A DNA stretch of 64,000 nucleotides. Source: Methylomonas albis (lineage in GTDB: Bacteria > Pseudomonadota > Gammaproteobacteria > Methylococcales > Methylomonadaceae). Positions 1 to 64,000 of this stretch are shown here, piece by piece. Location of the stretch: assembly GCF_014850955.1 (NCBI RefSeq), contig NZ_JACXSS010000001.1, forward strand, positions 3,286,001 to 3,350,000. The letters are read 5' to 3'. Position 1 is the stretch's first letter; every line of letters begins with the position of its first letter. The translations under genes were made by a program, and so were the position numbers. The notes under the pieces are model-generated. The model saw only the letters and a program-made list of their open reading frames with translations, was not told the DNA's origin and did not search any database.

Positions 1-1
1 C

Positions 2-931
2 TCAGAAAAAGTTTATGAAAACGGCAACATCGGTCACCGTCCAGGCGTTAAAGGCGGCTATTTCCCTGTTCCGCCAGTCGACTCTTTCCAAGACATGCGC
101 TCTGCAATGTGCCTAGTTCTAGAAGAAATCGGCCAAACCGTTGAAGTACACCACCACGAAGTGGCCACTGCTGGGCAATGCGAAATCGGTGTTAAATTCA
201 ACACTCTGGTTAAAAAAGCCGACGAAGTATTGGGCTTGAAATACGTCATTGCCAACATCGCCCACGCATACGGCAAAACCGCTACCTTCATGCCAAAACC
301 ATTGGTAGGCGACAACGGCAGCGGTATGCACGTTCACCAATCCTTAGCTAAAGGCGGCGTCAACCTGTTCACCGGCAATCTGTACGGTGGCTTGTCTGAA
401 ACCGCGCTTTACTATATCGGCGGTATCATCAAACACGCTAAAGCATTGAACGCGATTACCAACCCGTCAACCAACAGCTACAAACGTCTGGTTCCTGGTT
501 TTGAAGCGCCTGTTATGCTGGCTTACTCTGCACGTAACCGCTCTGCGTCTATCCGTATTCCTTACGTCACCAATCCAAAAGGTCGCCGTATCGAAGTACG
601 TTTCCCAGACTCAACAGCTAACCCATACTTGGCATTCTCCGCCATGTTGATGGCAGGTCTTGATGGTATCCAAAACAAAATTCACCCAGGTGAAGCGATG
701 GATAAAGACTTGTACGACTTGCCGCCGGAAGAAGAAAAAGCTATCCCACAAGTGGCTTTCTCTCTGGATGAAGCATTGGCTGCTCTGGATGCAGACCGCG
801 AGTTCTTAACTCGTGGCGGCGTATTCACCGACGACGTAATCGATGGCTACATAGCCCTGAAACAAGAAGATGTGACTCGTCTGCGTATGAGCACTCACCC
901 TGTTGAGCTGGATATGTACTACAGCCTGTAA
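2..931 (+). CDS. glnA: Type I glutamine synthetase, C-terminal part (5' truncated by window edge)
   Basis: Glutamine synthetase makes glutamine from glutamate, ammonia and ATP in the cytoplasm. The frame is open to the window edge from base 2, so the N-terminal part lies outside. Visible family blocks are the metal/glutamate-binding segment with [10 protein letters not shown], the ATP/ammonia region [17 protein letters not shown], the arginine-rich [12 protein letters not shown] and [12 protein letters not shown]. The C-terminal part carries a [14 protein letters not shown] segment, but the usual adenylylation-site tyrosine motif (NLYDLP) is represented upstream by DLYDLPPEE, so GlnE-type adenylylation is plausible. 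A strong terminator follows 40 bases after the stop. Confidence 0.97.
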
Positions 932-970
932 GACGCAGGGCTGCTTCATATAGCCCCACGATCTCGCAAA

Positions 971-1005
971 ACCCCGCAGGTCATTTGGCTTCGCGGGGTT
1001 TTTTT
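971..1005 (+). terminator. Rho-independent terminator of glnA
   Basis: A 7-bp GC-rich stem (ACCCCGC at 971-977 pairing with GCGGGGT at 993-999), a 15-base loop, and an uninterrupted T run to 1005. It lies just downstream of the glnA stop on the same strand. Confidence 0.9.
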
Positions 1006-1069
1006 GTGCTCATCACATATCAATACAATTGGCTATTTTGATTGAGCTCAGACACCCACATCGTTAAAG

Positions 1070-1432
1070 CTATTTGTCATCATCAGGTATTTCAGGAGCC
1101 TTCCAAGAACCGCGTTTATGTGCCTCCATAACAGTTTCCCAGCCATTCCGTAGTTCCTGTTGAGTAATTTCGAAATACTGGAGAATTCCATCCAGGCCGG
1201 ACGGTACTTCAAGAGTTGGCTTGGCATTATTATTTGCTGCCGTTGCTCCCTTTGGAAAAGATGAAATCAGTACACTGCCATTAATGGGTTTGATAGCAGC
1301 TTTGGCACAACGCGACTGATCGTCGGTATACAGGGTTTTTCCATCCACGACACACTTCATCGGCTCAGCCAATGCCTGACAAATCGGTAAAAATGCAGAT
1401 ATGCTAAGGCCAATTAGGATTTGTATTTTCAC
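1070..1432 (-). CDS. Exported hypothetical protein, DUF4124-like N-terminal region
   Basis: A 120-residue protein with a clear signal peptide (MKIQILIGLSISAFLPICQALA, cleavage expected after about residue 22). The mature start, KCVVDGKTLYTDDQSRC, resembles the short DUF4124 motif in which a cysteine pair brackets a 'G-x-x-x-Y-T-D' turn. The rest is Asn/Ala/Pro rich and ends in an acidic tail. It probably acts in the periplasm; no function is known. It stands alone between the glnA terminator and the divergent sdaA gene. Confidence 0.6.
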   Translation of the reverse strand: MKIQILIGLSISAFLPICQALAEPMKCVVDGKTLYTDDQSRCAKAAIKPINGSVLISSFPKGATAANNNAKPTLEVPSGLDGILQYFEITQQELRNGWETVMEAHKRGSWKAPEIPDDDK

Positions 1433-1682
1433 GGCATAGCTCCATTAATTCACAAGTAAGATATTCGCTTTCGGACAAATTGATGCTCGGAATGTTTTCC
1501 AACGCAGCCTTTACTCATAAGTCTAGTTAGGAATATAGCTCCCCCTGGTAATTACGAGCTTTTTCCGTCCTGCAGAATGTATATCCAGCGCCACGACAGG
1601 GGCATATTAATTGCTTATTATCTAGGGGATGCACACCCTTTATTCTAGAAACTCTTTTCTCAGCACTCTTTAGGCGACAATT

Positions 1683-3062
<1,380 letters not shown>

Positions 3063-3222
3063 AAGCTATAGGGCTGAGCCAACTCAATACCAAGACTCGT
3101 ATTTTCGCTAAAACATCCGGTAGCGGTTGGGCACAAAAACTGCGCCCACCCGCTCACCCTATTTTGGGCAACCGATTATCAGCCCCATATTTCGCTTTCA
3201 ACACTTTAGGCCATAGTAAAAG

Positions 3223-3789
3223 TTAGCCGTGTGTTCGAAATTCAATCGAGTTATCGCCATCATCATAAATCGCAAAGCCGCGGCCAAGAATGCCTTCACG
3301 GCCTGATGCCACGAATGCACTAATCTCGGCAGCTGTTTCCTGAGGGACGTTTAATAGATTGAGGCTGTTTTGCAGTATTTCCAAAACCACATCGTAGTTG
3401 TCGTCGATGGGCTGTAATCTGAGAAAATGGGAATGACCCGGACACAGTAAGGTCAGGTGCGGCTTTTCATCGCTGCCGACAATATCGCCGGTTACAAACA
3501 TCTCCAAAAATGCGAAGTCTCGATTATTGACCAAACTGGGCTTGGCATTCCCTCTGGCAAAAGCCGCAGCAAAATAATTATCCGCTAATTCCGAGAGTTT
3601 TTTAGGTTCAACAGCTTCTGCGCCGAGCAAAGCGTATAACAGTTTTTTTAAAGGCTTGGTTTGCTCTTCGATGGGCCTAGAGTAAAAATATCGGTTGACT
3701 CGATAGTCATCAAGCATACTGGCATAGAAAACATCCACAATTTTAGACACCAGATTGTCGTCAATTTTTGGTGTTGATTTATCGTTCAT
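3223..3789 (-). CDS. Divergent group I-like truncated globin with extended C terminus
   Basis: The 188-residue protein carries a recognisable truncated-globin pattern. Residues 14-60 (VDVFYASMLDDYRVNRYF, then QTKPLKKLLYALLGA) resemble helices A/B/E. Residues 119-160 (HSHFLRLQPIDDNYDVVLEI, then LNVPQETAAEISAFV) resemble the F/G/H region, with H119 or H121 as candidate proximal haem ligand. An insertion of about 25 residues lies between the two parts and a short tail follows (to residue 188), making it longer than the usual ~120 residues. Possible roles are O2/NO binding or sensing. The family call rests on pattern matching only; haem binding is not certain. Confidence 0.6.
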   Translation of the reverse strand: MNDKSTPKIDDNLVSKIVDVFYASMLDDYRVNRYFYSRPIEEQTKPLKKLLYALLGAEAVEPKKLSELADNYFAAAFARGNAKPSLVNNRDFAFLEMFVTGDIVGSDEKPHLTLLCPGHSHFLRLQPIDDNYDVVLEILQNSLNLLNVPQETAAEISAFVASGREGILGRGFAIYDDGDNSIEFRTHG

Positions 3790-4151
3790 CGTTATATCCC
3801 CCGTTTTTTATTAACCGGCTTTATTGCTTAAGCCCAAAGTCGTATGAGTGCCCCTTTTCCGTGTCATTTAGACAGAGCGCTAGAGTATAAGTCCGATCCA
3901 ACAATAAGGGCATAACCGTATTTCAAAAACTGCTCATCACCGGCAAAGACACGGCATTTGAAAAATAAATTTTTAGCAAACAACATTAAGGTCGAATGTT
4001 AAGTCTCTGAAGATACATAACATTGAAAAATCACGCGACAGCTGTAGTTTAAAAACCACTTGAAATCCTCGTTTAACGTAGGAGAATCCCGCTCCAATCG
4101 GCATTTATATGATGCCGTTCACACTTTATTTCGATAGAACGAGGAAGCACT
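3790..4151. other. Intergenic region between divergent genes
   Basis: About 360 AT-rich bases between the globin-like gene on the minus strand and a short plus-strand ORF. It should hold both promoters. I see no repeat, RNA gene or clear operator here. Confidence 0.4.
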
Positions 4152-4292
4152 ATGAAAATCGCACTAGTCACAATGGCGGGAGTCACTATCGGCGCTCTGA
4201 TAACTATTTCAGCACTCCAACTCTTGAAAGTCATTTTTCAAGAAACCTTGAAAATGGCGGCTGAGGCTTGGTATAGCCCTGAGCAACATTAA
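4152..4292 (+). CDS. Small single-pass membrane protein (46 aa)
   Basis: An ATG at 4152 preceded by a purine-rich ribosome site (GAGGAAG, 4141-4147) opens a 46-codon frame. The product has one hydrophobic segment (residues 3-27, including VTMAGVTIGALITISALQLL) followed by a short amphipathic tail containing an aromatic pair. It looks like a genuine small inner-membrane peptide rather than noise because of the good ribosome site and the uniform hydrophobic stretch. No family was recognised. Confidence 0.45.
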   Translation: MKIALVTMAGVTIGALITISALQLLKVIFQETLKMAAEAWYSPEQH

Positions 4293-4490
4293 GACAGGCT
4301 TTGCGTTCTTTCGATATATCCGATTGCGCACGCTAATTTTTCAATGGCCAAACTTATTGACCATTTGTTGGTGTTGAAAATTGAATCTTAGCTGGCAACT
4401 AACTATCGATTAGAAGTTGGACTAAGATCGCGCATGCATACTTTAATTCTGAACTGTCAGAGAAAACGCGCCCATGCACTCTAAAAAGAA
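4293..4490. other. Intergenic, no feature recognised
   Basis: Between the small ORF and the terminator that serves the minus-strand yccA-like gene. Some weak AT-rich inverted repeats (AATTTTTCAA near 4336 and TTGAAAATT near 4374) are visible but nothing that supports a call. Confidence 0.3.
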
Positions 4491-4520
4491 AATGCCCCGC
4501 CGGTTTCCCGACGGGGCATT
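4491..4520 (-). terminator. Bidirectional rho-independent terminator below the yccA-like gene
   Basis: A 9-bp stem, AATGCCCCG (4491-4499) with CGGGGCATT (4512-4520). On the minus strand it is followed by a T-rich stretch (TTCTTTTTAG) and lies 75 bases past the stop of the minus-strand gene. A T run on the plus strand lets it work in both directions. Confidence 0.85.
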
Positions 4521-4594
4521 TTTGCTTTAATCGCTTTGCTTAATCAATCTGCTTTCGTTAACGCTCGTAGCAAATAGCTAAACTCACCGAGTTA

Positions 4595-5263
4595 TCAGTC
4601 GTTACCGCCGAATACGCCCAATAACTGCAACAAGCTGGTGAACAAATTGTAGATGGAAACATACAATGATACGGTCGCCAATATGTAGTTGGTTTCGCCG
4701 CCGTGGATGATTTCACTGGTTTGATACAAAATCATACCGGACATCAACAACACGAACATCGCGGAAACCGCCAACGACAGCGCCGGCACCGAGAACAATA
4801 TCGCGGCCAAACCGGCAAAGAATGCTACCAGCACACCCACCATCAGGAAGCCGGCCATGAAACTAAAATCCTTGCGGGTAGTCAGCGCGTAGCCGGACAA
4901 ACCCAGGAAAATAACACCGGTGCCGCCAAGCGCGGTTAAAATTAGTTCATGACCGTTGCTGAACGCATGCACGTACATGTTTAAAATCGGTCCCAGGGTC
5001 ATACCCATAAAACCGGTCAACGCAAACACGAACACCAAACCCAGTGCGCTGTTACTAAAACGGGTGGTTAAAAACAGCAGACCGAAATAGCCTACCATGG
5101 TAATAATCAAGCCCGGATGCGGCAAGTCCAACGTCATTGCCACCGCAGCCATAGCTGCACTGAACAGCAATGTCATCGATAGCAGTAGATAAGTATTCTT
5201 TAAAACCTTATTGGTCGCCAGTACGCCGGCTTCCGAACGAGCAGTTGCAGTATTTAAACGCAT
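4595..5263 (-). CDS. Bax inhibitor-1/YccA family membrane protein
   Basis: A 222-residue protein with seven predicted membrane helices, the usual size of the BI-1/YccA (UPF0005) family. The N-terminal cytoplasmic stretch RSEAGVLATNKVLKNTYLLL and the helix FVFALTGFMGMTLGP are characteristic. The last helices contain LYQTSEIIHGGETNYILATVSLYVSIYN, with the acidic and His residues linked to ion leak in the family. E. coli YccA modulates the FtsH protease; whether this protein does the same is an inference. It is a single gene with its own terminator. Confidence 0.88.
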   Translation of the reverse strand: MRLNTATARSEAGVLATNKVLKNTYLLLSMTLLFSAAMAAVAMTLDLPHPGLIITMVGYFGLLFLTTRFSNSALGLVFVFALTGFMGMTLGPILNMYVHAFSNGHELILTALGGTGVIFLGLSGYALTTRKDFSFMAGFLMVGVLVAFFAGLAAILFSVPALSLAVSAMFVLLMSGMILYQTSEIIHGGETNYILATVSLYVSIYNLFTSLLQLLGVFGGND

Positions 5264-5389
5264 GATCAGTTATCCTCTCAAAGTTACAAGTAATGCTGTG
5301 ACCGCGCAATGTCCCCGGAGTTTCAGGGCATTGTCGGTACCGTCTGCTAGTATACCTAAAGAAATTGCACATACGAGGTTAAATAGGAC

Positions 5390-5782
5390 ATGAGCCCCAC
5401 CCCCTACGAGTTAATCGGCGGCGAGACTGCCTTGCGCAGCTTGGTCGATAGATTCTACTTTTATATGGATATTCTGCCGGAAGCCCAGGGCATTCGCGCC
5501 ATGCACGCCCCCAGCCTGGCCAGCGCCAAAGACAAATTATATAAGTTCTTCTCGGGCTGGCTGGGCGGCCCCAACCTATTTATTGAAGAATTCGGCCATC
5601 CAATGCTGCGTGCCCGGCATTTTCCGTTTCCGATTGGCGAATCGGAACGCGATCAATGGATGCAGTGTATGAATAAAGCCTTGGACGAAGTTGAGATGGA
5701 CCCACGCCTACGCGAGAACATTAGTACCGCCTTACAACAACTCGCGACGCATATGATCAATCAAGAAGCCACGGGAAGCTGA
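5390..5782 (+). CDS. Group II truncated haemoglobin (trHbO-like)
   Basis: A 130-residue globin of the group II type. It shows the YELIGGETALRSLVDRFY start, the W-x-G-G turn (SGWLGGPNLFIEEFGHP), the proximal-histidine segment LRARHFPF (H77) and the group II tryptophan in ERDQW (W90, position G8). Such proteins bind O2, NO or peroxide through haem. It is the first gene of a run whose next member, lapD, starts five bases after its stop, so a co-transcribed redox or O2 input to c-di-GMP adhesion control is possible but inferred. Confidence 0.9.
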   Translation: MSPTPYELIGGETALRSLVDRFYFYMDILPEAQGIRAMHAPSLASAKDKLYKFFSGWLGGPNLFIEEFGHPMLRARHFPFPIGESERDQWMQCMNKALDEVEMDPRLRENISTALQQLATHMINQEATGS

Positions 5783-5787
5783 GCCTC

Positions 5788-7692
5788 ATGTCACTATCCA
5801 AACAATTGTTAATCCTAATATCGGCGCTGTTTTTGATGATTTTCAGCGTCAACTTCGCGTTGAGCGTGAACAACATCAAGGACTATCTGGAAGGCGAATC
5901 GAAGAATCACGCCCAGGATACCGCCACCTCGCTGGGCCTATCGCTCAGTCCTTATATGGTCGATAACCACGATCCGGTAATTAAAACCATGATGAACGCT
6001 ATTTTTGATATGGGTTATTACAAGGAAATCAGGCTGGTCGATGCGGACAACAAAGAGCTGGTAGCCCTAAGCAGCGATAAACGCATAGAAGGTGTGCCGG
6101 GCTGGTTTACCGAGCTGCTGCCAATGACATCGGCCACCGCCGAAAGCGAAATCAGCTCGGGTTGGAACATGAGCGGGGTGATCTACGTCACCGTCAACTC
6201 CGGCTACGCCTATCTAAAACTGTATGAACAAGCCAAATCCGGGTTTTATTATTCGCTGGCGGCATTTTTGTTCTCCATCGCCCTGCTGGCGCTGTTACTA
6301 CGCGTCACATTGGCCTCGCTAAGCAGAATCGATCTATTGGCCCAGCAGATCAGCGAAGGCCATTTCGAAAGTATCGAAGCGCTGCCATGGACCCGCGAAG
6401 TGCGCAATGTCGCGGCATCGATGAACACCATGTCGCATAAAATCAAAACTACGATAGCTGCACTGCATGGCAAACTGGACCAAATGGGCGCCAGCCTGTT
6501 ACGCGACGACTTGACCGGGCTGTATAAAAAAGCCGTGTTCGAAACCGACATGAAACACTTGGCATTGGAAGACGCGGATGCCTTCATAGTGTTGATAAAA
6601 ATCGACAGCTTGGTCGATCTGGTTAAAGAGCACGACAGCGACGCGATCGATCAATTTTTACAGGCTTTTGCCGCCATTCTGCAAAAAGTCGCCAAATCGG
6701 CCGGAGAAGAAGCCGGCAAAGCCTATCGGTTTTACGGGGCCGAATTTGCCCTGCTGGTCAGAACTGATAATCCAGAACAACTTGAAGAACTGGTCAAATC
6801 CCTTAGTAGCGAATTTACCGAACTCGGCGAACGTTACCAAAAAACCGATTTGGCCCACATCGGCGTCGTTGGTTTCAATCCCTTGATGACCACCGAAAGC
6901 CTACTGGAGGCCGCTTACGAAGCTTACGAACAAGCCCATCTGATCGGAGCCAACAGTTATTTCATCCGTACCGGCGATAATTTTGCCCGCGATATTGCCA
7001 CCTGGAAGGATCTGGTCTTCGACTGCGTCGACCATAACGGTTACTCGGTTTGGTATATCGGTCAGATCGCCGCGTTTAGCAGCGGCGAACTCTTGATGGA
7101 AGAGGCTTTCATTCAGGTACACGATAAACAGGGCGGCTTGGTGGCGATCGGCCCGTTTATCTCTATCGCCGAAAAATTCGCCAAAATCGTCGATCTGGAT
7201 AAAGGCGTGATTCGCATCGCGCTGGATCATATTCAACGTAATCACATCGAACACGCCATCGCGGTAAATGTGTCCACCCGCACCATCAGAAGCAGCGATT
7301 TCCGGCTTTGGCTGGAGAAACTGATCAAGCAAAACCCGGCGGAGGTCAAAAAACTGGTGTTCAGTTTATCCGCTTATGCAGTCGCCAAAGATATAGACGC
7401 CTACCAGGCCTTCATCGAAACCGTGCATAATTGGGGCGCACGGGTGATGATAAAACGCTTCGAAACCCAATCCATGTCAGCCGACTTGGTCAAACGCTTG
7501 AAACCGGACTATATCCGCCTGGCGCGCGACATCGGTAATGGCATCGACAGTTCGTCGCAAAAACATGCTTTCGTGCAAACCATGCAGGAAATTTCCACTT
7601 TACTGGATATTTCGATTTTGGCCGAAAACGTACAATCGGATAAGGATTATCGCAGCTTAAAGACGATAGGAATCGTCGGTGCCAGTCGTTAA
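5788..7692 (+). CDS. lapD: LapD-like c-di-GMP receptor (degenerate GGDEF-EAL inner-membrane protein)
   Basis: The 634 residues follow the LapD plan: an N-terminal membrane helix, a periplasmic LapD/MoxY-type domain (about 25-150), a second helix (about 152-172), HAMP, then GGDEF and EAL domains. Both catalytic motifs are degraded: the GGDEF position reads YGAEF (near RFYGAEFALL) and the EAL position reads EAF. This fits a receptor rather than an enzyme. In the known system, c-di-GMP-bound LapD sequesters the periplasmic protease LapG and so keeps the giant adhesin on the surface. lapG follows with a 14-base overlap, which strongly supports the call. No lapA adhesin lies in the window. Confidence 0.9.
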   Translation: MSLSKQLLILISALFLMIFSVNFALSVNNIKDYLEGESKNHAQDTATSLGLSLSPYMVDNHDPVIKTMMNAIFDMGYYKEIRLVDADNKELVALSSDKRIEGVPGWFTELLPMTSATAESEISSGWNMSGVIYVTVNSGYAYLKLYEQAKSGFYYSLAAFLFSIALLALLLRVTLASLSRIDLLAQQISEGHFESIEALPWTREVRNVAASMNTMSHKIKTTIAALHGKLDQMGASLLRDDLTGLYKKAVFETDMKHLALEDADAFIVLIKIDSLVDLVKEHDSDAIDQFLQAFAAILQKVAKSAGEEAGKAYRFYGAEFALLVRTDNPEQLEELVKSLSSEFTELGERYQKTDLAHIGVVGFNPLMTTESLLEAAYEAYEQAHLIGANSYFIRTGDNFARDIATWKDLVFDCVDHNGYSVWYIGQIAAFSSGELLMEEAFIQVHDKQGGLVAIGPFISIAEKFAKIVDLDKGVIRIALDHIQRNHIEHAIAVNVSTRTIRSSDFRLWLEKLIKQNPAEVKKLVFSLSAYAVAKDIDAYQAFIETVHNWGARVMIKRFETQSMSADLVKRLKPDYIRLARDIGNGIDSSSQKHAFVQTMQEISTLLDISILAENVQSDKDYRSLKTIGIVGASR

Positions 7693-8350
7693 TAAGGGCG
7701 CACTAAACGCTGCCAGAGTAGCCATTGTCTTCTTCAGCCTGTGTTGCGGCATTGTGCTGGCAGCCGGCTTATTAATTGATCAGAGCCTGCTGGATAGAGT
7801 AGAAAAAAAATACGGCCCTGCCGCCAAGCAACGTTTTGTGGGCTGGCAAAGTTTAATCGAGAACGGCAAAAACTGGCCGGAAGCCGAGAAACTGGAACGG
7901 GTTAACGACTTTTTCAATGGTAACATCGAGTTTGTTGACGACATTGTCCTCTGGCAAAAAGCCGATTACTGGGCAGCGCCGACCGAGCTTCTGGCCAAAG
8001 GCGCCGGCGATTGCGAGGATTATTCCATCGCCAAATATTTTACCTTGGTCGAAATGGGTGTCGATGAAGATAAGCTACGGATTACCTATGTCAAGGCTTT
8101 GGAACTTAATCAGGCACACATGGTGTTAACCTACTTCGATTCGCCCCGCGCGGTGCCGCTAGTGCTGGACAACCTGAAACCAGGCATCGTCCCGGCTACG
8201 CAACGCAGCGACTTGCAGCCAGTGTACAGCTTTAACGGTACCGGCTTGTGGCTTGCCAAAAGCAAAGGCTCCGGGCAACATGTCGGCGGTTCGGATCGCT
8301 TGAGCATGTGGACCGAGCTTAAACTAAGAATGCTGGAATCGCCGTTTTGA
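7679..8350 (+). CDS. lapG: LapG-like periplasmic transglutaminase-fold cysteine protease
   Basis: The 223-residue protein has an N-terminal membrane/signal segment (VAIVFFSLCCGIVLAAGLLI) and the bacterial transglutaminase-like cysteine protease fold (family DUF920). The catalytic triad is visible as C112 in GAGDCEDYSIAKY, H147 in NQAHMVL and D164 in LVLDNL. LapG cleaves the N-terminal region of RTX adhesins when LapD releases it. It overlaps lapD by 14 bases and its TGA overlaps the TTG start of the next gene, so translation is probably coupled. Confidence 0.92.
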   Translation: MPVVNKGALNAARVAIVFFSLCCGIVLAAGLLIDQSLLDRVEKKYGPAAKQRFVGWQSLIENGKNWPEAEKLERVNDFFNGNIEFVDDIVLWQKADYWAAPTELLAKGAGDCEDYSIAKYFTLVEMGVDEDKLRITYVKALELNQAHMVLTYFDSPRAVPLVLDNLKPGIVPATQRSDLQPVYSFNGTGLWLAKSKGSGQHVGGSDRLSMWTELKLRMLESPF

Positions 8351-9081
8351 ACAGCCAAACCACCCCGTTACTTTACAGCCTGCGCCGCAGCAACCGCGCC
8401 AAAAACACCCGTATCGTCGTCACCGCCGACAAAATAGAAGTGGTGGCACCGCTAAAAGTGTCCGAGCGGCGGATTCAGGCTTTTGTGCATGCCCAAAAAG
8501 ACTGGATAGAAGCAGCGCTAAAACGCGTCGCCGACAGGGTGCAGCACGCCGCCCCGCGACTGGCGCCGAGCGCGTATCTGGATGGTGCGCAAATTCCCTA
8601 TCAAGGCCGGCGCTTGCCGTTAAAAGTCACAGCCAGCAAAACCAAAACCGTTCGTATCGAATTAATGAATGACGCCGTATTTTGGGTTAAATTGCCAACC
8701 GGCATTGCTGACGAACAACACTCCGCACTAATCCAACAAGCCTTGACACGCTGGATGAAAAATCAAGCCAAGCAACATATACAACGGCTGGTCGATATGC
8801 ATGCCCCGCGCTTTGCTCTGTTTCCGCGCAGCATTCGAATCAAAACCCAAAAAAGCCGCTGGGGCAGCTGCGGACCGAAAAACGATATTAATATGAATTG
8901 GCTATTGCTGTTGGCGCCGCCGGCGGCTTTGGAATACGTGGTGGTCCACGAGCTTTGCCACATCAAACACAAAAATCATTCCCCGGAGTTTTGGCAACTG
9001 GTCGCCGAACATCTACCCGACTTTAAGCAACGCCGACTCTGGCTTAAACAACACGGCGCCAGCGTGATGCAAGGCTTGTAA
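8347..9081 (+). CDS. YgjP/DUF45-type metallopeptidase
   Basis: A 244-residue protein of the UPF0114/YgjP (WLM-like M48) family. The zinc site is explicit: VVHELCHIKHKNHSPEFW supplies HExxH and the downstream acidic ligand. The upstream KTQKSRWGSCGPKNDINMNW block is the family hallmark. The start is TTG at 8347, overlapping the lapG stop as TTGA; no better ATG gives the conserved N terminus PLLYSLRRSNRAK. Substrates of this family are poorly known. It sits in the lapD-lapG operon and could take part in proteolysis there, though that is only context. Confidence 0.85.
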   Translation: MNSQTTPLLYSLRRSNRAKNTRIVVTADKIEVVAPLKVSERRIQAFVHAQKDWIEAALKRVADRVQHAAPRLAPSAYLDGAQIPYQGRRLPLKVTASKTKTVRIELMNDAVFWVKLPTGIADEQHSALIQQALTRWMKNQAKQHIQRLVDMHAPRFALFPRSIRIKTQKSRWGSCGPKNDINMNWLLLLAPPAALEYVVVHELCHIKHKNHSPEFWQLVAEHLPDFKQRRLWLKQHGASVMQGL

Positions 9082-9560
9082 TGCTGAAAAAGTTGGGGTT
9101 TTATATATTTGCGGCGTTATTTATATTTGCCGGGCAATTTCTGGTCAATCAGGATTTAGTCAGCGGTACGCCACCGGCCATAGTCCAAACCACGCTAACC
9201 GGCGAAAACCCGATGCAGCGTATAAGCAAAGGGCCGGCTGTGTTGTATTTCTGGGCGGAATGGTGCGGGATATGCCGAAGCATGCAGGGGAGCGTCAGCA
9301 ATGTACTACGGGATTATCCGGGAGTAACGATTGCAGTGCGGTCCGGCGACGATAGCAAATTGCAGAACTATTTAGACGGCAAGCAACTGCAATGGCCGGT
9401 CGTGAACGACAACAACGGCAGTCTCAGTCAACTTTACGGGATCAAAGGCGTACCGGCAGTGTTCTTCATTAACGCCGCCGGCGACATTATGTTTACGACG
9501 GTAGGCTTTACGTCGGAATGGGGAATGCGTTTTAGACTTTGGCTAGCCGGATTGGGCTGA
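9081..9560 (+). CDS. Membrane-anchored thioredoxin-like protein (ScsD/TlpA type)
   Basis: 159 residues with an N-terminal signal-anchor (LGFYIFAALFIFAGQFLV) and a thioredoxin fold carrying the active site WAEWCGICRSM (CGIC). The cis-proline loop is visible as IKGVPAVFFI. Proteins of this kind reduce periplasmic disulfides and resemble ScsD, a partner of DsbD-like electron carriers. The ATG shares its first base with the stop of the preceding metallopeptidase gene, so it closes this operon. Confidence 0.87.
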   Translation: MLKKLGFYIFAALFIFAGQFLVNQDLVSGTPPAIVQTTLTGENPMQRISKGPAVLYFWAEWCGICRSMQGSVSNVLRDYPGVTIAVRSGDDSKLQNYLDGKQLQWPVVNDNNGSLSQLYGIKGVPAVFFINAAGDIMFTTVGFTSEWGMRFRLWLAGLG

Positions 9561-9569
9561 AGTTACGAC

Positions 9570-9953
9570 TTATTGATGCTCGGCTAAATCACTCAAAGCC
9601 GCCAACTCCCGCTCCAGCAATTCGCTATCCCCCAAGTTGAGCTCGACCAATCGCCGCAAACGGGAAATACTGTCAATATCGATATGAACGCACTTAAAGC
9701 CGACTCTGTTATCAACCGCATGAGTGGCCATCACTTCCATGGTAATGCTAATTTCTTCGGATAAATCCAATTTCAAAGAATATAAGGTATCGGGTGGACC
9801 AGATAAGCTCTGCTCTAAATCCAACAGACAACCACGTAAAGACAGATCGACAATTTTACAAGGATAAGTTTGACCCGAACCGGTTAACACCGCGCCGGCA
9901 TGGTAAAAAATCCTGTGAAAACGGCGTTTATCATCGTTTTTATCAAGTGTCAT
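9570..9953 (-). CDS. PilZ-domain protein (probable c-di-GMP binder)
   Basis: Start taken at 9953 (MTLDKNDDKRRFHRIF), which avoids overlap with the upstream FHA gene. The PilZ c-di-GMP motifs are both present: RRFHR (for RxxxR, near residue 11) and DLSLRGCLL (for D/NxSxxG). The C-terminal part is a charged helix. With 127 residues it is a single-domain PilZ protein. The FHA gene lies five bases upstream on the same strand, so both are probably made together. It may read out the c-di-GMP level used by LapD next door. Confidence 0.87.
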   Translation of the reverse strand: MTLDKNDDKRRFHRIFYHAGAVLTGSGQTYPCKIVDLSLRGCLLDLEQSLSGPPDTLYSLKLDLSEEISITMEVMATHAVDNRVGFKCVHIDIDSISRLRRLVELNLGDSELLERELAALSDLAEHQ

Positions 9954-9957
9954 ACGC

Positions 9958-10602
9958 TTAATCCAAGAAAAATTGCATAGAGGTGCTATCAACGACGATC
10001 ACATCGTGATTTTGCAACTGTACGGTGCGATCGCCCAGTGGCTCGTCGTTTATTGCCAGGCCATTGTGTCCCTGCAACGCGGAAAGGAAATAACCGTCCT
10101 TTCGCCTGGCAATCACGATCACGCCGGCGCCTTCGTGGCCCAGACGCGTCATGGCTTTCTTCAAGCGCAAAATACGGCCGATATGCGCGCCATTTAGCAC
10201 TTGCAAATTAGCATCAGGGGATTTTACGGCTTCTTCAAGCCGCTGATTTAACGCCCGCACGTCGGCATCGCCGAAGTCGGCTATCGTGGAAACAAGGACT
10301 TTTTCCGCAAATTCATCGGTGGTGTTATAGACAATGTAGTGCTTACCAATATTGATGATGTCGTTGTTCTGCAGGTTCCATTCCTTGGTGCGCTGATCGT
10401 TTACCAATAACGGAAACTTTTCATTCAATTGCTTCAGAACGCACGTGCCATCTTTTATGATTGCCACGGCATGCGCAGGCGCAACAGCAAGACTGTCAAC
10501 CACTAGGTCACTGGTTTCATCACGACCAATATGCACTACACCAGAATCAAAAACACCTGTATGGATTGCACTATCTTTAAAATAAACGGTAAATTTCGCC
10601 AT
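9958..10602 (-). CDS. FHA-domain protein with two FHA-like repeats
   Basis: A 214-residue soluble protein. The N-terminal FHA domain shows GVVHIGRDETSDLVVDS, the serine-proximal SLAVAPAHAVAI and NNDIINIGKHYIVY. The second half (from about residue 130) repeats the pattern: GAHIGRILRLKKAMTRLG, then LNDEPLGD-like INDEPLGDRTVQLQNHDVIVVDSTSMQFF. FHA domains bind phosphothreonine peptides, so this may act in Ser/Thr phosphosignalling. It is followed closely by a PilZ gene. Confidence 0.88.
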   Translation of the reverse strand: MAKFTVYFKDSAIHTGVFDSGVVHIGRDETSDLVVDSLAVAPAHAVAIIKDGTCVLKQLNEKFPLLVNDQRTKEWNLQNNDIINIGKHYIVYNTTDEFAEKVLVSTIADFGDADVRALNQRLEEAVKSPDANLQVLNGAHIGRILRLKKAMTRLGHEGAGVIVIARRKDGYFLSALQGHNGLAINDEPLGDRTVQLQNHDVIVVDSTSMQFFLD

Positions 10603-10848
10603 CTCTGTTGTTCAAGTAATCCCTGCGCCCGGCTAGTAGTATAGCCATTAAAGCCGAGCTTGCAGATTAATCAATAATTATTTTGACATTACATTATTTT
10701 ATATTTCCAAACCTATGATAGCCAAAGACTATTTACGCGCGTTTAGCATTATCGGGAACCCGGATAAATAAATATAGAGTCGCCAAGCGACGCGCCATGT
10801 GGCAACATCAAGGGCTAGACTTTCCAATTTATTCATAAGTCATCGATC

Positions 10849-12978
10849 ATGAATCCAACTCAGCCGAATCCACAAAGCGAGCCTTTGATTTCGCAGGACA
10901 TTTATATTGCCGGCGTCGACGAGGGTAACGGAAAATCCTTGATCATGTTGGCCATCATCGAAATGTTGTCCGGCTATGCCGACAATATCGGTTTTTTCCG
11001 GCCGATTATTCGAGGTAATGCTGACAAAGACGATTTGATTCAATTCATTACCCACCGTTATCAGCTCGGCACCCCATACGAAGCCATGTATGGCTGTACC
11101 AGCGAAGAAGCCCGCCAATTTTTGGCCGCCGAGCAGTACGATGAACTGTTGAAAACCATTCTGGCCAAATACCGGGCCTTGAAGACACGTTGCAATCATG
11201 TGCTCTGCGTCGGTAGCGACTATCGACACGGCAACGCCATTTTCGAATTCGATTTCAACGCCGATGTCGCCAATAATTTGGGTTGCCTGATGATGCCGGT
11301 TATGCAAGGCGAAAATCGTAGCGACGAACAAATTTTAAATGGTTTGGCCAGCCTGAAACATTCCATGCACGAGCACGATTGCGAATCGCTGGCTACGGTT
11401 ATCATTGGCGTCGCGCAAAATCAAATTGCCAGCCTACGCCACAGCTTAAATCATTCCAGCGCATTCCCCGTGTACGTGGTGCCTGCCGAAACCTCCTTGG
11501 AAAAACCCACCATCGGCAATATCGCCAAAGTGATAGGCGCCAAAGTGTTTTCCGGCGAAAGTGCGACCATGAGCAGAGAGGTGTATCACTACAAAGTCGC
11601 GGCGATGTTGGTGCCGGACTTTCTGGATTATGTGGAAACCGGCGACTTGATCATCACGCCTGGCGATAGATCGGACATAATCATGGCTAGTCTGATGGCC
11701 TACAACTCCAGCAACTATCCGCAGATTGCCGGTCTGATATTGACCGGCCATCAACAACCCGCCCCGCAAGTGCAAAAATTAATAGATGGCTTGGGCGGTA
11801 CGCCGTTTGCGGTACTCGGCGTCGATTCCGACACCTTCACCACCGCTTTAGAAGTCAGCCAAGTTACCGCCCGTCTGCATTCGCAAGACGACCGCAAAAT
11901 CGCCACCGCGCTAGGATTGATAGAGAACAATATCAATATGGTGGAACTGCGGCTGCGGCTGTGCAGCAAGGTTTCGCATAAAACCACGCCGCTAATGTTC
12001 GAGTACGATTTGCTGCAGCGCGCCAAGGCCAAAAAGCAGCATATCGTGCTACCGGAAGGCAATGAAGAGCGAATTCTGCGCGCGGCGGAGATTTTACTAC
12101 TGCGCGATGTCGTCAAAATCACCCTGCTGGGTAACGAAGCCGAGATCCGTCAGAAAATTCAGGCCATGGCCTTGAAGATGGACAATATCAACATCATCGA
12201 CCCGATTAAATCCGAACTGCGGCCCTTGTTCGCGGAAACCTATTACCAAGCCCGCAAGCATCGTTGCATTGTGTACGACACAGCCTTCGACTTAATGGCC
12301 GATCCCAGTTATTTCGGCACCTTGATGATTCATCTCTCTTATGCCGACGGCATGGTGTCCGGTTCGGTGCATTCCACTCAACATACTATTCGCCCCGCCT
12401 TCGAAATCATCAAAACCAAACCCGGCGCATCGATAGTGTCCAGCGTGTTTTTCATGTGCCTGGAAGATCGCGTACTGGTCTATGGCGATTGCGCGGTGAT
12501 TCCTAACCCCAACGCCGCGCAATTGGCCGACATCGCCATTAACGCCGCCGAAACCGCGCGCATGTTCAACATCGAACCGCGGATTGCCATGTTGTCCTAC
12601 TCCACCGGCGAATCCGGCAAAGGCGAAGCAGTGGATAAGGTCAGAGACGCCGTCAAAATTGCCCAAACCTTGCGCCCGGATTTGCTGCTGGAAGGTCCAA
12701 TGCAATACGATGCCGCCGTGGACGCCAGCGTAGCTAAAACCAAATTGCCCAACAGCAAGGTGGCCGGCCAAGCGACAGTATTGATTTTCCCCGACCTGAA
12801 TACCGGCAACAATACCTATAAAGCCGTTCAGCGCTCATCCGGCGCCATAGCCGTCGGCCCCATCCTGCAAGGCCTAAACAAACCGGTCAACGACCTAAGC
12901 CGCGGCTGCACCGTGACAGACATTGTCAACACCGTCGTCATTACCGCGATTCAAGCTCAAGAAGCCGATAAGACATGA
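10849..12978 (+). CDS. pta: Phosphate acetyltransferase (long form with DRTGG domain)
   Basis: Interconverts acetyl-CoA and acetyl phosphate. The 709 residues have the long three-domain form: N-terminal P-loop-like/BioD-like domain with a degenerate nucleotide motif (GVDEGNGKSLIML), a central DRTGG domain (about 230-345) and the C-terminal PTA domain (about 385-700) with LPEGNEERILRAAEILL, ADGMVSGSVHSTQHTIRP and SYSTGESGKGEAVDKV. The stop overlaps the next gene by four bases, and ackA follows beyond a repeat element, completing the acetate pathway. Confidence 0.95.
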   Translation: MNPTQPNPQSEPLISQDIYIAGVDEGNGKSLIMLAIIEMLSGYADNIGFFRPIIRGNADKDDLIQFITHRYQLGTPYEAMYGCTSEEARQFLAAEQYDELLKTILAKYRALKTRCNHVLCVGSDYRHGNAIFEFDFNADVANNLGCLMMPVMQGENRSDEQILNGLASLKHSMHEHDCESLATVIIGVAQNQIASLRHSLNHSSAFPVYVVPAETSLEKPTIGNIAKVIGAKVFSGESATMSREVYHYKVAAMLVPDFLDYVETGDLIITPGDRSDIIMASLMAYNSSNYPQIAGLILTGHQQPAPQVQKLIDGLGGTPFAVLGVDSDTFTTALEVSQVTARLHSQDDRKIATALGLIENNINMVELRLRLCSKVSHKTTPLMFEYDLLQRAKAKKQHIVLPEGNEERILRAAEILLLRDVVKITLLGNEAEIRQKIQAMALKMDNINIIDPIKSELRPLFAETYYQARKHRCIVYDTAFDLMADPSYFGTLMIHLSYADGMVSGSVHSTQHTIRPAFEIIKTKPGASIVSSVFFMCLEDRVLVYGDCAVIPNPNAAQLADIAINAAETARMFNIEPRIAMLSYSTGESGKGEAVDKVRDAVKIAQTLRPDLLLEGPMQYDAAVDASVAKTKLPNSKVAGQATVLIFPDLNTGNNTYKAVQRSSGAIAVGPILQGLNKPVNDLSRGCTVTDIVNTVVITAIQAQEADKT

Positions 12979-13502
12979 TGGTTAACGCCATGCTACGCGG
13001 ATTGCTGCTTGGTCTGCTCAGCTTTGATTCACTGGCGGCAACCCGCATCGCCGTTCTGGATTTTGAATTGAAAGACCTAACACTGGCGCCGGGCGTCCCC
13101 ACTGAACTGCAAAGAACCGCGTCGATCAAACCGCTGCTGGAACAGGAATTAACCCGCGCCGGCTATACTGTCGTGGCTATTCCGCACCCAGCACAACAAG
13201 CCGCCAACAGCGGAGTCGGCTATTTGTTCGACCATGCCGATGTCGCCGCGGAGCTAGGCAAGCAATTCCAAGCCGACTACATTTTGGTCGGACGGCTACA
13301 CAAACCCAGCTTTTTGTTCGCTTATCTGATGGGACGTTTGGTCAAGGTTGACGATGGCAAATTGGTTGGCGACTACATTGCCGAATCCAAAGGCCCCAAT
13401 GCCAGCCTTACCATCAAAGCCGTGGAAAGCCTAACCGGTAAAATCGACCATGATCTGGAGCGCCGCTACAGCCCGCCACCACCAGCGAAACTTGCGCCCT
13501 AG
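12975..13502 (+). CDS. Exported DUF3280/DUF2380-family protein
   Basis: The 175-residue product has an N-terminal signal peptide (MLRGLLLGLLSFDSLA) and the family pattern of ATRIAVLDFELKDLTL, then GVGYLFDHADVAAELGKQF and ADYILVGRLHKPSFLFAYLMG. These proteins are periplasmic and are often found beside methylotrophic or quinoprotein genes; function is unknown. It starts inside the pta stop (ATGA overlap), so it is translated with pta. Confidence 0.8.
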   Translation: MMVNAMLRGLLLGLLSFDSLAATRIAVLDFELKDLTLAPGVPTELQRTASIKPLLEQELTRAGYTVVAIPHPAQQAANSGVGYLFDHADVAAELGKQFQADYILVGRLHKPSFLFAYLMGRLVKVDDGKLVGDYIAESKGPNASLTIKAVESLTGKIDHDLERRYSPPPPAKLAP

Positions 13503-13520
13503 GCTATTTATCGCAATAAA

Positions 13521-13649
13521 TGTACCCAAACCAAGCAATTTTCCGTTGAACCAGCGGACTTGTGCTGAGCGAAGCCGAAGTACTCGAAGTCGACCGTTCG
13601 CTGAGCGGACCCGAAGCGAACGACATATTTGGCATTGCCAATGGGTACA
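13521..13649. repeat. Intergenic repeat element between the pta operon and ackA
   Basis: The segment is bounded by inverted 8-mers (TGTACCCA at 13521 and TGGGTACA at 13642). Inside are two similar units around GCTGAGCGAAGCCGAAGTAC and GCTGAGCGGACCCGAAGCGA. The second sits in a hairpin (CGTTCGC at 13595 with GCGAACG at 13616) and a smaller palindrome TTGGCATTGCCAA follows. It looks like one of the short GC-rich dispersed repeats ('GCTGAGCGxAGCCGAAG') common between genes in many proteobacteria. Copy number elsewhere cannot be judged from this window. Confidence 0.6.
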
Positions 13650-13695
13650 AACTTTCTCAAAAACCACCTTAATCACAAACCCCTTCGAGATTTTC

Positions 13696-14895
13696 ATGAA
13701 AATTCTGGTGCTCAACGCCGGTAGTTCATCGGTTAAATACAGCTTATTCGAGATGACCGATCACTCGGTGTTAATTGCCGGCATTATCGAACGTATCGGT
13801 GAAACAGCCGCCAGCCATAGCTACACGCTGGCGAATACCGACAGGACACATGCCGACATCGTCAGCCGCAATCATCATCAAGCCTTGCAAGTCTTATTCG
13901 AAACGCTTGCCGCTTGCCGCGTGCTAAATGACCGCCGAGAATTGGCCTGCATCGGCCATCGGGTCGTCCATGGCGGCGAACATTTTCGCGAACCGGCTTT
14001 GATCGATACGCAAGTCATGCAGCACATTGCCGAAGTCATTCCGCTGGCACCATTGCATAACCCCGCCAATCTGTTGGGCATTGAGGAAGCCATCCGGCAA
14101 ATGGGCGACACGCCGCAAGTGGCGGTATTCGATACTGCGTTTCATCAAACCCTGCCGGATTATGCCTATCGCTATCCCCTGCCCGAACCTCTTTATGCGG
14201 AACATGGCGTAAGGCGTTACGGCTTCCACGGCACTTCGCATGGTTACGTCGCCGAGCAAGCCGCACAATATCTCGGCAAACCCTTGTCGGAAACCAATCT
14301 AATCACGCTGCATCTGGGTAACGGCGCCAGCGTCACCGCAATCAAAAACGGCCGGAGCATCGATACATCAATGGGTATGACGCCGCTGGAAGGCTTGATG
14401 ATGGGCAGCCGCTGCGGCGACATCGACCCGGCAATCCATTTTTATCTGAGCCGAACGCTAAATTTGTCCAACGACGCTATCGAAACCTTGTTAAACAAAG
14501 AAAGCGGCTGCAAAGGCATTTGCGGCGAAAACGACATGCGTGCCATACACCTGATGGCGGAAGCCGGCGACGATCATGCCCGGTTGGCATTAGCGATGTA
14601 CGCTTATCGCATCAAAAAATACATCGGCGCTTATTTTGCGGTGCTGGGCCATGTCGATGCCTTGGTATTTACCGGTGGCATAGGCGAGAACGACGCGTGG
14701 TTGCGTGAACAATGCTGTCAGGATATGACACTCTTCGGCATTGCCATAGACCCGCAAAAAAACCAAACACCAGCGCGGCCCTGCGGCAACATCAGCCAAT
14801 CCAACACCGGCTTGGCAGTATTAGTGATTACTACAGACGAGGAGCTGGAAATCGCGGTCCAGTCCATGCATTGTTTGGAACATTCGTCTCTATAA
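13696..14895 (+). CDS. ackA: Acetate kinase
   Basis: Acetyl phosphate plus ADP gives acetate plus ATP. The start is ATG 13696, giving the family N terminus MKILVLNAGSSSVKYSLFEM; the longer open frame upstream runs through the repeat element and is not coding. The 399 residues match the family. Other blocks are GHRVVHGGEHF, VFDTAFHQTLPDYAYRYPLP, RYGFHGTSHGYV, LHLGNGASVTAI, GMTPLEGLMMGSRCGDIDP and FTGGIGEN. It works with pta upstream. Confidence 0.96.
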   Translation: MKILVLNAGSSSVKYSLFEMTDHSVLIAGIIERIGETAASHSYTLANTDRTHADIVSRNHHQALQVLFETLAACRVLNDRRELACIGHRVVHGGEHFREPALIDTQVMQHIAEVIPLAPLHNPANLLGIEEAIRQMGDTPQVAVFDTAFHQTLPDYAYRYPLPEPLYAEHGVRRYGFHGTSHGYVAEQAAQYLGKPLSETNLITLHLGNGASVTAIKNGRSIDTSMGMTPLEGLMMGSRCGDIDPAIHFYLSRTLNLSNDAIETLLNKESGCKGICGENDMRAIHLMAEAGDDHARLALAMYAYRIKKYIGAYFAVLGHVDALVFTGGIGENDAWLREQCCQDMTLFGIAIDPQKNQTPARPCGNISQSNTGLAVLVITTDEELEIAVQSMHCLEHSSL

Positions 14896-15600
14896 ATTAG
14901 CTGCCAGCAAATGCAAATTGCTTAAATCGGCCATGTGCATTTTCTGCTTGGAAATGATCCCGCAACGCGCTGCCGTGGCTGTACTCATTCAATGTTGGCT
15001 TGGTTGAAATCGATGAAAGTTTGTATCGAGATACATTATTGGGATTGGTTGGAGATACCAAGCATCCGGCTCCAATCGGCCACTATGTGTAGTATGAACC
15101 TATGTGTATTTGCAAATTTACCTTGTGGCTTAGCCCTTGGTATCCGTGGCATAAGGTCGAACGCAACTACACATAATTTCAACACTTGAAGATGTCGCGT
15201 CAACTTGCCATCGACCGGATATTATCGGTCGATTGTTGATCCAGGTAATTTGGAGCATACCAAAGACCATGAAATCTCGCCGTAGAGCGCCAACCGGCTT
15301 TTAAATAGCCAACTGGTTAAATTGGCGCCGGACGTGATTCATTAGAATCCATGATGTCACTGATTTTTTTACTTCAGGACACCGGCAAAACTATGTGAAG
15401 TTACGATTTAATCATATTGGCCATAACCCAGGTGAACTCAATCTATCATCTAGGTGGGATTAACAATCTACTCATAGTTTCGTACTACACATAGGGGTCG
15501 CTATGTTGAGCTTAACATAGCGGCCAAAAGGTGACGACTGTGCTTCGAACGTCAGTGACCGCAGTTGAATGGATATCTGTCCGTCAGCTTAGCTATAGAT
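14896..15600. other. Long non-coding stretch with short repeated motifs
   Basis: No convincing gene. The motif TATGTGTA(GT) recurs: ACTATGTGTAGT at 15082, CCTATGTGTA at 15099, and the inverted form ACTACACATA at 15166 and ACTACACATAGG at 15484. A 24-base near-palindrome, CGCTATGTT/AACATAGCG, lies at 15499-15522. Together these look like the debris or ends of a small non-coding element. Confidence 0.4.
15499..15522. repeat. 24-base near-perfect palindrome
   Basis: CGCTATGTT (15499-15507) and AACATAGCG (15514-15522) are exact inverted repeats around the six-base centre GAGCTT. It sits five bases after an inverted TATGTGTAGT copy. Role unknown; it could be a protein-binding site or an element terminus. 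Confidence 0.5.
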
Positions 15601-15623
15601 GCTTGATTACAAGACCTGACCCC
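15601..15623 (+). repeat. Left copy of an inverted 22-23 bp motif (GACCTGACCCC type)
   Basis: The sequence GCTTGATTACAAGACCTGACC followed by CC recurs in inverted orientation at 17983-18004 with one base missing and one changed. The end GACCTGACCCC resembles motifs I remember as common near small transposons in gammaproteobacteria. That link is from memory and unverified. Confidence 0.55.
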
Positions 15624-15824
15624 GACCTCGCGACGGAGCTTGCCGCGCCGTTCGCCATCCTCCATATCCTGGGCGACGAAGAATCAATCCATCATCGACT
15701 AATCAAACGTCAACTCGAAAATCGAGACGCTTCGGAAGCCGATATGGGTGTGCATGAAATGCTGAAAGCGACGACGAAGCCGTTAACCAAGGAGAAAGCG
15801 GTTTACCGTTGCAATAGTAAATAG
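15624..15824 (+). pseudogene. Remnant of a COG0645-type predicted kinase (AAA ATPase) gene, C-terminal end only
   Basis: Only the last ~65 codons are recognisable. The product reads PFAILHILGDEESIHHRLIK, then ENRDASEADMGVHEML, then KPLTKEKAV. This is the C-terminal pattern of zeta-toxin/gluconate-kinase-like predicted kinases, often fused to an aminoglycoside phosphotransferase-like domain ('DASDAD...VxExQL...EPLTxxE'). The P-loop and everything upstream are missing. The fragment begins directly beside the repeat motif at 15601-15623, as if an insertion or deletion had cut it there. Confidence 0.5.
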
Positions 15825-16346
15825 CGAAAAAACCCAAATAACCTCTCCTTTCAATCCTCGCACCGAAAACTAAAGACCCTTACTGGTCTGACCTGTAACC
15901 CCTTCAAAGCAATCGCCACTGCCATTTAAGCAACTTATATCTTCGTCTGCCTGGTCAAGATTTCGCACGCGCAAACCGATACGCCCGCAGTTTGAAAACT
16001 CCACCAAAATCAAGTGATATGCCTCACTTTTCCGCCAACTTGCGCGGCAAAACCCTTAACTCAAAAAGCCCCACATAAATATTCTTTATAAATCAGAATG
16101 ATATAAATGGCACGATATTCGCCTTTTTTATTCGCATGCTCAACACAAAGATACGAGCAAGCAAGACGGGATGTTATTTCAAAGCAATCATTTTTGACCA
16201 CTGATCCAACGTCAAATTTGGCTAGAAGTCCATTTGACTAAAACCATATTTTTCAAGAAGCCAAAATGATTCAACTCGCCAGACGGTAACATGCCCAAGC
16301 TTTAAAACGTAATAGTGGAAGTTATTTACAATCAGGAGTAGAAATC
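15825..16346. other. Intergenic region upstream of the secreted protein gene
   Basis: About 520 AT-rich bases without a recognisable gene, RNA or repeat. The last part must carry the promoter of the gene at 16347, whose ribosome site (AGGAGT, 16332-16337) is good. Confidence 0.35.
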
Positions 16347-17489
16347 ATGAGAAATAAGGAAAAATTCAGAAAAATTATTTGCACGGCTACTTTGCTTTCT
16401 TGTCAAGCCGCCAGCGCTGCAATAATCCCGGGGATACAAGGCAATAGTACAACCTACCAAATCGTAAACGTTGCTTCGGACGATACCGTGCAGGGAGATA
16501 TCTCTTTTCATAACGGCGTGATTAACAACAAAGGTTTGATAAAGACCACTAACCATACGTCCACGCTTCAAGGTGGAAGCTCCAGGACCGTCACCCTAAA
16601 CAATGACGGCAATATCTTGTTCGAAGGCGGAATAACGGCGGGAACGTTATCAATCTTTAACAATCCCGATGGATACATGGTTTTCACAAACTACATCGAT
16701 GGCTACCAAACGACGGCCATTGAAAACGCGGGCACAATTGCTGTAGCGAATGGAGTGGGAGACGGCATAGGTGCCCCTGCGGGTAGTTGGGTTCCATTTA
16801 CCTATATGTTTCAAGGCCTCATTCATAATACTGGAAAATTTCTGATTCAAAGAAAAAATACTCCAGATGGCTACGACGGCGGGAATGTTTGCCTGCAGTG
16901 GGGCCGAATATTAACCGTTAACAACGAGGGCTATTTTGAAGTTGGCTCTGGCAGCAAGTGCGATTTTGGATCAGATACAGCCTCGCAATACAATAAAGCT
17001 ACTTACATTCAAAACAGCGGCGAAACTCGAATAAATGGCACCTTCGGAGCCCATGTACTCGATTTCAAAGGCGGCACGCTGAGCGGCGCTGGAAAGGTGT
17101 TAAGGTTCCCGGAACAGTTAATCAGCGCCAGATTCACTATTTCGCCGGGCGGAAATGCCAATGCGCCATTCAGTGAGCTGACCCTAGTTCCAGAAATCGG
17201 TTATTCGGTGCTTGAACACGGGGCGCTGGATTTCGCCATCGGCGGTGTAAATAACAACAGCAAGCTTCACGTTGACGGAGATGTTTATATTGTCGGTAAC
17301 GCCAAAATCAACGTAATTTTAAAAATTGGCTTTGTTCCAAGCGCGGGAAACAGTTTTACATTGCTCACCGCTAACTATGTAGGGACGGATGATTTCAATC
17401 AAGACAACCTCAACTTGCCGAAACTGCCGGCGGGACTGCAATGGCACTTCGAGAATGACGGTACCAGTTTAAAATTGAGCGTAATTTGA
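16347..17489 (+). CDS. Secreted beta-strand-rich protein of unknown function
   Basis: A 380-residue protein with a signal peptide (about residues 1-25, ending SCQAASA). The mature part is rich in Asn, Gly and Thr with repeated short patterns such as INNKGLIKTT, LNNDGNILFEGG, ENAGTIAVANG and NNEGYFEVGSG. These are typical of parallel beta-helix or filamentous-haemagglutinin-like passengers. A GGTLSGAGKV motif near residue 245 and ISPGGNA follow the pattern of many PEP-CTERM-type surface proteins, but no sorting tail and no autotransporter barrel is present. Only two cysteines occur after the leader. Lower-GC composition than its neighbours and repeat-flanked surroundings suggest acquisition. 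Confidence 0.65.
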   Translation: MRNKEKFRKIICTATLLSCQAASAAIIPGIQGNSTTYQIVNVASDDTVQGDISFHNGVINNKGLIKTTNHTSTLQGGSSRTVTLNNDGNILFEGGITAGTLSIFNNPDGYMVFTNYIDGYQTTAIENAGTIAVANGVGDGIGAPAGSWVPFTYMFQGLIHNTGKFLIQRKNTPDGYDGGNVCLQWGRILTVNNEGYFEVGSGSKCDFGSDTASQYNKATYIQNSGETRINGTFGAHVLDFKGGTLSGAGKVLRFPEQLISARFTISPGGNANAPFSELTLVPEIGYSVLEHGALDFAIGGVNNNSKLHVDGDVYIVGNAKINVILKIGFVPSAGNSFTLLTANYVGTDDFNQDNLNLPKLPAGLQWHFENDGTSLKLSVI

Positions 17490-17523
17490 TAGCTACAGAA
17501 ACAAATTGACTTAAAGGTAAATC

Positions 17524-17551
17524 GTCAGGGAACGCTATCGGGTTCCCTGAC
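17524..17551 (+). terminator. Strong hairpin after the secreted protein gene
   Basis: A perfect 10-bp stem, GTCAGGGAAC (17524-17533) with GTTCCCTGAC (17542-17551), and an 8-base loop. It lies 35 bases after the stop. The T run beyond is broken (CTATCTTGCTTTC), so termination is likely but may be partial. Confidence 0.6.
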
Positions 17552-17573
17552 CTATCTTGCTTTCGAGAAGTTG

Positions 17574-17982
17574 TCAATTTTCCGTCAAAGTAATCGCTGT
17601 ACCGTTGTTATCAACCGCCTTGGTACGTCCGTTGGATAACGTCGGCAGAATATAAGTTGTTGCGCCACTCTCTTCCGTGATCGAATCCGCCGTCACGATG
17701 CTAAAACTTGTACCGAGTTATGGAATGAAGCCTTCGCGCAACTGAACATTGAGCCACCAATTGTCTAAGGCCGGCCACATGTAGTTGGTCGACGCTACTA
17801 GCGTCCGCGATTTCAATGGTCACCATGCAGCCCGCGCAAGTCAATGCGGCTTGATCGGTATCGACGCTCAGAATTCCAACTGGCGCACCCGGCGGCAAGG
17901 TGACTGTACTAGCAAGCGGGTCACCGAAATTGCCAATGAAACTGCCGTTGCCACTCAACAAGCCGGGAGTCAGAACAAGAAT
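17574..17982 (-). pseudogene. Decayed gene, C-terminal part of an exported or surface protein
   Basis: On the minus strand the frame LLSGNGSFIGNFGDPLAST, VTLPPGAPVGILSVDTDQA, ADASSVDQLHV runs to about 17775. A frameshift then moves the sense to another frame (ALDNWWLNVQLREGFIP), which hits an in-frame stop near 17720. After that the same frame continues as GTSFSIVTADSITEESG and PTLSNGRTKAVDNNG to a TGA at 17574. With one frameshift and one nonsense codon this is a real relic. Its 5' end is cut at the inverted repeat motif (17983-18004). I do not recognise the family. Confidence 0.5.
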
Positions 17983-18004
17983 GGGGCAGGTCTTGCAATC
18001 AAGC
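17983..18004 (-). repeat. Right copy of the inverted 22-23 bp motif
   Basis: GGGGCAGGTCTTGCAATCAAGC on the plus strand is the reverse complement of the motif at 15601-15623, apart from one missing and one altered base. The CCCC ends of the two copies face each other across 2.4 kb. Confidence 0.55.
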
Positions 18005-18402
18005 ACCGATGTGACCTTGAACGACAGGTATGTATTCTAGTGCCATCAATAAAGCTAAGGGAACAGGTGTCAGCAACGGGTCGATTGCGGCAAATCAACA
18101 ATCTCAACCCCGTTTTACACAGAACGCCCGATTTCCCTATTGCTTATTCAACCTAATTTTGCCCAATACTGAAATATTTTTAGCTATAGGCCAAGCTGAT
18201 GTATCAAGCTTAGGGTGCAAATAGCTCTTAAATCTCGCGAATTTGCGCCCCGCCTGCGGGAGTGAAGTCATTCGGGTAACGGTCCAGCTGCGCGCTTGGA
18301 TTGTTTCTATCAATGCTGTTGTTTTAACAGCGCATCCAACCCAAACCCGTAAAGCCGCCTTGCCAGAGACAAGTAAAAACCGAGGCGATAATATTGCATC
18401 CA
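18005..18402. other. Intergenic region upstream of the zinc receptor gene
   Basis: About 400 bases. A short minus-strand stretch reads DPLLTPVPLALLMALEYIP, which may be more debris of the decayed gene. No intact gene or RNA is seen. Confidence 0.3.
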
Positions 18403-18425
18403 CATCTGTTATATTATAACATCTT
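18403..18425. promoter_or_regulatory. Zur operator upstream of the TonB receptor
   Basis: The core TGTTATATTATAACA (18407-18421) is a perfect 15-base palindrome with a single central base. Over 23 bases it matches the gammaproteobacterial Zur box (GAAATGTTATANTATAAC then ATTTC) at about 18 of 22 informative positions. It lies 31 bases before the ATG of a ZnuD-like receptor gene and includes -10-like sequence, so zinc-bound Zur would block transcription. Confidence 0.85.
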
Positions 18426-18455
18426 TGCCCATCACTCCTGACCGCTCCACTTAAC

Positions 18456-20492
18456 ATGAAAAAAACCACCGCTCTGATTTTAATGCTACCCTCCTCCGTG
18501 CTGCTTGCCGAAGAACCGCCTTTACAAGCGCTTGAAGAAATCGTCGTCACCGCACCGCTGCAAGATAAAAAATCAGACAGCCCCGTTCCGGTCACTGTAT
18601 TAAGCGACGACGAACTGAGGATGAAAACCGGCCACAGTATCGGCGATACTTTAAAAAACGAATTGGGGATCAGCAGCCAATCCTTCGGTCCCGGCGTCGG
18701 CACGCCAGTGATTCGCGGTCAAGCCGGTCCGAGGGTGCGGGTATTAAGCAACGGCATTGGCAGCAACGACGTGTCGGCGATTAGTCCCGACCACGCCACC
18801 AGCGTCGAACCGCTGCTGGCAGAGCGTATCGAAGTGTTACGCGGCCCGGCCTCTCTACTTTATGGCAGTGGTGCGATCGGTGGCGTGGTCAACGTCATCG
18901 ATAACCGGATTCCGGGACGAGCCTTCGACAAAGCGCTCAACGCCGCGCTGGAACAGCGGTTCGACTCTACCAGCGACGAAACCAGCACCACAATGAAAGT
19001 CGAGGGCAGCAAAGATCATATCGCCTACCATGTGGACGGCTTTTACCGGCACCGCAACAATCTGGACATTGGCGGCCAGGGCATCGATACCGCTAAAGTA
19101 GCGATCACCGATCCGGCGCTTGAAGTCGTCGACAACCCACGCGGTTATCTAAATAACACCGGTGCCGAAGCGATCAGCGGCTCGGCCGGATTGTCCTGGA
19201 TCGACAACTTTGGTTTCGTCGGCGCCTCTATCAATAATTTGAATAACAACTACGCCATCGCGCCGAACGGCACCGGCGACGAAACCGTGCGCATTGCTAT
19301 GCGCCAGAACAAATACGACTTTAAAAGTGAACTTAATAACCCGCTGCCGTTTGCTAAAAGCCTACGTACCCGGCTGGGTTATACCGATTATGAGCATACC
19401 GAGATCACCAACGGCTCCCCCGGTGCGTTTTTCACCAACAAAAGCTACGAAGGCCGGATTGAGTTAAACCACCATGACATCGGCCCCTTGCGCGGCGCGA
19501 TCGGTTTTCAGGCTCAGTCCAGCAATTTCAACGCCATCGAAAAACTGACCGGCGCCAGCATCGTGCCGCGTTCGGATACCTACAGCTACGGCGTATTCGG
19601 CGTCGAATCGTTTGACCTTGGCCCGCTCACCTACCAGCTCGGCACCCGCGTCGAACAAACCGACATTCACCCGGACGGTTTCACGCCCTTGAGTTACACG
19701 CCGGTTAGCGCTTCAGCCTCCGCCTTATGGAAGCTGGATAATCGTAACAGCCTGAATCTGGCGATCACCCGTTCGTCGCGCGCACCAAACGTACAGGAAT
19801 TGCTAGCAAATGGCTACCACGACGCCACTCGCAGTTTCGAACTGGGTAGCCTTAGCCTGAAGGAAGAGACCTCGTATAACCTCGACCTGGGCTACCGCTT
19901 TAAAACCGACTGGCTGCGCGCCGAATTCGACCTATTCCACAACTGGGCCAGCGACTACATCTACCAACACCGCACCGGCAACCATGTAAACGAGGACGGC
20001 AGCGACGCCTGTGCACCCGACTGTACGATTCCGGTCATGCAAAGCAACCAGCAGGACGCCATATTCAGAGGTTACGAAGCCAAGCTGATTTTCCCGATGA
20101 TGGAAAACCACATCGGCCTGTTGGAACTAACCTTGTTCAGCGACTACACCCGCGGCGAATTCAAATCCGGCGGCGACGTGCCGCGCATGCCGCCGCTACG
20201 ATACGGTCTGCAACTGGACTACAACAAAGACCGTTTATCCAGCTACCTGCGCCTGACCCGCGCCGACGACCAAACCCACGTCGGTGAATTCGAAACCTCA
20301 ACGGCCGGTTATTACCTGTTGAATGTCGGCGTCAATTACCAAGTTAAAGCGTATCAGGACGCCAAATTAATGCTCTTCGCCAAAGGCAACAACCTGCTGG
20401 ATCAAAACATCCGCAACGCGACTTCGTATTTGCGCAACTTTGCACCGGAAGCCGGGCGTGGTGTGGAAGTGGGATTTAGAGTCAGTTATTGA
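18456..20492 (+). CDS. znuD: ZnuD-type TonB-dependent outer-membrane zinc receptor
   Basis: A 678-residue TonB-dependent receptor. A signal peptide (to about residue 18) is followed by the TonB box region EEIVVTAPL (about 28-36), a plug domain with GTPVIRGQAGPRVRVLSNGI, SPDHATSVEPLLAERIEVLR and GPASLLYGSGAIGGVVNVID, and a beta-barrel ending in an aromatic C terminus (VGFRVSY). The plug pattern is that of the ZnuD/zinc-piracy subgroup. The Zur operator upstream and the zinc genes downstream support zinc uptake as its role. A cysteine pair in the barrel (DACAPDCTIP) may form a loop disulfide or bind metal. Confidence 0.88.
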   Translation: MKKTTALILMLPSSVLLAEEPPLQALEEIVVTAPLQDKKSDSPVPVTVLSDDELRMKTGHSIGDTLKNELGISSQSFGPGVGTPVIRGQAGPRVRVLSNGIGSNDVSAISPDHATSVEPLLAERIEVLRGPASLLYGSGAIGGVVNVIDNRIPGRAFDKALNAALEQRFDSTSDETSTTMKVEGSKDHIAYHVDGFYRHRNNLDIGGQGIDTAKVAITDPALEVVDNPRGYLNNTGAEAISGSAGLSWIDNFGFVGASINNLNNNYAIAPNGTGDETVRIAMRQNKYDFKSELNNPLPFAKSLRTRLGYTDYEHTEITNGSPGAFFTNKSYEGRIELNHHDIGPLRGAIGFQAQSSNFNAIEKLTGASIVPRSDTYSYGVFGVESFDLGPLTYQLGTRVEQTDIHPDGFTPLSYTPVSASASALWKLDNRNSLNLAITRSSRAPNVQELLANGYHDATRSFELGSLSLKEETSYNLDLGYRFKTDWLRAEFDLFHNWASDYIYQHRTGNHVNEDGSDACAPDCTIPVMQSNQQDAIFRGYEAKLIFPMMENHIGLLELTLFSDYTRGEFKSGGDVPRMPPLRYGLQLDYNKDRLSSYLRLTRADDQTHVGEFETSTAGYYLLNVGVNYQVKAYQDAKLMLFAKGNNLLDQNIRNATSYLRNFAPEAGRGVEVGFRVSY

Positions 20493-20506
20493 GAACCGCT
20501 TATGCA

Positions 20507-20535
20507 GGCGCTGTTTTATCGACAGCGCCTTTTTT
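20507..20535 (+). terminator. Rho-independent terminator after znuD
   Basis: An 8-bp stem GGCGCTGT (20507-20514) with ACAGCGCC (20522-20529), a 7-base loop and six T residues. It separates the receptor transcript from the downstream zinc operon, which has its own operator. Confidence 0.9.
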
Positions 20536-20543
20536 AGGCACCA

Positions 20544-20566
20544 ACAACGCTACAATATAACATTGT
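20544..20566. promoter_or_regulatory. Second, weaker Zur-like operator
   Basis: The right half TATAACATT (20556-20564) is perfect. The left half (ACAACGCTACA) is degenerate, giving about 15 of 22 matches to the Zur consensus. The likely -10 element TACAAT (20551-20556) lies within it. It ends eight bases before the ATG of the first COG0523 gene, implying a very short leader. Confidence 0.6.
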
Positions 20567-20573
20567 CACCAGC

Positions 20574-21791
20574 ATGCCTATTGAACACGCCCCATCCAGA
20601 GTACTACCTGTCACCGTGCTGTCCGGCTTTCTCGGCGCAGGTAAAACCACCTTGTTGAACCACATTCTCAACAATCGGGAAAATTTAAGAGTAGCCGTCA
20701 TCGTCAATGACATGAGCGAGGTCAACATCGATGCTGCGACGGTCAAGAATGAGATACAACTGAATCGTGGCCAGGAAAAGCTGGTCGAAATGAGCAACGG
20801 GTGCATTTGCTGCACGCTACGCGAGGACTTGCTGATCGAGATCGGCAACTTGGCCAAGGACGGCCGCTTTGATTACTTGGTGATCGAGTCCACCGGCATT
20901 GCCGAGCCTCTGCCGATTGCGGAAACCTTTACCTTCCGCGACGAACATGGCTTGAGTTTATCCGACATTGCCCGCTTGGACACGCTGGTCACGGTTGTGG
21001 GTGCGGTGAACTTCATGCGCAATTACATGGAGGCCTTAAGTTTAAAAGAAAGCGGCGAATCGCTAGGCGAAGACGACGAGCGCAATGTCGCAGATTTGCT
21101 GGTGGACCAAATCGAATTCGCCAATGTCATCCTGATTTCAAAAATAGACCTGATCGCCAGCGACGAAGTCGTGAATCTGAAAGCCGTATTACGCAGCCTT
21201 AACCCCGATGCCGACATCATCCCTATAGTCATGGGTCAGGTCGATTTACAAAAAGTCCTCGACACCCGCTTGTTTGATTTCGATAAAGCTGAACAGGCGC
21301 CGGGCTGGCTGAAAGAGTTACGTGGCGAACATACGCCGGAAACAGAGGATTACGGCATAGGCAGCTTTGTTTACAGCGTGCGCCGGCCTTTCCATCCGCA
21401 ACGTTTCTACGCCCATTTGCACGAAGGCGAATGGGAAAACGGCACCTTGCTGCGTTCTAAAGGTTTTTTCTGGCTGGCGTCACGTCCGGATCATGCCGGC
21501 AGTTGGTCACAAGCTGGCGGCGTGATGCACCATGGCTTAGCCGGACGTTGGTGGGCTTCCGTCCCGCGACAAGAATGGCCGGAAGAGTATTTGTCAGACA
21601 TTGAATCCCAATGGGCGGAACCCTACGGCGACTGTCGCCAAGAACTGGTCTTCATCGGGCAAAATGTCGATGCCGAAAAAGTCCGTCGCGAACTCGATGC
21701 CTGTCTGTTGACCGATGCGGAGCTGGCTGCCGGACCAAAAGCGTGGCACCGATATCAAGACGAGTTTCCACAATGGTTTGCCGATGGCTAG
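20574..21791 (+). CDS. COG0523 GTPase, ZigA/YciC-type zinc metallochaperone
   Basis: 405 residues, the long COG0523 form. It has a P-loop [15 protein letters not shown], the metal-binding CxCC motif in [12 protein letters not shown], switch/Walker [13 protein letters not shown], and the guanine-specificity motif ISKIDL. The C-terminal domain contains [20 protein letters not shown] and histidines ([10 protein letters not shown]). Long-form members such as ZigA deliver zinc to client enzymes during zinc shortage. It lacks a clear ribosome site, which fits the short leader. It is the first gene of the operon and overlaps the next one by eight bases. Confidence 0.9.
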
Positions 21792-22029
21792 CATCGACAG
21801 CTATCTGCATATCATCGGCATTGAATTGTTGCTTATCCTGGCCATAGTCTTGCCGTTGATTGACAGACCGGCACCTAAACGCGTGCTGTCCAAGCTCTTT
21901 TTAAGTGTCTTGGGCTTTATGCTGGCCCATTTCGCCACCCATGCCTTGCCGAACAAAGTAGCCAGCTTTATTTACAGCTCGCACCCCGCATACCACTCGA
22001 TCAAATCTACCGGACCAAAGCGCACATGA
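21784..22029 (+). CDS. Small membrane protein embedded in the zinc operon (81 aa)
   Basis: The ATG at 21784 overlaps the COG0523 stop and the TGA overlaps the ATG of the ZIP gene (ATGA), so translation is tightly coupled on both sides. The product has two hydrophobic helices (about residues 9-26 and 37-52) joined by a basic loop [11 protein letters not shown], then a tail with His, Ser and Tyr (YSSHPAYHS). The family is unknown to me. The position between a zinc chaperone and a zinc transporter suggests an accessory role in zinc uptake. Confidence 0.65.
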
Positions 22030-22811
22030 CTATCGCACTCAGCACAACTGCCGGCGCCATTGCCGCCTGTCTTGCGGTCAGCTTATGTTCGCTGTCCAGC
22101 ATCTTTGCCCTATACCTAAAACCAGACACCTTGAAACGGATAGTCCCGTATTTGGTAGCACTGGCCGTGGGGGTATTGTTGGGCGATGCCTTCATTCATT
22201 TAATTCCCGATGCGGTCAGCCGCCACGGCGCAGTCAGTGAAGTGTGTTTAACGGTATTAGTCGGTGTATTCGGTTTCTTTGTGCTGGAAAAACTGGTGCG
22301 TTGGCGCCACGACCATAACGTCGATACCACCCCTGATCAGAACGACATTCTGCCGCTGGCTAAAATGAACTTGATCGGCGACGCCATGCACAACTTCGTT
22401 GACGGCATTTTGATCGCCGGCAGTTTTCTGGCGGACCCGGCATTGGGCTTGACCACCACCTTGGCCATCATCGCTCATGAGATACCGCAGGAACTTGGCG
22501 ATGTTGGCGCATTGCTGCGCGGCGGCTATTCACCCAGACAAGCGGTGCTCTACAACTTTTATTGCTCGCTGACCGTGCTACCGGGCGCGCTATTTACCTT
22601 AGTGCTCAGTCAGTTGGCGGAGTCGTCCTTAACCTTATTGTTGCCGATTGCCGCCGGTGGCTTCATCTATATCGCCGCCTCCGATCTAATTCCTGTGTTA
22701 CACGAACGCTGCAGCTTCCCTAGCCTTAGCGGCCAAACCGCCGCGTTCGGCATAGGCATCGGCTTTATGCAATTCATTGTATTTTTCGAACAGGCCTTAT
22801 TGGCTGTTTAA
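22026..22811 (+). CDS. ZIP-family metal transporter
   Basis: 261 residues with eight predicted membrane helices and the ZIP signature pair: HNFVDGILIAGSF in helix IV and HEIPQELGDVGALLRGG in helix V, which form the binuclear metal site. ZIP proteins import zinc (or other divalent metals) into the cytoplasm. The His-rich cytoplasmic loop of other ZIPs is reduced to WRHDHNVDTT. Its place in a Zur-linked operon makes zinc the probable substrate. Confidence 0.92.
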   Translation: MTIALSTTAGAIAACLAVSLCSLSSIFALYLKPDTLKRIVPYLVALAVGVLLGDAFIHLIPDAVSRHGAVSEVCLTVLVGVFGFFVLEKLVRWRHDHNVDTTPDQNDILPLAKMNLIGDAMHNFVDGILIAGSFLADPALGLTTTLAIIAHEIPQELGDVGALLRGGYSPRQAVLYNFYCSLTVLPGALFTLVLSQLAESSLTLLLPIAAGGFIYIAASDLIPVLHERCSFPSLSGQTAAFGIGIGFMQFIVFFEQALLAV

Positions 22812-22821
22812 GGAGTTTTTT

Positions 22822-23538
22822 GTGTTTGCTCGTACCCCATTTCGCCAAGCGACGATCGCGCCACTGAATTTCGTTGGCACATTCCAAGCGGTGTCATATA
22901 CGCCGGCAAGCAAAACCGTCATCTCGACGGAGTTTGCCGATTTATCCCGCATCTACGAAGACGGTGTGAATCTTTGCCTGGTACAACGGCCGCTCCCGCA
23001 GGCGATTGAAAACTTTGTCAACAACGCCTTAAAAGCATTCGGCAACCTGGAACTCAGCCAAGCGATCAATCCCCTGCATTTCAATTTTACCGAACTATGG
23101 CCGCAAGCCAGCCGCTGCGCGGGATACGGGGAATGGTTAGCAGATATCGAACTATTGACCTCGGCGTTCTGCGAGCTATTCGAACTCAAGCAAGCCGGCT
23201 TGCGCCTGCGAACCTTGAAAACCGCCATGTGTCCGCGCTTTCATGTGGATAGAGTGCCTGCCCGCATGATCTGCAGCTACGGTGGCATCGGTACCGAGTG
23301 GCTGCCGGAATATGCGCTGAACAGACGAAAGCTCGGCATGGGTAGTTGCGGCCAGGATGATGCGCAGTCCGGCTTGATCGTCGATCAAACCGCCATTCGG
23401 CGGATGCCAGCTTATGCCGTAGGCTTGATGAAAGGCGAAGCCTGGGAAGGCAACGAAGGCCATGGATTCGTGCATCGCTCACCTATCCCGACCGCCGTCC
23501 AACCACGACGCTTGGTGCTAACGCTGGATATGCTGTGA
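22822..23538 (+). CDS. DUF1826 family protein (zinc-operon member)
   Basis: Start set at GTG 22822 because an ideal ribosome site (AGGAG, 22811-22815) lies seven bases upstream; the longer frame into the ZIP gene is unlikely. The 238-residue protein shows the DUF1826 patterns CPRFHVDRVPARMICSYGG, GIGTEWLPE and the C-terminal VHRSPIPTAVQPRRLVLTLD. The HxD and the later conserved His resemble a non-haem iron/2-oxoglutarate (cupin) site. DUF1826 genes are often beside COG0523 genes. No enzymatic role is established. Confidence 0.85.
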   Translation: MFARTPFRQATIAPLNFVGTFQAVSYTPASKTVISTEFADLSRIYEDGVNLCLVQRPLPQAIENFVNNALKAFGNLELSQAINPLHFNFTELWPQASRCAGYGEWLADIELLTSAFCELFELKQAGLRLRTLKTAMCPRFHVDRVPARMICSYGGIGTEWLPEYALNRRKLGMGSCGQDDAQSGLIVDQTAIRRMPAYAVGLMKGEAWEGNEGHGFVHRSPIPTAVQPRRLVLTLDML

Positions 23539-23548
23539 GGACAAGATT

Positions 23549-25188
23549 TTGCTGATCAAATTAGCAAACGGACACATTTACGATCCCACCCAAAACATGC
23601 ACGGCCAACTGGGTGACCTCTATATCCGGGATGGACTAATTAGCAGCGACCCAGGCCCGGATGCGAAATTTGACACCGTGTATGACCTGGGAGGCCAGAT
23701 TGTCATGGCCGGCGCCGTGGACATTCATAGCCATATTGCCGGCGGTAATCTGAATACCGCCCGCCTGTTGTTACCGGAGCAGCATAGGAACCATATGGCC
23801 CGTCGACTGAATCACAGGTTCAGCACGGCAAAATGGTCCACTACCGACATCGGCTATCGCTACGCGCGCATGGGTTATACCACCGTGGTCGAGCCGGCCA
23901 TGTTGCCCGTGAATGCGCTGGACGTACATCTGCAACTGGCCGATATTCCCATTCTGGATACCGCCGCACTTGCGATATTGGGTAACGACGATTTTCTACT
24001 GCGATTGCTGCGCAGTAAAGCCGGCCAAAACCAAATCAACGATTACGTCGCCTGGACGCTGAATGCCACCCGCGCCCTGGGGCTAAAAGTCATTAACGCC
24101 GGTGGAGCCAACGCCTTTAAAAGCAACGTGCGCCAATTCGACTTGGACGACATCGTCCCCGACTACGGTGTTAGCTCCAGGCAAATTCTGCAAACCCTGC
24201 AAACAGCCGTTTGCCAACTGGGCGTCCCCCATCCGCTGCACGTACATTGCAATAACCTGGGCATGGCAGGCAATGTCGATACCATCGTCGCCACCATGGC
24301 AGCCGCACAAGGTTTGCCTATGCATCTGGCCCACGTGCAGTTTTACGCCTACGGCAAGGACGGAGCCAAGGGCTTTTCCTCGGCAGCCGCACAACTATTG
24401 GAAGCCTTCAACCGCCATCCGAATATCACCATGGATGTCGGCCAGGTCATGTTCGGCCAAACAGTCACCATTTCCGGCGATGTGATTGCGCAGTACAGCC
24501 GCCACGGCGACGCCAGCCCTACAAAATGGGTGATGTGGGATGCCGAATGCGAGGGCTCGGGCGGCGTGGTGCCTTATCGCTACCGTGAGGCCAGCTTTGT
24601 CAACACCCTGCAATGGGCGATTGGTTTAGAATTATTTTTGCTAGCCGATGCACCGGAGCGCCTGTTTTTCACTACCGATCATCCCAACGGCGCCCCCTTC
24701 ACCGCCTATCCTGAATTAATGCGTTTGTTGATGAACGCCGATTACCGCCAAGCCTGCATGGCGCGCTTAAACCAAGAAGCCTTGGCACTAAGCTTATTGC
24801 CAAACCTAAAGCGAGAATTTAGCTTGAGCGACATCGCCACGATGACCAGGAGTGCTGCCGCGAATTTGCTGGGTTTGCATGATCGCGGCCATTTGGCGCC
24901 GGGGGCGATAGCGGACATTGCCGTCTACTGCCCCCGGGCCGTAGGAACGAAGACAGCATGTTCACCGATGCAGCACTCGTTTTCAAAAACGGCGAGCTGG
25001 TAGTGCGGGATGGAATCGTCGTATCCCGGCCAAGCGGCTGCACCCAAACCCTGCAACCCGATTACGACCCCAGCATTATGCCTACGGTGCAACACCATTT
25101 CGACCGATTCTACAGCCTGAGACTTAGCAACTTCGCGGTTAATGACGACGATTTCGCTGAACCCAGCCGGTTTAGGTTCCACGGTTGA
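23549..25188 (+). CDS. FhcA/FwdA-like amidohydrolase (formyltransferase/hydrolase complex subunit A), frameshifted near its 3' end
   Basis: FhcA, like FwdA, hydrolyses formyl-methanofuran-type intermediates in tetrahydromethanopterin-linked C1 metabolism. The binuclear metal site is complete: H60 and H62 (VDIHSHIAGG), K180 (ALGLKVINAGG, the lysine carboxylated in FwdA), H231/H233 (PLHVHCNNLG), H262 (HLAHVQFYAYG) and D377 (FFTTDHPNG). As written the frame ends at 25003 after 484 residues. The family C terminus (MFTDAALVFKNGELVVRDG through FRFHG) continues in another frame to 25188. One extra C in the run at 24931-24935 would restore a 547-residue protein, the normal length. It follows the DUF1826 gene by ten bases inside the zinc operon, far from usual fhcBDC partners. 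Confidence 0.85.
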
Positions 25189-25270
25189 ATCTCTCGCATA
25201 CGATGACCTTCGTTAGCGCCTTTACATTGCCGGCAAAACCCTGCCCCCACGTGATTGTTAAATTAAACCC

Positions 25271-26059
25271 ATGAGCACCATTGAAGATATTCAAGGCCGG
25301 CCGGATATGCGCCGCATAGCGATCGACAAAGTCGGCATCAAAGACATTCGGCACCCGGTTAGAGTCAAAGATAAAAGCTGCGGTGAACAGCGAACCGTCG
25401 CGCATTTTGATATGTACGTCAACCTGCCTCACGACTTCAAAGGCACGCATATGTCGCGCTTCGTGGAAATTTTGAATAATCACGACCGGGAGATCAGCAT
25501 CGCCTCGTTCCCGGCCATGTTACAAGAAATGCTGACCAGGCTGGAAGCCGAATCCGGTTATATCGAGATGCGTTTTCCGTACTTCGTGGATAAAGCCGCT
25601 CCGGTTAGCGGCGTGCGCAGCCTAATGGATTATCAAGTCAGCTTTATCGGCGAAATCGATCACACCGGCTGTCGTATCAAAGTCAAAGTGGTGGTACCTG
25701 TGACCAGTCTATGCCCCTGCTCCAAAGAAATCTCCGAGCGCGGCGCGCATAACCAGCGTTCACACGTCAGCGTTACAGTAGAAGCAAATGCGTTCATCTG
25801 GCTGGAAGAGCTGATCACGCTAGTGGAAGCCGAAGCCTCGTCACAAATCTACGGGCTGTTAAAGCGCCCCGACGAAAAATACGTCACCGAATATGCCTAC
25901 GACCATCCCAAGTTCGTCGAAGACATGGTGCGCGACGTAGCCGCCCGATTAAACGCGGAACCTCGGATATTAAGCTACAGCGTCGAGTCGGAAAACTTCG
26001 AGTCTATCCACAACCACTCAGCCTATGCCCTGATACAACGACTTAGAACCCAGCCCTGA
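25271..26059 (+). CDS. folE2: GTP cyclohydrolase IB (FolE2)
   Basis: Makes 7,8-dihydroneopterin triphosphate from GTP, the first step to folate and to methanopterin-type cofactors. The 262 residues fit the type IB family, which does not require zinc and can use other divalent metals. Signatures: the N-terminal [20 protein letters not shown], the catalytic cysteine region [20 protein letters not shown], and VRDVAARLN. FolE2 replaces zinc-dependent FolE under zinc limitation in many bacteria, in line with its place here. Confidence 0.95.
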
Positions 26060-26070
26060 AAGAGACATTT

Positions 26071-27072
26071 ATGAACCCAATTACCCAACGCAATTATCCA
26101 GTGCCGGTTACCATCCTCACCGGATTTCTCGGTGCAGGCAAAACCACCTTGCTAAACCGCATTCTCACCGAACACCACGGTAAGCGTATTGCGGTGATCG
26201 AAAACGAATTCGGTGAAGCCGGCATCGACAATGAACTGCTGCTGCAAGCCGACGAGCAAATCGTCGAAATGAACAACGGCTGCATCTGCTGCACGGTGCG
26301 CGGCGATCTGGTGCGCATCCTCGGCGAATTGGCCGAGCGGCGGGAAAGCGGCGATATTCATTTCGAGCGGGTGATCATCGAAACCACCGGTTTGGCCGAT
26401 CCGGCTCCGGTGGCGCAGACGTTTTTTGTCGATCAGGCTATTGCGAAAAATTACCGGCTGGATGCAATCATTACCGTGGTTGACGCGGCTCATGCCCACC
26501 AGCAACTCGAAGAACACCATGAGGCCCAGGAACAAGTCGGTTTCGCCGACCGGATTTTGATCTCCAAATCCGACTTGGTGGCAGCGGAAGTGCTGGCTGA
26601 TTTGGAAAGCCGCTTGCGCTCGATGAACCCCAGAGCGCCCATCAAACCCGTGCATTTTGGCCAAACCGAGCTGCGGGATATACTGGACATCGGTGGCTTT
26701 AATCTCGAAGATATTCTGAAAATCGAGCCGGATTTTCTGGAGGATGTCAGCCACGAACACGACGACGCCATCAGCTCCCTGGTGTATCGCTCGCCACGGC
26801 CGTTCGAGATGTCGCGCCTGCTGCTTTTTCTGGACATTATGGTAGGTGGGTTCGGCAAGGACTTATTACGCTACAAAGGCATCCTTAATATTGCCGGTAA
26901 CGATAATAAAATCCTGTTTCAGGGGGTACATATGATCATGGGCGACAGCTTGGGTTTGCCGTGGCCGGCGGGTGAACCTCGCCAGTCGCAACTGGTGTTT
27001 ATTGGCCGTAACCTGCCCAAACAGCAGATATTGACAAGCTTAGAGGCTTGCCATGTCGATGCGGTAGCTTGA
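26071..27072 (+). CDS. COG0523/CobW-like GTPase (second copy)
   Basis: 333 residues, short COG0523 form. Motifs: [15 protein letters not shown] (P-loop), EFGEAGIDNEL (switch I), NGCICCTVRGDL (metal CxCC), IETTGLADPAPVAQTF and ISKSDL (guanine recognition). The C-terminal domain starts around SSLVYRSPRPFEMSRLL. It is probably a metal chaperone for a client enzyme encoded nearby. It starts 11 bases after folE2. Confidence 0.92.
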   Translation: MNPITQRNYPVPVTILTGFLGAGKTTLLNRILTEHHGKRIAVIENEFGEAGIDNELLLQADEQIVEMNNGCICCTVRGDLVRILGELAERRESGDIHFERVIIETTGLADPAPVAQTFFVDQAIAKNYRLDAIITVVDAAHAHQQLEEHHEAQEQVGFADRILISKSDLVAAEVLADLESRLRSMNPRAPIKPVHFGQTELRDILDIGGFNLEDILKIEPDFLEDVSHEHDDAISSLVYRSPRPFEMSRLLLFLDIMVGGFGKDLLRYKGILNIAGNDNKILFQGVHMIMGDSLGLPWPAGEPRQSQLVFIGRNLPKQQILTSLEACHVDAVA

Positions 27073-27108
27073 TGTGGCATCTTAAATGAATGCATCTTTG
27101 ATTGACGA

Positions 27109-28086
27109 ATGAATCCAAGCAAAATCCCCGTCATCGTCCTAACCGGTTTTCTGGGTAGCGGCAAAACCACTTTGTTGAATCGATTATTGGCCGATGGCGT
27201 CAAAACCGCCGTTGTCATCAACGAGTTTGGCAATACGCCGGTCGATCAGGATTTGTTGTCCGATCAAAACATCCCGATGACGGTGTTGTCCGGCGGTTGC
27301 TTGTGCTGTCAGATCAAAGGTGCGCTGGCGCCGACCTTGAAGAACTTGTGGATGGCCTGGAACAGTGCGGCAATCAAGCCTTTCGACCGCATCATCATCG
27401 AGACCAGCGGCGTAGCCAGTCCGGAACCGATTTTGGACACGCTGCTGCGCGAACGTTGGCTGGCCAGCCGCTATCATTTGGCCGCTGTCATTACCACCTT
27501 GGCGATTCCTTCGGCTTTGCAGCAATTGGATGATTTCGCCGAAGCGCGCGCCCAGGTGGTGTGGGCCGATACCTTGTTACTCACCCATGCCGATCTGGCC
27601 GCTGCCGATCAAGATGCGGCGCTGAACAAGCGTCTGCAAACCCTGGCGCCGGCCACATCCAGGCATATGATGACAGATGGTGAATGCCAATCAGGTGATC
27701 GAATAACAAACATAGGCCCAGCGTTGCGCCGTTTGCCTACCGGCAATCCACTACCCGCGCATAACTTTGCCAGCATCTCGCTGCATTTGGATCAGGCTTT
27801 ACCCTGGCTGCAGTTAGAAGCAATCCTGCAAGAATTATTAGCTCGCCATCCGCTTGATTTATTGCGCATAAAAGGCGTGGTTTATCTGCCTGAGCAAGCA
27901 GAAGCTCTGGCGGTCCAGGCCGCCGCCAATCGGCTTTATCCACCCACCCCACTAACCATACGAAGCAGCGACGATAGGCGCGGCAGGCTGGTATTCATTA
28001 CCAGCGGCGACAGTAAAACACTTGCAGAGGAATTGACCGGAATATTTGCTGGCTTTATTCCGCCAAACGCTATCCGACAGCATTAA
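27109..28086 (+). CDS. COG0523/CobW-like GTPase (third copy)
   Basis: 325 residues and clearly diverged from the other two copies. P-loop GFLGSGKTTLLNRLL, metal motif GGCLCCQIKGAL, Walker B-like ETSGVASPEPILDTLL. The guanine-specificity motif is altered to THADLA in place of SKxD, so nucleotide preference may differ. It lies 36 bases after the second copy and closes the zinc operon. Confidence 0.9.
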   Translation: MNPSKIPVIVLTGFLGSGKTTLLNRLLADGVKTAVVINEFGNTPVDQDLLSDQNIPMTVLSGGCLCCQIKGALAPTLKNLWMAWNSAAIKPFDRIIIETSGVASPEPILDTLLRERWLASRYHLAAVITTLAIPSALQQLDDFAEARAQVVWADTLLLTHADLAAADQDAALNKRLQTLAPATSRHMMTDGECQSGDRITNIGPALRRLPTGNPLPAHNFASISLHLDQALPWLQLEAILQELLARHPLDLLRIKGVVYLPEQAEALAVQAAANRLYPPTPLTIRSSDDRRGRLVFITSGDSKTLAEELTGIFAGFIPPNAIRQH

Positions 28087-28257
28087 TTTTGCAAGGTTTT
28101 CGGCATCATATCCCCCTATATTTTCAACCGATACTAACCCGGACAGAACCGACTAATGGGCCAGCATTATCTATTCTTAGCCGCTCAAACCAAGAACCTG
28201 TCGGCTTTTTGTATTACCATAGTCAAGGGCTAGATCAAATTTATCGGGAGGCGGCAT

Positions 28258-28728
28258 ATGCAAGGTGACAAACAAGTCATAGCACATTTAAACGAATTAC
28301 TGGCGGGCGAACTGACGGCTATTGACCAGTACTTTATCCATTCCCGGATGTATCAAAACTGGGGCTTCAACAAATTATACGAACGCATCAATCACGAAGT
28401 GCAGGACGAAACCGGTCATGCCGATGCCTTAATAAAACGGATTTTGTTTCTGGAAGGCACACCGGATTTATCCAAGCGCGAACCGCTGGCAGTCGGCAGC
28501 GATGTGCCGGAGATGTTGAAAAACGATTTAGCGGTCGAATATAAGGTAGTCGCTGATTTGCGCAAAGTGATTGCCTATTGCGAAACGGTTCGCGATTATC
28601 AAACTCGGGAAATTCTGGAAATGATGCTGGACGATACCGAAGAGGACCACGCCCACTGGCTGGAACAACAATTGGGCATGATCAACATCATTGGTTTGCA
28701 AAATTATCTGCAATCGCAAATATCCTAA
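28258..28728 (+). CDS. bfr: Bacterioferritin-family protein lacking the haem-ligand methionine
   Basis: 156 residues, the usual bacterioferritin length. It forms a 24-mer iron store. Ferroxidase ligands are kept: E18 ([10 protein letters not shown]), E51/H54 ([19 protein letters not shown]), E94-equivalent ([10 protein letters not shown]) and the E/H pair in EEDHAHWLE. The methionine that binds haem between subunits in E. coli (Met52, DEM-KHAD) is replaced by threonine (DET-GHAD). It may be the haem-free partner of a two-subunit system. A strong ribosome site (GGGAGG) precedes ATG 28258. Confidence 0.92.
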
Positions 28729-28752
28729 ATCCGCTTGGCAAACTGCTTATCC

Positions 28753-28788
28753 ATAACCGCCGTGTCTGTTAGCCACTGCGGTTATTTT
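28753..28788. terminator. Terminator between bfr and the convergent kinase gene
   Basis: An 8-bp stem ATAACCGC (28753-28760) with GCGGTTAT (28778-28785), followed by TTT. The stop codon of the minus-strand kinase gene (28782-28784) lies inside the stem, so it may serve both converging genes. Confidence 0.7.
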
Positions 28789-31700
28789 GTATCCGCCGCC
28801 TGTAAAGTTAACAAGGCGGCTTGATAATCGAAGTTGTCGATTTGCCGAGCAAACGCCGGGTACGAATCGCCCAACTTAGCCCGCAACAACTTCGAGGCTT
28901 CGCGCGCCACGCGGCTGGCTTGCGCATCCCCAATCGCCAGCAAGTTTGCCAGCTCGGCAACAACTTGATTCATATTTTCCGCATCGATAATCGCCTCGCC
29001 CACGTCGCCGCTTTCCGTTTGTAAGGGCAAAGCCAAGATAGCCCTTACCAGTTGCGTCAATTCGCTATCACACAAACCCGCCAACTCCATGCAACCCATC
29101 AAGCCGACATTCTCGGCTATCGCCTTGTCCAACTGGGAAGCCAGTTCCGCAACCTGCTTGGCACCCAGTGTGCCGGCAACGCCTTTTAAACAGTGACTAA
29201 TCCGTTTTGCTTCCTCGGGTGCGCCATTCGCTAAGTACGCCTTAATTTGTTTTACGTCTTCGCTATGGCTAGCGGCAAACATGTTCAGCAAGCGTTGATA
29301 TTTATCGACATCGCCCTTCACCACCGCAAGGCCTTGCCTGGTATCCAGGCCGTTAATGGACACTAAGGCGTCCGGCACGGCACCCGTGTTTACCGGTGTG
29401 CTTGGCAAGGGCCGACGCACTTGTCCAGCCTTATCCGCCGCGACAGAGCGCGGACCGGAACGCGATAACCAGCGCAACAAGGCCGCGTAAAGATCTTCCG
29501 GAATTACCGGCTTGGCAACAAAATCGTTCATACCGGCGGCGAGAGAAATATGCCGATCTTCCTCAAAAGCCGCGGCTGTCATCGCCAAAATGGGCAATTG
29601 GGCAAAACGGGGCTGCGCCCGTATCGCCCGAGTTGCCTCCAAACCATCCATTTCCGGCATTTGCACATCCATCAACACTAGATCGTAGGCGTTCTTGCCG
29701 ATTTTTTCGAGCGCGATCCGCCCGTTTTCGGCGGTGTCCACTGCCAAACCCACACCGTGTAATAACTCCAGCGCCACTTCCCGATTAATTGGATTGTCTT
29801 CCACCAACAACAAGCGCGCACCGGCATAATTTCTACGCAACATCATTTCCGCATCGGCGGGTTTTTCATTGGGTTCCAAAGGCATTACGCCATGACCGCG
29901 TTGCACCAACGCGGTAAACCAAAAGCGACTACCTTCACCCGCTACACTATCGACACCCGCATCCCCGCCCATCATATTTGCCAGACGGCGGGTAATTGCC
30001 AAACCCAAACCGGTACCGCCATACTTGCGGGTGGTAGACACATCGGCCTGAATAAAAGCCTCAAACAAGGTGGATTGTTGGTCCGCGTCGATACCGATTC
30101 CGGAATCGCTCACCTCAAAACGTAATAGCAAACCCGCGGCGCTTTCCGCCTGCACCATCGCCCGTAACCGAATGGAGCCGTGTTCCGTAAACTTGACCGC
30201 GTTAGTAGCGTAATTAAGCATGGCCTGCCGCAGACGCGTCGGATCGCCGCGCAGCCATTGCGGGACGCCCTCCCCATCCACTTCTATGGTCAAGGATTTG
30301 GCCCGCGCCTGTTCGGCGATGATGGAGCGGATGTGATCCAACACTGTCGCCAGGGAAAAATCGGTTTGCTCCAGTTCCAGGCGCCCAGCTTCAATCTTCG
30401 ATAAATCCAGCACATCGTTAATAATGGAAAGCAGGTGCTGAGCGGCATTGTCAATTTTGTCCAGACGGTCAGTTTGTTCCGGGTTGGGGTTGCCTTGCCG
30501 CAATAAATAGGTCAAACCGATGATGGCATTCATAGGTGTACGAATCTCGTGACTCATATTGGCCAAAAAAGCGCTCTTGGCTTGATTAGCGGAATCCGCC
30601 AACACTTTTGCCGCTTTCAGCTCCGCAGTGCGGCTGGCCACCAACTCTTCTAGGTGATGCCGATATTGATCCAGCTCTAGCGCTACGCGCTTTTTCTCGG
30701 TGATGTCTTCCTGTACCGCTACAAAATGGGTAATGCTACCGTCGGCTTGACGAATGGGTACGATGATGGCGAATTCCACATATTCGCTACCGTCCTTGCG
30801 TTTATTAATAAACTCGCCTTTCCAGGTCTGGCCGTGACCCAGCGCGGTCCAAAGAGCCCGATAATTTTCCGGCGGCGTTTTCTTAGATTGCAACATCCGC
30901 GGATTACGGCCGATAACCTCGTCGCGCTGGTAGCCGCTGACCTGCAAAAACGCCTCGTTAACGTATTCGATTTCGCCGTTCAGGTTGGTGATGATAATAC
31001 TGGCGGGACTCTGCTCTACCGCTTGCGCCAATTTACGTAGTTGCTGTTCGGTTCGTTTGCGCTCGCTAATATCCAGATTGACCCCAAACAGCATCATCGG
31101 TTTACCCGCAGCGTCGTATTGCGCGCGGCCCTTGCTGCTCAGCCAGCGGGTTTCGCCGGATGGCAAAATATAGCGAAACTCCACCTCGAACGCCTCGCCA
31201 CGCAAAATGCGGCTTCCCCACTGCGCATCAATCAAATGCTGATCATCCGGATGCACCCTTGCTCGCCAGTCGGCGTTGAAACGCACACTTCCGGGTTCCA
31301 AGCCATACAGACGCTCGCATTCCGGCGACCAATAACCGTGATCGTTGACAATATCCCAATCCCAAATCCCGACATGCGCACCTTCCTGGGCCAGCATTAA
31401 ACGCCGTTCGCTCTCGCGCAAGGCTTCCGCAGCGGCTTCGGCGTGGCGCCGGGCCGCGATGGCATCTTCCATCAAATTCAATGCCGCCAGTTGCGCCTGA
31501 TGTTGCTCTAACAGCGCCTGTTCCTGGCTTTGCCGCAAGGCCTGCTCCGCTTCACGCCTAATCCGGCGTTGATCACGCTCTTCAACCGCACGACTTATGG
31601 ATGGCAACAGGCGCAGCAAATTATCCTTAAATACGAAATCAACCATACCTAGCCGCAACAGCTCCATCGCAACTTCCTCGCCCACACTGCCGGATACCAA

Positions 31701-31943
31701 AATAACCGGCAAATCCGCGTTCAGGGCTTGAATGGATTGCAAGGTATCGCGAATATCCATCCCCGGCACGTTGTAATCCGACAATACCAAGTCCCACTCA
31801 TCTTGCAAGGCCAGCGCCAGCGACGCGTTGCTGTCTACACGCCGACATTCCACGGCCATACTGCTCTGATGCAAGTGACGCTCCAGCAACAGATAATCAG
31901 CCTGTACGTCCTCGATGATCAGACATTTCAATAAAGCTTTCAT
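28782..31943 (-). CDS. Soluble hybrid histidine kinase (REC-PAS-PAS-HisKA-HATPase-REC-Hpt)
   Basis: 1053 residues without membrane segments. Order: N-terminal receiver (about 5-125, [12 protein letters not shown]), a coiled coil, two PAS domains (about 185-300 and 310-430, the first ending [11 protein letters not shown]), HisKA with the phospho-accepting His near residue 464 ([11 protein letters not shown]), HATPase with VSDSGIGI and GGTGLGLAI boxes, a receiver ([26 protein letters not shown]) and a C-terminal Hpt domain ([14 protein letters not shown]). This is a full internal phosphorelay, BarA/ArcB-like. It ends a seven-gene operon, 13 bases after the stand-alone receiver. Confidence 0.93.
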
Positions 31944-31956
31944 ACGCGTAGCACGC

Positions 31957-32394
31957 TCAATGCGGCGGCTCGTTGGTGGCTAACCAATACACGCCCAAAC
32001 TCGCCACAGTCTCGGCAAACTCACCAAAGTCCACCGGTTTACGCACAAAACTATTCGCACCGACCTGATAGCTTTTAATTCGATCGCGCTCTTCATCCGA
32101 AGAGGTCAAAATCACCACTGGTAATAAAGCCGTACGGCTGTCAGCACGTATCCGTTCCAGAACATCAAGGCCGGACAGCCTGGGCAAGCCAATATCCAGA
32201 AGCATCACAGTCGGTAGATCCGGCCCTTCGCGATTCGCAAACTCACCGGTCTTGAACAGAAAATCCAAGGCCTGTTGGCCATCTCGCACTATATCCACCT
32301 GATTTGCCAAATTCGCTTTGCGCAGGGCGCGCAAAGTCAGCATTTCGTCTTGAGGATTGTCTTCCACCAACAAGATGGTTTTGGCGTTATTCAT
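31957..32394 (-). CDS. Stand-alone receiver (CheY/Rcp1-like response regulator)
   Basis: 145 residues consisting of one receiver domain. The acidic pair ([11 protein letters not shown]), the phospho-Asp in [12 protein letters not shown], the Thr/Ser (VILTSSDEE) and Lys (VRKPVDF) are all present. The long alpha4-type loop ([14 protein letters not shown]) is typical of Rcp1-like phytochrome-partner receivers. It overlaps the upstream kinase gene by four bases and is probably the phosphate acceptor of that kinase or a shuttle between the two hybrids. Confidence 0.93.
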
Positions 32395-35300
32395 ACAACC
32401 TCCTGCTTATCCGCCACAGAGCCGGCAATCAACTCCGGTAAGGTAAAACAAAAAACCGCACCCTTGCCCGGCTCACCACTGGCCTCGATAGTGCCGCCAT
32501 GGCGAAACACAATACGCTGTACGGTAGCCAGCCCAATACCTATCCCCGGAAACTCATCCTGGCGATGCAAGCGCTGAAACGGCTGGAATAAGCGGCCAGC
32601 ATGGACCATATCGAACCCGGCACCGTTGTCGGAAATGCAAAAACGCTGCTTCCCGCCGAGCTGTTCGCTATAAAAACGTATGCTGGCCGTCTGCGTGTTT
32701 GCGGTGTATTTCCAGGCGTTTTCCAGTAGATTGCGGAGCAGCGCTTCGATCATACGCTTATCGCCGTTGGCCAACATCCCCGCTTCGACATCAATATCCA
32801 GCCGGCGTTCCGGCCAATCCCGTTGCAGGTCGGCCAAGATTTTTTCACCCAGGGTGCTGAGATCGATCCGATCAACTGCCAACACACCGCGTGTAGTACG
32901 CGAAAGAACCAACAAGCCGTCGATCAATTCGCTCATCTTGCTGCTGGCGATTTGTATCTGTTTCAGAAACACTTGCGCGTCGCCTGGTAACTGATCACCG
33001 TAATCTTCGGAAAGCGCCTGACTAAAGCCACTCATAGCCCGCAACGGTGCGCGCAAATCGTGCGAAACCGCATAAGCAAAGCTATCCAACTCCTGATTTG
33101 CGGCGCTGAGCTCGGCGGTGCGGGCAAGCACACGTTGCTCCAAATCGTTGTTAAGCCGGCGAATTTCTTCCTTTGCCAGTTTTCTATCGCTTATATCTTC
33201 TATGGAAATGATGACACCACCTATCGCCGCATTCTCGTCGCTCCAGGGCGAAACCACCCACCGCAGCCAGCGCATAGTGCCGTCCGCCTGTACCCACAAA
33301 TCTTCGTCATTGTTAATCGTGGCACCGCTCAAACCCTGTTGATGAATATCTCGCCAATTGGCCGGCATATCCGGATTAACTTGGTAATAGTTCAGCCCCA
33401 TCAAACTCGCCTGCCCACTCCCGAAATCCGCTAGCCAGCGGCCGCTGACGGACAGATAGTTCATCTCTTTGTCGAACATCGCGATACTGATAGGTGCATG
33501 TTGAATAAAGGTCTTCAACTGGGCTTGCGATTTATTCAGGCTTTCCTCGAAAAGTTTACGCTCGGTAATGTCTTCAATCACCGAAATAAAATAATTCGAA
33601 CTAGCGTCCGCGCTGCGTACTAACGCGACCGTCAGATTAATCCAAATCAACTCGCCGCCTTTGCGAATATAGCGTTTTTCCATCGAGTAGTTTGGGATTT
33701 CCCCAGCTAGCAATTGCTGGAGATAAGTCATATCGGTTTCCAGATCGTCCGGATGCGTAATATCCTGGAAGCTAAGTGCTAATAGCTCGTCATGACTGTA
33801 AGCCACTATTTCGCAGAGTTTGCGGTTAACCCGCAACCAACGGCCATCCGGGGCAACCAGCGCTATGCCTACCGCCGCTTGTTCAAAAGTGGCCTCAAAG
33901 CGCCGTTCACTTGCACTCAGCTTGGCAGCGTTACGCTGCCGCACCTCAATCAATCCGTGAATCCGCGCCAGTAACTCATCCACCAAAAAGGGTTTATTTA
34001 TATAATCCTGTACGCCTTGATTCAGCATCCGTACCCGTTGTTCATCCTCGGCTTTGGCGGTCAGCATCACAATAGGCACATCTAGCAGAATCTGTTGCCG
34101 GCGCAACTCGATGACCATTTGATCGCCACTCATTAAGGGCATCATCAAATCGCATAAAATCAGGTCGGGGCGCAAATTTCTCGCCAACGCCAAGCCTTCC
34201 CGACCATCGTAAGCGCTGGCTACTCGATAGTATGGCTGCAAGGTATCGACGATAAACGCGTTCATGTCGGCATTGTCTTCCACGACCAGTATCAAGGGTG
34301 TGTTAGCGTCATCAGCATCCACAACAGTAGTCGCGCGCAATTGCTGGGAAGGCGAACGATTTTTAGCAGAGCTTTGTAAATTGAAATTGGGATCTAGTCG
34401 CGTGGAGGTGTCTCTAACCAGCGTTCCTGACGGCGCTTGTAATGGCAAACTCACGCTGAATAAAGCCCCTCCGTCCACTGCCTGGTTTAAGGTAACCGAG
34501 CCGAGATGCAGTTCGGTAAACTCTTTAACGATGGCCAATCCCAAGCCAGTGCCGCCAAAGCGTCGCTGCGCCCCGCCCTCGACTTGCCGGAAACGTTCGA
34601 AAACTACCTCCCGCATGTCTTCAGGTATGCCGGGGCCATTGTCTTCTACCATAATAACGGCCATACCCGCATTCTCACGTAGCGTCACACGGATGTTTCC
34701 ACCGTCGGGTGTAAATTTGAAGGCATTAGCCAGCAGGTTAAGTAAAACGCGCTGTATTTTTTCACCATCTGCTTCCCCTCTAATCGGCACCGGCACATCT
34801 AAGCAGTAGCTAATGTTTTTTTCCTTGGCTAACGAATCGAACTGCGAGGCTACCGCACGCGTTAATTCGCCAAGATCTATGTACGCATAATCGACCGCCA
34901 TATGGCCCGCTTCCAGCTTGGCGACATCCAATAAGTCGCTGACTTGGCGATACAATAAGCGGGCATTGCGCAGGATTAATTCATCTTCGCCGCGCTCTGC
35001 CGCAGAAAGACTATCCAGAGCCAATCGCCGGGTTAACGGACTGATAATCAGGGTTAAAGGCGTACGCAACTCGTGGCTGATATTGGCAAAGAATTCAGTC
35101 TTGAGCCGATCCAACTCCAGGGATTTTTGATACAGCTGAGTAATTTCCTCCTTTGCGGCACTTGTTTGTGCCAAGGCGGATTCCGTATTTTGTTGCGCCG
35201 TGCGCAGACGTCCATGGGTATCGCTGAATAAATAACCCATTATCAGAAACATACCAACCGAATAGAAATTAGCCGGCTTATCCATTGCCCAGCTCATTTG

Positions 35301-35510
35301 CGGCGGGATAAAAAAATACCAAACCAAGCCCGCGCTTAAAAAGGTGCTGACCAGCCCACCCTTAAAACCGCCAAGACGGGCACTGAAAAATACCGTCGGG
35401 AAGAATAAGAACCAAACGAATGGGCTAATCCAGGGCCAGAGCAACCATTGCAAGGCCAAGGCAAACAAGGGTAAGAGTATCGATAGCAACAGACGAGTAC
35501 GTTTCATCAT
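32391..35510 (-). CDS. Membrane hybrid histidine kinase with two transmitter modules (DUF4118-HisKA-HATPase-REC-PAS-PAS-HisKA-HATPase)
   Basis: 1039 residues. Residues 1-95 hold KdpD-like DUF4118 helices (PWISPFVWFLFFPTVFFSAR). A first transmitter follows with His near 145 (NISHELRTPLT) and [10 protein letters not shown]. Next come a receiver (about 405-525, LILCDLMMPLMSG), two PAS domains (about 540-665 and 670-795) and a second transmitter of the phytochrome-like class (AYAVSHDLRAPLR, His near 816; GIGIGLATVQ). Two complete kinase cores in one chain is unusual. The PAS sequences suggest sensing of redox or small ligands. It lies 13 bases downstream of the frameshifted sensor gene. Confidence 0.9.
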   Translation of the reverse strand: MMKRTRLLLSILLPLFALALQWLLWPWISPFVWFLFFPTVFFSARLGGFKGGLVSTFLSAGLVWYFFIPPQMSWAMDKPANFYSVGMFLIMGYLFSDTHGRLRTAQQNTESALAQTSAAKEEITQLYQKSLELDRLKTEFFANISHELRTPLTLIISPLTRRLALDSLSAAERGEDELILRNARLLYRQVSDLLDVAKLEAGHMAVDYAYIDLGELTRAVASQFDSLAKEKNISYCLDVPVPIRGEADGEKIQRVLLNLLANAFKFTPDGGNIRVTLRENAGMAVIMVEDNGPGIPEDMREVVFERFRQVEGGAQRRFGGTGLGLAIVKEFTELHLGSVTLNQAVDGGALFSVSLPLQAPSGTLVRDTSTRLDPNFNLQSSAKNRSPSQQLRATTVVDADDANTPLILVVEDNADMNAFIVDTLQPYYRVASAYDGREGLALARNLRPDLILCDLMMPLMSGDQMVIELRRQQILLDVPIVMLTAKAEDEQRVRMLNQGVQDYINKPFLVDELLARIHGLIEVRQRNAAKLSASERRFEATFEQAAVGIALVAPDGRWLRVNRKLCEIVAYSHDELLALSFQDITHPDDLETDMTYLQQLLAGEIPNYSMEKRYIRKGGELIWINLTVALVRSADASSNYFISVIEDITERKLFEESLNKSQAQLKTFIQHAPISIAMFDKEMNYLSVSGRWLADFGSGQASLMGLNYYQVNPDMPANWRDIHQQGLSGATINNDEDLWVQADGTMRWLRWVVSPWSDENAAIGGVIISIEDISDRKLAKEEIRRLNNDLEQRVLARTAELSAANQELDSFAYAVSHDLRAPLRAMSGFSQALSEDYGDQLPGDAQVFLKQIQIASSKMSELIDGLLVLSRTTRGVLAVDRIDLSTLGEKILADLQRDWPERRLDIDVEAGMLANGDKRMIEALLRNLLENAWKYTANTQTASIRFYSEQLGGKQRFCISDNGAGFDMVHAGRLFQPFQRLHRQDEFPGIGIGLATVQRIVFRHGGTIEASGEPGKGAVFCFTLPELIAGSVADKQEVV

Positions 35511-35523
35511 GAAGTATCCTCAT

Positions 35524-36290
35524 TTAACGACGCGCATCCGCATCCAGGAATGCTAGTGGATAAGCCGACCCTTGACTAAGCTGCCGACTCAGATCGTTGA
35601 TCTGTTGCTTGAGTGCAATCATGTCTATTTCACGACCGACCATGGCCCGGTTGAAGCGCTGTAGTGCATCGGTTTGCTCCCGTAGAGCAGCTTCGGCGGC
35701 TTTGCGCTCACTAATGTCCAAAACATAAGCACCTCGACGAACGGGGTTGCCATCGCCGGACTTTATCACAGTAACGTCCATCATCACCGGAAAACGACTA
35801 CTGTCTTTGCGTTGATGTTCGGCCTCGAATACACCATGACAGGGGTATCCAGAAGCTCGATCCACTGTTTGACCTGATCCACTAAATCGCCCGGATAAAC
35901 CATTAGTACCGGTTTACCGATCAATTCTTCCGCGGTATATCCGCGCTCCGCAGCAAATACCGGATTCACCGCCAAAAATAAATTGGTCTGCGCATCGGCA
36001 ATCGCTAAGCTGCGATACGGTGGCAACAACTGATACCGGGTAACGACGGCCGCTATCACGGCGGTCGATAATCCTGGCCCTAAGCCGCCGAGTAAGGCAC
36101 TAACGATCACCGGTAACAAAAACAGCAATAGCAGCGTGCGTTCGCCGAAGGATGCCGGCAAATACAGACGGATTGCCAGCGCAATCAAAACCAGAACGAC
36201 TGCGACTAGATAAGCAAGTCTGTGCCTATGTTGATAACGGGGTCTCAACCGCTTGGAAAAAGTGCCGAATGAGCCTTCGGTGCCACTCAT
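35524..36290 (-). pseudogene. DUF4118-PAS membrane sensor without kinase, interrupted by a frameshift
   Basis: The first frame (from 36290) gives membrane helices (LAYLVAVVLVLIALAIRLYL, LLLLFLLPVIVSALLGGLGP) and the start of a PAS domain (FAAERGYTAEELIGKPVL). The frame is lost in a four-C run at 35842-35845 (GGGG on the plus strand). Translation would go out of frame, while the sense continues as PCHGVFEAEHQRKDSSRFPV and DISERKAAEAALREQ to a stop at 35524. One more C would repair it. The C terminus FNRAMVGREIDMIALKQQ, then NDLSRQL and YPLAFLDAD matches the tail of the next protein. It has no transmitter domain. Confidence 0.75.
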
Positions 36291-38494
36291 AAGTCACCGG
36301 CGTCCGTAGCGTGTTTATCGTCGTTTAGAAAGGTCAATGCATAGGGCGGTTGCCGGCCAAGCTCCTTAGACAATGCGTTGACTTGCTGTTTTAGTTTAAC
36401 CATATCCAGCTCTCGGCCAACCATGGCCCGGTTAAAGCGTTCCAGCTCGTCATTGCGAACCTTTAATTCCGCGGCCTGGCTATTTAGCTTGTCTTCGTCA
36501 ACCTTACGCGCGCTAACATCCAGGATGAAGCCGATAACTGCCGGCCGCTGCTGGTACTCCAGACTCCGGCCGTGTACTTCGACATAAATACGGTGTCCGG
36601 CCCGATGTAGGCCTTCAAATCGATACTGAAGGTTTTCAACCTCGCCATTAATCCGCCTGCGCAAGTTTTCCAAGACCATCGGCAGGTCTTGCGGGCTAAC
36701 CAAATCGGCAACCGTTTTGCTGCTGACAATATCTTCTGCCCGTTCATAGCCGAAGATGGCCGCAAATCCCTGATTGACATAAACGAAACGCCCTTCTTGG
36801 ATGATATATATGCCCGCCAGCGACTGCTCCACCAAACCGCGAAAGCGCGCCTCGCTGTCGCGTAACTCAAGCTCCGCCTGTTTGCGTTCGGTAATATCGC
36901 GCGAGATACCGAACAGCCCTATCACTTTACCGTTCGCATCGCGCAACGGCCCTTTGGTCGCCAGGAACACTCTCGGTCCATAGCGGGTATCTAGCGTCTC
37001 TTCTTCCGTCAGGGTTATATTTTCTTTCACTACTCGGCGGCCAAATGCCTTTAAGTGCTCGGATTGATGGTGCGGAAATATGGCCGTATCGTCTTGACCC
37101 AATACCTCTTCAACCGGCTTACCGACAAAATTACAGGCCGCAGTGTTAAATAGCATGTAACGCCCATCAAGATCCTTGGCATAGATGGCGTCAACGGACA
37201 GATCGGATATCGCGGCTAACAAATTAAGCGCCCGCAGACGCTCCGCTTGAGATTTCTGCATCGCCCTGGCCAATGCCAGGCTTTGACTTTGGCGCAATAG
37301 ATAAAAACCCGCGCAGACTATAAAAATAGTCAGGCTCCCGACACAAATGATCCAAACCGCTTCGCTTCTGGCCTTTGCATAGATTTCGACCTTATCCAGC
37401 TTGGTCAATAACAACCAGTCTGTGCCGCCTATCGCCTGAACCAGACCAATCACGGGAGCATTACGATAATCCTTACCCTCCAGCACTTTATTTAGGCTAG
37501 GTTCGCTTTGCAGCGCTTTGGTGGCCAACAAGTTTGTGGTTTGGTAGGACAAACGGAACGATGCTGCCGCATCCGGCCGAAAACGCAAGGGACATATATA
37601 GAGAATGTCATCGCCGCTACGTCGAAACAGCAAGGTTTCGCCACTGGCACTGGCCATCGGCCATCTCTCCAACACCGGAAAAAGCCACTCGCTAAGATCG
37701 ATATGCATCACAATCAACGGCGCAGCTATCGGCCGGGCGGTCAGCGGCACGACCAAATCCAGTCGCACGCGTCCGTCATTATCTCGATAAGGATTGACCA
37801 ATTGGACTTGCCGAGTTTTTGTCGACAACTCTGCAGCCGTTAACGCCTCCGGCAAGATTGTCGCGGGAGCATTTGCTGAACGCCATAAACGCTCACCTTG
37901 GGGATTAAGCACACTGATAGCCGAAATCCCACGGCTTTTAGCAAATTGCTCCAATCGGGTTTGCAGGCGTTCGGCACTGTGCATATCCCCATCGACCTGC
38001 CAACGTTGATATTGTTCGATGAAAAATTCGCTGGTTTGGATAAAATCCGCGTCGCCGCGCCGTTCATGGAGCCAGTCGCCGATTTGTCTGGACTTTAGGG
38101 CCGCGACGGCCTGCAGCCGACCGAACTCTTCTTGTGTGTGTTGCTCGATTGTCAGAAGCACCGTCGCCACCATCAAAGCCAAAATGACGGCTATCAACAA
38201 GCCTAACGCTAACAACAGACGGCGGGGAGCGGGGGGAGCGTGTTGCGAATCGGCGTTTCGGCCAAACCAGCGCAGCATCAAGCCATAGAGAAGTAAAGAG
38301 GTAATAAGCACATAAACCCAGCCTTTCAACATACTGGCTAGGATAAGCTGGTCGGGGTCCCTGAAAATTTGATGTATCAGCTGATCGGACACCAAAATCC
38401 AGCTGGCGGCAAATATGGCATACGCCAACACTACAGCTAATATACTTTTGTGGCTGACCTGCGCTGGTGTTGAGTTATCGTTATTCGACAGCAT
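36287..38494 (-). CDS. Membrane sensor with periplasmic dCache-like region and two PAS domains, no output domain
   Basis: 735 residues. Hydrophobic segments lie at about 18-38, 57-72, 92-112 and 380-400, with a ~265-residue periplasmic region that resembles a double Cache sensor (LKSRQIGDWLHERRGDADFI motif). Two PAS domains follow (about 430-550, 555-680; GIYIIQEGRFVYVNQGFAAIF). The chain ends in a coiled tail RFNRAMVGRELDMVKLKQQ, then VNALSKELG and YALTFLND. There is no kinase, cyclase or EAL domain, so it must signal through a partner. The start overlaps the stop of the upstream gene spacing by 18 bases and its stop overlaps the next start by four. Confidence 0.85.
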   Translation of the reverse strand: MLSNNDNSTPAQVSHKSILAVVLAYAIFAASWILVSDQLIHQIFRDPDQLILASMLKGWVYVLITSLLLYGLMLRWFGRNADSQHAPPAPRRLLLALGLLIAVILALMVATVLLTIEQHTQEEFGRLQAVAALKSRQIGDWLHERRGDADFIQTSEFFIEQYQRWQVDGDMHSAERLQTRLEQFAKSRGISAISVLNPQGERLWRSANAPATILPEALTAAELSTKTRQVQLVNPYRDNDGRVRLDLVVPLTARPIAAPLIVMHIDLSEWLFPVLERWPMASASGETLLFRRSGDDILYICPLRFRPDAAASFRLSYQTTNLLATKALQSEPSLNKVLEGKDYRNAPVIGLVQAIGGTDWLLLTKLDKVEIYAKARSEAVWIICVGSLTIFIVCAGFYLLRQSQSLALARAMQKSQAERLRALNLLAAISDLSVDAIYAKDLDGRYMLFNTAACNFVGKPVEEVLGQDDTAIFPHHQSEHLKAFGRRVVKENITLTEEETLDTRYGPRVFLATKGPLRDANGKVIGLFGISRDITERKQAELELRDSEARFRGLVEQSLAGIYIIQEGRFVYVNQGFAAIFGYERAEDIVSSKTVADLVSPQDLPMVLENLRRRINGEVENLQYRFEGLHRAGHRIYVEVHGRSLEYQQRPAVIGFILDVSARKVDEDKLNSQAAELKVRNDELERFNRAMVGRELDMVKLKQQVNALSKELGRQPPYALTFLNDDKHATDAGDL

Positions 38495-38511
38495 GGGCTT
38501 ACAAAATCGAA

Positions 38512-39432
38512 TTAGTTATCCAAGCCACACAAAGAAGAAGCGCTGTTAACCACAGCGGATACCGTATTACCGTTACCTTGATATTCCAGGCGATCAAAGC
38601 TCATCAGTCTTGCCATCGCAATACCGCGACCGTGCAAATCGAACACGCGCTCTAGGGAAAAGTCCAGAAAATCCTGCCAATCAAAGCCTTCGCCTTGGTC
38701 CTGCACCGTGAAGACTAATTTGTCAGGCAGGCGCTGAAAATGAACCGAAACGAAACGCTTGTTGAACTCCGGTAGCTGCAAGCGGCGTTGGATTTCATCC
38801 TGCCAGGTTCCCGCCAACATTAACTCGCCTTTCTCGGCATAGGAAATGCCGAGATTGCCGTGCTCGACTGCATTAATCATCAGCTCTTGCAAGCCCTGGA
38901 TAACGCGTTCGGGTTCGGGGCATGATTGGGCCAAGCAATGACTCAACAATTTTGCTTGTTCGAGATCACGAAAACGAAAATCGGCGGCATATAAGAAAGC
39001 CAACGGACGCTCGGCGCGATTGACGCTGTCGAACATATCCTGCAATTCCCGACGCTGTTGTAATGCAGCATTGATAACCGCTAGCAAAACTTCCGGCTGG
39101 ATCGGTTTGGTCAGATAATAATAAGCGCCCTGGCTGAGACCTTCCTGTATGCTTTGCTTGTCGCTACGAGCGGTCTGGATAATCACCGGAATTGAGGCTA
39201 AGGCCCTATCGCCCTTGATCAATCTCAGCAATTCCATCCCATCCATCTTCGGCAGCCCCCTGTCCAACAGCACCAAATCGTAGCCGGTTTGATCGTGCTG
39301 CAAAGTTTCCCAGGCAGCGAAGCCATCTGTACAGACCGTCACTACAAAGCCTTCGGTGGCCAGCAACTCTCGAATAATAATCGCAATAATGTCCTCATCT
39401 TCAACCAACAAAATGCGAGCGCTTTGATTCAT
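38512..39432 (-). CDS. Receiver-HATPase_c_2 protein (RsbW-like anti-sigma/regulatory ATPase)
   Basis: Start chosen at 39432 (MNQSARILLVEDED) with a GGAG ribosome site; this removes overlap with the upstream gene. About 306 residues. An intact receiver (LVLLDRGLPKMDG, LTKPIQPE) is followed by a GHKL ATPase of the RsbW type (QELMINAVEHGNLGIS, QDQGEGFDWQDF, GRGIAMARLMS). No HisKA helix pair is present, so it is not a classic kinase; partner switching is the likely mode. Confidence 0.87.
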   Translation of the reverse strand: MNQSARILLVEDEDIIAIIIRELLATEGFVVTVCTDGFAAWETLQHDQTGYDLVLLDRGLPKMDGMELLRLIKGDRALASIPVIIQTARSDKQSIQEGLSQGAYYYLTKPIQPEVLLAVINAALQQRRELQDMFDSVNRAERPLAFLYAADFRFRDLEQAKLLSHCLAQSCPEPERVIQGLQELMINAVEHGNLGISYAEKGELMLAGTWQDEIQRRLQLPEFNKRFVSVHFQRLPDKLVFTVQDQGEGFDWQDFLDFSLERVFDLHGRGIAMARLMSFDRLEYQGNGNTVSAVVNSASSLCGLDN

Positions 39433-39439
39433 ATCTAAT

Positions 39440-40540
39440 TTACTCCACGGGCGAATCGAGGTGTCGTTGGGCAATGTCGCAGTAGGCATGGAAATCGGCT
39501 AAAAATGCATCGGCCATATCCGGATCAAAGTGTCTACCACGTCCTTCGGCAATGATAGTATTAACTGCATCGAAAGCCATGGGCTCTTTATAAACACGCC
39601 GGGAAATCAGCGCGTCGAAAACATCCGCCAGCGCCATGATCCTGGCTGAAACCGGTATAGCATCGCCTAGCAAGGCATCCGGATAGCCGCTGCCATCCCA
39701 TTTTTCATGGTGCCAGTGCGCGATTTCCTTGGCCAAAACCAAAAATTCCACCGAGCGTGTAGCATCGCGTTCTGCCATTTCTATTGCATCGCTACCCATT
39801 TTGGCATGGGTCTTCATCACCGCCCATTCTTCGGGGGTTAGTTTGCCAGGCTTTTGTAAAATTGCGTCAGGTATGCCCACTTTACCAATATCGTGTAGCG
39901 GCGCGGAACGCGTCAGCAATTCGACGTAATGATCGGTCAATGTCCCGGCAAAACGCGGGTGGCCTTGCAAGGCGTTAGCCAAATGTTGAACATAACCTTG
40001 GGTGCGCAGGATGTGATTACCGGTTTCCGGATCGCGAATTTCCGCCAGATGTGCCAAAGCCCGAATACTGACTTTTTGAATCAATTGGTTTTCACTCATC
40101 CTCTTGGCTATTTCCATTTCCAGGTAGGTATTTTCATCACGCAGCCAATCTCTGGCCTGCTTCAGCTCCAGCTGAGTGCGAATGCGCGCCAAAACAATAG
40201 GCGGCAAAATGGGTTTGGTAATGTAATCAACCGCACCGACATCCAGTCCATGCAGTTCGGACTCCATGCTATCCATAGCCGTGACAAAAATCACCGGGAT
40301 AGTACGCGTAATAGGATCGGCGCGCAGCTGCTCGAATACTTGATAACCATCCATGCCCGGCATCATCACATCGAGCAAAATCAAATCGGGGTAAGGCTGA
40401 TTGGCAACCATCTGCAATGCTCGCTGCCCGGAGGTAGCGATGCGCACACGGTATTGCGGTTGCAGTAATTCGCTAATGACGGTGAGGTTTTCCGGAGAGT
40501 CGTCAACTACCAAAACGGTTTTGCTGTTAGTATCAAACAT
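39440..40540 (-). CDS. Receiver-HD-GYP response regulator (probable c-di-GMP phosphodiesterase)
   Basis: 366 residues: receiver (VLVVDDSPENLTVI, LILLDVMMPGMDG, ITKPILPP), a coiled linker, then HD-GYP with HDIGKVGIPDAILQKPGKLT and HHEKWDGSGYPDALLG. HD-GYP enzymes linearise c-di-GMP and are controlled by receiver phosphorylation. It is the first gene of the operon that runs down to 28782, linking the kinases to c-di-GMP turnover. Confidence 0.94.
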   Translation of the reverse strand: MFDTNSKTVLVVDDSPENLTVISELLQPQYRVRIATSGQRALQMVANQPYPDLILLDVMMPGMDGYQVFEQLRADPITRTIPVIFVTAMDSMESELHGLDVGAVDYITKPILPPIVLARIRTQLELKQARDWLRDENTYLEMEIAKRMSENQLIQKVSIRALAHLAEIRDPETGNHILRTQGYVQHLANALQGHPRFAGTLTDHYVELLTRSAPLHDIGKVGIPDAILQKPGKLTPEEWAVMKTHAKMGSDAIEMAERDATRSVEFLVLAKEIAHWHHEKWDGSGYPDALLGDAIPVSARIMALADVFDALISRRVYKEPMAFDAVNTIIAEGRGRHFDPDMADAFLADFHAYCDIAQRHLDSPVE

Positions 40541-41949
<1,409 letters not shown>

Positions 41950-41998
41950 AAGCGGCCGTTACGTGTCAAAATCCGACGATTTGCCAGTCTTGAGCGGG

Positions 41999-43153
41999 CT
42001 AGGAACCGCCCAACATCTCTAAAGCCAGGAGCGCCATATTTTTTGAGCCGCCGCCATCGCCAAGCTGGCGTTTGACGGCCTGCAACTCCGAGATACAGCG
42101 TTGCCGATAATCGCCGTTGCCCAACAGTTGTAGAATCTCGGCCGCCAAATTTTCCGGCGTCAGTTGTTCCTGAATCAATTCCTTGACGACGGATTTACCG
42201 GCAATGATATTTGGCAGCCCGATAAATGGAATTTTTACCAGGCGCTTACCCAACCAGTAACTGAACGCCGCCAACCTGTATACGATTACCATCGGCACAC
42301 CCAGTAAGGCTATTTCCAGCGAGGCCGTGCCGGAGGTCGTCAGCACCGCATCACAACATTGAATCGCATCATACGGCTGCTGTTTGACTACATGAATGGC
42401 AACAGAGCAGTTATCCAGATGCGCGGTCAATTCGGCATCGCTAATCGAATCGGCTTGCGGCAATACAAACTGTAATTCCGGCCGCTGCGCCTTCAATATA
42501 GCCGCCGCAGCCAGCATCACCGGCAGGATGCGCTTGATCTCGTTGCCTCGGCTGCCGGGGAGTATGCCAACGACAGGCCGATTGGGGTCCAGGCCAAACA
42601 CATCGAAATCCTCGGACCGACTGCGCTGCGGATGGACTTTATCTACCGAGGGATGGCCCACATAACGGACCGGTACGTTTTCGGCTTCGTAATATTGCGT
42701 TTCGAATGGAAAGATAACTGCCATCATATCGATGGCCTTGCCGTAAGTTTTCACTCTTCCTGGTCGCCAGGCCCAAACCTGTGGGCTGACGTAAAACAGC
42801 ACTTTTACGCCTTGACTCTTGGCAAAACGCGCCAATCTTAAATTGAATTCCTTGTAATCGACGCAAACCACCAAGTCAGGCTTTTCATCGGCAACGATTT
42901 GTTTCAATAAACTCAAGGCCCGGCTAGCCTCACCATAATGCTTCAAAATTTCAACCAACCCGATTACGCCAATTCCCGCCGAATCGTAACGCACGTCGAC
43001 ACCAGCCTGGCGCATTTTGCTGCCGCCCATACCGATGCCGCGAATCGTCGGACAATGCTGCTGCAGTTCCAGGAACATATTGGCGGCATGTTGATCACCG
43101 GAGGATTCGCCGGCGCTAAATAGCAGCGTATAGGATGTGGGGGAGTTGGTCAT
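41999..43153 (-). CDS. lpxB: Lipid-A-disaccharide synthase
   Basis: Condenses UDP-2,3-diacylglucosamine with lipid X to form the lipid A disaccharide. 384 residues of the GT19 fold with FSAGESSGDQHAAN, GIGGSKMRQ-like GMGGSKMRQAGV, VLFYVSPQVWAWRPGRVK and PGSRGNEIKRILPVM, and the C-terminal LTTSGTASLEIALLGVPMVIVYR. It is the last of three same-strand genes with two genes for amino-sugar nucleotide synthesis. Confidence 0.96.
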   Translation of the reverse strand: MTNSPTSYTLLFSAGESSGDQHAANMFLELQQHCPTIRGIGMGGSKMRQAGVDVRYDSAGIGVIGLVEILKHYGEASRALSLLKQIVADEKPDLVVCVDYKEFNLRLARFAKSQGVKVLFYVSPQVWAWRPGRVKTYGKAIDMMAVIFPFETQYYEAENVPVRYVGHPSVDKVHPQRSRSEDFDVFGLDPNRPVVGILPGSRGNEIKRILPVMLAAAAILKAQRPELQFVLPQADSISDAELTAHLDNCSVAIHVVKQQPYDAIQCCDAVLTTSGTASLEIALLGVPMVIVYRLAAFSYWLGKRLVKIPFIGLPNIIAGKSVVKELIQEQLTPENLAAEILQLLGNGDYRQRCISELQAVKRQLGDGGGSKNMALLALEMLGGS

Positions 43154-43166
43154 GTACGGATGAGTT

Positions 43167-43193
43167 GGTGGGCTGCGCTTTGCTTAGCCCACC
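43167..43193. repeat. Hairpin repeat between the lpxB and gnnB-like genes
   Basis: An 8-bp stem GGTGGGCT (43167-43174) with AGCCCACC (43186-43193) and the loop GCGCTTTGCTT, followed by CTACATTTTTT. The GGTGGGCTGCGCTTTGCTT type is a widely dispersed intergenic repeat in bacteria. It may also attenuate transcription before lpxB. Confidence 0.55.
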
Positions 43194-43207
43194 CTACATT
43201 TTTTGGC

Positions 43208-44305
43208 TTAGGCTTGGAAAACGCTTTGGATCACGCTGACAATCTGCTTGACGGTATCGTCGCTCAGATTGGAGCAAATCGGCAAAGAGAAACAGCGCGC
43301 CGCCACCGATTCGGTGACCGGCAAAGACACACCGGCACACTCTTCCTTAAACACGTTCTGTTGATGCAGCGGCACCGGATAATACACCGCACAGCCAATT
43401 TGCTGGTCTTGTAATGCCTTCATCACCTCGTCGCGGCGGTCCGACAACAAAGTGTATTGATGATAGACATGCACGCCAATGCTGTCTTCATAGGGCGTGA
43501 TCAAGGGCAAATCGGCCATTAATTCGGAATACAAATGCGCGGCATGCCGGCGAGCGGCGTTGTATTGGTCGATGCGTTTTAATTTGGCGCGCAACACCAC
43601 GGCCTGTAACTCGTCAAGTCGGCTGTTGTAACCTATGACGTCGTGATAATAGCGCACGTCCGAGCCGTGATTGCGGTATTGCTTGATCTTGGCTGCCGTC
43701 GCGTCGGAATCGGTGGTTACCAAGCCGCCGTCACCAAAACAGCCCAGGTTCTTACTAGGGAAGAAACTAAAACCGGCTGCGTTACCGAAACTGCCGGTTT
43801 GCTTGTTGTAGACAGTGGCACCGAAGGATTGTGCGCAGTCTTCGATCAGCTTCAAACCATGCTTGTCGCAAATCGCTTTGATGGCCGGCAAATCAACGGG
43901 CTGGCCGAACAAATGTACCGGCATCACCGCCTTGGTTTTGGCTGTAATGGCTTTTTCGATATTTTCCGGGGTGATATTGAACGTACCCGGATCGATGTCG
44001 ACAAACACCGGTTTGGCACCGACATATTTGATCGCTTCGGCGGTGGCGATAAAAGTGAACGCGCTGGTTATGACCTCGTCGCCCGCGCCTATGCCTTCGG
44101 CCAATAAGGCTAAATGCAATGCATCGGTACCCGAGGCGCAACCGATAGCGTGTTTGACACCCAGATAGGCAGCGGCTTCTTTTTCGAAAGCCTGTACATT
44201 CGGCCCCAGGATGAACGCGCAATTGTTAAGGGTTTCGGTGAAACCGCCGACGATTTCATCTTGAATTTCCGCATACTGCGCTTGCAGATTGACCATGGGG
44301 ATCAT
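43208..44305 (-). CDS. DegT-family PLP aminotransferase, probable UDP-GlcNAc-3-amine transferase (GnnB-like)
   Basis: 365 residues of the DegT/DnrJ/EryC1/StrS family. The PLP lysine lies in FFPSKNLGCFGDGG and the cofactor-binding regions in ASGTDALHLALLA and EDCAQSFGA. With the neighbouring oxidoreductase it resembles the GnnA/GnnB pair of Acidithiobacillus ferrooxidans, which makes UDP-GlcNAc3N for a 2,3-diamino lipid A and lies between lpxA and lpxB. The alternative is a WbpE-like enzyme for O-antigen sugars; the lpxB context favours the former. Confidence 0.85.
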   Translation of the reverse strand: MIPMVNLQAQYAEIQDEIVGGFTETLNNCAFILGPNVQAFEKEAAAYLGVKHAIGCASGTDALHLALLAEGIGAGDEVITSAFTFIATAEAIKYVGAKPVFVDIDPGTFNITPENIEKAITAKTKAVMPVHLFGQPVDLPAIKAICDKHGLKLIEDCAQSFGATVYNKQTGSFGNAAGFSFFPSKNLGCFGDGGLVTTDSDATAAKIKQYRNHGSDVRYYHDVIGYNSRLDELQAVVLRAKLKRIDQYNAARRHAAHLYSELMADLPLITPYEDSIGVHVYHQYTLLSDRRDEVMKALQDQQIGCAVYYPVPLHQQNVFKEECAGVSLPVTESVAARCFSLPICSNLSDDTVKQIVSVIQSVFQA

Positions 44306-44317
44306 AGTGTCAGCCCT

Positions 44318-45256
44318 TTATCGATGGATTAAGAATTTAGTGATTTCTATCGCGGTAGCCAGGGCTTTACGGCCCGCTTCGCCGGGAACCAGCGGATTCT
44401 CGCCGGTCTTGACGCAATTGACAAAATGTTTGATTTCCTCGAGCAAGGCATCGCCGCTTTCGAATACCGATTCCTCGGTCACTATTTCCGGGATGCCGGG
44501 GAACATTTCTTTCTCGCCGGTTCTATGTTTAATCAAAACCCGGTTCTGAAAGTCCACCGAAATGTAGGAACAAGGGCGGAACATGCGCATCTTGCGTTCC
44601 ATTTTCATACTAATCCGGCTGGCGGTGACATTGGCGACGCAACCATTTTTAAAGGTGATGCGGGCATTGGCGATGTCGGTGCCTTGCGTCAACACCGCCG
44701 TGCCGCTGGCATCGATTTTTTCCACTTCCGAATCGACCAGCGCCATGATGATATCGATGTCGTGAATCATTAAATCCAGCACCACGCTGACGTCGTTGGC
44801 ACGCGGGTTAAACGGCGACAAGCGATGCGATTCAATGAACAAGGGCTTGTCTTCCATCTTTTCCAAGCCGCGCACGGCCGGGTTAAAGCGTTCCAAATGC
44901 CCCACCTGTAAAATAACGTTTTTTTCCTTCGCGATAGCGATCAACTCGTCCGCTTCTTCAACGGTCACGGTGATTGGCTTTTCCACCAGGACATGCGTGC
45001 CGGCATTCAAAAAATCCTTGGATACGCTGTGATGGTGGCTGGTAGGGACCACAATACTCACCGCGTCAACCTTACCCAGTAACTCCCGGTAATCGGTCAA
45101 CGCCTGGGTACCGTTTTTTTCTGCAACTTGCTGGGCAGCCTCAGCATTGATGTCAACCACCGCCACTAATTCGCAATCTTTTAGCGACGCGTATTTTTCC
45201 GCATGAAATTTCCCCAAATATCCGGCACCAATCACGGCACATTTCAATTTACTCAT
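44318..45256 (-). CDS. Gfo/Idh/MocA oxidoreductase, probable UDP-GlcNAc 3-dehydrogenase (GnnA-like)
   Basis: Start set at 45256 (MSKLKCAVIGAGYLGKFHAE), giving 312 residues. The Rossmann motif VIGAGYLGKFHAEKYASL, the EKPITVTVEEADEL catalytic block and the GHLERFNPAV region are clear. In the GnnA/GnnB pathway this enzyme oxidises C3 of UDP-GlcNAc with NAD before transamination by GnnB. The aminotransferase gene starts 12 bases downstream and lpxB follows. Confidence 0.85.
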   Translation of the reverse strand: MSKLKCAVIGAGYLGKFHAEKYASLKDCELVAVVDINAEAAQQVAEKNGTQALTDYRELLGKVDAVSIVVPTSHHHSVSKDFLNAGTHVLVEKPITVTVEEADELIAIAKEKNVILQVGHLERFNPAVRGLEKMEDKPLFIESHRLSPFNPRANDVSVVLDLMIHDIDIIMALVDSEVEKIDASGTAVLTQGTDIANARITFKNGCVANVTASRISMKMERKMRMFRPCSYISVDFQNRVLIKHRTGEKEMFPGIPEIVTEESVFESGDALLEEIKHFVNCVKTGENPLVPGEAGRKALATAIEITKFLIHR

Positions 45257-45494
45257 AAACAACCTAAGCTTGATTCGCGGTTCCCCAGCCTTTGATAGAC
45301 GCGCGCCGGGCGTAAAACCGCTCATTGTAACATTAGAATCTTTGTTGAATAAGCCGCACCATCATTCGCAAGCTGATTCTTGAATTTACAGCGTAAAACT
45401 GAGCAACTTGTAATGCCAACAAAAGGGACTAGTCTTGCTTCATTACACTGATTCCGAACATAACGTAGTCCTACGCTTACACCAAGAGACAGAC

Positions 45495-46949
45495 ATGCAA
45501 CCTAGAAACCAGCTACTAGCTATCGCCCTGCTTAGCCTGGCAGCACAGACCGACAGCCATGCAACGGCTGCGGAAGACGAGCATATTCGGCAAATTGTGC
45601 AAGGCGTGCTGAAGGAAAAAGACCAGAAAATCGAGCAACTGGAAGCCCGCATCAAGCAACTGGAGCAGGAGCGAAGCGGTGCTGTCGCGGCAGCACCAAC
45701 CCCAGCAGTTAGCTCCGCAGGCGCACAGACACCAGCACCGCTAAAAACTGCTAACAATAGTAAGCCTGAGCCGACATTCGATAATAAATTGAAAGCCTTG
45801 GACAAAAAAATTAATGACTTAAAAGAAGCTGCTGAAGCTGATGGCCTACAAATTAGCGGTTTTTTCGATGTCAATGCTAAAACCAGCAATTCTACAGACC
45901 AGACGTTTAGCGTAGGCTCGGTGGAACTGGATTTAGACTATGTACATGACGATCATTTCGGTGCCAGCACGGCCTTAGTATTATGCGGCAATTCTTCCAA
46001 CACCGATTATGCCGCTCCCGTCGCTGTTACGTGCGGAAATAGCGGACCAGGGGGCCTCAGCGGAGGCGGGACGGCAGCAGGCTTTGCGGTTGCTTTGGTC
46101 GATTACCATCTTTATAACGACCGTATCCCGCCACGCGGCAGAATTTTCAATAACCAAGGCTTACATATTCAGGCTGGCCGCTTCGATTTACCCTTTGGCA
46201 GCGACTATCAATACTTCGCTAACAAAGACCGGGTCACAATTACCGCACCGTTAACCACCTCCAGAATACAGTTGGGTGGCTTCAATGGCGACGGCGTACG
46301 TTCATACGGCTCATTCGGGATGTTTAACTACTCCGCTTTCTGGACCGATGCAATGTACGCAGATGATGGCCACGCAATCGGTGGCCGCCTGGGCATGGCG
46401 ATTGGTCAGAATGCCTACAAGATCCATAACAGCAATCCGGAAGGTATAGAGTTTGGTATCTCACACCTTAGCGAGCTGGATCGTAACAACAACATCCGAA
46501 ACACCGTTTACGGGGCCGATTTTAGTATAGGCTATGGCATGCTAAGGTTGTATAACGAGGTTATGCTGCTGCAGTCGCATCAGGCAGTTTTTCTCGACGC
46601 AAATGGAAATATAGTGCCGGACTTTTCCGACGCTAACACGCCTTTTGGCAAAGGCCATCAACTCGGTTATCACTCGACCCTGACAGCAGACCTGGAAAAC
46701 TTAATCAAACAACCTATTCAGGCATTTGTCCGCTACAGTAGTTGGCAACCCAGCCAAAAGTTAGGCTTGGATTTTGACGGCAGCACCGTCGCAATTAACG
46801 ATATTTCAATGTTAAGCCTGGGATTCAACTACAAGTTCAGCGACCATGTGCGAATCAAATTTGAATACAACGACGCCTTGGGTACTTGGATCGCAGAACG
46901 ATACTTCGACAAAAAAATGGGCATAGCCCAAATCGTCATGTCTTTCTAA
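45495..46949 (+). CDS. Outer-membrane beta-barrel (porin-like) protein with N-terminal coiled coil
   Basis: Start taken at 45495, which gives a normal signal peptide (MQPRNQLLAIALLSLAAQTDSHA). The mature N terminus is a coiled coil (KEKDQKIEQLEARIKQLEQE) and a Pro/Ala-rich linker, then beta-barrel strands such as SGFFDVNAKTSN, SVELDLDYVHDDHFG and GLNYKFSDHV-like GFNYKFSDHVRIKFEYNDA, with a terminal aromatic residue (VMSF). The layout resembles DcaP-like and phosphate-type porins. It starts an operon with a multihaem cytochrome two bases downstream, so an electron- or substrate-transfer role is possible. Confidence 0.7.
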   Translation: MQPRNQLLAIALLSLAAQTDSHATAAEDEHIRQIVQGVLKEKDQKIEQLEARIKQLEQERSGAVAAAPTPAVSSAGAQTPAPLKTANNSKPEPTFDNKLKALDKKINDLKEAAEADGLQISGFFDVNAKTSNSTDQTFSVGSVELDLDYVHDDHFGASTALVLCGNSSNTDYAAPVAVTCGNSGPGGLSGGGTAAGFAVALVDYHLYNDRIPPRGRIFNNQGLHIQAGRFDLPFGSDYQYFANKDRVTITAPLTTSRIQLGGFNGDGVRSYGSFGMFNYSAFWTDAMYADDGHAIGGRLGMAIGQNAYKIHNSNPEGIEFGISHLSELDRNNNIRNTVYGADFSIGYGMLRLYNEVMLLQSHQAVFLDANGNIVPDFSDANTPFGKGHQLGYHSTLTADLENLIKQPIQAFVRYSSWQPSQKLGLDFDGSTVAINDISMLSLGFNYKFSDHVRIKFEYNDALGTWIAERYFDKKMGIAQIVMSF

Positions 46950-46951
46950 CC

Positions 46952-47458
46952 ATGAACAAGCTTCTATACAAATGCTTATTGGCCGGCGGCACCGGCGCAC
47001 TTTTACTGCTGTTCGTCAGCGGCGCGCATACCGCCGACGACAATCCACACCTTATTTCCAAACAATCATCGCAGAGCGGGTGTACCAATTGCCACACTGC
47101 AACGCCGCAACTAAAAGACGAGGGGATTTTGCAAAGCAAAAATATAACAGCCGATCAAGCCACGTTCAGTAAGGACGGCGTGGCCATGTGCTCTTCGTGC
47201 CACAACCCCAACCAAGGCCACAAAGTAGGCTTGAATATCGACTTTCCAGTACCGGCCGACTTGCCGCTAAACGAAGACAACGACATCACCTGTCTAACCT
47301 GCCACTATACCCATGGCAAACTGGATAGTGATCGTCCGCAAGCCAGCCACAGCTTCATGGATAAACTGATGAATGCCGAAAGGCTGAAAAAAAGCTTCTT
47401 GTTACGCCGTAATAACAGCGACGGCGAGCTCTGTTTAACTTGTCATAACACCAACTAG
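46952..47458 (+). CDS. Exported tetrahaem c-type cytochrome
   Basis: 168 residues with a signal peptide (about 1-27). Four CxxCH haem sites are visible: GCTNCH, MCSSCH, TCLTCH and LCLTCH. Extra histidines (GHKVG, TYTHGKL, SHSFMDK) may give bis-His ligation. The short haem spacing is like the NapC/cytochrome c3-like doubled-motif families. The start is two bases after the barrel stop. It is likely periplasmic; the electron donor is unknown. Confidence 0.88.
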   Translation: MNKLLYKCLLAGGTGALLLLFVSGAHTADDNPHLISKQSSQSGCTNCHTATPQLKDEGILQSKNITADQATFSKDGVAMCSSCHNPNQGHKVGLNIDFPVPADLPLNEDNDITCLTCHYTHGKLDSDRPQASHSFMDKLMNAERLKKSFLLRRNNSDGELCLTCHNTN

Positions 47459-47469
47459 GGTTCCTGCCA

Positions 47470-48051
47470 ATGAACAATACCGTTACCAAACGTCGCCAAA
47501 TTTTTATCAAAAAGGACTTTCAAGGCCGTTTTATTCTCGGTGCCTTCGCACTGATTTTATTGTCCGGCTTGTGTTCAGCTTTACTGATTTACTGGATGAC
47601 CGGCGGCGACCTGCAAGCACAGTCGCAATCCGCGCATGTCAATATCGTCAATGCCGCAGATCGACTGGGCGTATCGATTTTAATCGGCAATTTAGTGGCA
47701 ATTCTGGCGGCCGGCGGCATCGCCATCGGCACGGTGCTTTATGCCTCGCATAAAATTGCCGGCCCCCTATACCGCTTCGAAACCTTGTGCCAAGAAGTCG
47801 GCGACGGCAAGCTTGATACCGTGACTCATCTACGAGAACACGATCAGCTACAAGATTTAGCTCAATCCTTCTCGAACATGGTTGCCAAACTACGCAGCCG
47901 CCGGGAGCATCGTGCCCGTTTAATTGCCGACCTCAACCGACAGATCGGCCTGTACGCCTTAAACAACGGCGATGCACTATCGGAAACCCAACACCATGCC
48001 GTTGCTTCCATGGCAGCGTTGGTAACTGATTTAGAAAAACTAGACAAATAA
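47470..48051 (+). CDS. Two-helix membrane protein with HAMP domain
   Basis: 193 residues: helix at about 22-43, a ~30-residue periplasmic loop, helix at about 67-90, then a HAMP signature [20 protein letters not shown] and a coiled coil. The C-terminal cytoplasmic part ([19 protein letters not shown]) is short and no output domain is seen. It starts 12 bases after the cytochrome gene and likely transmits a signal to the chemoreceptor encoded next, perhaps as half of a split sensor. Confidence 0.82.
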
Positions 48052-48056
48052 TCTTC

Positions 48057-49673
48057 ATGCTTAAAAATACCTCGATCAAATCTTCGCTGATCTTAATTGC
48101 GTCGGCCTTGGCCCTCGCCAACCTAGTGTTCGTCTTTTCACTATGGCACGCCTTTCAATCCATAGACGAAAACCTCCGGGAGGCTACACAGAAACAAAAC
48201 ACCTCTGACTATTTATCCCATGTCCGTTTTCATGTTGTGCAGATTCAGCAATTTCTTACCGATGTTGGCGCCACTCACGATGACGGGGGATTTGCAGAGG
48301 CAAAAGCAAACCTGGACGCCGCATTTGTTAATCTCGACCAAGCGGCGCAAGCTCACCCGGAATTGCAACCTCAAATCGAAACATTGAAGCGGCAAATTCA
48401 CGCAATGCACGATGCCGGTGTAAAAATGGCCTGGGATTATATTAAATTGGGTACCGAAGCTGGCACCGTCACTATGAAAGCGCCTGGCACAGGGCTAGAC
48501 GACACGGCAGAACGGCTCGCCACCGAATTAGCGACACTTACCGAACAATTGGACCGGGAATTAGCACAGGCCAAGCAACAATTGAGTTCGTCTTTGCACG
48601 ATTACAGCGTATCTCGAATCGCTTTTTCTATCGTATTATTGTTATTTGTGGTTGCTTGTTTGGTCATGCTCTATTTCAAAATAGAACCGCCATTGACCGC
48701 GCTGCAAAAGTCACTATATCTGCTAAGACAGGGCGGCGGCGATTTGACCCGACGCATTCCGCACGAAGGCAATGACGAAGTAGGCCTTATCGTTACCCAG
48801 TTCAATGACTTTCTCAGTGTGCTACACAGCTTGATGCGGCAAGTGGCGACGGAGTCCGATCAGTTAAACACCGCCTCGAACCGCTTGAGTGAAATGTCCG
48901 AACGGGTACAGCAGGATATTCTGAAGCAACAAATGGGTACCGATCAGGTTGCGGCGACGGTCACCGAACTATCGGCCACCGTCGCCGAAGTCTCGAGCAA
49001 CACCTCCAACGCCGCGCAAACCGCTCAGAAGAGCAGCGTGGCGGCCAACAACGGCAAGGCGGTGGTAACTAAAACGGTTCAGTCGATTCATGCGCTGTCG
49101 AACAACATCGATAGAGCCAGCACGGTGATCGGCAATGTCGAACAAAATTGCGTGAACGTCAGCTCGGTACTTGACGTGATTCAGGGCATCGCCGACCAAA
49201 CCAATCTGTTGGCGCTAAATGCTGCCATAGAGGCAGCCAGAGCCGGCGAACAAGGCCGCGGTTTTGCGGTGGTGGCGGACGAGGTGCGCACGCTGGCTAG
49301 CCGGACTCAGGATTCCACGCATGAAATCCAAGCGATGATTGAACGCTTGCAGCAAGGCTCGCGGGAAGCAGTAAAAGCCATGTCGGAAAGCCAAAACCAA
49401 GCCAAGGAGACCGTTGAGGTCATCGAAAGCACCGGTGAGTTGCTGGATAATATCTCGAACATGGTGGCGCAAATTTCGGATATGAACACGCATATTTCCA
49501 ATGCGGTGAAAGAACAAAAAATCGTGGTCGAGCACATTAATCAAAACATCAACTCGATTAATGACGTCACCATCAACAATTCGATGGACGCGGAGCAAAC
49601 CGCGCAGGAAGCGCATCATTTGCAAGAAATCGCCGGTAATTTGCATACCACGATTTCCCAGTTCAAACTGTAA
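48057..49673 (+). CDS. Methyl-accepting chemotaxis protein
   Basis: 538 residues: TM1 (about 10-30), a helical periplasmic sensor of ~160 residues, TM2 (about 185-208), HAMP ([20 protein letters not shown]), and a cytoplasmic signalling domain with the hairpin tip [20 protein letters not shown] then [21 protein letters not shown]. It starts six bases after the HAMP gene. With the upstream cytochrome it may report on redox state. Confidence 0.94.
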
Positions 49674-49682
49674 GCAACCCAG

Positions 49683-49717
49683 CGCGCTATTCGGTTTGGC
49701 TGCAAGCCAATGGCGCG
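49683..49717. terminator. Hairpin between the chemoreceptor and the convergent Uma2 gene
   Basis: Two nested stems, CGCGC (49683-49687) with GCGCG (49713-49717) and TTGGC with GCCAA, enclose TGCAA. There is no long T run, so this is a weak candidate for a shared terminator. Confidence 0.4.
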
Positions 49718-50275
49718 TTACAACTCAAATACCTCCGCCAAGGGCAGAATCAACTCCGGCAAACTCAACAGGGGCAAATCTTCCTCAACCCCAAAAACGT
49801 CGGCATTGGCATAGCGGCCGTCCGCGCCCAGAAAAAAACGTTGCACATAATTTTCCAACGGGTCGATCACCACATATTCCCTCACGCCGGCACGCTCGTA
49901 GAGCGCTTTCTTTTCACGCATATCCTTCAACGCCGTACTGGGGGATAAAACCTCTACCACCAAGTCCGGCGCACCGTGTATGGCTTTTTCGCCGATTTTT
50001 TCCGGGTTGCAGACCACTAGTAAATCCGGTTGCACGACGTCATACTCGGAGAGAATGACGTCCACGGGTGCTATGAAAGGTTTGCAGGGCTTACCTTTCA
50101 ACTCGGCTTTTAACTTCGCGGCAATAGTCATCACCACATTTTGGTGCTTGATACTGGGCGCGGGGCTCATATTGTAAGGAACACCGTCTATTAACTCCCA
50201 GCGCTCGTCGTCCGGCCATCCCGTATAGTCGGCGACACTGAAGGTTTGTACTGACAATTTAGGTACGCTATTCAT
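49718..50275 (-). CDS. Uma2-family (DUF820) PD-(D/E)xK nuclease-fold protein
   Basis: 185 residues. The family start YTGWPDDERWELIDGVPYNMSPAPS and the nuclease core VVQPDLLVVCN, APDLVVEVLSPSTALKDMREK are clear. Most members are of unknown role and occur in many copies in cyanobacteria and filamentous or aquatic bacteria. It follows copA by 12 bases on the same strand, but a functional link is doubtful. Confidence 0.87.
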   Translation of the reverse strand: MNSVPKLSVQTFSVADYTGWPDDERWELIDGVPYNMSPAPSIKHQNVVMTIAAKLKAELKGKPCKPFIAPVDVILSEYDVVQPDLLVVCNPEKIGEKAIHGAPDLVVEVLSPSTALKDMREKKALYERAGVREYVVIDPLENYVQRFFLGADGRYANADVFGVEEDLPLLSLPELILPLAEVFEL

Positions 50276-50287
50276 TCTTCGCTCCTA

Positions 50288-52534
50288 CTAAACACCCAGC
50301 TTAATCCAGCGCAAACGGTTGGCATTGCTGACCACCGTTACCGATGACATGGCCATCGCCGCACCGGCAATCATCGGATTCAGTAATATGCCAAACAGCG
50401 GATAAAGCAAACCGGCCGCCACCGGAATACCGATGGTATTGTAGAAAAACGCACCCAACAAGTTTTGCTTGATATTGGCCACCGTCAACTTAGACAGCGC
50501 CATCGCTTCGGACACCTTCAATAAGGAGCCTTGCAGCAACACAATGTCGGCGCTTTCGATAGCCACGTCGGTGCCGGTACCAATCGCAAAGCCGACATCG
50601 GCTTGCGCCAGAGCCGGCGCATCGTTGATACCGTCGCCGACCATGCCGACAATTTCGCCTTGCTGTTGCAAGGCCTTGACCACAGCCGCTTTATCTTCCG
50701 GCAACACTTGCGCCCGCACCTCACTTATCCCGGCTTGTGCCGCGATGGCGCGCGCGGTGATTTCGTTGTCGCCGGTCATCATCAGCACGCGAATACCGCG
50801 CTGCCGTAATTGCCGTACCGCAGCGGCAGAATCGGGTTTAATCGGGTCAGCCACCGAAACAATACCAACCACCGCGTCTTCTACCGCCAAAAACATCGGC
50901 GTCTGGCCTTTTGCCGCCAATTCGGCCATTTTATCGCGATGACTGCTATCGTCGACGCCATATTCCGCCAGCAACGCGGCATTACCGAACAAGCATTGCC
51001 GATCTGCAATGCGGCCGACGATACCGTGGCCGGCCACTGCCTGGAATTTTCTGACCTTGTCCAACTTAAGCTGCTTTTGCTCGGCAGCAGTCAGTATCGC
51101 CGCGGCCAAGGGATGTTCGGAACCCGATTCCAGACTGGCTGCATACTGCAACACCTGAGCTTCGTCGTAATCGCCAAAAGCGCTCACTTCAGCCAGACTG
51201 GGTTTACCGGCGGTTACCGTGCCGGTCTTATCCAAGATCAGGCAAGTCAGCTTGCCGGCACTTTGCAAGGCTTCGCCCTTGCGTATCAATATACCCATTT
51301 GCGCGGCGCGGCCGACCGCGACCATCACCGAAATCGGCGTCGCCAAACCTAGCGCACATGGACAAGCAATCACTAATACCGTCATCGAGGTGACAAACGC
51401 ATAACCCATGGCCGGATCGGGGCCTATGCTTAGCCAAATCAAAAAAGTCAGCACGGAAATAATCACTACAGTCGGCACAAATACCGCCGAAATCTTATCA
51501 GCCAGCTTGGCGATGGCCGGCTTGCTGTTCTGCGCTTGCCGCACGCTTTGAATAATCTGCGCCAAGGCGGTATCACGACCGATGCGAGTCGCACTGAATA
51601 AAAAACTGCCTTGCTGATTGATGGTGCCGGCGGCGACGCTGGCACCTTCCACTTTCTCTACCGGCATCGATTCGCCGGTCAGCATCGATTCGTCGAGAGT
51701 CGAGTGCCCTTCCAACACCACGCCGTCCACGGCAATTTTTTCACCTGGTCTAACCCGCAAGGTCTCACCGAGCCCGACTTTCTCGATAGGAATGTCGATC
51801 TCTTGGCCCTCACGCACCACGCGAGCAGTACGGGGTTGCAGTCCGATCAGCGCCCGTATCGCCGCCGAGGTTTTGCCCCGCGCGCGCGTTTCTAAGGCAC
51901 TGCCCAGATTAATGAACGCCAAAATCACCGCTGAGGCTTCAAAGTAAGCGTGTGCGGAAAGCGAAGGGAGCTGACTGGAATAATCAATGACAATACAGGA
52001 ATACAACCAGGCCGAACCGGTACCCAGCGCGATCAGGGTGTCCATATTGGCCTGCTTGACCAGCAGCAATTTCAGCGCGCTATGAAAAAAATGCCCGCCG
52101 GAATAAAACATGACAGCCAGCGTCAACAAAGCCACCTCGGACCAAAACACCGTGCCGGCTGCACTGCCCATCGCCGGAAACAAATCCAGATGCGCACCTA
52201 GCATTAGGGGTATACCCAATGCACCCGCCACGCCGGCCTTGCGGAGTAAATCGCGATAACGCTCTTCTTCCTGCTTTTCCTCTTCGCCAGGGTCTTCCAA
52301 GCCTTCCATCACCGCCGCATCGTACCCAGCGGACTTTAAGGCCTGCTTCATGGCTTGATGGTCCGGATTGCCGCCGACAGTAGCGGAATGATCGGCAAAA
52401 TTGACGGCTACGGACGCAACCCCCGGCACCGATTGCAATGCGGTTTCCACCGCACTGACACAACCGGCGCAACGCATGCCGAGTATGGAAAGGCGTATTT
52501 CCTGTTGCTGATTAGTCGATTGATCTAAAGTCAT
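50288..52534 (-). CDS. copA: Copper-exporting P1B-type ATPase
   Basis: 748 residues. One N-terminal heavy-metal domain ([15 protein letters not shown]), eight helices, the actuator motif [10 protein letters not shown], the copper site [11 protein letters not shown], the phosphorylation motif [11 protein letters not shown] and the nucleotide-domain [10 protein letters not shown]. It pumps Cu(I) out of the cytoplasm. A CopZ-like chaperone gene lies 66 bases upstream on the same strand. Copper handling is important in methanotrophs because of particulate methane monooxygenase. Confidence 0.95.
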
Positions 52535-52600
52535 GATGAGGATTCCCGAGCAATACCGTGTTGATCCGCGCCCAAAAGCTGCCAGCCGCTGATGCGGGCT

Positions 52601-52810
52601 TTATTCGACCTTGAAACCGGCGTCGCTGATAACGTCTTCGATTTCATCCAGATCGGTTTGCGCCGGGTCGAATTCAACATCGACCCGTTTGTCCTGATGC
52701 GATGCCTTTACCGTTACCACGCCGGCGATAGCCGATACTTTGCTGACGATGCTGTTTTCACAGCCACCACATTTCATACCACTTACTGTTAATGACGCTG
52801 ATTCGGACAT
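52601..52810 (-). CDS. copZ: CopZ-like heavy-metal chaperone
   Basis: Start at 52810, backed by a strong ribosome site (AAGGAG) nine bases upstream, gives 69 residues. A single HMA fold carries the metal motif GMKCGGCENSIV and the later DVEFDPAQTDLDEI segment. It hands Cu(I) to CopA, encoded next. I found no clear CueR-type operator upstream. Confidence 0.9.
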   Translation of the reverse strand: MSESASLTVSGMKCGGCENSIVSKVSAIAGVVTVKASHQDKRVDVEFDPAQTDLDEIEDVISDAGFKVE

Positions 52811-52930
52811 ATTTATCTCCTTATGATTCAAATTAAGACTGGGCCGCCATTCTCGACTTAAACTGTTTGAACATGGTATAAGGCGCGACCTATTCGCATG
52901 ATAGTGCAATGATCGGGAGCCCGTAAATAA

Positions 52931-54136
52931 ATGACAGATTTTCTGATTGGCAGACAGCAAATTCTGGACCGCCATCTCGACACTTTCGCCTACGAGATTT
53001 TATTCAGAGGCAAGGATTTCGACCTGAGTTTGAAAGATGGTGCCGCCAACGCCACTAATCAAGTCATCACCGATACGCTGTTGGAAATCGGCCTGAACGA
53101 ACTGGTCGGCCCCCACAAAGCCTTCATTAATTTCACCACACAAAACATACTCGACAAAACACCACTGCATCTCCCAAAAGAGCGCATCGTCATTGAAGTG
53201 TTGGAAAGCGTTGCCATCGATGACAACATCGTCGCCAATCTGAAAGAATTATCCCAACTCGGTTATACCATCGCGCTGGACGATTTCGTATTATCGCCCG
53301 AGTGGCTGCCCTTACTGGAGTTTGCCGACATCATCAAACTGGATGTGATGGCCGACGGCCTGGAGGGCACCCGACACCTGATTGAACAGCTAAAACCTTA
53401 TAAGCTCAAATTGCTGGCGGAAAAAGTTGAAACGCATCAGGAATTTGAAACCTTACGCGAATGGGGCTGCGAGCTGTTTCAAGGGTTTTTCTTCAGCAAA
53501 CCCAACATTGTGGAAGGCAAGCGGCTAGGCGTCAGCCAAACCGCCGCCATTCAATTGCTGTCTACCGTTAATAAAGCAGATGCCAGCTTTGCGGAAATCG
53601 GCAAGATTATCTCGCAAGACGTCGGCATGAGTTTTAAATTGCTGCACTATTTAAATTCGGCGTTCTTCGGCTTGCCGCAAAAGGTTGAGTCCATTCAGCA
53701 TGCGATAGCCTGTTTAGGGCTGATCGAGATCAAACGCTGGGTCAACATTCTGACCTTATCGTCCATGTCGGAAAAACCACCGTCGGTACTGCAGAACGTG
53801 TTGATCCGCGCCAAGATGTGCGAACTGATCGCGCGCGAAATTAAAGATGATCAGGAACATTATTTTTTGATTGGCATGCTTTCCGGACTGGACAGTCTGC
53901 TCGACATGCCGGTAACCAAAGTAATGGAACAATTGCCGCTGGCGGAAGATATTGACAACGCGGTTTTGAATTATCGCGGCAAGGCCGGGGAAGCGTTACA
54001 ATTCTGCATCGCCTACGAGCGTTGGGAGCCCGGACTTACCACCTTTCGCGACATTAGTCCCGAGCGCATCGCCAATATTTATCTGGAGAGCATAGATTGG
54101 TGGGCGACCCGCATTTTACCTTTCTTGGCCGCTTGA
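52931..54136 (+). CDS. EAL-HDOD signalling protein (YuxH-like)
   Basis: 401 residues. The N-terminal EAL-like domain has AYEILFRGKDFD at the EAL position and lacks the standard catalytic residues. The C-terminal HDOD domain (about 195-390) shows ISQDVGMSFKLLHYLNSAFFG. Such proteins are usually not phosphodiesterases but adaptors for twitching, c-di-GMP or stress pathways. It is divergent from copZ. Confidence 0.88.
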   Translation: MTDFLIGRQQILDRHLDTFAYEILFRGKDFDLSLKDGAANATNQVITDTLLEIGLNELVGPHKAFINFTTQNILDKTPLHLPKERIVIEVLESVAIDDNIVANLKELSQLGYTIALDDFVLSPEWLPLLEFADIIKLDVMADGLEGTRHLIEQLKPYKLKLLAEKVETHQEFETLREWGCELFQGFFFSKPNIVEGKRLGVSQTAAIQLLSTVNKADASFAEIGKIISQDVGMSFKLLHYLNSAFFGLPQKVESIQHAIACLGLIEIKRWVNILTLSSMSEKPPSVLQNVLIRAKMCELIAREIKDDQEHYFLIGMLSGLDSLLDMPVTKVMEQLPLAEDIDNAVLNYRGKAGEALQFCIAYERWEPGLTTFRDISPERIANIYLESIDWWATRILPFLAA

Positions 54137-54164
54137 GCCATTTACCCAAAATACCGACATCACC

Positions 54165-54602
54165 ATGACACTGAGATTGACTTTATTCTGGCTAGCCTGT
54201 CTGTTCGCCACCCCGCTTTACGCCACCGAACTCGGCAAAATAACGGCGGAACAACTGCTAAGCATGCAGCAAAACAACAATGCGCTGGTCGTGGATGTGC
54301 GTACCGCGCCGGAATGGCAATCCACCGGCGTCATCGCCAACAGCCAAAAACTGGAATCCTTTGACAGCAACGGCCGCTTTGACCAGGAAAAATGGCTGGC
54401 CGACCTGGAAAAACTGAAATCGTCGCCCGACCAACCGGTTATTTTGGTCTGCCGTTCCGGGAATCGTAGCGGCAAGATCGGCCAAATCCTTACCGAGCAG
54501 TTGGGCATGAAAAATGTCTATCATTTGTCCAACGGTATCCAGTCGTGGATCAAAGACGGCCACCCGGTTAAAGCCGATTGTTTGACCACTGCCTGTAAGT
54601 AA
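54165..54602 (+). CDS. Exported rhodanese-domain protein
   Basis: 145 residues with a signal peptide (about 1-19, ending TPLYA). The rhodanese core shows VVDVRTAPEWQSTGVI and the active-site cysteine in LVCRSGNRSGKIG. It would act in the periplasm in sulfur or redox chemistry. hflD starts one base after its stop. Confidence 0.9.
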   Translation: MTLRLTLFWLACLFATPLYATELGKITAEQLLSMQQNNNALVVDVRTAPEWQSTGVIANSQKLESFDSNGRFDQEKWLADLEKLKSSPDQPVILVCRSGNRSGKIGQILTEQLGMKNVYHLSNGIQSWIKDGHPVKADCLTTACK

Positions 54603-54603
54603 T

Positions 54604-55227
54604 ATGTCCCTCAATACGCTCAGCAACCAAACCATCGCGCTGGCCGGCATCGCCCAGGCTTGCTCACTGGTACACCAACTTGCCGGCACCGGCAATTGTC
54701 AAAGTGCCGCGCTGGAAGCCAGTATCGCCAGTCTGTTGAAAATAGACGCCGATAGCGTGGCCGATGTCTATGGCGGCTTGATCGGCGTCGAACACGGCTT
54801 ACAACAGCTCACCACCCAACTCGGCAGCCGAGTCCTGGCCAGTCCGGAGCAAGCCCGTTATGCCGCGCAGATCGTCTATTTGCAAAAACAACTGATTTCG
54901 AAGCCTGATATGCAAAAAACCATACAGGCCGGCGTCAGCAAGGCGCAGGCTCAAGTCGAACATTTCGGCATATTGCATGAAAATGTACTGGCCAATCTGG
55001 CCGATGTATATCACAGCACCATCAGCACGCTACAACCTCGCATCATGGTGCAGGGCGATCAGCAATATCTGGGCAATCAAATTACCGTGAATAAAATTCG
55101 TGCTCTGCTGTTGGCGGGGATTCGCGCCACCTTGTTGTGGCGGCAATGCGGCGGCAGCCGCTGGAAGTTATTGTTCTTTCGTAAAAAAATCCAGGACGAA
55201 GCCAAGTTTCTACTCACCCAAATCTGA
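54604..55227 (+). CDS. hflD: HflD-family protein
   Basis: 207 residues, the normal length of the family. The start TIALAGIAQACSLVHQLAGTG and the C terminus INKIRALLLAGIRA-like VNKIRALLLAGIRATLLWRQCGGSRWKLLF are typical. In E. coli HflD interacts with lambda CII and is encoded beside mnmA; its normal cellular job is unclear. Here it sits between a rhodanese gene and mutM instead. Confidence 0.93.
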   Translation: MSLNTLSNQTIALAGIAQACSLVHQLAGTGNCQSAALEASIASLLKIDADSVADVYGGLIGVEHGLQQLTTQLGSRVLASPEQARYAAQIVYLQKQLISKPDMQKTIQAGVSKAQAQVEHFGILHENVLANLADVYHSTISTLQPRIMVQGDQQYLGNQITVNKIRALLLAGIRATLLWRQCGGSRWKLLFFRKKIQDEAKFLLTQI

Positions 55228-55234
55228 CGCAAAC

Positions 55235-56050
55235 ATGCCGGAATTACCCGAGGTTGAAACCAGCCGGCGCGGCATAGCTCCGCATATTACCGGAAAAGTC
55301 TTTAAAGCCGTCATTGTGCGTCACCCTCAATTGCGTTGGCCGGTTCCCGAGTCTTTGACAAGCGATTTACCCGGCCAGCGCCTGGACAGTGTCGAGCGGC
55401 GCGGCAAATATTTATTGCTGACCACGCAACGCGGCACACTGATCCTGCATTTGGGCATGTCGGGGAATTTGCGTATCACCACGCCCGAGCAAGCCGTTCG
55501 CAAGCACGACCATATAGATTTCATTTTTGCTGACGACACGGTATTGCGCTTTAACGACCAGCGCCGATTCGGCGCGGCGTTATGGACTACTGAAGATGCG
55601 ATGATGCATCCCTTACTGGCAACGCTGGGGCCTGAACCCTTATCGACAGCATTCGATGCGGCCTATCTGCGGCTGCGCGCGACAAACCGCGCCGTACCGA
55701 TCAAGTCATTAATTATGGACAGCCATGTTGTGGTGGGCGTGGGGAATATTTATGCCAGCGAAGCCTTATTTTTAGCAGGCGTAAAACCTGTTCGTGCCGC
55801 CGGGGAACTGACTGTACTGGAGTGCGAAGCATTGGTTGCGGCAATTAAAACCGTGTTGCAACAAGCCATCGATAAAGGCGGCACGACCCTGCGCGACTTT
55901 AGCAATGCCGAGGGTAAACCGGGGTATTTCAAACAATCCTTACAAGTGTACGGTCGAGGTGGGCAAGCCTGCTTGCGCTGCGAGGAGCCGATTCAGCAAC
56001 TTAAAATAGGTCAACGCGCCAGCTATTACTGCAGCAAATGCCAACGTTAA
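55235..56050 (+). CDS. mutM: Formamidopyrimidine-DNA glycosylase
   Basis: Removes 8-oxoguanine and ring-opened purines. Start at ATG 55235 gives the required N-terminal catalytic Pro (MPELPEVETSRRGI). 271 residues with HLGMSGNLRI, the helix-two-turn-helix region (VVVGVGNIYASEALF) and a C-terminal zinc finger with four cysteines (ACLRCEEPI ... YYCSKCQ). It follows hflD by seven bases. Confidence 0.97.
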   Translation: MPELPEVETSRRGIAPHITGKVFKAVIVRHPQLRWPVPESLTSDLPGQRLDSVERRGKYLLLTTQRGTLILHLGMSGNLRITTPEQAVRKHDHIDFIFADDTVLRFNDQRRFGAALWTTEDAMMHPLLATLGPEPLSTAFDAAYLRLRATNRAVPIKSLIMDSHVVVGVGNIYASEALFLAGVKPVRAAGELTVLECEALVAAIKTVLQQAIDKGGTTLRDFSNAEGKPGYFKQSLQVYGRGGQACLRCEEPIQQLKIGQRASYYCSKCQR

Positions 56051-56060
56051 GCCACATAGA

Positions 56061-57764
56061 TCAACGCTGCCAATCGAAAACGGCGGTCACCCGATTTCCG
56101 CAGCCGTGATAAACCAGGCTGCTACATAAAGTCTCCAGCAAAGAAATTCCGCGACCGCAGTAGGCCTGATTACTGTCCAGTGCGCTAGTGCGCGCATGCC
56201 AATCAAAGCCCATTCCACTGTCGCGCATTTTAACGATCAAGCGACCGCCTTGTTCAGTCGGTTGGTGAATAAACAATAAGCGGATTCTGCCCTGCTTAAG
56301 TTGTTGCAAGCACTGGTCTTTCCGCGCGTAAAAACGCATAAAGCCTTCCGGACTGCTCTTCAGACTGGAATCCAAGCCCAGCAATCCGTGATCCAGCGCA
56401 TTCGCGAACAATTCGCTGACTATCATGAAGATATCCTGACGATAATTCTGCAAGCCCTGTATCTCCATCAAGGTATTGACCATTACCGGCACCGGATTGA
56501 TAAGCCGCAGACTATCAATATCAAACTCCATCATTTGCTTCCAGGTCGTCGCGGCAATGCTGTGCATGGGTTGCCGCACCTCTCTGCGTCCCCAGGGCAC
56601 GCTATCGACCGCACAACTTAAAATAACCAAGCTATTGTCATCTTTTTGAACCGTACCGCCCGTATGCACCTCAAGGCTCGCCTGCAGATTCTTAATATCA
56701 TCGCGTTTGCTTTGGCGGATAGCGCTGAGAATACGTTCCCCGCCAAAAAGCTCGCCTTGGGCATTTTCCGCCTCAAAAATGCCATCTGTCAGCAGATACA
56801 AACTGTCGTTCTCGCTGACCCGATGCAACTGTTCTTCGATGTCAATTGTTGCCTGAATACCCAACGGAATATTCAAGGAACGTATCGCCAAAAAACTGTT
56901 ATCGGCATGGTTGACTAAAAAATGTTCGGGCAACCCACAGGTAATGCTTTTCAGCGACGATGACTCGGGGTAAAGCGCTATCACCGAGGCCGCTAGAGAA
57001 CGGTTTACCGGCAACATTTGATACAGTTTGGCGTTAATCTCGGTGACGATTTCGTTAATGTCGAAACCTTTGCGCGTCATACCATAGAAAATATCGGCCA
57101 GCGGCGTTGCGGCTATCGATGCCGACAGACCGTGACCGGTAAAATCGCCCAAGAGCACGTGCAAATGATTCTCCGGGGTTTTGGCAACCAAAACCAAATC
57201 ACCGTTAAACAAGGCCAAAGGCGACATCACCACTTTCACGGCTTCGGTTTCTAGAAAACCGGCTTTTAAGACATTGTTGAACAGTTTCGCCGCCACCTCA
57301 TGTTCGAGGTCGGATGTTTGCCAATAGTCGAGCAATTGGTTTTTTTGCTCACGCTCTCGCTGATATAACTCACCCAGTTTTAGGGATGAACGAATTTTTA
57401 ACAGCAATAAACGATGATTGACCGGTCGACAAATTACTGCGTCGATCTCAACCGCAGCGCAATGATCCAGCAGCGTGTCGGTCAAATCATCGGCAATCAG
57501 TATGATAGGTAAATAGGAATCGGCCGCTTCGCGCATCTCGACTACCCGTTGCCAGGGCCACTCACGGCAGGCAATGATCAATAAATCGACCGAAGCAGTT
57601 GTCAGCCGCGCTATCACATCATCGGCGCTCGCCGCCGCCGCACAACGAAAATCCTGCGCAAGCAACTCGCCCTGCAAACTATCCGCATTTGAATTCGTCC
57701 CATCGTCCTCTAGCAACACAATCGAGGTCTGAGCCGGCTTAGAAAATGGATTCGACTGATTCAT
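56061..57764 (-). CDS. Receiver-PP2C (SpoIIE/RsbU)-HATPase regulator
   Basis: Start set at 57764 (MNQSNPFSKPAQTSIVLLED). 567 residues. The N-terminal receiver-like domain lacks the phospho-Asp: the position reads Cys in LLIIACREWPW and the conserved Lys is Arg (VICRPVN). A SpoIIE-type phosphatase follows (about 165-370, GDFTGHGLSASIAATPLA, LYLLTDGIFEAEN) and then a RsbW-like ATPase (IVSELFANALDHGLLG, GRGISLLETL). It probably controls an anti-sigma/anti-anti-sigma switch; no STAS partner lies nearby. Confidence 0.88.
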   Translation of the reverse strand: MNQSNPFSKPAQTSIVLLEDDGTNSNADSLQGELLAQDFRCAAAASADDVIARLTTASVDLLIIACREWPWQRVVEMREAADSYLPIILIADDLTDTLLDHCAAVEIDAVICRPVNHRLLLLKIRSSLKLGELYQREREQKNQLLDYWQTSDLEHEVAAKLFNNVLKAGFLETEAVKVVMSPLALFNGDLVLVAKTPENHLHVLLGDFTGHGLSASIAATPLADIFYGMTRKGFDINEIVTEINAKLYQMLPVNRSLAASVIALYPESSSLKSITCGLPEHFLVNHADNSFLAIRSLNIPLGIQATIDIEEQLHRVSENDSLYLLTDGIFEAENAQGELFGGERILSAIRQSKRDDIKNLQASLEVHTGGTVQKDDNSLVILSCAVDSVPWGRREVRQPMHSIAATTWKQMMEFDIDSLRLINPVPVMVNTLMEIQGLQNYRQDIFMIVSELFANALDHGLLGLDSSLKSSPEGFMRFYARKDQCLQQLKQGRIRLLFIHQPTEQGGRLIVKMRDSGMGFDWHARTSALDSNQAYCGRGISLLETLCSSLVYHGCGNRVTAVFDWQR

Positions 57765-57843
57765 CCGATAGATACTGCTTAGCTCTCGATGAAAGCTTAT
57801 TGATTTATAATCGCCACTCCCAACACCATGCAGCAGCCCGGCA

Positions 57844-58209
57844 ATGACGATTTTATTTTTCTCGCTGAGAGGCGTACCCGCAGACGAAGCCGACGATGTC
57901 CGCCAGTTACTGGCCGACAACGATATTGAGTTTTATGAAACGTCGCCCGGCAATTGGGGCATTTCCACGCCGGCTATTTGGCTTTATCAACGCGAAGACC
58001 TTGATAACGCCAGACAATTATTCGACGAATATCAACAACAGCGCGCCCTAGCTCAACAGGCGCTGTATCGGCAAACGAAGGCCCAAGGCGAATACCATGG
58101 CTTTTTGCGCCACAATCTGAACAAACCCCTCCGATTTCTCGGCTATAGTCTGGTCATCGGCCTGGTTTTTTACGTGTCGGTGAAATGGTTATTCGAGCTA
58201 GGCCTTTGA
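57844..58209 (+). CDS. DUF6164 family membrane-anchored protein
   Basis: 121 residues. The soluble part has FFSLRGVPADEADDVRQLL, NDIEFYETSPGNWGIS and WLYQREDLDNARQLFDEYQ. One C-terminal helix (about 98-118) ends VKWLFELGL. It is a conserved gammaproteobacterial family without known function. Confidence 0.8.
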   Translation: MTILFFSLRGVPADEADDVRQLLADNDIEFYETSPGNWGISTPAIWLYQREDLDNARQLFDEYQQQRALAQQALYRQTKAQGEYHGFLRHNLNKPLRFLGYSLVIGLVFYVSVKWLFELGL

Positions 58210-58216
58210 ATCGATT

Positions 58217-58453
58217 TTAGTTTGTCTTCAATATCGTCAACATCCGTTGAGCGTGCTCAGTCACTTCTATACCCAAGTCGGTCAGATACCCACCGTCATG
58301 CTGGGTCACCAACCCCTTATCGAACAGGCGTTGAGCCGCATCAATCAACACCGGATCAGCATTTCCATGCACCTTGACGCCTTCTTGTACGGACTCCAGA
58401 TTGAACAAGGATAAAAATTTAATTTCCGCGACCAATTCGTCGGTTAAAACCAT
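58217..58453 (-). CDS. TIGR02647-family small DNA-binding-like protein
   Basis: 78 residues with the family pattern FLSLFNLESVQEGVKVHG, IDAAQRLFDKGLVTQ and GGYLTDLGIEVTEHAQR, a winged-helix-like fold. It follows the DUF3530 gene on the same strand. Function unknown. Confidence 0.85.
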   Translation of the reverse strand: MVLTDELVAEIKFLSLFNLESVQEGVKVHGNADPVLIDAAQRLFDKGLVTQHDGGYLTDLGIEVTEHAQRMLTILKTN

Positions 58454-58477
58454 GTGTTACACCCTTTGTAATAATTA

Positions 58478-59251
58478 TTAATCTTCGCTGACCGTAGTGG
58501 TCAGCCAACTATATACGCGCTTTACAAGCAAATCGTAATCTTGTTGATAGCCGTGGTCCTCGCCATCCATTCTTATCTGCCGATACACCGGGTTATCCTT
58601 GCCGGCCATGCGCCGTTGCCGGGCGCTATCGAGCACTGCCGGTAGATCAAACTCGGCATATACATCCAAAAAAGGCAATTGCACTTTTTTAATCAAATCG
58701 AGGCTTTGCGCCTGCACTGCGGTAGTTTGCGGCACCGGCAAGCTAATCGATACCAGCGCCATCACATCATTGGGTTTATCGGCAAGCCGATACGCCGCCA
58801 TCAAAGCACCCATGCCGTAGCCGACAATCGCAATATGCTTCGCACCGCTTTTCAGTAGATGCTCGACAGCAGCATCAATACGCTCACGCGCCTCGTCGAA
58901 CAGCGGATAATAGTCTTCAGACTGCGCTCCGCTTTCCCTGACAGGCATTTGTACAGCTAGCGTAGCCCAATTATGCACGGGCAACGTGGTTCTCAAGCGA
59001 TGAATCAAGGGCTTGGCATCGGGATGCTCGCCCATCTCGTGCAATATGATGGCAACCTGACTATTGTCGGTCTTTTCCGCCTCAGTGTAGAGCGCCAGAT
59101 AGGTTTTGCCAGCGGATTTTAACCAAATCGCCTGCCCCATAGACAACTGTTGCTGAATGTCCGTCGCGTAATCCTGTTCCCGGCGGCTATCAGTCGCGAA
59201 CACCAAAGTCGAGACTGTCAACCACATGCCTAATACCACCGTTCCACGCAT
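58478..59251 (-). CDS. DUF3530-family alpha/beta-hydrolase-like exported protein
   Basis: 257 residues with a signal peptide (about 1-19, MRGTVVLGMWLTVSTLVFA). The core has a hydrolase-like elbow, IVGYGMGALMAAYRL, where Gly-Tyr-Gly-Met replaces the usual nucleophile Ser pattern, and a GEDHGYQQDYD end with the candidate His. Probably periplasmic; enzymatic activity is uncertain because the nucleophile serine is missing. Confidence 0.82.
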   Translation of the reverse strand: MRGTVVLGMWLTVSTLVFATDSRREQDYATDIQQQLSMGQAIWLKSAGKTYLALYTEAEKTDNSQVAIILHEMGEHPDAKPLIHRLRTTLPVHNWATLAVQMPVRESGAQSEDYYPLFDEARERIDAAVEHLLKSGAKHIAIVGYGMGALMAAYRLADKPNDVMALVSISLPVPQTTAVQAQSLDLIKKVQLPFLDVYAEFDLPAVLDSARQRRMAGKDNPVYRQIRMDGEDHGYQQDYDLLVKRVYSWLTTTVSED

Positions 59252-59259
59252 GGCAAACG

Positions 59260-60339
59260 CTAATCGTTGCTGTAAAAACCGCTGAAGGTATAGCGCTCAT
59301 GGATATGCCGTAGCAGCACCATAATCACCGACGCCACCGGTAAAGCCAACAACACGCCTAAAAACCCAAACAGCCGACCTCCTGCCAGCACAGCAAACAT
59401 CACCGCTACTGGGTGCAGACCTATTTTATTCCCCACCAGCCAGGGCGTCAGCAGCATGCCTTCCATGCTCTGCCCCACCCCAAAAACCATTAAAACCGGC
59501 AACAAATGCATCGCATCCTGAAATTGCAGCAGCGCCGCCATGCAGGCGAAAACGATACCGGTAATAGCGCCCATATACGGCACAAAACTGACCAAACCGG
59601 CTATCATGCCTATCACCAAGGCCAACTCGAGATCGACCAACCACAAGCCGACGCTATAAATGATGCCTAGCGCCAGCATCACGTAAAACTGGCCGCGCAT
59701 GAAGGCACCCAACACATCGTCGGCTTCGCTGGCCAGCTTCGTGACCGTGGCGGCAAAGCGGCGCGGAAACAGATCGTGAATTTGCGCCATCAATTTATCC
59801 CAATCCCGCAGCAGATAAAAAGTGATCACCGGAATCAACACCAGATTCATTACCCAACCGACGACCACGGCACCGGAATGCGAAACCGATTGGAGCAGAT
59901 TTTCGGCGGCACCTTCGCCAGCTTGCCAGTGGCTCTTGATCAGATTGAGCAACTGATCTTCCCGCAAGGGTCTAATAGTACGGCCCAGATATTTTTGTAA
60001 GATAGGGACGACTGATTTGTTAATCCAATTCAGGTAAGACGGCAGTTTGTCGATGAATTCGCCGATCTGATATTCCACGGCTGGAATGACGACGATCAAC
60101 AGCGCGGCTATGGAAAAGATGATGCCGGAAAAAACCACCATGACAGCCATGGTCCGATTCAAGTGCCAACCGCGAAATTGCAGGGTTTCCAGCCGGTCTA
60201 CTACAGGGTCACCAAGGTAGGCGAGGATAGCCGCAAACGCAAACGGCATCAGCACCGGCGCCAACAGATACAGCAGGCCGCCGAACGCCAGTATAAATGT
60301 CAGCACAAACCATCTTTGCGAATCGCTCATCTGTACCAT
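59260..60339 (-). CDS. AI-2E family transporter (PerM/YdiK-like)
   Basis: 359 residues with about eight membrane helices. The family blocks FAAILAYLGDPVVDRLE, LVLIPVITFYLLRDWDKLM and YMGAITGIVFACMAALLQF are present. Members export signalling molecules or exchange Na+/H+; the substrate here cannot be told. It lies nine bases downstream of the DedA gene. Confidence 0.92.
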   Translation of the reverse strand: MVQMSDSQRWFVLTFILAFGGLLYLLAPVLMPFAFAAILAYLGDPVVDRLETLQFRGWHLNRTMAVMVVFSGIIFSIAALLIVVIPAVEYQIGEFIDKLPSYLNWINKSVVPILQKYLGRTIRPLREDQLLNLIKSHWQAGEGAAENLLQSVSHSGAVVVGWVMNLVLIPVITFYLLRDWDKLMAQIHDLFPRRFAATVTKLASEADDVLGAFMRGQFYVMLALGIIYSVGLWLVDLELALVIGMIAGLVSFVPYMGAITGIVFACMAALLQFQDAMHLLPVLMVFGVGQSMEGMLLTPWLVGNKIGLHPVAVMFAVLAGGRLFGFLGVLLALPVASVIMVLLRHIHERYTFSGFYSND

Positions 60340-60348
60340 ATTGCACTC

Positions 60349-60984
60349 CTATTGCCTGGCTTGTTTACGCGCTTTCCAAACTTCAACCACGATCGGAAAG
60401 ATCGAAATCAGCACGATCCCTAGCACCACTAACTCGAAGTTTTTCTTGACCAGCGGAATATTGCCGAAGAAATAGCCGGCAAACACGCAGATCAATACCC
60501 ACGCGACCCCGCCGACAATGTTATACAAAATGAAATAACGGTAAGGCATTTTGCCTATTCCGGCCACGAACGGCGCAAAGGTGCGCACGATCGGTACAAA
60601 GCGGGCCAGCACGATGGTTTTGCCACCGTAGGTATCGTAAAACGCTTGGGCACGATCAAGATGCTCACGGTTTACCCAGCTCAGCGAATAAGCGCGCTGA
60701 CCAATGCTGCGGCCTATCCAATAATTAAGGGTATCGCCCAATATTGCCGCAAACCCCAGCACCCCAAGCAATACCGGAAGATTGAAAGCGTCCATCGCCA
60801 CAAACGCGCCAGCGGCAAACAACAGCGAATCCCCAGGCAAAAACGGCATTACTACAAAACCGGTCTCCACAAAAATCACCAAAAACAAGATGGCATAGGT
60901 CAGCGCACCGTATTCGCTAATGATATTGGCCAAATGTTTATCGATGTGCAGCAGAATGTCGATCAGATAGTGTAGCCAGTCCAT
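60349..60984 (-). CDS. DedA/VTT-family membrane protein
   Basis: 211 residues. The hallmark FVETGFVVMPFLPGDSLLFAAGAF and the GRSIGQRAYSL, ARFVPIVRTFAPFVAG segments are clear. Members flip or transport phospholipids or undecaprenyl phosphate and support membrane potential. It precedes the AI-2E gene in the same operon. Confidence 0.93.
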   Translation of the reverse strand: MDWLHYLIDILLHIDKHLANIISEYGALTYAILFLVIFVETGFVVMPFLPGDSLLFAAGAFVAMDAFNLPVLLGVLGFAAILGDTLNYWIGRSIGQRAYSLSWVNREHLDRAQAFYDTYGGKTIVLARFVPIVRTFAPFVAGIGKMPYRYFILYNIVGGVAWVLICVFAGYFFGNIPLVKKNFELVVLGIVLISIFPIVVEVWKARKQARQ

Positions 60985-61046
60985 GTATCACTCTTTGTGT
61001 TAAAAATATGGGTAAAAACTGCCGTCGGTGGCGAAATTTTCTCGCC

Positions 61047-61370
61047 TTATAAAAAATAGGCTGCTACGGCCGCGCTGATCAAGCCCAGTACAGCCGCCAA
61101 CACCCATAGCCAGACTTTGCCGGGTCTAGCCACTTTTTCTTGATATTCAACCCCATCAATTCTGGCATTGACAGCCTTGAGCTTGCCCCCGGTATCGCGG
61201 GCAACTTCATAAAACATTACATCACCGCGCACAGGACGGCGGGCCATGCCATTTAAAGAGGATATGTGTACAAATATATCTTTATCGCCATTATCCGGCT
61301 GAATGAAGCCAAAGCCTCTATCGTCTTTCCAGGTTTTTAAAACACCTTTTTGGATGGTCGTATCCGCCAT
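61047..61370 (-). CDS. Cold-shock-domain protein with C-terminal membrane helix
   Basis: Start preferred at 61370 because AGAGG lies seven bases before that ATG. About 107 residues. The N-terminal CSD has KGVLKTWKDDRGFGFIQP and the RNP-2-like DIFVHISSL. A C-terminal helix (WLWVLAAVLGLISAAVAAYF) anchors it. The usual CSD-DUF1294 proteins have several helices; here only one remains. It would place a nucleic-acid-binding domain at the inner membrane. Confidence 0.85.
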   Translation of the reverse strand: MADTTIQKGVLKTWKDDRGFGFIQPDNGDKDIFVHISSLNGMARRPVRGDVMFYEVARDTGGKLKAVNARIDGVEYQEKVARPGKVWLWVLAAVLGLISAAVAAYFL

Positions 61371-61373
61371 CAT

Positions 61374-61745
61374 TTCACCTCTAGTAAATTATTATTCTTG
61401 TACATTTAGTCTGAAACATCCGGCGATACTTATAAATCCTCGCCCGGCAAATTCACTGTCCCTAAAATATATAGTCCGGCTTGGTGCACTGGACCATAGC
61501 CGACTTTGTGAGCGCCAGTAAAGCACGACAACATATTAGTTGTTCATTACCCCTAAATAGGGTTACTGATCGGCTCACCCTGTTGCCAGTTCTGTTAGCG
61601 TTGTAATTTGCGAATGACGACAGCAACACCTGCGTCGATGTTCAGAAAAACACTGACAAATCGGCTAACGGCGTTTTTCACCGATAACCGATCCGATTGG
61701 AGACAAAGCGACGTTTCCAGCTATCGTGCAAAACGTCGACTCGGA
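61374..61745. other. Intergenic region with two dyad-symmetric sites
   Basis: No gene. Two inverted repeats lie close together: ACAAC-ATATTA-GTTGT at 61528-61543 and CCCTA-AA-TAGGG at 61551-61562 (within TACCCCTAAATAGGGTTA). Spaced by seven bases, they could be operators, but they lie about 160 bases upstream of the cold-shock gene start and nothing confirms it. Confidence 0.4.
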
Positions 61746-62108
61746 TTAAAACTTTTTGTCAATCAAAACCTTATCATCGATAACCAGCTTAGACACGCCT
61801 CCCAAAGCCAAATGCAAGGTGCATGATGCCGTTTTGAAATTAGAATCTTTCTCGCCTATCCATTCCATCTTGACGTAGGTGGTTTTGTCGGTATCGGTTT
61901 TGGACGGGAAATACACCTGAGTACCGGTTTTGTTTTCGATCAACTTCGGACATTTTTGGTTAGCCATTTCTTGCATGGCTACCAGTGTGCGAATTTGCGC
62001 GGCGGCTTCTTTCTCCTCGTTGGATTGATCTTTGCTGACGGCCACCAAGATAAAACCGGCTACAAACACCCCCACGACAGCGATCATCAATTTCTGTGTT
62101 TCACCCAT
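61746..62108 (-). CDS. Membrane-anchored periplasmic hypothetical protein
   Basis: 120 residues. A N-terminal helix (KLMIAVVGVFVAGFILVAV) anchors it. The soluble part is charged and includes a cysteine pair (NQKCPKLIE and KTASCTLHL) that may form a disulfide. It has a good ribosome site (AGAGGAG). I do not recognise the family. Confidence 0.6.
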   Translation of the reverse strand: MGETQKLMIAVVGVFVAGFILVAVSKDQSNEEKEAAAQIRTLVAMQEMANQKCPKLIENKTGTQVYFPSKTDTDKTTYVKMEWIGEKDSNFKTASCTLHLALGGVSKLVIDDKVLIDKKF

Positions 62109-62213
62109 TGTTGCTCTCCTCTGTTTTGTAGTTATTTTTTCGGCGAATCCGAATTGTCACCCTTCGGATTCTATGCCAATTGGCCGGTATCGGCAATGCG
62201 CCAGACAAAAGCC

Positions 62214-62621
62214 TTACTGCGGATCCACCTGTGCGATCCAGTCACCCAAGTTGTAATAGTTGGTAATACGCGCCACTTTGCCGTCGCGGATGTCGAAAAA
62301 TGCGCCGGCCGGCAACCGGTAAGTCTGACCATTGGCATCAGGAAGACCTTCGTCGGTATTCAGGTATTCGCCCAACACCACAAACTCGGCCGCGCCACGC
62401 GTACCGTCTTCGTTGACCATAATCACCATGTCCACCAACTGTTCTTTATAATGGTGATTCATTTTTTTCATGAACTCAGCAAACGCGGCCTTGCCTTGCT
62501 CGCGGTCGCCCTGGTTAATGTCATGCACCACATCCTCGGTCAACAAGCTCAGAAAGGTATCCATGTCGCCGCTGTTGAATGCTTGATAGTACTGTTCGAT
62601 AAGTTTTTTTGCTTGTTGCAT
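62214..62621 (-). CDS. Ketosteroid-isomerase-related/SnoaL-like protein
   Basis: Start at 62621 (MQQAKKLIEQYYQAFNSGD), 135 residues. An NTF2-like cone fold is indicated by YYQAFNSGDMDTFLSLLTED, KAAFAEFMKKMNHHYKEQLVD and FFDIRDGKVARITNYYNL. This matches the isomerase-related subgroup; no catalytic claim can be made. Confidence 0.8.
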   Translation of the reverse strand: MQQAKKLIEQYYQAFNSGDMDTFLSLLTEDVVHDINQGDREQGKAAFAEFMKKMNHHYKEQLVDMVIMVNEDGTRGAAEFVVLGEYLNTDEGLPDANGQTYRLPAGAFFDIRDGKVARITNYYNLGDWIAQVDPQ

Positions 62622-62642
62622 AGTGGTCTTGATGCCTAGATT

Positions 62643-62679
62643 AAAAACCGGCAATTCTGCCAGAAGCCCGGTTTTTTTT
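62643..62679. terminator. Bidirectional terminator between the cobO and SnoaL-like genes
   Basis: Stem AAAAACCGG (62643-62651) with CCGGTTTTT (62668-62676). A smaller stem TTCTG/CAGAA sits within the loop. Runs of T on both strands allow use by cobO on the minus strand. Confidence 0.85.
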
Positions 62680-62683
62680 CAGC

Positions 62684-63274
62684 TTAAAATTCCACGCCCT
62701 GTTCCGCCTTGATACCGCCTTCAAACGCATGTTTGATTCTGGTCATTTCGGTAACTGTATTGGCAACAGCAATGACTTCCGGTGCGGCATTGCGACCGGT
62801 CATTACCAGATGCAGCCAGGCCGGTTTGTGGTTTTTAATAAAATCGGCGATTTCCTGACCACTTATCCAGCCATAGCCGCAGCAATAATTGATTTCGTCG
62901 AGGATCACCAGATCGAATTCTTCGGAAAGAATTTTTTGTTTGGCAAACTCCCAAATCTCCCGACTGGTTTTAATATCCTGTTCCGGGTTCTGGGTATCCC
63001 AGGTAAAACCGTCGCCCAATGCATGCCATTCTATTTCCTCGAAACGCGTCGCAGCACGTTGCTCGCCGGTTTGCCATTGGCCTTTGATAAATTGAATCAC
63101 GCAGACTTTCATACCCCAACCGGCGGCGCGGAACACCATGCCAAACGCACTTGAGGACTTACCCTTACCTTCGCCGGCATGCACTAACACTACACCGTGT
63201 CTTCTATCTCTGGTTTTCATTAATGATGTTTCTCTTGCCGATTTATCAGCCGCTTGTTCAAACTGGTCGGGCAT
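62684..63274 (-). CDS. cobO: Corrinoid (cobyrinic acid a,c-diamide) adenosyltransferase
   Basis: 196 residues. The P-loop VHAGEGKGKSSSAFG and LVILDEINYCCGYGW, LVMTGRNAAPEVI blocks identify the CobO/BtuR family, which attaches the 5'-deoxyadenosyl group to Co(I) corrinoids. No other cobalamin gene or B12 riboswitch is visible around it. Confidence 0.96.
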   Translation of the reverse strand: MPDQFEQAADKSARETSLMKTRDRRHGVVLVHAGEGKGKSSSAFGMVFRAAGWGMKVCVIQFIKGQWQTGEQRAATRFEEIEWHALGDGFTWDTQNPEQDIKTSREIWEFAKQKILSEEFDLVILDEINYCCGYGWISGQEIADFIKNHKPAWLHLVMTGRNAAPEVIAVANTVTEMTRIKHAFEGGIKAEQGVEF

Positions 63275-63282
63275 TGTAACAA

Positions 63283-63298
63283 CTTAGTAGTAACTAAG
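63283..63298. repeat. Short inverted repeat upstream of cobO
   Basis: CTTAGT (63283-63288) and ACTAAG (63293-63298) flank AGTA, nine bases before the cobO start on the minus strand. It could be an operator or leader hairpin; no known consensus matches. Confidence 0.35.
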
Positions 63299-63406
63299 AG
63301 ACAGAAGCAGGATTGCGGCACCGCAATCGATCAGACAGGAAGCAAGGCAGAAGATTCGGTTTTGAATACTTTTGCCGCGCCCGTTTAGCAGTAATGGGGT
63401 ATTGAT

Positions 63407-64000
63407 TTAGCATTGAACTCGCTTGCGCTGAGCAGAAAAACCAAAGGCACACAAACCGGTAGCAAAGGTCCAAAACGCGGCAGGTAATGGCACAGCGGCG
63501 TAGCTAAAGCCGCTACCGCTCTGCAACTGATAACGACTATCGGATATACCGAGATACACCAAACCGGTGTTCCCGAAGTTGGCGGAAGATTGGGTTAGGG
63601 TAGGTTTGAAATAACTAGTGGCTCCCGCCCCGACTTCCAGAAAAGCATCCAGCGAAATCAAGGTATTCACCGGCACCGAAAATGTCGCCACGCCGTTACA
63701 CGACGCCAGCCATGAACAACTGAAGCTGCGCGGTGTATAACCATTTTCCGTAAAAGAGATCCTGTCACCCGTACTTAGTTGAACGGTACCGCTGGCGGCC
63801 GCGGTACCTGACAGTGCTCCCGACACCAAATAAGTCAAGGTAAGATCGATATTTCGACCGCTAGGCCCCACCAGCTTGAAGCTGTCGGCAAACGACACTT
63901 TGCTGCTGGCACTGGCGACATTCGCGGCATAGGCCGTCGCGCTGGCACTGGCGCTGGCTTTCATTACGCCGGGAGTGACAAAACCGCCGGCGGACGAGCG
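63407..64000 (-). CDS. PEP-CTERM (VPLPA-type) surface protein, N-terminus outside window
   Basis: The frame is open past base 64000. The visible 198 residues are Ala/Ser/Gly rich (ASASASATAYAAN, then VSFADSFKLVGPSG), with one cysteine pair in SCSWLASCNG. The C terminus AAVPLPAAFWTFATGLCAFG followed by the basic SAQRKR tail is the VPLPA sorting signal recognised by exosortase. Such proteins are secreted surface or biofilm components. Confidence 0.88.
   Translation of the reverse strand, partial: RSSAGGFVTPGVMKASASASATAYAANVASASSKVSFADSFKLVGPSGRNIDLTLTYLVSGALSGTAAASGTVQLSTGDRISFTENGYTPRSFSCSWLASCNGVATFSVPVNTLISLDAFLEVGAGATSYFKPTLTQSSANFGNTGLVYLGISDSRYQLQSGSGFSYAAVPLPAAFWTFATGLCAFGFSAQRKRVQC

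Follow-up and report, generated by a model that had tools for sequence, protein, structure and literature searches.

Introduction

FhcA is presumably the hydrolase subunit of the formyltransferase/hydrolase (Fhc) complex and a zinc enzyme, an assumption that also draws on its homologue FwdA. According to the accessible parts of the respective publications, Fhc makes formate from formyl-H4MPT with methylofuran as carrier (PMC8141765), and FwdA of the formylmethanofuran dehydrogenase of Methanothermobacter holds a binuclear Zn2+ centre (PMC13397495). FwdA is further described, in the available text, as common to the tungsten and molybdenum enzymes (PMC3087415), a precedent for the same subunit working with alternative partners.

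Ribosomal proteins and a number of enzymes have known zinc-sparing paralogues, as outlined in the accessible sections of two Zur reviews (PMC6103462, PMC8000910). Zinc-enzyme paralogues linked to Zur were grouped into nine families, namely HisI, PyrC, Cam, HemB, CysRS, ThrRS, an amidase, QueD and DksA, in the excerpts available from Haas et al. 2009 (PMC2770081). The families listed there do not include FhcA, and the word “formyl” is absent from the accessible text of all three sources. A Zur-linked paralogue of a zinc enzyme is hence of a known kind, and for FhcA as such a paralogue, which the first-pass annotation of the locus considered undescribed, no earlier report was found in the open-licence literature.

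The gene described here, fhcA2, resembles the paralogues of Haas et al. in that it is a paralogue of a housekeeping zinc-enzyme gene and lies beside COG0523 and folE2 genes with Zur boxes. The zinc-site residues are retained, as in the HisI, CysRS and ThrRS paralogues; the Zur-linked PyrC paralogue does not conserve its zinc ligands, whereas FhcA2 keeps all predicted ones (PMC2770081, as far as the accessible text extends). In contrast to the families named in those excerpts, FhcA belongs to core one-carbon catabolism and is a subunit of a multi-protein complex. Compared with FhcA of Methylorubrum extorquens (PDB 6s6y), the gene for FhcA2 lies in a zinc-starvation operon, apart from fhcB, fhcC and fhcD, and FhcA2 coexists with a canonical FhcA1 where checked, one MAG excepted. 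FhcA2 is also homologous to the FwdA subunit of the Methanothermobacter formylmethanofuran dehydrogenase; there one subunit serves two partner sets, whereas we propose that two FhcA types would share one partner set. A zinc-starvation paralogue would here belong to the central energy metabolism of methane and methanol oxidizers, as one subunit of a complex, and a spare FhcA in an apparent zinc-starvation gene set points to an influence of zinc supply on the core of methane metabolism.

Results

The window, the whole stretch of 64,000 nucleotides that was analysed, derives from Methylomonas albis (C1:3286001-3350000; genome of 5.4 Mb in two contigs). Eight genes assigned to families extend from 18456 to 28086, all on the + strand and in the order znuD–zigA–ZIP–DUF1826–fhcA2–folE2–COG0523–COG0523, downstream of a perfect Zur palindrome and accompanied by one further small ORF without family. 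The first gene encodes a ZnuD-like TonB-dependent receptor (18456..20492, +), whose top NCBIfam match is the ZnuD model NF038289 at 405.8 bits, under that model's cut-off of 950. It is followed by zigA, encoding a COG0523 zinc metallochaperone GTPase (20574..21791, +; NF038288, 672.6 bits, cut-off 600), a ZIP-family metal transporter gene (22026..22811, +; PF02535, 143.3 bits) and the gene of a DUF1826 protein with an uncertain start (22777..23538, +; PF08856, 214.9 bits). The FhcA/FwdA-type amidohydrolase gene fhcA2, starting with TTG (23549..25003, +), matches TIGR03121 at 599.1 bits against a cut-off of 392.75 and precedes folE2, encoding GTP cyclohydrolase IB (25271..26059, +; NF010200, 302.9 bits, cut-off 215), and genes for a second and a third COG0523 GTPase (26071..27072, + and 27109..28086, +; PF02492, 200.6 and 133.5 bits). 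The first-pass annotation had read this region as a zinc-starvation locus with a ZnuD-type receptor, three COG0523 GTPases, a ZIP transporter, DUF1826 and folE2, enclosing an FhcA/FwdA-like enzyme; the genes and their order were borne out. The small ORF in the gap between zigA and the ZIP gene (21715..22029, +; start uncertain) overlaps zigA and has no family match, and similar ORFs with 35–75% identity occur in 12 of the loci from the best 80 of 121 relatives.

Two Zur-like sites had been proposed, only the first of which stands by itself. The palindrome TGTTATATTATAACA (18407..18421, no strand assigned), located 34 bp upstream of znuD, has no other perfect copy in the 5.4 Mb genome; the Zur consensus given in the literature reads GAAATGTTATANTATAACATTTC (PMC2895646, PMC3247240, in the parts available). 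The weak second site upstream of zigA (20548..20562, no strand assigned) has three mismatches and, taken alone, is not significant by window shuffles: the window scan yielded 3 matches against 1.58 expected, and 20 of 100 shuffles scored equally high. Genome-wide, the pattern at up to three mismatches gave 80 matches versus at least 200 for the reversed control pattern. A box with 0–2 mismatches lies at the same place before zigA in four relatives (L027, L032, L034, L035).

Scanning one genome per species gave 121 relatives, the best 80 of which were kept; 58 of these loci were classed as FhcA2-type (L024-L079, L081, L086) and 22 as other FhcA. Within this best 80, at least one zinc-starvation gene lies nearby in 54 of the 58 FhcA2 loci (COG0523 in 52, DUF1826 in 48, ZIP in 34, ZnuD-like in 22, folE2 in 21) and fhcB, fhcC or fhcD is found beside fhcA2 in none, while the 22 other loci hold a remote folE2 match in two cases and no other zinc gene. 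The fhcA-COG0523 linkage noticed at first in a single genome thus recurs in others (52/58), together with Zur boxes. The closest FhcA2 relatives of the window genome among the best 80 of 121 are Methylomonas.

The Zur box upstream of the operon, perfect in the window, is recurrent across the loci of relatives. Over 959 kb of the 58 FhcA2 loci, 55 matches with at most two mismatches were counted, overlapping double sites being entered as separate matches, compared with 3.4 expected (mean of ten first-order Markov resamplings, maximum 6). At the same threshold, none was found in 83 other FhcA loci (789 kb, loci partly overlapping), and 20 fhcB-A-D-C loci of the order likewise have none. Matches fall into 36 of the 58 FhcA2 loci, leaving 22 without a box at up to two mismatches. 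Considering zigA and znuD starts with at least 100 bp upstream, a box is present within 300 bp in 33 of 56; among the 23 starts without one are those of all five zigA genes tested in Methylophaga, where a different motif or regulator may be at work.

Zinc genes are absent from four of the 58 FhcA2 loci (L041, L044, L086 and L077). In L077, a distant lineage, a 24-bp Zur-type palindrome is followed by hisI (PF01502) and then fhcA2; HisI belongs to the nine families of Zur-linked paralogues in the accessible part of Haas et al. 2009 (PMC2770081). The remaining three form one clade with neither zinc genes nor Zur boxes (L041:1518-12704, L044:9004-12628, L086:325-8749), and this FhcA2 sub-lineage may respond to some other stress. 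In L041 the surrounding genes encode, among others, a DUF6671 protein, GcpE, IlvD and a class-III aminotransferase. DUF6671 occurs near fhcA2 in the sub-lineage (by Pfam in L041 and L044), as do CysD/CysN-like genes by our own reading, and IspG- and BioA-like genes are present in L041 (Pfam) and L086 (by eye). The genome of L041 additionally holds a zinc-linked FhcA2 (L048).

The complete binuclear metal site claimed by the first-pass annotation was recovered with all its predicted ligands. H60, H62, K180, H231, H233, H262 and D377 are 100% conserved in 58 FhcA2 rows (57 loci and the window, L060 being omitted as short) and likewise in 45 FhcA1 and 15 alphaproteobacterial-type rows, with 17 remoter rows left uncounted; the assignment of metal binding to particular histidines of the cluster is by homology. 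As all predicted ligands are kept, a zinc-free FhcA2 is not indicated, and the kept residues would be compatible with another metal in vivo. At positions invariant in canonical FhcA (n=106), FhcA2 keeps 95, with 11 relaxed or changed.

A frame break at about 24930-24960, absent from the first-pass annotation, limits the window fhcA2 ORF to 484 aa. The linker in the window is 46 bases shorter than in L025, thereby shifting the frame: the last ~20 codons of the ORF are out of frame relative to relatives, and the C-terminal part continues detached in another frame (24958..25188, +; 76 codons). This part is 66–72% identical to the C-termini of three relatives, gives a separate match to FhcA1 468-542 and shows a dN/dS of about 0.13–0.16 (two relatives with finite dS). 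All predicted catalytic residues lie upstream of the break, and TIGR03121 scores 653.9 bits for full-length L025 versus 599.1 for the shortened window copy. The break may be a sequencing error or a real mutation, and FhcA2 of this strain may be truncated or defective. The full length of about 540–585 aa that the window copy falls short of is typical of the family, with 543–585 aa from the aligned start in 56 of the 58 FhcA2 loci (best 80 of 121 relatives); fhcA2 of L055 runs off its contig. Intact genes are found in Methylomonas sp. LW13 (L026) and Methylotuvimicrobium buryatense (L072). Because the window copy is frame-broken near its C-terminus, the family makes a better case for a zinc isoform than this strain does. 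A second broken copy beside that of the window was observed in a Methylobacter-like MAG (L060), with an early stop at 314 aa.

A complete canonical fhcB-A-D-C cluster is located elsewhere in the window genome (about C1:498.5-503.3 kb). Its FhcA1 comprises 554 aa and is 52% identical to FhcA2 over 464 residues. This second fhcA, for which the first-pass annotation had suggested a search, excludes the objection that fhcA2 is the only fhcA in the genome. With FhcA2 called at ≥72% identity, at least 48 of 201 genomes examined from the order carry it; within the genus of the window the count is at least 18 of 28, with the window genome itself among them. Two or more FhcA matches are present in 47 of the 48 FhcA2 genomes, among the matches listed, and the second match was identified in 20 fetched loci, in every case as FhcA1 in fhcB-A-D-C; fhcB, fhcC and fhcD accompany it in 20/20 of these loci and zinc genes in 0/20. 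A single fhcD was detected in 46 of the 48 genomes, two copies in one and none in one that is 78% complete, and fhcB exceeds the family cut-off in 45, with two strong fhcB only in G123. The 20 genomes reached through loci contain one fhcD in 19 cases and two in one; 19 of them carry FhcA2, all with fhcD, and G209 has only canonical FhcA. Since fhcB and fhcD are mostly single, FhcA2 seldom has partners of its own, and most likely it would be exchanged into the shared Fhc complex.

In a Methylomonas MAG, isolate BC.006 (95% complete; G167 and G214 are this same MAG by coordinates), fhcB is on one contig and fhcD-fhcC on another. The 12 kb fetched around each of them contain no fhcA1, and the genome shows no FhcA match other than FhcA2, among the matches listed; if the bin is right, FhcA2 seems to be its sole FhcA. 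G222 may be a second genome without FhcA1, though its fhcB match sits at a contig end.

A 65-row tree places FhcA2 together with a canonical group including M. extorquens and a Xanthobacteraceae (100/100), apart from FhcA1; the group label “alphaproteobacterial” rests on these two rows, the others including MAGs. FhcA2 is therefore an FhcA of another type than the resident FhcA1 and no recent duplicate of it. COG0523-linked FhcA homologues do group together, as anticipated, and their strict monophyly is neither shown nor rejected: L079, a zinc-linked Methylophilaceae form on a long branch, falls outside both the FhcA2 and the alphaproteobacterial groups (98/89), and by the AU test one clade of all zinc-linked forms stays tenable (p-AU 0.112). 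Given such a position of L079, alphaproteobacterial FhcA would descend from zinc-linked forms.

A mismatch between subunits was observed in the fhc cluster of L188 (G537:C1:33165-34793): its FhcA is of the FhcA1 type, and its FhcD, on a long branch, lies within the alphaproteobacterial group of the FhcD tree (97/89). FhcA types may hence have been exchanged inside fhc clusters, which an interchangeable subunit would lead one to expect.

Discussion

We consider it probable that fhcA2 encodes a Zur-controlled zinc-starvation FhcA, which would replace FhcA1 on the FhcB/C/D core at low zinc. While zinc is sufficient, Zur would keep the operon off and FhcA1 from fhcB-A-D-C would occupy the complex. 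When zinc falls, Zur would leave its box, and FhcA2 would be made along with ZnuD, ZIP import, COG0523 chaperones and FolE2, displacing FhcA1 on the shared core so that formaldehyde-to-formate flux goes on. FhcA2 might obtain its metal via COG0523 loading or tighter zinc binding, or might use another metal. From the fhcA2 gene with its predicted fold and ligand residues, the linkage and Zur boxes, the second fhcA and the mostly single fhcB and fhcD, we infer zinc control, the subunit swap, the route of metal acquisition and FhcA2 activity. The zinc-limitation isoform of FhcA suggested by the first-pass annotation gains from the second fhcA, the grouping, the recurrent linkage and the Zur boxes, and loses from the frame-broken window copy. 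Further points count against this reading: 22 of 58 loci lack a box at up to two mismatches, 23 of the 56 zigA or znuD starts, the five from Methylophaga included, have none within 300 bp, three loci have neither zinc genes nor boxes, 11 of 106 canonical positions are changed, the L060 copy is broken as well, and the sole FhcA1-less genome is a MAG. In addition, nothing in the ligand residues appears to mark FhcA2 as zinc-free.

FhcA2 could instead be zinc-controlled and act outside the Fhc complex, as a stand-alone amidohydrolase whose substrate would be a different formylated or cyclic amide; its role might then be tied, next to FolE2, to the supply of folate, pterin or pyrimidine. The 95 canonical-invariant positions that it keeps make this unlikely, as does the fact that its closest type is the FhcA found in 15 canonical fhc clusters, among them that of M. 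extorquens. Moreover, fhcD is present in 47 of 48 FhcA2 carriers, plus 19/19 reached through loci, and one MAG appears to depend on FhcA2 alone.

The patchy distribution and the broken copies in the window and L060 would fit an alphaproteobacterial-type fhcA that was picked up by a mobile zinc operon and has persisted through linkage, with no role in zinc limitation. We regard such a history as very improbable, as the zinc context persists while gene order changes between lineages, from ZIP-DUF1826-fhcA2-folE2 in Methylomonas and DUF1826-COG0523-fhcA2-COG0523 in Methylobacter to COG0523-fhcA2 in Methylophaga and COG0523-fhcA2-zigA-DUF1826 in a Methylophilaceae MAG, with COG0523 and ZnuA genes 1–7 kb from fhcA2 in Filomicrobium. 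Two further points argue against it: purifying selection on FhcA2 (dN/dS 0.06–0.09), and L077, where hisI and fhcA2 form a pair of their own after a Zur-type palindrome. Hardly any weight is left for a stress isoform with a non-zinc cause, such as another metal, that joined the operon via a wider metal-starvation response: ZIP and COG0523 proteins can handle metals other than zinc, and L041, L044 and L086 lack zinc genes and boxes, but the boxes fit the Zur consensus as far as the accessible sources give it, and the window genome has, outside this locus, a gene for a Zur-like protein (NF008646, 140.4 bits, under the cut-off of 167).

If FhcA2 is indeed a zinc-starvation FhcA, zinc availability in natural habitats could constrain both formaldehyde detoxification and methane oxidation, and FhcA would be a candidate client of COG0523 metallochaperones. 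A bolder version, which we put forward tentatively and with more doubt than belief, is that aerobic methane and methanol oxidizers might run the H4MPT/methylofuran pathway at vanishing zinc by swapping in a COG0523-loaded FhcA2, perhaps with a non-zinc metal, and that the Methylorubrum FhcA type may descend from a zinc-starvation lineage.

An unusual gene content was observed in G206, the genome of L077, where two fhcB/fhcA/fhcD sets lie a few kb apart (C1:381-392 kb). Besides both sets it holds the Zur-box-linked fhcA2, amounting to three FhcA in one genome.
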